The position numbers and the translations under genes were made by a program. From the IMG/VR virus record IMGVR_UViG_3300046533_000741, positions 1 through 20,912 of that record: a stretch of 20,912 bases of DNA; one strand, given 5' to 3'. The DNA is from a virus. Below the pieces are notes generated by a model, which saw only the letters and a program-made list of their open reading frames with translations, did no database searches and was not told the origin of the DNA. Position 1 is the stretch's first letter, and every line of letters starts with the position of its first letter. Of this stretch, positions 1 through 20,912 are shown in pieces.

Positions 1-1
1 A

Positions 2-259
2 CCCACCGGGACGCTGGCGACCATCGTGCTGCCAGCCTCGTTCCTGACCAGTAGCGGCGGGGTGACGACCATCGCGGGGACGTGGAGTGTCGCGGCCAGC
101 GGCACCGGCACCGCGGTCTGCTGGCGCATGTACGACCAGGCCGGGACGTGCCATGTGCAGGGCAGCACGGTGACCGATCTGGTGCTGAACAACCAGAGCA
201 TCACCAGCGGGCAGACGGTTACAGTAACTTCATTCTCGGTCACAGCAGGCAATGCGTAG
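2..259 (+). CDS. Phage structural protein, 5'-truncated
   Basis: The frame is open from the first complete codon of the window and stops at TAG 257-259, so the start lies upstream. The visible 85 residues begin PTGTLATIVLPASF and are rich in Thr, Ser, Gly and Val with short alternating hydrophobic stretches, as expected for a beta-sandwich. This composition is common in phage capsid-decoration and tail proteins. No catalytic motif is seen. A GTG at 26 is internal to the open frame and is unlikely to be the true start. Its position at the head of a tail-type gene run supports a virion role. The exact function is not recognised. Confidence 0.65.
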   Translation, partial: PTGTLATIVLPASFLTSSGGVTTIAGTWSVAASGTGTAVCWRMYDQAGTCHVQGSTVTDLVLNNQSITSGQTVTVTSFSVTAGNA

Positions 260-318
260 AACTGTATTGCTATTTGTTGAGGGGGAGGTGATCATGATCG
301 CGAAGGAGATTTGCGGTC

Positions 319-1014
319 ATGAAGCAGGACAATCGTCCGAACAAAATCCGCGACATTCACGGCATGTCGAGGACGCCGGAGTATATGGCGTGGCGCAACA
401 TGCTCACCCGTTGCTATAACTCTAAGTCTGATCATTACACAAATTACGGCGCTCGCGGCATCAAGGTGTGTGAGCATTGGCGAACCGCGTTTCGCGCATT
501 CTACGAGGATATGGGGCCTCGTCCGCCAGGGACGACGCTCGAACGGCGCGATGTGCATGGCGATTACGGACCCGACAATTGTGTCTGGGCGACACCCGTT
601 GAGCAATCGAGGAACACCACCGTCAACCGCTATGTCAATTACAATGGACGGTCAATGATTCTTGCCGATTGGGCGACTGAAACCGGCATCAAGAGATTGA
701 CCATCCTCATGCGCCTCGACCGCGACAAGTGGACAACTGGTCAGGCGCTTGGATACGAGCCGCCGCCGCTACGCAAGCCCAGAAATGTTCGTTTGATTGA
801 ATACCAAGGGGAAACTCTTCCAATGATCGAATGGGCTAGACGATATGGACAACATCCGACTGCCGTCGCAACGCGACTAAACGATCTCGGATGGAGTGTT
901 GGTCAAGCAATTACTGCAGAGCCACCGCCGCCAAGACTGGGTAATTCTAACTCCAAGGCAGCCGAAAGGACGCGGCGTTATCGAGCGCGACTTGCTTCGA
1001 AAAGAACAACCTAA
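319..1014 (+). CDS. Mobile HNH/NUMOD-like DNA-binding protein
   Basis: 231 aa, with GAAGGAGA at 302-309 placing the start at ATG 319. The N-terminal 100 residues (HGMSRTPEYMAWRNMLTRCY, NYGARGIKVCEHW, MGPRPPGTTLERRD, GDYGPDNCVWAT) match a phage-scattered family that resembles HNH/AP2 homing-type proteins. From about residue 108 there are two copies of a helix-turn-helix-like unit (YNGRSMILADWA...GQAL and YQGETLPMIEWA...GQAI), similar in style to NUMOD DNA-binding modules. The gene is visibly more AT-rich and different in codon use from its flanks, and it sits between tail genes, which fits a recent insertion. Nuclease activity is not shown: the classic HNH histidine pair is not clear. It is probably a free-standing mobile DNA-binding or homing protein. 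Confidence 0.7.
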   Translation: MKQDNRPNKIRDIHGMSRTPEYMAWRNMLTRCYNSKSDHYTNYGARGIKVCEHWRTAFRAFYEDMGPRPPGTTLERRDVHGDYGPDNCVWATPVEQSRNTTVNRYVNYNGRSMILADWATETGIKRLTILMRLDRDKWTTGQALGYEPPPLRKPRNVRLIEYQGETLPMIEWARRYGQHPTAVATRLNDLGWSVGQAITAEPPPPRLGNSNSKAAERTRRYRARLASKRTT

Positions 1015-1325
1015 TGTGGGTTCGTTCCGGTTCGTGCTGCCGCTGCGGCCAGTGCTGCGTCGGCACGCCATTGCTTTGGATGGTGCCGCCACCCGTGCTT
1101 TCGCCCGACGATCCGATGCTGCGCGATCCGCCGGTCCAGGGAATGTGTCCACTTTACGAGGTGCATGCCGGGGCGCCAGAGGGCGAAGGCTTTTGTATCG
1201 GTCACGAACCACCGAACCAGCACGGCTATTACCTGAGCGGCTGTAACATCTGGCCGGATAATCCGGAGCAAATCGCCGACAAGCCGGGTTGTTCTTACAC
1301 CTTTACGTGGTCCGACGTGGACTGA
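1014..1325 (+). CDS. YkgJ-like cysteine-cluster protein
   Basis: 103 aa. ATG 1014 overlaps the preceding TAA (TAATG), so translation is probably coupled; no strong Shine-Dalgarno is visible. The N-terminus carries CCRCGQCC (C8, C9, C11, C14, C15), followed by C45 in MCPLY, C61 in GFCIGHE, C77 in GCNIWP and C93 in PGCSYTF. This spacing, including CxxCC at the start, a CPLY-like segment and a WP-P-C-Y-F ending, matches the YkgJ/UPF0153 family thought to chelate Zn or an Fe-S cluster. The biochemical role of that family is poorly known. The gene lies directly before the tail fibre gene (stop to ATG 3 nt), so it may serve virion assembly or be a passenger. Confidence 0.7.
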   Translation: MWVRSGSCCRCGQCCVGTPLLWMVPPPVLSPDDPMLRDPPVQGMCPLYEVHAGAPEGEGFCIGHEPPNQHGYYLSGCNIWPDNPEQIADKPGCSYTFTWSDVD

Positions 1326-1328
1326 CGG

Positions 1329-4220
1329 ATGGCCGTCCAGACCATCTGGCTGCTGGGGACGGCGGGTGTCACGCCGAACTTCTTCGGCAATACGCAGCTT
1401 AACGGCAGCGCGCCGACCGCGGCCAACACGGCGTTCGGTTGGGGTCCGGCCAAGACCGCTGTCACCACGCCGTATTTTCGGGGCCGTTTGGGCGCCACGA
1501 CGACAGGCAGTGATGCCGCCGTCGCCAGTTCCTACAACGCGGGCACGTCAGGACCGACCAGAGGCACCGGCACGGGCGCCGCCACGGCGGGCGACAGTTT
1601 CATCGCGGGTCCGTTCTCCGGCACCTTCGCCGCCACCGCCTGGACCTTCAATTGTAATATCCGCGCGAGCACGGCCGGCGCCGTCGGCCACATCAACATG
1701 CGCTTTTGGCGATCCGCCAACGCGGACGGCTCGAGCGCGACTCAAATCACCGCCAACACCGTGGGCGCGACGGTCACGCTGTCCACCACGGCAGACGTTA
1801 ACAGTTCAATCACCTGGTCGCCAGGCGCGCTCGACCTCAACGCCCAGTACCTGTTCTTTCAGGTCGAGTGGCAGGAGACCACCGCCGGATCAAGCAACAA
1901 CGACAACGTCTTCTTTCGCATCGGCACGGCCTCGATCACCACGGCGGATTACGTCGCCGCCGCGCTGGGCACGCTATCGCTCACCCAGGCCAGCCAGACC
2001 CTGTCGTCCGTTGGTCAGGTCAGAGTCAACGGCACGCTCTCTCTCACCCAGGCGGCGCAAACGCTGGCCGCCGCGGGCGGCGGACTACCACCCATCACCG
2101 GAGGAGTTGGAGGATCTCCAGATACAAACACGGTGTTGTTGATTCACGCCGATGGCGCCAACGGCTCGACGACATTCACCGATGCTTCTTCTTACGCGCA
2201 CACGTTGTCGGTCATCAACAGCGCCCAGGTCACCACCGCCGCGTCGAAGTTCGGGACTGGCAGCGCGAAATTCGACGGCGATTCCGGTGCCTTCATCGAC
2301 ACCGGGAACGTCACGGATTTTCAGTTCGGATCGGCGCCGTTCACGATCGAGGCGTGGGCTTATTACACGTCGGCGCCTGGGAGCGCCACCAAAGCAATCA
2401 CCGCCGTGTGGGGACCGGAAGGCAACGATTCATGGTGGTTAGGAAACAGTAACAACGGCCTGATGTTCTTGTGGTCAACGACCGGTGTTTACGACGGCGG
2501 CAAGGTTCTTCAGCCCGGTGGTTTCACTCCCACACTCAACACCTGGTATCACATCGCGGCTGACCGGGACGCCTCCGGCATGCTGCGGATGTACATCAAC
2601 GGCGCGGTCTACGCATCACAAAGCATCACCGACTTTTTCTCCGCGAATGGCGGAACCTGTACCGTCGGTGGCGATCATGTGAACGCCGGGAACGGCTTCA
2701 CCGGCTACCTCGACGAGGTCCGGGTCACCAAGGGCGTGGCTCGCTACGGTGGCGCTTTTACCCCGCCAACCGCGCCCTTCACTATCGCCGCGCCGCTGGC
2801 GCAGGCCAACCACACCATCGCCGCCACGGGCGATGTGCCGCTTCTGCCTCCCACGGCGATCCTCGCGCTGACCGAGATCAGCGACACGATCTCGGCGGCG
2901 GCAACGGTCGGTCCCGACTCCGGTATCAGCGGAGGGCTTGGCGACCCCAACGCCTCCATCCCGATCCCGGTGGATCTTCTGGTTCACGCGGACGCCGCCG
3001 CCGGAACAACGGTGTTCACCGACGCATCCGGCAACAACTGGCCGATCACGACACTGGGCGATGCCCATGTCGGAAGCGCGGCGAAATTCGGCACCGGGTC
3101 CATGGCGTTCGGCCCGCCTTCGTCAACGATCTCGCAATTGGCGATAGGCGGGCCGGGTGACTTCCACATCCCTGGCTTTACGCCGTTCACGATCGAATTC
3201 TGGGCCTGGTTTAACACCGATCCCACCGCCAGAACCCGCATTTTCACGGGTAAATGGGGGCCAGGCGGCAACGAATGGGTATTGGCCCTCGTCAATTCCG
3301 GCACCTTTACTTTCGTCTACACAACAAACGGAAGTGACTACCAGCTCGTCGGCTTAACCATACTCGCGTCGACAGATATCGGGAAGTGGATACATTTCGC
3401 GCTCGCCGGAGACGCCACCAACTTTAGAGCCTTTGTCAACGGTTCTATCGCGGGCTTTGGTTATCGTAACACACCATTTTATTTGAGTTCCTCCATAACC
3501 GGAATCGGCAACGACCCCGGTGACGGCGCGTCCGCTAATTTCGACGGCTACATCGATGAACTGGCGATCACCATCGGTACGTGCCGCTATATTGCCGATT
3601 TCATCCCGCCTTATAAACCGTATCGGGCTTTCTCCGACCCCGGCTACATGGTCCAGGGCGCGCAGACCCTCGCGGCCACGGGCACGGTCGCTGATCCGGT
3701 CAGCGGCAACGTCGGCACGCTCAATCTCACGCAGGCGTCGCAGACGCTGTTCGGCACCGCGAAGGTCGCGGTCGACGGCACGCTGGGCCTCACTCAACAG
3801 CCGCAAACGCTGGCCGCGACCGGCGGTGTGGCCCTCGGCGCCACGCTGGGCCTCACACAGGCACCACAGACGATCGCCGCCGCGGGCGGGGTCACCGTCA
3901 CCGGCACGCTGGGCCTGACCCAGCAGCCGCAGACACTCGCGGCGGTCGGGCGTGTGCTGGTCGGTGGCGCGCTGGGCCTGACGCAACAGTCCCAGACGTT
4001 GCTGGCGGCGGGGCAGATCCTGGTGACGGGCACGTTGTCGATCGCGCAGGCGCCTCAGACGCTGTCCGCGTTCGGCACGGTCGTCTCGCCTGGCGTCATC
4101 GTCGGCAACCTCAACCTGACGCAGGATGACCATGTGTTGAGCGCCACCGGCACCGTGCCCGCGAACGACACGGGAATCATGGAGACGCAGTACTATTACC
4201 GCCGACGAATGAGGAGATAA
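1329..4220 (+). CDS. Tail fibre/receptor-binding protein with two LamG domains
   Basis: 963 aa, starting 3 nt after the previous stop. Residues 1-210 are a Thr/Ala/Ser-rich beta-type domain. Residues 213-253 hold two copies of a GTLSLTQAxQTL unit. Residues ~265-483 and ~548-768 are two concanavalin-like LamG domains (LLIHADGANGSTTFTDASS and LLVHADAAAGTTVFTDASG starts, APFTIEAWAYY/TPFTIEFWAWF strands, GYLDEVRVTKG/GYIDELAITIG ends). Residues ~796-945 are seven further 21-residue GTLGLTQQPQTLAATGGV-type repeats, and the protein ends in a basic YYYRRRMRR tail. LamG domains bind carbohydrate, so a host-surface adhesin on the virion is the likely role. It is the largest gene here, in a tail context. 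The low-complexity repeats may be a spacer or a trimeric shaft. Confidence 0.8.
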   Translation: MAVQTIWLLGTAGVTPNFFGNTQLNGSAPTAANTAFGWGPAKTAVTTPYFRGRLGATTTGSDAAVASSYNAGTSGPTRGTGTGAATAGDSFIAGPFSGTFAATAWTFNCNIRASTAGAVGHINMRFWRSANADGSSATQITANTVGATVTLSTTADVNSSITWSPGALDLNAQYLFFQVEWQETTAGSSNNDNVFFRIGTASITTADYVAAALGTLSLTQASQTLSSVGQVRVNGTLSLTQAAQTLAAAGGGLPPITGGVGGSPDTNTVLLIHADGANGSTTFTDASSYAHTLSVINSAQVTTAASKFGTGSAKFDGDSGAFIDTGNVTDFQFGSAPFTIEAWAYYTSAPGSATKAITAVWGPEGNDSWWLGNSNNGLMFLWSTTGVYDGGKVLQPGGFTPTLNTWYHIAADRDASGMLRMYINGAVYASQSITDFFSANGGTCTVGGDHVNAGNGFTGYLDEVRVTKGVARYGGAFTPPTAPFTIAAPLAQANHTIAATGDVPLLPPTAILALTEISDTISAAATVGPDSGISGGLGDPNASIPIPVDLLVHADAAAGTTVFTDASGNNWPITTLGDAHVGSAAKFGTGSMAFGPPSSTISQLAIGGPGDFHIPGFTPFTIEFWAWFNTDPTARTRIFTGKWGPGGNEWVLALVNSGTFTFVYTTNGSDYQLVGLTILASTDIGKWIHFALAGDATNFRAFVNGSIAGFGYRNTPFYLSSSITGIGNDPGDGASANFDGYIDELAITIGTCRYIADFIPPYKPYRAFSDPGYMVQGAQTLAATGTVADPVSGNVGTLNLTQASQTLFGTAKVAVDGTLGLTQQPQTLAATGGVALGATLGLTQAPQTIAAAGGVTVTGTLGLTQQPQTLAAVGRVLVGGALGLTQQSQTLLAAGQILVTGTLSIAQAPQTLSAFGTVVSPGVIVGNLNLTQDDHVLSATGTVPANDTGIMETQYYYRRRMRR
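3714..4163 (+). repeat. 63-bp in-frame tandem repeats in the fibre gene
   Basis: Units start at 3714, 3777, 3840, 3903, 3966 and 4029, each exactly 63 bp (21 codons) apart, and at 4104 after a 12-bp insertion. Each unit encodes a variant of GTLGLTQQPQTLAATGGVxVx. Two further copies lie near 1965-2085, ahead of the first LamG domain. Copies are diverged at the nucleotide level, so the array is not freshly amplified, but the constant spacing suggests a repeated structural element. Confidence 0.9.
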
Positions 4221-4222
4221 CA

Positions 4223-4591
4223 ATGGCGACAATAAATCCGGTGATCACGGCGGTTGGCCGGGGCGATGGATCGACACTGCTCGTGACGTGGTCGCCGTTG
4301 ACCAACGCGGACACCTGTCAGCCGGTTTCATACCCGGAATACTCCGATCGATCGGTGCATGTGTCGGGCACGTTCTCTAGCGCCTCCGTCGCGGTGCGCG
4401 GGTCGAACAACGGTACGACCTACGCGCCGCTGAACGACCCGACCCGCACGATCATCGCGATGACGACCGAAACGATTCAGGCGGTGCTGGAAAACACCGT
4501 CTACGTCCAGCCGGTCGCCACCGCCGGCACGGGCGGGCAGACGCTGACCATTTCGATGCTGTTCCATCTCACCAACCCCTTGAGGACCTGA
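4223..4591 (+). CDS. Small phage structural protein
   Basis: 122 aa. GAGGAGA at 4211-4217 sets the ATG at 4223, 2 nt after the fibre stop. The sequence has the pattern VSGTFSSASVAVRGSNNGTTYAPL, a beta-strand motif often seen in small phage proteins that accompany tail or capsid genes. No enzyme motif, signal peptide or membrane segment is visible. It lies in a tight run with the fibre gene and the coiled-coil gene downstream (2-nt gap), which suggests co-expression late in infection. The precise role is unknown; a decoration or tail-associated protein is the best guess. Confidence 0.7.
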   Translation: MATINPVITAVGRGDGSTLLVTWSPLTNADTCQPVSYPEYSDRSVHVSGTFSSASVAVRGSNNGTTYAPLNDPTRTIIAMTTETIQAVLENTVYVQPVATAGTGGQTLTISMLFHLTNPLRT

Positions 4592-4593
4592 CA

Positions 4594-5124
4594 ATGGCGG
4601 ACTTCAGCGAAGCAGCGGAATTCGTACGCCGCTGGGTTGAGAAACAACGCGATGTCATCGCGCTGGGCGAGGCGTTGCAGACCATCGGGCGCATCGACCA
4701 CGCCGCGAAGGAACACGAGGAGGCGCGCGATAAACTCGCCATCCAGGTCGCGGCGGCGAAAGAGGAACTTCAGAAAACCACCGACGCGCACAAGACGTTT
4801 CTCGCCACGCGCGCCAAAGACCTGAAGGACCACGAGGCCGCGGCGCGACAGATCCTGGCCGACGCCAAAGCGGCGGGCGGCGAGGCGCTGGACCAGGCAC
4901 GCGCGGGCGCGGACGCCACGATCGCCAGCGCGAACGCCGAGGCGGAACGCATGCGCGAGGCGAACGCGCAACGCATGGCGGAACTGGAACGGGCGTTCGC
5001 GGCGAAAAGCGCGGAACTGAGCGACATGCAACAAACACTGACCGCCGCCCGGCAAGAACACGAAGCCCTGGTCGAGACGATCGCCAACATGCGACGCCTC
5101 GCCGGGCGTGTCATGGCGGACTAG
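4594..5124 (+). CDS. Coiled-coil phage protein
   Basis: 176 aa, with the start 2 nt after the previous stop and TTGAGGACC upstream as a ribosome site. From about residue 25 to the end the protein is almost entirely charged helix with Ala/Glu/Lys/Arg heptads (KEHEEARDKLAIQVAAAKEE, NAEAERMREANAQRMAELER), so a long coiled coil is expected. No signal peptide or membrane segment. It ends VMAD and stops at TAG 5122-5124. The same frame then reopens into a membrane protein (next entry). It may be a tail-tip or assembly scaffold; the family was not recognised. Confidence 0.75.
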   Translation: MADFSEAAEFVRRWVEKQRDVIALGEALQTIGRIDHAAKEHEEARDKLAIQVAAAKEELQKTTDAHKTFLATRAKDLKDHEAAARQILADAKAAGGEALDQARAGADATIASANAEAERMREANAQRMAELERAFAAKSAELSDMQQTLTAARQEHEALVETIANMRRLAGRVMAD

Positions 5125-5133
5125 GCCGATCGT

Positions 5134-5439
5134 CTGGCTGACACACCGTCAGGCTGGATACGCGCCAACCTCGGCATCGCCGCCACGCTCCTCGCGCTCG
5201 CCGGCACGATCCTCGGCGGGGTCGCCGCGGCCAGCACATGGCTCGCCTCGATGCACCACCTGGAGCGGCGCGTCGACGTGCTGCGTGGCGAAATAACCAC
5301 CATGCAGGGCGCAATGGCCACGAACCGGACGACCGTGCAGGACGTGCGCCGCGCGCTGGAGGCCAACGACGCCGCCCACCGCGAGGCCATCGCCCGCGCC
5401 GAGGAGCGGCTCAAGGCTCTGGAACGAGCCAAACCGTAA
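5134..5439 (+). CDS. Membrane-anchored coiled-coil protein with non-canonical start
   Basis: The frame is open from just after TAG 5122-5124 to TAA 5437-5439, but no in-frame ATG, GTG or TTG occurs before ATG 5251, which would delete the hydrophobic segment. CTG 5134 would give a natural-looking 101-aa protein beginning (M)ADTPSGWIRANLG. Residues ~13-37 form one transmembrane helix (IAATLLALAGTILGGVAAAS), followed by a coiled coil (HHLERRVDVLRGEI and ALEANDAAHREAIARAEERL). TM plus coiled coil is typical of phage holin-like or inner-membrane spanin-like proteins near tail genes, but no family is proven. The alternative is readthrough of the TAG, fusing it to the upstream coiled-coil protein. 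A 5-bp stem (5138-5152) follows the stop. Confidence 0.6.
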   Translation: MADTPSGWIRANLGIAATLLALAGTILGGVAAASTWLASMHHLERRVDVLRGEITTMQGAMATNRTTVQDVRRALEANDAAHREAIARAEERLKALERAKP

Positions 5440-5511
5440 CGCGGGCGAGGGAGCGCCGCGTCACTGGGCGTGCTAGCCACGCTCGCCACCCCAACAAACA
5501 GGAGACGCAGC

Positions 5512-6045
5512 ATGCCTTTCGTCAGTGGATTCCTACAGGTGCGCCACGGCGGACACCCGGACCAGGGACTGCCGGGCGAACAGCCGGGAATCGATAATTC
5601 TTTGCCCGGGATGCCCGCCTACCCGGACCAGGGGTTGCCGATGCCGCCGCCTGGCACGTTTCCGCCACCCAGCCCGGCGCATCCGATCGTCCCCGCGCCA
5701 CCGTCCACGCCGCCTGGCGTGATCTGGCCACCGATCGGTCGTCCGCCGTCCTGGGGCGGGGGCTGGGGCAGCGGCAACCGGCCCGATCAGGGACTTCCTG
5801 GCAGCCAGCCGGGACCGGACAACACCCTGCCGGGTCAGCCCGCGACCCCGGACAACACGCTGCCGACGCAGCCGCCGCGCCCCGACAACTCGTTGCCATC
5901 TCAGATGTATTGGGTGGTCTGTGGAATCCCCGGTGTCGGTTGGCGCTATGTGTGCGTCGACCCCTCGCTTCAGCCGGGAATGCCGCTGCCGCCGACGCCG
6001 GTGAACCCCGACAATACGCTGCCGCCGACCGCCGAACCTAAATGA
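5512..6045 (+). CDS. Proline-rich PDNTLP-repeat protein
   Basis: 177 aa from ATG 5512, chosen because AGGAG at 5500-5504 sits at correct distance; an upstream GTG at 5470 lacks this. The protein is built from repeats of P-D-Q-G-L-P-G and P-D-N-T-L-P (for example HPDQGLPGEQPGIDNSLPG and RPDNSLPSQ) around a Pro/Gly-rich centre, with one short folded segment YWVVCGIPGVGWRYVCVD near residue 135. Similar PDNTLP proteins recur in phages of alphaproteobacteria and are unannotated. It has no signal peptide. Being the last gene of the late-type block, it may be a virion or host-interaction protein; this is inference. Confidence 0.75.
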   Translation: MPFVSGFLQVRHGGHPDQGLPGEQPGIDNSLPGMPAYPDQGLPMPPPGTFPPPSPAHPIVPAPPSTPPGVIWPPIGRPPSWGGGWGSGNRPDQGLPGSQPGPDNTLPGQPATPDNTLPTQPPRPDNSLPSQMYWVVCGIPGVGWRYVCVDPSLQPGMPLPPTPVNPDNTLPPTAEPK

Positions 6046-6051
6046 CGAAAA

Positions 6052-6080
6052 GGGCGCGCACCCGACCTGGATGCGCGCCC
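6052..6080 (-). terminator. Hairpin terminator closing the long minus-strand array
   Basis: GGGCGCGCA (6052-6060) and TGCGCGCCC (6072-6080) form a perfect 9-bp stem with an 11-nt loop. Read on the minus strand it directly follows array C and is followed by TTTT (6051-6048), the layout of an intrinsic terminator. On the plus strand it lies 6 nt after the PDNTLP gene stop but has no T-run. Confidence 0.75.
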
Positions 6081-6305
6081 ACCTCGCCTCGCCCTACCAA
6101 GCCCCGCCACGCCGGACCCCGCCTAGCCCCGCCGCGCCCTACCCCGCCCGGCCCTGCCACGCCTCGCCGCGCCTCGCCTGACCTGACCACGCCCTGCCTC
6201 GCCGCGCCTCGCCTAACCACGGCGGGCCGCGCCAAGCCACACCTTGCCTAACCGGACCGTGCCCCGCCGGGCCACACCCCACCTCGGCGCGCCACGCCGA
6301 ACCTG
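6081..6305 (-). repeat. Array C: 45 phased NNGGY pentamers
   Basis: On the plus strand this reads (G/A)CCNN repeated every 5 nt; 43 of 45 units fit (exceptions at 6221-6225 and 6286-6290) and the phase never slips over 225 bp. Reverse-complemented it is NNGGC/T. It abuts the stop codon (6306-6308) of the 205-aa minus-strand gene on one side and the terminator hairpin on the other, so it would form the entire 3' UTR of that mRNA. The first two bases of each unit vary freely. It does not encode a sensible protein in any frame. Confidence 0.95.
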
Positions 6306-6923
6306 TTACGCCTCGGAAACGCTGTATTTCACGACGCTAAACCGTCCGTAGGTTGGTCGAAAATCGCCAACGCCGCCGATCCTGCCAGCGAGCGTGACGA
6401 CCTCGTGCAACTGATCCTGATTGACATATTCCGGTAGCGTCACCAAAAACCTGAAGTCACAGGTCCAGCCGACCCGCATCGCCGGGCGGATTCTGTTGAT
6501 GCCAGCACGCTGAATGACAACGCGGCGCCTGTCCTCGTAATCCCAGTCCTTTGTCCCAAAAGACGCCAGCGGCGTCAGCGAAACGATCGCCGCCTTGTAG
6601 AGATCCATGGCGGACTTTCTTGGAGAGCGCGGATCTTGCCTGAACTTCGAAGCCTGGATGATCGCGCCACGCAGGTATTCCCCGGGCATGCAGATCATTC
6701 CATTTTCGTCGCGATAGACATACGACTCGACATCGTCGGTCTTTTTCGCCGCGCTGTTTTTCGCGGCTTTCCCTTTGGTCTCAACGCTTTCCGCGTTCCA
6801 CCGATGGAACAGAACATCGGCTGACCCTCGGATCGAGACATTCGCGACGTACGGCAGCTCAGAGTTGATCGCCTCTTTGCCGCCATTCGTTACGTTATCT
6901 GTTATTCGTACGACCTTCGCCAT
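6306..6923 (-). CDS. RAMP-like phage protein of unknown function
   Basis: 205 aa, starting at ATG 6923 with AGGGGGA just upstream on the minus strand. Features: PYVANVSIRGSADVLFHRW near the N-terminus; a Lys/Ala-rich segment (KGKAAKNSAAKK); MPGEYLRGAII (about residue 79); FRQDPRSPRKSAMDLYKAAI; and GRIGGVGDFRPTYGRFSV near the C-terminus. I recall similar unannotated proteins in phage genomes. The PGxxLRGA motif and the glycine-rich GxxGGxGDFRPxYGRF loop resemble signatures of RAMP/Cas7-fold RNA-binding proteins, but this is a motif impression, not a proven homology. The gene is bracketed by pentamer arrays D and C, which should be its 5' and 3' UTRs, so autoregulation or binding of the array RNA is possible. 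Confidence 0.75.
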   Translation of the reverse strand: MAKVVRITDNVTNGGKEAINSELPYVANVSIRGSADVLFHRWNAESVETKGKAAKNSAAKKTDDVESYVYRDENGMICMPGEYLRGAIIQASKFRQDPRSPRKSAMDLYKAAIVSLTPLASFGTKDWDYEDRRRVVIQRAGINRIRPAMRVGWTCDFRFLVTLPEYVNQDQLHEVVTLAGRIGGVGDFRPTYGRFSVVKYSVSEA

Positions 6924-6939
6924 TTATTCCCCCTGTGAA

Positions 6940-7049
6940 ACCACGCCCGGCCAGACCCCACCTCGCCTGACCCCGCCCAGCCTCGCCTTGCCAGACCCAA
7001 GCCCGCCCAACCGCGCCGCGCCACGGCCAACCACGCCGCGCCACACCGC
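6940..7049 (-). repeat. Array D: 22 phased NNGGY pentamers
   Basis: Plus-strand (G/A)CCNN every 5 nt; 20 of 22 units match with no phase slip. It begins 8 nt after the minus-strand TAGGCT (7062-7057) and ends 16 nt before the ATG of the 205-aa gene, leaving room only for the ribosome site AGGGGGA. It therefore occupies essentially the whole predicted 5' UTR. Its length, 110 bp, is the same as array B. Confidence 0.95.
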
Positions 7050-7052
7050 GAG

Positions 7053-7101
7053 AGATAGCCTAGCCGTAATTTTTTGACCGGGTCAAGGGGCTAGGCTATC
7101 T
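7053..7101. promoter_or_regulatory. Nested inverted repeat, divergent control region
   Basis: AGATAGCCTAGCC (7053-7065) and GGCTAGGCTATCT (7089-7101) are perfect 13-bp inverted repeats. Between them lies a second palindrome, TTGACC-G-GGTCAA (7074-7086). The symmetrical layout gives a TTGACC -35 on each strand. It separates the RHH-like gene (plus) from array D and the 205-aa gene (minus), so it probably controls both, perhaps by binding the RHH-like product. Confidence 0.8.
7057..7086 (-). promoter_or_regulatory. Promoter for array D and the 205-aa gene
   Basis: Minus strand: TTGACC (7086-7081), an 18-nt spacer, TAGGCT (7062-7057). Transcription would begin near 7050, exactly where array D begins. 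The same TAGGCT precedes arrays A and B at the same distance. Confidence 0.5.
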
Positions 7102-7102
7102 T
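7074..7102 (+). promoter_or_regulatory. Promoter of the RHH-like gene, probably leaderless
   Basis: TTGACC (7074-7079), a 17-nt spacer, then TATCTT (7097-7102). A start site about 7 nt further on falls at 7109, the second ATG of the RHH-like gene, predicting a leaderless mRNA. ATG 7103 would be upstream of the transcript. Confidence 0.55.
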
Positions 7103-7108
7103 ATGGTC

Positions 7109-7312
7109 ATGCCAAGGGTGTTAAAATATCCTGAAAGAGCGCAGTGCAATGTCGTCGCCGGCACGCTCGCGGCCCTGGAGGCGCGGTTTGAGGCCGGCGA
7201 CGATCACGCGAAGCTGTTGCGACGCATCGTCAGCAATTGGATACGCGACACCCCGGCGACTAACTCCAAAGATCGCCCGCGACGTGGCCCACCGGAATCG
7301 TCTTCGCGGTGA
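7109..7312 (+). CDS. Small RHH-like DNA-binding protein
   Basis: 67 aa from ATG 7109 (69 aa from ATG 7103). The sequence MPRVLKYPERAQCNVVAGTL followed by AALEARFEAGDDHAKLLRRIVSNWI has the shape of a ribbon-helix-helix protein: a short N-terminal strand, then two helices. The Ser/Pro/Arg tail beyond residue ~52 looks disordered. It lies immediately beside the palindromic region 7053-7101, as expected for an autorepressor. The promoter position favours 7109. The last 53 bp overlap the end of the convergent beta-helix gene. The family assignment rests on pattern only. Confidence 0.6.
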   Translation: MPRVLKYPERAQCNVVAGTLAALEARFEAGDDHAKLLRRIVSNWIRDTPATNSKDRPRRGPPESSSR

Positions 7313-8396
7313 TCTCAAAGGTGATCGCCGACAGCGCCGGGGACGACAGCCACACCGAGGGATGCGCCACGCTGTAAGCGGTGAAATCGGTCAGCATCAG
7401 GGTATGATACTGATCGATCGTCAAAACCGGAGGTGGCGGTGGGGGAGGCGGTGTGGCTGGCGGCGGGGGCGTGGGCGCTGGCGGTGGCGGCGTGGCTGGC
7501 GTGGGTGGCGTTCCGCCCAGGAAGCCGATCGGCGCCAGATCCAGCACCGGGCGCGCGACCACCGTGCCCCCCAACGGATTCGCCAGGCCGAACACCGAAT
7601 TGCCCGCGAACGATGTCAGTCCAACGCCCGTTGGATTGAGGATGCCGACGCCACCGGAACGATCGTTGACGATCGTGTTGCCGGTCATCGACACGTTGTT
7701 GGACGGGTAGGCCAGGCCCTCCTCGCCATACGCGATGATGTTCTGGTTCGGACTGTTCGGCCCTTGCTCTATCGCATTATCAGCCAGATTGAGATTGCCA
7801 CCATTAGGAATATCAACAGTATAACTCGCGTCAGAATTGCCATCAAAAAGTCGATTATTCGTGATCGTATTGTTGGCCGCACGGGACTTTACCTCGTGAC
7901 CCTGATTGGCGTCATGGATGTAGCTGTTCGTGAGCGTGAAACTGGCGACCATGCCGATATAAATATCGTGCGTTCCACCCGAACCTCCCACGCCATTGAA
8001 CGCGAACTCGGAACGATCGATCGTGATCGAGCCGTTCGGATCGGGCGCGCCGAGGATGCCGTCCTGATTGCCGTGAAAATACACGTCGTTCAGGGTCAGG
8101 TTGCCAGACTCGTAGCGCACGGCTGCGCCGTTGGCGTCGGGCACCGTTACGCCAGAGATATCGAACCCCGAGATCGTTACGTTGCCGCCCTCATCGATCA
8201 TCGCCTTGCCGTTCGGCGGCTGGATCGTTTCGGTCATCACGGCGAACCCGCCGACCGCCATGAGCGTGATGTCCTTGAACACCGACAGGAACTGGTTGAC
8301 GTAAGATCCCGCCGCGACCTGGACGGTATCGCCTGGCTGCGCGCGGTCGATCGCCGCCTGGATGTCGCCACCCGCCTGCACCGTCAGTATCGCCAT
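7260..8396 (-). CDS. Right-handed beta-helix protein (pectate-lyase-like)
   Basis: 378 aa, ATG 8396 with GGGGA upstream. Residues 1-295 show the ladder of short hydrophobic strands and Asn turns of a parallel beta-helix (GNVTISGFDISGVTV, GNLTLNDVYFHGN, GSITIDRSEFAFNG, NNTITNNRLFDGN, NNVSMTGNTIVND). A Pro/Thr linker follows at about 296-323, then a ~55-residue C-terminal domain (LTIDQYHTLMLTDFTAYSVA). This fold serves in phage tailspikes and polysaccharide lyases. No signal peptide is visible at the N-terminus (MAILTVQAGGDIQAAIDRAQ). A tailspike/depolymerase or a surface carbohydrate-binding protein is likely; catalytic residues cannot be assigned from sequence alone. Confidence 0.75.
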   Translation of the reverse strand: MAILTVQAGGDIQAAIDRAQPGDTVQVAAGSYVNQFLSVFKDITLMAVGGFAVMTETIQPPNGKAMIDEGGNVTISGFDISGVTVPDANGAAVRYESGNLTLNDVYFHGNQDGILGAPDPNGSITIDRSEFAFNGVGGSGGTHDIYIGMVASFTLTNSYIHDANQGHEVKSRAANNTITNNRLFDGNSDASYTVDIPNGGNLNLADNAIEQGPNSPNQNIIAYGEEGLAYPSNNVSMTGNTIVNDRSGGVGILNPTGVGLTSFAGNSVFGLANPLGGTVVARPVLDLAPIGFLGGTPPTPATPPPPAPTPPPPATPPPPPPPPVLTIDQYHTLMLTDFTAYSVAHPSVWLSSPALSAITFEITAKTIPVGHVAGDLWS

Positions 8397-8495
8397 GGTC
8401 CGATTCCCCGTGGTTGCCCGCGGAGTCTAGCGCATTTCCGGGCGCGTCATGCCCGTGTCATTGGACATTCATGCTGCGGCGCAACATAATGCGCC

Positions 8496-8657
8496 ATGAG
8501 ACACATTATTGCAGCCGCGATATTGGCAGGAATCCTCACGAATTGCGCCCCCCCCGCACCGAGCCAGGGCTGGGGGGGCGCCTTCCCGGGTAACCCGATC
8601 GCCGTCTCGGTCTGGTCCCCGGCGGTTGAGTCAGCGGGCGACGGTCAGGGACCGTAA
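8496..8657 (+). CDS. Possible small proline-rich lipoprotein
   Basis: 53-aa frame starting MRHIIAAAILAGILTNCAPP: a basic N-terminus, hydrophobic core and a Cys at 17, which resembles a lipoprotein signal, although Asn before Cys is not a typical lipobox. The mature part is Pro/Gly/Ser-rich. Small proline-rich lipoproteins occur as outer-membrane spanin subunits (Rz1-like), so a lysis role is conceivable. No convincing ribosome site is visible, and it runs against the minus-strand genes, overlapping the end of the PEP-CTERM gene by 13 bp. Confidence 0.4.
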   Translation: MRHIIAAAILAGILTNCAPPAPSQGWGGAFPGNPIAVSVWSPAVESAGDGQGP

Positions 8658-9343
8658 CGCCGCCGACGACGGACGACGGCGAGACCGGCCAGGCCCGTTC
8701 CCAAAACAGCCAAGGTCATGGGTTCCGGCGTGTCCACGATGACCGGATTGATCACGCAGTCCGGACAGGTCGTGTTCACCGGGATTTCCTCGGAGACCAG
8801 CGAGTAGTTGTTCTGGCTCCCGACCCAGTCGATCTTCAGCGCGGTGGTGTAGTTCGCCCATGATCCCGACGTGAGCGTGGCTTCAAAACCGATGACGATC
8901 GGACCTGACAACAACCCGACCGGCGTCGGCGGGATCAGCGTGTTGTCGAAGCAGTAGAACCCACCCGATCCGTCGCAGCCGCTCGACGCCAGCCCGCCGG
9001 GGACGAAGTTGAACCCGTTGGCGCCCAGGGTCGTCACGCCGTTAACGCGAACACCGACGACCTGACCGCTGGAGGGGTTGTTTTTGGACACCGTGTTAAA
9101 CGCGATGGCGTTGATCCCGGTGCGCCCGCCGCGCGTGTCGGCGATCGAGTTCTCGCCCGCGATGACCAGCGCGAACTGTTCGGTGAGCGGATCGGCGGTG
9201 GCCTGGGCTTCCAGCGTGTAGACCAGGCCCTCGGTGGCGGCGTCAGGCCCCAGCGTGATCAGCGCGGCATGGGCCGGGGCCGAACACAGCGCGCCCGCGA
9301 CGACGCCGATCGCCGCCGCGGTCGCGAGGAGGTAAGCCCTCAC
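8645..9343 (-). CDS. PEP-CTERM sorting-domain protein 1
   Basis: 232 aa, GTG start at 9343 overlapping the upstream stop (GTGA), so translation is coupled to the second PEP-CTERM gene. A Sec signal peptide ends near residue 26 (LCSAPAHA). The mature part is a beta-rich secreted domain with cysteines (SGCDGSGGFYCF, TTCPDC). The C-terminus is the PEP-CTERM signal: PEP at 206-208, hydrophobic helix MTLAVLGTGLAGLAVV, then RRRRR. In bacteria with exosortase (EpsH/XrtA) such proteins are exported, cleaved and linked to exopolysaccharide production. No exosortase gene is seen here. It is unusual cargo next to phage genes. Confidence 0.85.
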   Translation of the reverse strand: MRAYLLATAAAIGVVAGALCSAPAHAALITLGPDAATEGLVYTLEAQATADPLTEQFALVIAGENSIADTRGGRTGINAIAFNTVSKNNPSSGQVVGVRVNGVTTLGANGFNFVPGGLASSGCDGSGGFYCFDNTLIPPTPVGLLSGPIVIGFEATLTSGSWANYTTALKIDWVGSQNNYSLVSEEIPVNTTCPDCVINPVIVDTPEPMTLAVLGTGLAGLAVVRRRRRYGP

Positions 9344-10011
9344 GCCGGGAGACCCGCATGCGTATCTTTACGTACCCGACGCCGGGCGACAGCGCCCAGG
9401 CCGATGAGGCCCACGCCCAGTAGCGCCAGCGAGGCCGGTTCCGGGGCGGCGGTGGTGGACGACGCCACGCCGCTGTAGGACGCCGAGAAACTCGCCAAGG
9501 TCGCGTTGTCCAGGGCGAGCGCGGGCGCCAGGTTGGACAATGACAACGTGAAGGTGTTCGGCGCGGCGAGATCCGCCGCCGCGATCACGCTGGACGTGAG
9601 CGAGAGGGTATCAGGCGGGTTGGCGACGTTGATGGACAATTGTTCGCCGGTCGCCAAACCAAACGCCGCGTCGGAAAACGTTCCGGAAAGGAAATTAGTT
9701 CCGGCGCCGCCTGCCAACGACGTGATGGCGAACGTCCCGCTGTAGTGCTGCAACAGCGCGGGACCGATGCCTTGCGCGGCGTCGATCGATGTCGCGTTGA
9801 GGTCGAGGAAGCCGGTGGTCGGCGCGTTGCCGAACAGTTGCGTGATCGAAATGGCGGAGTCGGTGGAGAGCGTGGTGGCCGTGCCCGCGCCGTTCGCGAC
9901 CGCCGTCAGCGTGTTGGTGTCGGAAACCTGGCCGAACGCGATTATTTGTGTCGCATTCGCACTGACAGACAGGCCCAGGACGGCGACCGTGGCGAGGAGG
10001 AGGTTTCGCAT
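9340..10011 (-). CDS. PEP-CTERM sorting-domain protein 2
   Basis: 223 aa from ATG 10011, chosen because AAGGGGA lies just upstream and the protein then begins with a proper signal peptide (MRNLLLATVAVLGLSVSANA); the frame is open further upstream to 10086 without a signal. The mature part is Ala/Thr/Ser-rich and beta-like. The PEP motif is at residues 190-192, followed by ASLALLGVGLIGLGAVA and RRRVRK, a textbook PEP-CTERM signal. It is the first gene of a two-gene coupled unit with PEP-CTERM protein 1. An extracellular, exopolysaccharide-associated role in the host is likely; exosortase must come from elsewhere. Confidence 0.85.
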   Translation of the reverse strand: MRNLLLATVAVLGLSVSANATQIIAFGQVSDTNTLTAVANGAGTATTLSTDSAISITQLFGNAPTTGFLDLNATSIDAAQGIGPALLQHYSGTFAITSLAGGAGTNFLSGTFSDAAFGLATGEQLSINVANPPDTLSLTSSVIAAADLAAPNTFTLSLSNLAPALALDNATLASFSASYSGVASSTTAAPEPASLALLGVGLIGLGAVARRRVRKDTHAGLPA

Positions 10012-10130
10012 GATGGTTCCCCTTGTATGTTTGGGGGAGTTTAATGCGCTGGCGGTGATCCGTCTCGCGAAAACGTCACGTTGCAAAAACAGTGGGTTAT
10101 GCCGCGAAACACCGAAACGACCGACATAGT

Positions 10131-10146
10131 GTAAAGCGCGCTTTAC
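10131..10146. promoter_or_regulatory. 16-bp perfect palindrome, candidate operator
   Basis: GTAAAGCGCGCTTTAC is perfectly self-complementary. It lies between the PEP-CTERM unit (minus) and the promoter-like block of array A (plus), in the otherwise gene-free stretch 10012-10195. A dimeric regulator site is plausible; the regulator is not known. Confidence 0.5.
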
Positions 10147-10152
10147 ATCGAT

Positions 10153-10192
10153 TTTCGCTGGAACGGCGGGCAGGAGCGGGCTAGGCTAGCCA
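10153..10192 (+). promoter_or_regulatory. Promoter-like block of array A
   Basis: A block from TTTTCGCTGGAACGG to TAGGCTAGCC is nearly repeated at 10932-10972. TAGGCT (10182-10187) lies 9 nt before the array. CTGGAA at an 18-nt spacing is a weak -35 candidate. The conserved element between two otherwise unrelated neighbourhoods suggests shared transcription control. Confidence 0.5.
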
Positions 10193-10194
10193 TT

Positions 10195-10476
10195 CACGGC
10201 GCGGCGCGGTGTGGCTTGGCGTGGCATGGCATGGCTTGGCGTGGCTGGGCGTGGCTTGGTTGGCCCGGGTCAGGCTTGGCGTGATTGGGCTTGCCGGGGC
10301 GTGGTGGGGCGAGGCCCGGCGTGGCAGGGCTTGCCATGGCCAGGCTGGGCAGGGCGGGCCGGGGCGGGGCGTGGCCGGGTTCGGCGAGGCATGGCAGGGC
10401 GGGGCCTGGTCAGGCTTGGTATGGTATGGGAGGCGTTTACGCCTCGGTCCCGTCCGGCTTCCCGCCGGGCGGGGCC
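10195..10476 (+). ncRNA. Candidate array RNA A
   Basis: Predicted transcript from the TAGGCT promoter through 46 pentamers to two hairpins: GAGGCG-TTTA-CGCCTC (10430-10445) and a 13-bp stem at 10446-10476 with loop TTCCC and two G-U pairs in the plus-strand RNA. No T-run follows. Expression is not shown; the call rests on the architecture shared with array B. Confidence 0.4.
10196..10425 (+). repeat. Array A: 46 phased NNGGY pentamers
   Basis: Reads ACGGC GCGGC GCGGT GTGGC and so on, 46 units in constant 5-nt phase; 41 match NNGGY (exceptions include TGGCC, GTGAT, two TTGCC and GGGCC). C dominates over T at position 5. The first two bases are variable, so this is not a simple identical satellite. 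All three frames are open for long stretches, giving Trp/Gly/Ala-rich ORFs that are artefacts of the composition. Confidence 0.95.
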
Positions 10477-10613
10477 ATAAGCGCGGCTATCGCCATCCTC
10501 AACTCTTGGTTATGTCGTTTGAGGTCCGCGGCCACGCGTTCCAGGTCCGCGATCCTCGCCCGCAGCGACTCGATGGAGTCCTCCGATGATGCCTGATCAA
10601 ACACCGCAACCAT
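10437..10613 (-). CDS. Small coiled-coil protein
   Basis: 58 aa from ATG 10613, with a weak AGGGG upstream. The sequence SIESLRARIADLERVAADLK and RHNQELRMAIAALMAP has clear heptad spacing, so a short coiled coil is expected; the end is GGKPDGTEA. The 3' end of the gene overlaps both hairpins that close array A. The last codons resemble a 13-codon frame beside array B (MAPSKGKLDGAEA at 11096-11137), showing that the two array ends share ancestry. The function is unknown. Confidence 0.6.
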   Translation of the reverse strand: MVAVFDQASSEDSIESLRARIADLERVAADLKRHNQELRMAIAALMAPPGGKPDGTEA

Positions 10614-10744
10614 CCGCCCCTATAGTCACGGGCGAAGAGATAGCGAAATTCCTGGAGATTTACCGCATCCTCGCGCGGCCTGACGGGCCTGCGGAGCCGG
10701 TGGGCAAGGTCGAGACGTGGCTTGAGGCGTTGTCGCGCAGATGA
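10586..10744 (+). CDS. Small hypothetical protein
   Basis: 52 aa from ATG 10586, with GGAG at 10575-10578 in good position. The sequence MMPDQTPQPSAPIVTGEEIA and KFLEIYRILARP then EPVGKVETWLEALSRR looks like a helical small protein. Its first 28 bp overlap, on the opposite strand, the start of the 58-aa coiled-coil gene; head-to-head overlap of two starts is unusual, so one may be false. It is the only plus-strand candidate in a minus-strand neighbourhood. Confidence 0.45.
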   Translation: MMPDQTPQPSAPIVTGEEIAKFLEIYRILARPDGPAEPVGKVETWLEALSRR

Positions 10745-10747
10745 ACC

Positions 10748-10921
10748 TCATCGTCTCGCTTCTGCTTCGCTGACTAGCCGGGCGAGCGTTTCCTCGAGCG
10801 CGTCAAGTTCGTCGCTGGCGGCGCGGAGGTCGTCCAGCCGCAACAACAGCGTAACGTAATTGCTGTTCGGGACGGAGGTGACGCGGGCGTCGAAGAGGCG
10901 GCGCAGGGCGACGGTTTTCAT
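10748..10921 (-). CDS. Small helical protein
   Basis: 57 aa from ATG 10921. The sequence MKTVALRRLFDARVTSVPNS leads into YVTLLLRLDDLRAASDELDALEE-type heptads, a probable short coiled coil, and ends EAEARR. No strong Shine-Dalgarno is visible. It is divergent from array B: the block containing the array B promoter begins 11 nt upstream of its start codon. Unknown function. Confidence 0.55.
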   Translation of the reverse strand: MKTVALRRLFDARVTSVPNSNYVTLLLRLDDLRAASDELDALEETLARLVSEAEARR

Positions 10922-10931
10922 TGGCGTTCAA

Positions 10932-10972
10932 CTTTCGCTGGAACGGTGGTCAGGAACCGGATAGGCTAGCCA
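10932..10972 (+). promoter_or_regulatory. Promoter-like block of array B
   Basis: Near copy of 10153-10192: CTTTCGCTGGAACGG, a variable middle, then TAGGCTAGCC with TAGGCT at 10962-10967, 8 nt before the array. It lies between the 57-aa minus-strand gene and the array. Confidence 0.5.
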
Positions 10973-10973
10973 T

Positions 10974-11135
10974 CCCGGCGCGGCCAGGCGGGGCATGGCG
11001 CGGCTTGGCGTGGCGCGGCAAGGCGGGGTCTGCCGGGGTTAGGTCCGGTCTGGCCGGGTCGGGCGGGCCATGGCGCGGTTCGGTATGGGAGGCGTTTACG
11101 CCTCGGCCCCGTCCAACTTCCCCTTGGACGGGGCC
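10974..11135 (+). ncRNA. Candidate array RNA B
   Basis: Predicted short counterpart of RNA A: 22 pentamers, then GAGGCG-TTTA-CGCCTC (11089-11104), then a perfect 12-bp stem GGCCCCGTCCAA/TTGGACGGGGCC (11105-11135). Compared with A, stem positions 11 and 12 change from G-C to A-T on both sides, a compensatory change. Confidence 0.4.
10975..11084 (+). repeat. Array B: 22 phased NNGGY pentamers
   Basis: 22 units, 20 matching NNGGY (exceptions CTGCC and GGGCC), no phase slip. It runs from the end of the promoter-like block to GGTATGGGAGGCG, the same junction that ends array A. Its length equals that of array D. Confidence 0.95.
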
Positions 11136-11142
11136 ATCCGCG

Positions 11143-11235
11143 TCAAAACGCGGCATCCAGCCATAGCCTGGCAATCACCGCGCCCGCGCCCCACACCACG
11201 ATGCACAGGATCAGCATGGCGAGGGCGGTCTTCAT
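11143..11235 (-). CDS. 30-aa single-span membrane protein
   Basis: MKTALAMLILCIVVWGAGAV followed by IARLWLDAAF: one transmembrane helix covering most of the protein. ATG 11235 overlaps the stop of the upstream 87-aa gene (ATGA), which strongly supports translation despite the short length. It is the last clear gene of the minus-strand operon. A tiny 13-codon frame (11096-11137) follows and shares its sequence with the end of the 58-aa gene beside array A; I do not call it a gene. Confidence 0.65.
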   Translation of the reverse strand: MKTALAMLILCIVVWGAGAVIARLWLDAAF

Positions 11236-11495
11236 AGCCGGGTCAGCCCCTCGCGGGCCACGGCCTCGGCGGTCAGGCGGGCGTCCTCGACCAGGCCATC
11301 GAGGCACTCGGTCATGCGTTTGAGGTCGTCAGCGCGCCACGACAGCACCTCCCGGATCGCCTCGAAATCGCTCCGGACGAGCGCGACCAGGTCGGCGGCG
11401 TCGGGGTGGCAGGCCTCGATCAGCCGCAGCGTGCCGAGGCCGGCGGCGAGCCTGCCCTCGATCAGGCGGGCCTCGTAGTCCTGGGCGGTTTTCAT
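11232..11495 (-). CDS. Hypothetical helical protein
   Basis: 87 aa from ATG 11495, which overlaps the upstream gene's stop (ATGA). The sequence is predicted to be all-helical (EARLIEGRLAAGLGTLRLIE, AIREVLSWRADDLKRMTECL) with no metal or catalytic motif, signal peptide or membrane segment. Coupled upstream and downstream within the minus-strand operon. Family not recognised. Confidence 0.7.
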   Translation of the reverse strand: MKTAQDYEARLIEGRLAAGLGTLRLIEACHPDAADLVALVRSDFEAIREVLSWRADDLKRMTECLDGLVEDARLTAEAVAREGLTRL

Positions 11496-11779
11496 ACGCC
11501 GAATCCTCGCCTGGTCAGGTCATCTTCGTCCAGCGCCATGTCGGCGCGGACCTGGGCGGCGCAGGCGGCGCAATAGTGTTCCGTCTCGCCGGTCGGAAAG
11601 GTCACCGCCTCGGTGGCCGGGTCGTCGCAGCCGATCCAGTCGCAGTAAATCCGCCGCTCGCCGACGCCGCCGCACGTCTCGCAGGCGATGTACCAGGTGT
11701 CGGGGTCGTTGCCGCCGTGGCGGCTCGTCAGCACGGTGCCCTCGCCGTCGCACTCCGGGCATGTCAGGTCGAGCGCCAT
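11492..11779 (-). CDS. DnaJ-type zinc-ribbon protein
   Basis: 95 aa from ATG 11779, sharing one base with the previous stop (TGATG). Two CxxCxGxG motifs, CPECDGEG (about residue 7) and CETCGGVG (about residue 33), form a DnaJ-like zinc site; a second set of cysteines follows (YCDWIGC and HYCAACAAQ). No J-domain is present, so it is not a DnaJ co-chaperone. A small structural zinc protein is likely, perhaps for nucleic-acid or protein binding. Unknown role in the operon. Confidence 0.7.
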   Translation of the reverse strand: MALDLTCPECDGEGTVLTSRHGGNDPDTWYIACETCGGVGERRIYCDWIGCDDPATEAVTFPTGETEHYCAACAAQVRADMALDEDDLTRRGFGV

Positions 11780-12132
11780 CACGCGTCCTCCTCATCAGGG
11801 TCCAGGGGTTTGTCGTCCACGAGGCCGCGGATCAGCGCGATCACGTTTTCCAGTTGCTCGACCTTCGCCCGCAACGCTTCGATCTCAGAGCCGTGTCGGC
11901 GCTCGTAGTCGGCGTCGATGACGCGGTAGGAGATCGTGAGGTAATGCTCGCGGCCACGGTCGAGGTAGGCCGGGTCGATCAGCGTGAAGCGGATGCCTTC
12001 GTCGCGAATGTCGGGACCCAGGACCCGGTCCAGGCCGTTGAAATAGTCCTGCGAGCGCGCCCCGGAGCGGGACGCGAAGCCTTGTTGATGAAAGGTGATT
12101 TTGTAGCCTTCGTCGCTGTAATGGCTGGACAT
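11779..12132 (-). CDS. Hypothetical protein with C-terminal coiled coil
   Basis: 117 aa from ATG 12132, which shares one base with the upstream stop (TGATG); the frame extends further upstream but overlaps the neighbouring gene. An N-terminal mixed domain (HYSDEGYKITFHQQGFASRS, YLTISYRVIDADYE) precedes a short coiled coil (IEALRAKVEQLENVIALIRG) and an acidic tail. No known motif found. It is coupled on both sides in the operon. Confidence 0.65.
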   Translation of the reverse strand: MSSHYSDEGYKITFHQQGFASRSGARSQDYFNGLDRVLGPDIRDEGIRFTLIDPAYLDRGREHYLTISYRVIDADYERRHGSEIEALRAKVEQLENVIALIRGLVDDKPLDPDEEDA

Positions 12133-12413
12133 CAGGCGTCCGCCTCGATCGTGACGGTGCGCCTCAGCACCGCGCCATGCGCCAGCAGATCCTCGACGGA
12201 CCTCGGCAGGGCGTAGACCTCCGCGTCGGTCATCTCCGGCCACTCCGGCATCTGGTAGAGCGCGAGCGTGCCGGAGCCAAAGCCGCGCAACTCGTGGCGT
12301 AACTCAGCGTCGTCGTAAGTCAGGCACGCGCCGAAATCGGAGCCGCGCACCGTGCCGGTCTCGTCAACGACGGCGACACGAGTCAATTCGGTGATCGTGA
12401 GAATGTTGGTCAT
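12132..12413 (-). CDS. Hypothetical small protein
   Basis: 93 aa from ATG 12413, with GGAG about 8 nt upstream on the minus strand; longer upstream extensions are Arg/Pro-rich and look non-coding. The sequence (MTNILTITELTRVAVVDETG, LTYDDAELRHELRGFGSGTL, RTVTIEADA) is acidic and mixed alpha/beta. No family recognised. Its stop overlaps the next gene's start by one base. Confidence 0.65.
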   Translation of the reverse strand: MTNILTITELTRVAVVDETGTVRGSDFGACLTYDDAELRHELRGFGSGTLALYQMPEWPEMTDAEVYALPRSVEDLLAHGAVLRRTVTIEADA

Positions 12414-12439
12414 GGCGTGTCTCCGGGGGGGGTGGTGGG

Positions 12440-12733
12440 TCAGTCCATCGCGTGCGCGGCGTTGCTGCCCATCGGGGCGAGGAAGGCGAACGCTACGCGC
12501 GCGGCCAGCACCGCCTCTTTGTCGCCAGACGCGTAGGCCGCGGAAACCCGGTCGGCGGCGACCGCCGCTTCCAGGACGGGCAGGACGACGTGGTCCATGC
12601 GGCCCGGCGCGCGGGCTTCCTGGCGCGCGGCCCACGCCCGCATATTGCTGGCGAAGTGAGCGAAATTGGCGGCGCGTGCGACATTACGCTGCGCGGGTGT
12701 CATGTCTGAGGAGATCGGCTGGAAAGTGGTCAT
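12440..12733 (-). CDS. Hypothetical helical protein
   Basis: 97 aa from ATG 12733, preceded by a ribosome-site leader CCGCGAAGGACGCGAGAT that recurs before two plus-strand genes at 19539 and 19781. The sequence (MTPAQRNVARAANFAHFASN, PVLEAAVAADRVSAAYASGD) is Ala-rich and helical. First gene of the minus-strand operon. The 167-nt region 12734-12900 upstream should hold divergent promoters; it is more AT-rich near 12808-12820 (TTTTTTCGATTAATCG). Unknown function. Confidence 0.7.
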   Translation of the reverse strand: MTTFQPISSDMTPAQRNVARAANFAHFASNMRAWAARQEARAPGRMDHVVLPVLEAAVAADRVSAAYASGDKEAVLAARVAFAFLAPMGSNAAHAMD

Positions 12734-12880
12734 ATCTCGCGTCCTTCGCGGTTTTCGCGGGGTTTTTCCCGCCCCAAGGGTGTGCCACGCCGGAACACGC
12801 TTTGCCAGCATTTTTTCGATTAATCGTGCCACGCTTTTCGCATGCCTGGGTCGCGTCTGGGATGGGGCTTTTCGTGACAC

Positions 12881-12906
12881 GCTCATGCTATGGTCGGACC
12901 ATGAGC
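12881..12906. promoter_or_regulatory. Inverted repeats overlapping the RHH-like gene start
   Basis: ATGGTC-G-GACCAT (12890-12902) is nested inside GCTCAT/ATGAGC (12881-12886 and 12901-12906). TATGGT (12889-12894) could be a -10 box, which would make the mRNA leaderless at ATG 12901. An autorepressor site is the likely meaning. Confidence 0.45.
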
Positions 12907-13113
12907 AACAAGGACACGACGCGCTTCGCCAAGCGCATATCGGTTCGTATACCTCTGGACCTTCTGGAGGAGATCGAACGCATCCAGGCGCGCCATAACC
13001 TCGACCTGACGCGGGTCATAGTGTCGATGCTGCGTCACGGCCTCGACGTGTACAATCGGGAAGTCGCGGATCGCGCGGTTGGCCCCCGCCGCCGCGTGAG
13101 GGCGTGGGGGTGA
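12901..13113 (+). CDS. RHH-like transcriptional regulator
   Basis: 70 aa. After a basic N-terminus, KRISVRIPLDLLEEIERIQA has the strand-helix start typical of ribbon-helix-helix proteins, followed by NLDLTRVIVSMLRHGLDVYN as the second helix, and a basic tail (PRRRVR). Inverted repeats overlap its start, as expected for autoregulation. It is divergent from the minus-strand operon and heads the early-type plus-strand run, so it may repress either or both. Confidence 0.7.
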   Translation: MSNKDTTRFAKRISVRIPLDLLEEIERIQARHNLDLTRVIVSMLRHGLDVYNREVADRAVGPRRRVRAWG

Positions 13114-13196
13114 GCAAGCACCGCCCGCGTCGGCCCGCGCGCTGGCAGGCGACGGCACCGCGAGGCTGGTCGCCGGGCGCGCGGGCCAACCGATGA
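13110..13196 (+). CDS. 28-aa basic peptide
   Basis: GTG 13110 overlaps the upstream stop (GTGA) and the stop at 13194-13196 overlaps the next ATG (ATGA). The peptide MSKHRPRRPARWQATAPRGW plus SPGARANR is strongly basic and probably disordered. The double overlap is the main support; it may act only as a translational coupler. Confidence 0.45.
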   Translation: MSKHRPRRPARWQATAPRGWSPGARANR

Positions 13197-13441
13197 AGCG
13201 GGACCACGAGGCGGCGCTGATCGCCGAGATGGCGCGCCAGTTGATCGCCGGGACGACCGAGGACGAGGTGACGGACGTGACCAAAAGCCTCGTGGATACG
13301 GTCTTCGCGGCCAAGAATGACGTGGCGTTGATCGCGCTGGCGATGGCGGTTTCGCTGTTCGCCAAGCACACCGCGAGTAAGCGTATGACGCCGGAGCGGA
13401 TCGTGGCTCTCGTGATGGACCTGGTGAGGCGGCTGGCCTGA
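13193..13441 (+). CDS. Hypothetical helical protein
   Basis: 82 aa from ATG 13193 (ATGA overlap with the preceding short frame). Helical sequence (EAALIAEMARQLIAGTTEDE, ALIALAMAVSLFAKHTASKR, ERIVALVMDLVRRLA). The hydrophobic ALIALAMAVSLFA stretch is short and probably buried rather than membrane-spanning. Next gene begins immediately after its stop. Family not recognised. Confidence 0.65.
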   Translation: MKRDHEAALIAEMARQLIAGTTEDEVTDVTKSLVDTVFAAKNDVALIALAMAVSLFAKHTASKRMTPERIVALVMDLVRRLA

Positions 13442-13735
13442 ATGCCCGCCGGGCTGCACGCCGACACGCTCCGCATGCCTTGCGCGCACTGCGGCGCCGG
13501 GTTCAGGTCCACCGTGATCGACAGCCGCGTCTGGCACGGGATGGTGCGGCGGCGGCGCCTGTGCAACGCGTGCAAATACCGGTGGTACACGATCGAAGTG
13601 CCGGCGGAATTGATCGAGGACTTCCCCGCGATCGTCGGCAGCCTGCGGGTCATGCGGCGCGACCTCGACAAGGTCGTGTCAACACTGGAACAGACCGCCG
13701 CCTGGGCCGAGTTGGGGGATGACGATGCCGCGTGA
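13442..13735 (+). CDS. NrdR-like zinc-ribbon protein
   Basis: 97 aa, ATG directly after the previous TGA. Residues ~12-45 (MPCAHCGAGFRSTVIDSRVW, VRRRRLCNACKYRWYTIEVP) match the zinc ribbon of NrdR: CxxC, a V-DSR segment, RRRR, CxxC, then aromatic-T-x-E. The ATP-cone domain of true NrdR is missing; instead a helical tail follows (RVMRRDLDKVVSTLEQTAAW). So it is a phage zinc-ribbon protein, probably DNA-binding, not a full ribonucleotide-reductase repressor. Its last 17 bp overlap the GcrA-like gene. Confidence 0.7.
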   Translation: MPAGLHADTLRMPCAHCGAGFRSTVIDSRVWHGMVRRRRLCNACKYRWYTIEVPAELIEDFPAIVGSLRVMRRDLDKVVSTLEQTAAWAELGDDDAA

Positions 13736-14489
13736 TGTGGTAAACTTCCAGTCCCTTACAAGAAACATCTGGGACTGGGTCAGTATGCAATCAACGTGGG
13801 TCAATGAGACCGTGGACAGGCGCATAAAACAACTCCGCGAGGCGCTGGTGTCTTACGGCAAAATCGCCCAAATACTTCGCGACGAGCGCGGGATCGAGGT
13901 CACCAAAAATCAGGTCATCCGGCGCGGGCGGACGCTCCAGGTCGCCACTGTCGGCAGTCCGCTCTACGGCCAGCCGGAGGTCGTTCCCCTTACCCCGTGT
14001 GAGGTGATTCCAGCGTGGCTCAGTCCCGAGGCCGACGCGCTGTTCGTCATCGATTGGGAGCGCGGCTGCCGGGTCATGGACCTGTGTCGCCGATTCCAAA
14101 CAAGCGATGACTCGATCACCCGGCGGCGCGCAAAACTCGACCTTCTGCCGCGCTCCGGTGGGCCGATCCGGCCCATTGAGCCGGTGGCCACGCTGCCGCC
14201 GCTACCGTCGACACAAGAAGAGGAGGAACCAGTGACCGCCCTGCCCATCGCCCTTGGGAGTTTCGCGCCGTTCAGTGTTCCGCAGCGCGGCGATCCGCCG
14301 CCCAGGCCCACCGTGCCGCCGATCAGGCCAGCCTATGTCCCGGCCAGCCGGCGGTGCCAGTATCCTCTCTGGGGGCACCACGAGGCTCCCACGCAGCGGT
14401 TCTGCGACGCTCCGGTGATCGTGCGGTCCTATTGTCTGAGCCACGCGCAGCAATGCTACATCCGCGTGCCGAGGTATGACACGGCATGA
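13719..14489 (+). CDS. GcrA-like cell-cycle regulator
   Basis: 256 aa, ATG 13719 with GGGGGA upstream. The N-terminal ~70 residues contain a helix-turn-helix (LREALVSYGKIAQILRDERG then VTKNQVIRRGRTL) in the position of the GcrA DNA-binding domain. A second HTH-like segment lies at ~110-140 (CRVMDLCRRFQTSDDSITRR), then a Pro-rich linker. The C-terminus (C213 in RRCQYPLWG, C229 in RFCDAPV, C239 and H242 in YCLSHA) is the signature sigma70-interacting end of GcrA. GcrA is restricted to alphaproteobacteria, where it activates promoters with CcrM-methylated GANTC. A phage copy could redirect host cell-cycle transcription; this is inference. Confidence 0.75.
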   Translation: MTMPRDVVNFQSLTRNIWDWVSMQSTWVNETVDRRIKQLREALVSYGKIAQILRDERGIEVTKNQVIRRGRTLQVATVGSPLYGQPEVVPLTPCEVIPAWLSPEADALFVIDWERGCRVMDLCRRFQTSDDSITRRRAKLDLLPRSGGPIRPIEPVATLPPLPSTQEEEEPVTALPIALGSFAPFSVPQRGDPPPRPTVPPIRPAYVPASRRCQYPLWGHHEAPTQRFCDAPVIVRSYCLSHAQQCYIRVPRYDTA

Positions 14490-14665
14490 CCGGCCAACAG
14501 TGGACCGCCGAAGCACTCCAGCTACTCGACGTGCTGACGGAAATGGGCGAGCGGCTCGACGTGATTCAGTATCGGCTCTACCGCCGCCTCGGCTGGCGCC
14601 CGACCGCGGCCCAGATCCGCGAGGCGTTGCAGCGGGTGAGGGCTGGCGCGACAATCAGCGGATAG
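14486..14665 (+). CDS. Hypothetical small protein
   Basis: 59 aa, ATG 14486 overlapping the GcrA-like stop (ATGA). The sequence TAEALQLLDVLTEMGERLDV and RRLGWRPTAAQIREALQRVR is helical; a possible small DNA- or protein-binding role cannot be specified. Coupled to the GcrA-like gene, so it may act with it. Confidence 0.6.
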   Translation: MTGQQWTAEALQLLDVLTEMGERLDVIQYRLYRRLGWRPTAAQIREALQRVRAGATISG

Positions 14666-14668
14666 TGG

Positions 14669-14697
14669 TTGACAGCCGTCCGACGATCCGCTAACCG
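14669..14697 (+). promoter_or_regulatory. Candidate promoter of the HTH gene
   Basis: TTGACA (14669-14674), 17-nt spacer, TAACCG (14692-14697). The -10 match is modest. A start 6-7 nt later would lie at ATG 14704, another possible leaderless gene. Confidence 0.4.
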
Positions 14698-14703
14698 GCG
14701 CAT

Positions 14704-14919
14704 ATGATGAATGACACCGAATTGCTGCTTCTGATGCAGAAGCGCGTCGACCAGGCAGGCTCGATCGCGGCCTGGGCGGCGGCTCACGGCCTCTCTTCGT
14801 CCTATGCTCACGACGTGCTGCGGAACCGCGCGCTGCCCGGCAAGCGGATTCTCGATGCACTGGGGGTGAGGCGGATCGTCAAATACGAATCCATCCTTGG
14901 GGAGCGCACCGATGCCTGA
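14704..14919 (+). CDS. Small HTH DNA-binding protein
   Basis: 71 aa from ATG 14704 (a second ATG at 14707). The sequence QAGSIAAWAAAHGLSSSYAH followed by DVLRNRALPGKRILDALGVR is a helix-turn-helix of a type frequent in alphaproteobacterial phages, ending in a short strand (RRIVKYE). A transcriptional repressor or activator of the downstream replication genes is plausible. No dimerisation domain is visible. The next gene overlaps its last 8 bases. Confidence 0.7.
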   Translation: MMNDTELLLLMQKRVDQAGSIAAWAAAHGLSSSYAHDVLRNRALPGKRILDALGVRRIVKYESILGERTDA

Positions 14920-15106
14920 CCAGTCGTGGTTTCGCGACATTACCGGGTTGCCCTACGAGGTCGTGGAGCAATGCCCGCATCACGTCATGGAGCATTCGGA
15001 TCATTACCGGGACGACGGAAGCTGCCGGTGCGACGATCCGACAGATATCGCCATGGCCATTATCGGTTTTCGTTGGGACGCGCTTCAGCGGCGTTGGACC
15101 GACTGA
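14912..15106 (+). CDS. Hypothetical cysteine-containing protein
   Basis: 64 aa from ATG 14912, with GGGGAG at 14899-14904. It contains QCPHHVMEHSDHYRDDGSCR followed by CDD, a Cys/His-rich segment that may hold a metal, and ends WDALQRRWTD. The earlier TTG 14897 is unnecessary. Family unknown. A hairpin (15114-15138) follows. Confidence 0.6.
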   Translation: MPDQSWFRDITGLPYEVVEQCPHHVMEHSDHYRDDGSCRCDDPTDIAMAIIGFRWDALQRRWTD

Positions 15107-15113
15107 CCGGGAC

Positions 15114-15138
15114 GGCCCGGCTTCGTGAGGGCCGGGCC
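15114..15138 (+). terminator. GC-rich hairpin after the 64-aa gene
   Basis: GGCCCGGC/GCCGGGCC 8-bp stem with a 9-nt loop, no T-run. It may attenuate or protect RNA between the regulatory genes and the recombination genes. Confidence 0.45.
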
Positions 15139-15170
15139 ACCTCGAAACTCACACAAGGGAAACCTACTCA

Positions 15171-15713
15171 ATGAGTGACATACCACCCAAGGCACCGACT
15201 GGCTACCAGATCGAGAAAGTGATGTCCGCCTGGGAACAGGCGCGCGACCGGCTTTTGCTCGCCGACCCCTCCCTGGCCGACGATGAAGTCGCCCTCTACG
15301 AAGCCCTCGGCCCGGTCGAGGCCGACCGGCAGGCGTTGCTCGCGCGGCTGCTGCGGAGCGCCATACACGCCCGCGACATGGCCGAGCAGGCCACCAAACG
15401 ACTGGAGGACCTCAAAGCACGTCAGGCCCGCTACATACGCCGAGCCGCCAGCGTCAGCGCCTCGGCGCTGGCGATGATGCAGGAGACCGGCGAGCGCCGC
15501 TTCGAATTGCCGGATCTCAGCGCCTCGATCAGGCGCAATCCCGAGAGCGTGAAACCGACCGACGAGGACCTGATCCCACCCGGCTACTGGGTGATCACGA
15601 CCACACGCGCGATCGACAAGAACGGCATCCGGCGCGCCATCAAGGCGGGCGAGGCCGTGCCGGGCGCCGAACTGGTCGAGGGCGCCGAATCCCTCCAGAT
15701 AAGGACTGTGTGA
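15171..15713 (+). CDS. Siphovirus Gp157-like protein
   Basis: 180 aa, ATG 15171 with AAGGGAAA upstream. The central part is a long charged helix (ATKRLEDLKARQARYIRRAA), followed by the family signature: ALAMMQETGERRFELPDLSA, SIRRNPESVKPTDEDLIPPG, then IDKNGIRRAIKAGEAVPGAE and LQIRTV. This matches Sipho_Gp157 proteins found beside single-strand annealing genes in many phages; their biochemical function is not settled. The stop overlaps the Erf-like gene start (TGATG), so the two are made together. Confidence 0.85.
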   Translation: MSDIPPKAPTGYQIEKVMSAWEQARDRLLLADPSLADDEVALYEALGPVEADRQALLARLLRSAIHARDMAEQATKRLEDLKARQARYIRRAASVSASALAMMQETGERRFELPDLSASIRRNPESVKPTDEDLIPPGYWVITTTRAIDKNGIRRAIKAGEAVPGAELVEGAESLQIRTV

Positions 15714-16606
15714 TGAGCGATATCATCCCCGCCGCCAATGGCGGCGATCCGGACCCCGTGACCGCCCTGCTGATGCGCGCGGCCACCGACCCGGGGTTCG
15801 ACAGCGCCAAATTCGAAACCGCGGTGTCGTTCCTCCGAGAGCGTGAGGCGACCGCCGCCCGGCGCGTGTTCAATCAGGCTGTTTCCGCCGCGCAGTCGCG
15901 CATGGACGCGGCGTTCAAGGACGGGAAAAACAGCCACCTGAACAACAAATACGCCACGCTCGATGCCTTGCTGAAGGTCATCCTGCCAGCGGTCACCGCC
16001 GAGGGGTTGAGCCTGCGGTTTGGCTCTCAGACCGCTTCGCAGCCCGGCTGGCAGTGCGTGACGTGCATTCTGAGCAAGGGGGACCACGAGGACGTGACCT
16101 CCCTGGAGGGGCCTGTCGGCGGGCAGGGAAGCGGCGGGCCGCGCGTGCAGATGACGCCGATTCAAATCACCGGCTCAACCACGACCTACCTAAAACGTTA
16201 CCTTTTAGGAATGGTTTTCCCAATGATCCTCTCGGATGAACATGACGACGACGGCGAGGCCAGCCGGCGTGGGCCACGCGGCCCGATGCCAGCTTCTCGC
16301 CCCCCCGCGGTGGAGCGCGGTGGACCGCCGCAGCGTGAGACCGCGGCGCAGTGGCTCGACCGCACGGCGCTCGAATTCGCGGCGGCTGATACCTCGGCCC
16401 TGCCCGCGATGTTGGCGGCGCCGCGCATCGCCCAGATGCAGGGCTGGCTGACAAACGGCGCGCTCGACCGGCTGAATTACATTCTGGACCAGGCGCACCA
16501 GCGCATCGCGAAACAGGACGACGCGGACGAAGCGGAGGTGCCGCCGGAGGAGGGGGACCCGTTGTTCGCGCCCGGCGCGGACCCGTTCGTGGAGCGGGCG
16601 CCATGA
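15713..16606 (+). CDS. erf: Erf-like single-strand annealing protein
   Basis: 297 aa from ATG 15713, sharing one base with the previous stop. Residues ~40-165 form the ERF domain: FLREREATAARRVFNQAVSA, KNSHLNNKYATLDALLKVIL, PAVTAEGLSLRFGS, ITGSTTTYLKRYLLGMVFPM and the acidic DEHDDDGE end. A Pro/Arg-rich linker and a helical C-terminal region follow, as in P22 Erf-type proteins. Erf proteins anneal complementary single strands in phage recombination. Its place next to Gp157, a helicase and a VRR-NUC nuclease makes a coherent replication/recombination module. Confidence 0.88.
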   Translation: MSDIIPAANGGDPDPVTALLMRAATDPGFDSAKFETAVSFLREREATAARRVFNQAVSAAQSRMDAAFKDGKNSHLNNKYATLDALLKVILPAVTAEGLSLRFGSQTASQPGWQCVTCILSKGDHEDVTSLEGPVGGQGSGGPRVQMTPIQITGSTTTYLKRYLLGMVFPMILSDEHDDDGEASRRGPRGPMPASRPPAVERGGPPQRETAAQWLDRTALEFAAADTSALPAMLAAPRIAQMQGWLTNGALDRLNYILDQAHQRIAKQDDADEAEVPPEEGDPLFAPGADPFVERAP

Positions 16607-16668
16607 CCGACATCCGCGCCTGGGCGCTCGCCCAGCAAGCCGCCGCGCTGGCGGTTGAGATGCCATGA
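16603..16668 (+). CDS. 21-aa ORF in the replication operon
   Basis: MTDIRAWALAQQAAALAVEM-P, a small Ala-rich helix. Its ATG overlaps the Erf stop (ATGA) and its own stop overlaps the next ATG (ATGA). No motif. It may be a real microprotein or only a coupling relay. Confidence 0.45.
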   Translation: MTDIRAWALAQQAAALAVEMP

Positions 16669-16883
16669 CGACCGAAAACTACCGCACTGAACGAGGCTCG
16701 CGCGTCGAGATCAGCGGCGAACATCGCGGTATTTCAGTGATCAATTGGGACTGGTTCGAAGAAGGCGCATGTATCGAGGCGCGGCCCGTCGCCGAGGTAA
16801 ATTCGCGCGACGACCCACACCTCTTCTGGTCGTGCGATTGTTGCGGCGCCGGGCAGGCGCCGCTGATCCGGTGCGACCCATGA
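16665..16883 (+). CDS. Hypothetical protein with CDCC motif
   Basis: 72 aa, ATGA overlap upstream and downstream. Contains VINWDWFEEGACIEARPVAE and WSCDCCGAGQAP near the end; the cysteines could bind metal. No family recognised. Lies in the replication operon between Erf and the helicase. Confidence 0.6.
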   Translation: MTTENYRTERGSRVEISGEHRGISVINWDWFEEGACIEARPVAEVNSRDDPHLFWSCDCCGAGQAPLIRCDP

Positions 16884-16945
16884 TCCCGATCGGCGAACTG
16901 GGCGCCATGACGGACACCCCTCGGGGCGGTGAGGCTGGTGTTTGA
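16880..16945 (+). CDS. 21-aa ORF overlapping the helicase start
   Basis: MIPIGELGAMTDTPRGGEAG-V. ATG 16880 overlaps the upstream stop (ATGA), and the last 17 bp overlap the GTG start of the helicase in another frame. Probably a translational coupler; it may not yield a stable protein. Confidence 0.35.
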   Translation: MIPIGELGAMTDTPRGGEAGV

Positions 16946-18371
16946 TCTCCGGCCCTACCAGGAGATCCTCGTAGGGCATACCCGCGAGGCTTTCCGCGCC
17001 AACCGCCGCGTGCTGATCGTGGCGCCCACCGGGTCGGGCAAGGCCGTCATCCTGGCCTATGTCGCCTATCACGCGGCGGCGCGCGGCAATCGTATCATCC
17101 TCGTCGTTCACCGGGACGAGTTGCTGACCCAGCTATCCGGGTCGCTCTCCGAGATGAGCGTGCCGCACGGGCGGATTCAACCCGGCTGGCCGCGCACCGA
17201 GGAGCCGGTGCAAATAGCGATGGTGCAGACGCTCACGCGGCGGTTGCACCGCATAATAAATCCGCCGGATCTGTTGTTTTTCGATGAGGCTCATCACGTC
17301 GTTTCGACATCATACAAACGTATCGCGGACTACTGGCCGAACGCGCGCGTGCTGGGCGCGACGGCGACTCCGCTGCGGCTCGACGGCAGGGGCCTCGGCG
17401 AGGTGTTCGACACGATGATCGTCGGGCCGGGCACCCGCGCGCTGATCGACGCCGGGTGGCTGGCCGACTTCGACTATAGAGCGCCGCCGGTCGATATCGA
17501 CATGAGCGGCGTCAGCACCGTGCTGGGCGACTACAATGTCGAGCAACTGGCCGCGGCGACGGACAAGCCGCGCATAACCGGCGACGTGATCGAGCATTAC
17601 AAATCCTATCTGGGTGGGCGACCGGCGATCGCATTTTGCGTCCGTGTCAGCCACGCCGAGAACGTCGCGGCGGCGGCGGCGGCAGCCGGCATCAAGGCGG
17701 TCTCGGTCGACGGCGACACGCCGCCAGCTGAACGCGCGGCGCGCATCGCCGGTCTCGCCAACGGCAACACCGAATTGCTGACAAGCTGCATGATCGTCGG
17801 CGAGGGGCTGGACATCCCAGCCGTCTCGGGCGCGATCCTGCTGCGAAAGACCAAGAGCCTCGCGATGTACTTGCAGTGGATCGGGCGCACGTTGCGGCTG
17901 AAACGCGACAACAGCCGCGCGCTGATCCTCGATCACGTGAACTGCGTCGACGCGCATGGCATGCCCGACGCCGACCGGGCGTGGACACTCAGCGGCAAAC
18001 CTCCGGGCGTGGCGCCGACCGCGACGTGCTTCCGGTGCTACCGCGTGTTCCGGATCGGCGCGGGCTGGAAAATCGGCCAGGAGTGCGACGACGCGGGCGA
18101 AGAGGGCTGCCTGCTGAACGCCGAGAACGGCGAGGAGCCATCGGTCGTGACGCCGCCCCCGGTCGTGCCGGGCACCCTGGAGGTGTTCACCCGCACCCCC
18201 GCGTGGGCGGGGGGGATCGACATCGTGCTGGCGCGTGGGGCCGAGTACAAGGACCTGATGGACAAGGCGAACACCCACGAGCGAGTGGACATGATCCGCA
18301 AAGCCCGGGGGTATCACCCGGGCTGGACGCGGCATGTGATGCTCGCCCGGCAGGCGAAGCGGCCCGCGTGA
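16929..18371 (+). CDS. SF2 DEAH-box helicase with altered Walker A
   Basis: 480 aa from GTG 16929. Motifs in order: LRPYQ (Q-like, residue 7), Walker A APTGSGKA (32-39), Walker B DEAH (119-122), GATATP (motif III, about 143-148), and QWIGRTLR (motif VI, 316-323). After the two RecA-like domains, CFRC (C367, C370) and further cysteines suggest a zinc site, followed by a C-terminal region. The family includes phage DNA-unwinding helicases near annealing genes. Unusual: the residue after the Walker A lysine is Ala39, where Ser or Thr normally coordinates Mg2+, so ATPase activity may be weak or supported differently. It overlaps the next gene (GTGA). Confidence 0.85.
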   Translation: MRLVFDLRPYQEILVGHTREAFRANRRVLIVAPTGSGKAVILAYVAYHAAARGNRIILVVHRDELLTQLSGSLSEMSVPHGRIQPGWPRTEEPVQIAMVQTLTRRLHRIINPPDLLFFDEAHHVVSTSYKRIADYWPNARVLGATATPLRLDGRGLGEVFDTMIVGPGTRALIDAGWLADFDYRAPPVDIDMSGVSTVLGDYNVEQLAAATDKPRITGDVIEHYKSYLGGRPAIAFCVRVSHAENVAAAAAAAGIKAVSVDGDTPPAERAARIAGLANGNTELLTSCMIVGEGLDIPAVSGAILLRKTKSLAMYLQWIGRTLRLKRDNSRALILDHVNCVDAHGMPDADRAWTLSGKPPGVAPTATCFRCYRVFRIGAGWKIGQECDDAGEEGCLLNAENGEEPSVVTPPPVVPGTLEVFTRTPAWAGGIDIVLARGAEYKDLMDKANTHERVDMIRKARGYHPGWTRHVMLARQAKRPA

Positions 18372-18673
18372 CCGCCGACGCGCGCCGCCAGGCGTTACAG
18401 GACGCGCTGGACGCGGTGATCAGGGCGCACGGCCCGATCGGTGACGAGACGTACTGCGCCAAAGCCCTCCGCGAGATGATCGCGGGATGCGCCACGCCGC
18501 ACTACTGCTGCGGGTTCTGCGGCGCGCACAGCGCGAGCCGACGCGTGCCGCTCACCGCGCCCGACCGCGCGACCGAGGTCTACGGCTGGTTCTGCGGCCA
18601 TGTGTGCGAAGCGAACTGGGGGACCAACCAGCCGCGCCCGGCGTCCAGGAAGCAGGCGGATCTGTTCGGGTGA
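18368..18673 (+). CDS. Zinc-finger-like phage protein
   Basis: 101 aa, GTG 18368 overlapping the helicase stop (GTGA). The N-terminal half is helical (RRQALQDALDAVIRAHGPIG); the C-terminal half has HYCCGFCGAHSASRRVPLTA and WFCGHVCEANW, a CxxC...CxxxC arrangement suggesting one zinc finger. Ends KQADLFG. Placed between helicase and nuclease, it probably helps DNA transactions; the family is not recognised. Confidence 0.7.
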   Translation: MTADARRQALQDALDAVIRAHGPIGDETYCAKALREMIAGCATPHYCCGFCGAHSASRRVPLTAPDRATEVYGWFCGHVCEANWGTNQPRPASRKQADLFG

Positions 18674-18978
18674 CTGAGACCGAGATCATGCGCGCCACGC
18701 TCGTCGCGGTCTCCGCGCTGCCCGGCTCGCTGTTCTACCGCAACAACACCGGGGTCACGCAGATGCGATCCGGCGACTGGATCAGATATGGCCTCGTGGG
18801 GTCTGGCGACATCATGGGCTGCCTGCGGGGCCGCGCCGTGGCCATCGAGGTCAAGACGCTGACCGGTCGCGCCAGCGTGGCGCAACGCCGCTTTGCGGCG
18901 GCGTGGGAGCGGGCCGGGGGCGTCTACATCATCGCCCGCTCGCCGGAACAGGCGCTCGCCGCCCTGGCCGAAATATGA
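18670..18978 (+). CDS. VRR-NUC domain nuclease
   Basis: 102 aa, GTG 18670 overlapping the previous stop (GTGA). The compact fold is clear: FYRNNTGVTQMRSGDWIRYG, GLVGSGDIMG (the GSxD with catalytic Asp), AIEVKTLTG (catalytic E-x-K), QRRFAAAWERAGGVYIIARS. This is the stand-alone phage form of the VRR-NUC (PD-(D/E)XK) superfamily, which cuts branched or flap DNA; phage versions often sit with helicases. It completes a helicase-zinc protein-nuclease cassette. Confidence 0.87.
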   Translation: MTETEIMRATLVAVSALPGSLFYRNNTGVTQMRSGDWIRYGLVGSGDIMGCLRGRAVAIEVKTLTGRASVAQRRFAAAWERAGGVYIIARSPEQALAALAEI

Positions 18979-19040
18979 ACGTCAAGGGGCCGGGCGGGAT
19001 TTTCCTGTGTTACGAGCCCGACGAAGTTGTTGAGAAGTAA
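18975..19040 (+). CDS. 21-aa ORF after VRR-NUC
   Basis: MNVKGPGGIFLCYEPDEVVE-K, ATG overlapping the nuclease stop (ATGA). No motif; acidic end. Overlap is the only support. Confidence 0.4.
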   Translation: MNVKGPGGIFLCYEPDEVVEK

Positions 19041-19124
19041 GCCGGGATGGCGCAATAGGGCCGGCTGGCCGGTGCAGCTAACACCGACGCGGCCCTGACC
19101 ACCAATCGAGAGGAACGCTCGACC

Positions 19125-19316
19125 ATGGCTACCCCGCACATAATCGCGCACGTCACCTGGACGCAGTATCGCCCGCTGCCGCGCGCCCTGCCGCCTGGCT
19201 CACCGGGCACGACGATTCCCGACCCCACGCCGATCATCCCCTCGCCGCCGGCGCCGGCTGGAGGCGGTGAGATGAGCGAGGATCTCGGCGGCGACATCGA
19301 GCGGATCAAGGTCTGA
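19125..19316 (+). CDS. Hypothetical proline-rich protein
   Basis: 63 aa from ATG 19125 with GAGAGG upstream. Starts MATPHIIAHVTWTQYRPLPR, then a Pro-rich middle (IPDPTPIIPSPPAPAGGGE) and an acidic end (SEDLGGDIERIKV). Probably disordered. No family recognised. Confidence 0.55.
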   Translation: MATPHIIAHVTWTQYRPLPRALPPGSPGTTIPDPTPIIPSPPAPAGGGEMSEDLGGDIERIKV

Positions 19317-19336
19317 CTGGAACTGGTGGACACGCC

Positions 19337-19477
19337 ATGACCAGGACGACACTGAAAATGGCTTACTCCTACCTTCAGACTTGCCGCTTTTGCCGCGACC
19401 AGGACAGCGCCGGCACCGACAGCAACACACCTTCGCCGAAAATAATCCGTAAAAAGTCGTTGACGCTCATCCGCTGA
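19337..19477 (+). CDS. Small CxxC-containing ORF
   Basis: 46 aa: MTRTTLKMAYSYLQTCRFCR-DQD, then a Ser/Thr-rich part and a basic end (KIIRKKSLTLIR). GGTGGA upstream is a modest ribosome site. The CRFC pair may hint at metal binding. The gene fills the gap between two better-supported genes. Confidence 0.4.
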   Translation: MTRTTLKMAYSYLQTCRFCRDQDSAGTDSNTPSPKIIRKKSLTLIR

Positions 19478-19538
19478 TCGTTCATAACGCCTGGGCCGGG
19501 CACACGGGGTGCCGGGAAACACCGCGAAGGACGCGATA

Positions 19539-19727
19539 ATGACCAACACACTGCAAATCATCGAACACATCCTGACGGACGGCAGCAAGACGTTCGACGG
19601 CGAAATGGCCCTCGGGGTGTGCTTCGTCACCGAAAAGGACATGCGGGCGTTCGTCGCCGGCCTGACCCGGCTGATCGATCAGCATACCAACGACATGCTC
19701 GTCGTGGATGACGAGGTTCTCGGCTGA
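19539..19727 (+). CDS. Hypothetical small protein
   Basis: 62 aa from ATG 19539, with leader CCGCGAAGGACGCGATA upstream, shared with two other genes in the window. The sequence NTLQIIEHILTDGSKTFDGE, VCFVTEKDMRAFVAGLTRLI is mixed alpha/beta; no family recognised. An upstream in-frame alternative start at 19509 lacks this ribosome site. Confidence 0.6.
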   Translation: MTNTLQIIEHILTDGSKTFDGEMALGVCFVTEKDMRAFVAGLTRLIDQHTNDMLVVDDEVLG

Positions 19728-19738
19728 CCACCAACCGG

Positions 19739-19757
19739 CCCGCCCCTCGGGGGCGGG
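19739..19757 (+). terminator. Strong hairpin between small genes
   Basis: CCCGCCCC/GGGGCGGG, 8-bp stem with a 3-nt loop (TCG), no T-run. It sits just before the shared ribosome-site leader of the next gene and may limit readthrough or stabilise mRNA. Confidence 0.45.
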
Positions 19758-19780
19758 TCCCCACCGCGAAGGACGCGAAC

Positions 19781-20050
19781 ATGAACACCACCACCCACCG
19801 CTTCGTCGTCATGACATCTTCCGCCCAGTCAAAGGGCAAATGGACGCACGTCCGCCGCAACGTCGCGGTGGTCGAGACCGATGGTCTCGGCATGCCGAAG
19901 ATGATCAGCGACCGCGCCAAACACCTCGTCCGGATCGTGTCCTACTCCGGCGGGCTGAACGTCGGCAGCACCGACCGCTGCGCCTACCAGGTCGCGCTCC
20001 GCGAGGCCGAGGCGCTGGCCGCGCTGCTGAACGGAGAGGCCCAGTGCTGA
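19781..20050 (+). CDS. Hypothetical phage protein
   Basis: 89 aa from ATG 19781 with leader CCGCGAAGGACGCGAAC. The sequence HRFVVMTSSAQSKGKWTHVR and RNVAVVETDGLGMPKMISDR has alternating strands, then a helix (QVALREAEALAALLNGE). No family recognised. Its last 7 bp overlap the following membrane-protein gene. Confidence 0.6.
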   Translation: MNTTTHRFVVMTSSAQSKGKWTHVRRNVAVVETDGLGMPKMISDRAKHLVRIVSYSGGLNVGSTDRCAYQVALREAEALAALLNGEAQC

Positions 20051-20181
20051 CCATCGCGGGCGGCATCCTGTTGGCGGAAGCCATCACCGGGGCCATCGGC
20101 GTGATCGTGGCCACGGTGATGTGGCTCATCATGATGCGACCATCCCCCAAACCGCGCCCGCCCAGGAGTCTGGGCCACTGA
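20044..20181 (+). CDS. Single-span membrane protein
   Basis: 45 aa from GTG 20044, with GGAGAGG upstream inside the previous gene. One long transmembrane helix (GGILLAEAITGAIGVIVATV-MWLIMM) followed by a basic, Pro-rich cytoplasmic tail (RPSPKPRPPRSLGH). Small phage membrane proteins of this type have many roles; none can be assigned. Confidence 0.6.
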   Translation: MLTIAGGILLAEAITGAIGVIVATVMWLIMMRPSPKPRPPRSLGH

Positions 20182-20190
20182 GGAGACCCC

Positions 20191-20532
20191 ATGAGTGAAT
20201 GCACGTTCTGCGGCTCACGCCGCGGCGAGGACTGTGGTGAGATGCCGGGCGCCCCATACCACGGGGGCCTGTGCCCCCGGGACGGGCGCGTGGTCGCGTC
20301 CGGTCCACCGGTCCCCCTCGACCACCACACCAGGCTCATCGTGGCCATGAACGACCTCCGCTGGACGACGCAGGCGCTGGCAGACGTGTCCGAAAATTCA
20401 TCCTCCACCGTCCGCCGCTGGCGATCGGGCCGGTTCCCGGTCCCCGCCGAGATCCTGGCGTGGATCGAGCGGCTCGCGGAACTCGCGCGCGACTGCCCGC
20501 CGCCGCCGCGATCGGTGTGGCCACCGGAATGA
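20191..20532 (+). CDS. Zinc-ribbon plus HTH protein
   Basis: 113 aa, ATG 20191 with GAGGAGA upstream. N-terminal CTFCGSRRGEDC (CxxC plus a further Cys), GLCPRDG nearby, suggests a zinc ribbon. The C-terminal half (HTRLIVAMNDLRWTTQALAD, VSENSSSTVRRWRSGRFPVP, AEILAWIERLAELARD) is a helix-turn-helix of the type found in phage regulators. Probable DNA-binding regulator. Confidence 0.65.
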   Translation: MSECTFCGSRRGEDCGEMPGAPYHGGLCPRDGRVVASGPPVPLDHHTRLIVAMNDLRWTTQALADVSENSSSTVRRWRSGRFPVPAEILAWIERLAELARDCPPPPRSVWPPE

Positions 20533-20545
20533 CGGCTCCGTACGG

Positions 20546-20574
20546 TTGACGACATCCGCATAGTAATCTAGAAT
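20546..20574 (+). promoter_or_regulatory. Sigma70-like promoter
   Basis: TTGACG (20546-20551), a 17-nt spacer, TAGAAT (20569-20574), in an AT-rich island in otherwise GC-rich DNA. Predicted start near 20581, giving a 5' UTR of only ~7 nt before ATG 20588, so the mRNA would be almost leaderless. Confidence 0.65.
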
Positions 20575-20587
20575 AATAGCCACAATA

Positions 20588-20773
20588 ATGGATAAGAAAA
20601 TGTCGGCAACACCTGAAGCGCGGGTGCTTTACGCTGCCGTGCCCGCCGATCTTTACTTCCGCGTCAAATATGACGCCCTGCGCCGGAGGCTCACCCTCGC
20701 CCAGTGGGTGGCCGAGGCCGCGCGCGTGCTACTCGACCAGATCGAAGAACCGCCGCCAACCCACGGGGTGTGA
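20588..20773 (+). CDS. RHH-like small regulator
   Basis: 61 aa from ATG 20588 (ATG 20600 is possible). The sequence ARVLYAAVPADLYFRVKYDA and LRRRLTLAQWVAEAARVLLD fits a ribbon-helix-helix pattern: a strand, then two helices. It has its own strong promoter. A repressor or plasmid-type regulator is likely; the family was judged by pattern only. Confidence 0.6.
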   Translation: MDKKMSATPEARVLYAAVPADLYFRVKYDALRRRLTLAQWVAEAARVLLDQIEEPPPTHGV

Positions 20774-20778
20774 CGGCC

Positions 20779-20912
20779 ATGGGTGGGGAGACCCCTGGCC
20801 GCTTCGCGGCTGATTTCCGACGCCTGGTCGCGCCGGTCCTGCGCGCCGAGGTCAACCGGCTCGCGGGCCATCTGGCCGACGATCGCCTGACGTTCTCCGA
20901 GGCCGTGGCCGA
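20779..20912 (+). CDS. Hypothetical protein, 3'-truncated by window
   Basis: ATG 20779, 5 nt after the previous stop; the frame is open to the window end. The visible 44 residues (FAADFRRLVAPVLRAEVNRL, AGHLADDRLTFSEAVA) are helical and charged. The likely coupling to the RHH-like gene suggests a two-gene unit. Identity cannot be assigned from this fragment. Confidence 0.5.
   Translation, partial: MGGETPGRFAADFRRLVAPVLRAEVNRLAGHLADDRLTFSEAVA

Follow-up and report, generated by a model that had tools for sequence, protein, structure and literature searches.

A 205-aa gene in a phage genome is framed on both sides by long arrays of pentamers, and the locus raises the question of what these arrays do. 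The original prediction described a single minus-strand transcript whose two untranslated regions are filled by the arrays, and offered two options: the arrays act on this transcript, or the gene product acts on the arrays. The DNA analyzed here, referred to as the window, is the whole 20,912-bp IMG/VR virus record with a GC content of 65%. Phage genes for a Gam-like end protection protein, an Erf-like annealing protein, a helicase, and baseplate-like proteins were found within the window.

The predicted array-gene-array layout holds almost to the base, with 22 and 45 in-phase GGYNN units flanking the gene on the same strand (Table 1). Array D has exactly 22 units in a single phase; it starts 9 nt past TAGGCT and ends about 15 nt before the start codon. 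Similarly, array C has exactly 45 units in a single phase and starts 2 nt past the stop codon, or at the very next base if the units are written as NNGGY. The TTGACC-N18-TAGGCT site is present and promoter-like, with TTGACC at 7086-7081 and TAGGCT at 7062-7057. The final hairpin with TTTT is present as well, but the stem folds as 12 bp and not as the 9 bp given earlier. The earlier list of arrays was incomplete, since arrays A and B on the plus strand had been left out. Both lie elsewhere, which shows that arrays of this kind do not depend on the untranslated regions of the 205-aa gene.

Table 1 Features of the locus within the window, with the basis of each assignment.
Feature	Position	Strand	Basis
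vipr gene, 205 aa, Vipr RAMP-type protein	6306..6923	-	Profile matches to 36pp and the SUSP1 gene
Leader array D with 22 GGYNN units, located between promoter and ribosome site, without structured tail	6938..7047	-	Sequence
Array C, 45 GGYNN units immediately 3' of the stop codon	6079..6303	-	Sequence
12-bp hairpin then TTTT, which likely terminates array C RNA and forms its 3' end	6052..6080	-	Folding z -5.45
Promoter-like TTGACC-N18-TAGGCT ahead of array D	7057..7086	-	TAGGCT common to A and B at near-equal distance to the first unit
Array A, 46 GGYNN units, last unit GGTAT	10198..10427	+	Sequence; identical in relatives L003 and L203
Promoter-like TGGAAC-N17-TAGGCT of array A	10159..10187	+	46-nt leader 85% identical to array B leader
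Array A tail, two hairpins (6 bp, 13 bp)	10430..10476	+	Folding z -5.26
Array B, 22 GGYNN units, last unit GGTAT	10977..11086	+	Sequence
Promoter-like TGGAAC-N17-TAGGCT of array B	10939..10967	+	Leader comparison with array A, sequence
Array B tail, two hairpins (6 bp, 12 bp), second covarying with its array A counterpart	11089..11135	+	Folding z -6.04

Two further features of the window were observed. The array D promoter sits within a long inverted repeat at 7050-7100 (GATAGCCTAGCC ... GGCTAGGCTATC around TTGACCCGGTCAA), which is possibly an operator or a two-way promoter. PEP-CTERM sorting motifs are present in two adjacent genes at 8645-10086, and the near-identical phages have both genes too.

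The protein encoded between the arrays was then compared with known families. No Pfam match was found for the window protein, and none was consistent across its family. In PHROGs, the window protein matched phrog_4652, a family of unknown function (E 4.7e-16). The only PDB match of the family profile, which was made from 42 relatives, was 36pp, the "SUSP1 Vipr protein" (E 9.6e-12). The same profile also detected vipr in the genome of phage SUSP1 (E 6.7e-15). Conserved motifs within the protein are QDPRSPRKSAMDL and the G-loop-like GVGDFRPTYGRF; the latter is nearly invariant in the family and aligns with GVGDWRPRFGRF of SUSP1. Judged by these matches, the 205-aa product is a distant homologue of Vipr (E about 1e-11), and the same evidence names phrog_4652 as a Vipr family. 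No vap-like gene was recognized beside vipr in the window; several vap types exist, and some may escape recognition. No CRISPR repeat-spacer array was found, and no cas family was matched among the proteins scanned around the locus.

VIPR was described in a 2026 preprint (PMC13142463). As described there, VIPR consists of a RAMP-type protein, mostly encoded by phages, and of RNAs with alternating GGY and NN within the flanks of vipr. Vipr binds the GGY/NN RNAs in the two systems tested, and the NN pairs form a gapped guide that recognizes double-stranded DNA in trans, with one base skipped per unit (PMC13142463). In that work, the complex is a transcriptional repressor directed against competing phages, and rival VIPR systems are among the reported guide targets. 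An RRM core, a G-loop, and a thumb are given as fold features. Seven VIPR types with varying architecture are described there, and in the characterized SUSP1 and P. fulva clades, 9-16 repeats precede a structured 3' tail that does not vary. VIPR was proposed to be older than CRISPR, and common descent of its RAMP protein with class 1 CRISPR-Cas was also proposed (PMC13142463).

As a positive control, the same profile and array detector were applied to the SUSP1 genome over its first 50 kb. The Vipr gene was recovered together with three arrays of 11-15 units. Two of these arrays end in GGTAT, and all three are followed by a GGGT tail. The GGTAT-GG junction between array and tail was also seen at arrays A and B of the window.

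To define the repeat, 131 units from the four window arrays were tabulated. All of them have G at position 1 and a pyrimidine at position 3 (131/131 for each). At position 2, 120 units have G and 10 have C, and positions 4-5 show all four bases. No array appeared in 20 mononucleotide shuffles of the window, nor in 10 shuffles scored with the looser GGY criterion. A functionless microsatellite, generated by slippage and now decaying, would agree with the gains and losses of units in relatives L004 and L003, which look like slippage or recombination. However, G1 and Y3 are invariant while positions 4-5 vary freely, and this position-specific conservation already refutes the microsatellite: with three of the five positions spared, decay is ruled out. 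The array pattern is also conserved over genomes of 37-70% GC. The probability left to this explanation is negligible.

The association of arrays and gene was investigated among relatives. A protein search of viral contigs gave 80 relatives, and 63 of them, differing by more than 5%, were kept as non-redundant. Arrays were detectable at the gene in 59 of the 63. They lie on both sides in 16, downstream only in 27 (plus 2 with the upstream side missing), and upstream only in 14. Most 3' arrays begin no more than 20 nt past the stop codon, and most 5' arrays end 15-40 nt ahead of the start codon. Within bacterial genomes, 33 of 35 loci have arrays on the strand of the gene; these loci come from Phycisphaerales, Alphaproteobacteria, cyanobacteria, Alicyclobacillus, and others, covering many phyla. 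Relatives of the gene thus consistently have arrays, in line with the predicted association; the strict array-gene-array order was detected only in the 16 relatives with arrays on both sides. The search was also performed in reverse. A pattern of eight GGC spaced by two bases was used alone to search viral contigs, and 120 contigs were found. The Vipr profile matched in 69 of these 120 contigs, and 68 of the 69 matches are on the strand of the arrays. In 94 control viral contigs, no Vipr profile match and no array was found.

Several features of individual relatives were recorded. The longest uninterrupted arrays have 140 units (L043, 5603-6302) and 113 units (L007, upstream of vipr). In relatives L031, L036, L050, and L072, the guides are separated by several kinds of repeated, hairpin-rich element ranging from 54 to about 100 nt, and these inter-array elements were unmatched in Rfam. 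Hammerhead and other known ribozymes were considered as elements between the arrays of relatives, and none scored above the Rfam threshold at array gaps. A Twister-P5 ribozyme match above the Rfam threshold is located in relative phage contig L040 (2401-2477), away from any array gap. In the cultured Mycobacterium phage Quico (NC_028751.1), gp57 (3268-3867) is annotated as hypothetical. The Vipr profile identifies it as a relative (bits 34.6), and a long GGCNN array lies upstream of it; phage Florinda has the same DNA match. Quico, which infects the laboratory host M. smegmatis mc2155, apparently carries a VIPR locus.

The leaders and tails of the arrays were also compared. The leaders of arrays A and B are near-identical, and in arrays A, B, and D the TAGGCT ends about 9-10 nt ahead of the first unit. 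From this spacing, transcription of the three arrays should start at the array itself. The second stem in the tails of A and B keeps its pairing despite the differing sequence (z -5.3 and -6.0), and the corresponding tail in relative L003 keeps the layout with changed letters. Array C is closed by a terminator-like hairpin, and array D runs to the ribosome site without a structured tail. Similarly, the 5' array reaches the ribosome site in about 30 relatives, mostly with no room for a structured tail; the commonest ends are GGTTT, GGCTT, or similar. Tandem arrays of phage genomes are often origins or partition sites. The repeats could accordingly be iterons, or packaging or partition sites, read as double-stranded DNA by a phage protein. 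Against such DNA-level repeats, 121 of the 126 near arrays in the 63 relatives lie on the strand of the gene (121:5). Furthermore, promoters stand ahead of the arrays and hairpins behind them, and the window has arrays on both strands. This explanation is regarded as extremely improbable.

Comparison of near-identical phages revealed the turnover of the variable bases. Relative L003 shares 97-99% identity with the window. In L003, array D comprises 41 units, compared with 22 in the window, and only the first 6 are alike. Its array B has 32 units, compared with 22, of which the first 7 are alike and the rest different. Arrays A and C are unchanged between the two phages. In relative L004, four units replace one within array C. 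The Vipr proteins of relatives L071 and L072 are almost alike, and the guides of the two differ in NN with GGY kept constant; within L072, a 54-nt tail of nearly constant sequence follows each of four guides. On these alignments, whole array stretches are swapped among near-identical phages. Such replacement of NN with retention of GGY would be the pattern expected of guides selected for new targets, and not of a fixed cis element.

This turnover also bears on cis regulation of the kind known from TRAP, the trp RNA-binding attenuation protein, whose sites are RNA triplets two bases apart. A protein of this kind would bind the spaced triplets in the untranslated regions of its own mRNA and control its own translation or decay, and the arrays would be regulatory sites. 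The triplet-NN spacing is indeed similar, the arrays lie exactly in the untranslated regions, and in most relatives with a leader array, this array stops 15-40 nt short of the start codon. However, arrays A and B are located 3-4 kb away with promoters and tails of their own, and a fixed operator has no need for the wholesale exchange of NN. The precedent of Vipr is also a guide in trans (PMC13142463). Regulation of this kind is therefore considered improbable, with a small chance remaining.

To test the gapped code, 10-unit stretches of 589 arrays were compared with 201 loci and the window after masking of the arrays, allowing 0-3 bases to be skipped. The raw counts favor one skip (64 matches of 19-20 bases versus 0-3), but they overstate the effect because conserved targets recur across related loci, and per-array counts were used. 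With one skip, 4 arrays have matches of at least 19/20 (20/20 in one relative array and 19/20 in three), compared with 0, 0, and 1 in three unit-shuffled controls and with 2, 0, and 0 arrays for 0, 2, and 3 skips. Arrays matching at least 3 loci number 6 with one skip, 0, 0, and 0 in the shuffles, and 1, 0, and 0 with the other skips. The per-array excess is modest; it favors a one-skip code and is supportive rather than decisive.

In the clearest case, the first 3' array of relative L005 fits the codons of the Vipr G-loop (GDFRPTYGRF) in antisense, and the base that is skipped falls on the wobble position. The fit is 20/20 in five relatives, 19/20 in the window vipr (6337-6366), and 18/20 in the vipr copy of L005 itself. 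This guide looks like one aimed at rival VIPR systems. Guides at L057 6473-6557 and L005 5745-6154 fit codons for conserved motifs of phage helicases encoded near vipr in other relatives (18/20), and this suggests that phage helicase genes are common guide targets.

For the guides of the window itself (arrays A-D), no convincing target was found in the collections searched. Array B gave 22 exact 8-unit matches, none of which extended. Scans with arrays D, C, and A gave 11, 2, and 59 matches without convincing extension, and the array A matches at 19-20/22 are unsurprising, as they had been preselected on 16 bases. Arrays D and B had no target in 76 genomes from the order of a Rhodospirillales relative. 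When the arrays were translated as codon positions 1-2 and searched against PHROGs, Pfam, and phage genomes, nothing significant was found.

Taken together, it is highly probable that this is a phage VIPR locus, in which the Vipr protein and the GGYNN arrays, as guide RNAs, would repress genes of competing phages. On sequence grounds, the locus is placed in VIPR by the protein family, the arrays, the constant GGY with variable NN, the tails on two arrays, and the phage setting. What this analysis itself shows is the family of the protein, the arrays with their common promoters and tails, the turnover of the guides, and the constant association of arrays and gene together with their strand. Counted against a full fit are the long arrays (22-46 units), the tail-less array D, array C with only a terminator, the lack of a recognized vap, the lack of a target for the window's own guides, and the modest excess in the skip test.

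Of the two options in the original prediction, action of the gene product on the arrays fits, because the 205-aa protein is homologous to Vipr, which binds GGY/NN RNAs in the two systems tested. Action of the arrays on their own transcript does not appear to be the main function, given the precedent of guides in trans. With Vipr homology and GGY/NN RNAs both matching the VIPR precedent, the arrays are most likely guide RNAs rather than cis-acting elements of the untranslated regions. Guides in trans are also consistent with arrays A and B, which lie at a distance from the gene and have separate promoters. A secondary cis effect of leader array D may still hold.

In the proposed mechanism, the GGYNN arrays would be transcribed from the TAGGCT promoters as guide RNAs (vrRNAs). 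Vipr subunits would bind each GGY and leave the NN pairs free to read DNA. The NN pairs would read with one base skipped per unit, on a target strand of the form N1N2xN3N4x, and the Vipr-guide complex would repress genes of competing phages. For this locus, Vipr-RNA binding, DNA recognition, and repression are carried over from the published systems (PMC13142463). By the same analogy, the array RNAs of the window would be expressed and bound by its Vipr, and the window copy is presumed to work, with guides directed at rival phages. A more tentative proposal, somewhat unlikely on present evidence, concerns VIPR with long arrays: tail-less 5' arrays would be guide and switch at once, where Vipr loading on its own mRNA could stop its synthesis, and arrays of 22-140 units would carry many overlapping guides per RNA.

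VIPR is a newly described RNA route to DNA with a gapped code (PMC13142463). The present locus adds a clade found in phages and in the genomes of many bacterial phyla, and PHROG 4652 had no function until now. The clade contributes long arrays and direct evidence of guide exchange among near-identical phages, and a guide in one relative is apparently directed against those codons of rival vipr genes that are best conserved. The locus is also material for studying guide acquisition and the processing of long arrays.

The locus was finally compared with known systems. The array triplets are spaced by two bases as in TRAP sites; in contrast, there is no TRAP homology, and the window arrays are long, variable, and present away from the gene too. 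Class 1 CRISPR-Cas, with its Cas7-type RAMP backbone and crRNA, shares the guide principle with periodically skipped positions, as claimed in PMC13142463. The window differs in having no CRISPR repeats, spacers, or cas genes, in its five-base period, and in guide bases that are non-contiguous. The closest comparison is SUSP1 VIPR (type II; PMC13142463; PDB 36pp), which shares a homologous phage-encoded protein, hypervariable NN, and GGY/NN arrays up- and downstream of the gene on the strand of the gene. The last unit GGTAT followed by a structured tail starting with GG is likewise shared by arrays A and B. Unlike SUSP1, with 11-15 units detected, and unlike the characterized clades, with 9-16 repeats reported, the window has 22-46 units per array. 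Its leader array lacks a tail, array C ends in a terminator hairpin, two distant arrays have their own promoters, and no recognized vap adjoins vipr. VIPR itself is already known, and, as read from the sequence, the arrays of 22-46 units and the tail-less leader array are what distinguish this locus from those characterized.

Follow-up and report, generated by a model that had tools for sequence, protein, structure and literature searches.

The four pentanucleotide arrays found in the window (the whole 20,912-nt stretch of viral DNA that was analysed, IMG/VR record IMGVR_UViG_3300046533_000741) are very probably the vrRNA genes of a phage-borne VIPR locus that carries its own vipr gene. VIPR (Viral Interference Programmable Repeat) was already described in 2026, in a preprint that is not peer reviewed (PMC13142463), and the present locus adds a further case to a kind of system that is known. 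According to the preprint's main text, VIPR is a CRISPR-like weapon of phages against phages, in which a phage RAMP protein is combined with vrRNAs of alternating GGY and NN (tandem YNNGG units with hypervariable NN), and competing elements are repressed through DNA recognition by the NN dinucleotides, read with a skip of 1 nt. The same text presents VIPR as RNA-guided DNA recognition that predates CRISPR and whose guide code is non-contiguous. The arrays of the window have the published vrRNA form, i.e., a GGY scaffold, variable NN and, in A3 and A4, a structured 3' tail. The original prediction knew of no named element of this form; such a name now exists, VIPR vrRNA being defined by the GGY/NN alternation. 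The VIPR signature was reached independently and blind at a new locus, to which a pooled test of NN against codons is added here. Of lasting interest are the long, in-phase, partly detached arrays and the rewriting of their interiors.

Array geometry and the vipr gene

The features of the locus are as follows.

6052-6080 (-): terminator-like element, a GC-rich hairpin of 12 bp and then TTTT, immediately past A1; putative end of the vipr/A1 transcript
6081-6305 (-): array A1, 45 units, 43 of them NNGGY; begins immediately 3' of the vipr stop codon
6306-6923 (-): vipr, between A2 and A1; previously unannotated ORF for a 205-aa Vipr of predicted RAMP fold (phrog_4652)
6940-7049 (-): array A2, 22 units, 20 of them NNGGY; in the vipr 5' leader, 16 nt from the vipr ATG
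7050-7103 (-): region upstream of A2, with GGCTAGGCTA just before the array and nested palindromes AGATAGCCTAGCC / GGCTAGGCTATCT around TTGACCCGGTCAA
10148-10193 (+): conserved 46-nt leader of A3, ending in TAGGCTAGCCAT; repeat family D3
10196-10425 (+): array A3, 46 units, 41 of them NNGGY; on the strand opposite to vipr and remote from it
10426-10478 (+): 3' tail of A3, with an ATGGG cap, the hairpin GAGGCG-TTTA-CGCCTC and then a 12-13 bp hairpin
10928-10973 (+): leader of A4, a second copy of the 46-nt leader, 85% identical; repeat family D3
10975-11084 (+): array A4, 22 units, 20 of them NNGGY
11085-11137 (+): 3' tail of A4, two hairpins arranged as in the A3 tail, two of the pairs being changed in a compensatory way

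A recount of the four arrays gave exactly the figures first reported, with 124 of 135 units reading NNGGY and no phase slips or indels. Ten of the 11 remaining units are NNGCY (position 4 changed from G to C) and one is GTGAT; G at position 3 and C or T at position 5 are each present in all 135 units of the window. In the proposed comparison with shuffled sequence, the window reached a best phased score of 39, and none of 180 Markov-shuffled windows (orders 1, 3 and 5) exceeded 6. For the joined arrays A1 to A4 the score is 102; the highest among 600 sequences drawn from Markov models trained on the arrays (orders 1-3) is 10. The earlier view that these are neither decayed satellites nor coding repeats was right, as was the view that selection maintains GGY in its 5-nt register: in the 98% relative L140, NN and unit number differ, and GGY and phase are kept. 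The original prediction had also combined constant phase with free positions; the phase part stands, whereas the positions are not free, given that NN is the guide in published VIPR and not filler. An alphaproteobacterial host, suggested at the same time, was not confirmed. No CRISPR-like array was found by a repeat search of positions 5900-11300, where the repeats are the NNGGY arrays and the leaders and tails that belong to them.

When the ORF at 6306-6923 (-) was compared with the PDB by phmmer, a single match was obtained, 36pp_D, "SUSP1 Vipr protein", with an E-value of 5e-7. A profile of 66 array-linked homologs matches 36pp_D with an E-value of 8.8e-43 and has no other match below 0.4. 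All but one of these homologs (65/66) match phrog_4652, a family of unknown function, which the present results identify as Vipr. NCBIfam, PADLOC (run on the Vipr protein alone) and Pfam gave no match for the window's Vipr, and Pfam gave isolated weak matches only for its relatives. The AlphaFold model of the protein has a pLDDT of 91.3 and a pTM of 0.85, and its best 50 PDB matches in Foldseek are all RAMP chains of CRISPR complexes (type III-A/B Csm and Cmr, type VII and Cas7-11), with E-values from 1.6e-7 and Csm3/Cas7 at the top. Given that the Foldseek library closes on 8 April 2026 and predates the Vipr preprint, this match constitutes independent support. Judged by sequence and model, the ORF encodes a Vipr-family protein with a predicted Cas7/Csm3-like RAMP fold.

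In comparison with the Cas7/Csm3 backbone of class 1 CRISPR, the protein shares the predicted fold and a conserved glycine-rich C-terminal motif (AGxxxGxGDxRP...GRF), yet sequence identity is very low at 10-14%, and the locus has GGY/NN repeats rather than spacers and, over 5900-11300, no CRISPR array. The period also differs, being five nucleotides in VIPR and six in class 1 CRISPR, as the preprint's main text (PMC13142463) and general knowledge have it.

Two other candidates, a TRAP-like ring protein binding 5-nt spaced triplets and a G-quadruplex, were dropped on the Vipr match. The second belongs to a broader explanation, in which the arrays are a nucleic-acid structural element for which spaced GG would suffice, for instance a tract of two-tier G-quadruplexes or some other structured RNA. 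A GG every 5 nt makes two-tetrad quadruplexes possible. However, a quadruplex does not explain the pyrimidine at position 5 of every unit, the folding energy of the arrays shows no consistent gain over unit-shuffled controls, and the linkage to a RAMP protein is left unexplained, so that we give this explanation almost no credence.

Spread of the arrays and linkage to vipr

The VIPR reading was further examined across viral and cellular sequences. At least 120 IMG/VR contigs match the pattern (GGYNN)x10, and 102 of the 119 loci among the matches listed have at least seven distinct NN among their ten units. The reversed-motif control (YGGNN)x10 yielded 99 loci in IMG/VR, none with at least seven distinct NN. 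For (GGYNN)x12 in bacterial and archaeal genomes, the matches listed comprise 119 loci, almost all of which are plain microsatellites. Given that the viral loci are NN-diverse and the cellular ones mostly simple microsatellites, NN-diverse arrays are concentrated in viruses. They span a wide GC range, with AT-rich contigs using GGT in place of GGC. Over 6823 pooled units, a pyrimidine is at position 5 in 99.4%, a value to which the detector itself contributes by favouring such units. The longest in-phase array among the relatives has up to 161 units. In L091 (8678-8938), L038, L121, L014 and L057, arrays of 7-15 units are tiled with overlaps and shifted phase, which is consistent with the "staggered arrays" named in the preprint's main text (PMC13142463).

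An iterated profile search found a vipr gene in 85 of the 117 contigs with variable arrays among the matches listed, and in none of five contigs retrieved by an unrelated pattern. The array contigs that lack vipr may be cut off near the array or carry more divergent versions. Among the contigs listed, the nearest array lies at a median of 15 nt from vipr, and the arrays that lie no more than 3 kb from the gene share its strand without exception (349/349). When SUSP1 was tested with the same array detector, arrays were found beside its vipr.

These values bear directly on the possibility that the arrays are a neutral, GC-rich satellite of pentanucleotides in which point mutations have accumulated. 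Tandem Repeats Finder does report weak period-5 arrays, and cellular genomes contain many simple (GGYNN)n microsatellites. Such a satellite, however, agrees poorly with NN that is highly variable beside an invariant position 3 and no indels, with the lack of NN-diverse arrays in the reversed-motif control, and with relatives that alter NN and unit number and keep the phase. The strand agreement with vipr (349 to 0 among the matches listed) and the linkage to the gene refute it, and its probability is negligible.

The closest described system, VIPR of Escherichia phage SUSP1 (PDB 36pp), resembles the present locus in having a homologous Vipr, GGY/NN arrays that flank vipr on the same strand, and a structured 3' tail entered via RTGGG. 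The two differ in several respects. The arrays here have 22-46 units each, counted in DNA, whereas the preprint's main text (PMC13142463) gives 9-16 repeats per vrRNA in SUSP1 and P. fulva, a range not stated there as a family-wide criterion. Two additional arrays lie more than 3 kb (3.3-4.2 kb) from vipr on the opposite strand, A2 is tailless, and the tail sequences are unrelated to those of SUSP1. For SUSP1 vap1 and the downstream gene of DSL-LC04, no homolog was found in the window, beside vipr or elsewhere. Array length, the tailless A2, the missing vap homolog and the target searches described below, which found no natural target, weigh against the VIPR reading. Phage DSL-LC04 (OR003939.1) has a Vipr 60% identical to that of the window and an array of 17 units upstream, but another gene directly follows its vipr, and the detector found a single array. 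Its Vipr homolog (OR003939.1, 22429-23046) is labelled a helix-turn-helix transcriptional regulator, which is probably a mis-annotation.

The preprint's main text distinguishes VIPR types (I-VII) and notes that array architecture varies among the other types; since it cites IMG/VR v4, the present clade may already be in its data set (PMC13142463). Tentatively, and with doubt outweighing confidence, the clade may extend VIPR beyond that main text by its long in-phase arrays, an array in the vipr leader, detached vrRNA genes, and a register-keeping replacement of array interiors between conserved ends that would renew the guides. If this is true, interior replacement might allow guides to be acquired with no need of a Cas1-like integrase, and the position of A2, which in the vipr 5' leader lies right beside the ribosome-binding site, would make autoregulation possible.

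Leaders, tails and the remote arrays

Each of A2, A3 and A4 is preceded by a TAGGCT hexamer whose end lies about 7 nt from the first unit. This distance suggests a -10-like promoter element, with transcripts that would start at the array. The palindromes upstream of A2 appear promoter- or operator-like from their sequence. The 16-nt gap between A2 and vipr includes a ribosome-binding site; no structured tail was found for A2, and there is no room for one. From this anatomy, A2 and A1 would be the leader and trailer of the vipr mRNA, and A3 and A4 would be separate vrRNA genes.

In the tails, pairing is kept in 98% of cells, with two double changes (three sequences), a covariation equalled by 58 of 500 shuffles. 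The junction of array and tail is shared, reading ATGGG in A3 and A4, GTGGG and ATGGG in SUSP1, and RTGGG in L010. Rfam gave no match on the window and 11 relatives, and hence no hammerhead-interspersed array at the gathering threshold. At 4356-5144 of L107, a repeated structured spacer, CTGATCGGC..GCCGACATATG..TAGCGATACACGAGAGACAAGC, lies between arrays; it too has no Rfam match and is possibly an unrecognised tail or a self-processing RNA.

The placement of A3 and A4 admits another explanation, that they are decoys or anti-VIPR RNAs that soak up a competitor's Vipr, as RNA anti-CRISPRs (Racr) do. Their distance of more than 3 kb from vipr, the other strand, and a leader and tail of their own are compatible with this, as is their rarity: among vipr-bearing loci, remote or opposite arrays otherwise occur only in L037 (a 7-unit stretch) and the near-identical L140. 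Against it, the same genome encodes its own Vipr, the content of A4 has turned over in L140 as guides would, and the tails begin with RTGGG, resembling SUSP1 tails. We consider decoys improbable and retain A3 and A4 as vrRNA genes.

Putative guide content and turnover

By homology with the SUSP1 and P. fulva systems, the arrays would be transcribed in the GGY sense, and Vipr subunits would line up on the RNA in the register set by its GGY units. The exposed NN would then pair with double-stranded DNA as NNxNNx with a 1-nt skip, the skipped base falling mostly at codon wobble positions, and transcription of a competing phage, satellite or prophage would be blocked. When 5586 units from 127 loci are pooled, the NN frequencies agree best with codon positions 1-2 of ORFs in the same loci (r 0.65). 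This reading is the best of six in 69 loci, and the runner-up is best in 24, the others being positions 2-3, positions 3-1 and the reverse readings. Such a fit is expected of a guide read with a skip at the wobble position, as in the published 1-nt-skip code, yet it is correlational, and background composition or GGY context may contribute. A gapped target search of 408 arrays against 2.87 Mb of array-locus DNA, with skips of 0-3, favoured no skip length. Exact 8-unit NNx scans of IMG/VR gave 2 matches for A1, 5 for A2, 14 for A3 and 0 for A4, and no natural target; essentially no match extends past the queried units, and they are read as chance. With A1 decoded as NNx codons, tblastn against phages gave a best E-value of 3.

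The relative L140 is 97-98% identical to the window, with flanks almost unchanged. A1 is identical in L140, and A3 is identical in L140 and L215. In A2, the first seven units and the last are kept and the interior is replaced, the whole array going from 22 to 41 units; in A4, the first eight units and a GC TC pair near the end are kept and the interior is replaced, the whole array going from 22 to 32 units. These length changes are always in whole 5-nt units. The new interiors in L140 have no 6-unit NN word in common with the arrays of unrelated loci with which they were compared. Repeated 3-unit NN words exceed shuffles in the long arrays of L103 and L107 and not in those of the window; hence block duplication may account for the growth of arrays in other loci, though not in the window. 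The preprint's main text (PMC13142463) does not address the origin of new guides, and this pair, with two arrays rewritten, makes it a directly testable question.

Other genes of the window were also annotated. The ORFs at 8645-9343 (-) and 9340-10086 (-) carry a C-terminal PEP-CTERM sorting motif (Pfam E-values of 2e-4 and 1e-5), which one would not expect on a phage contig and which hints at the nature of the host envelope. A right-handed beta-helix protein (7260-8396, -) and a 963-aa protein with a Laminin_G_3 lectin-like domain and matches to baseplate families (1329-4220, +) are probable host-binding or structural proteins. A recombination/replication block at 15171-18371 (+) comprises a Gam/Gp157-like protein, an Erf annealing protein and a DNA helicase.
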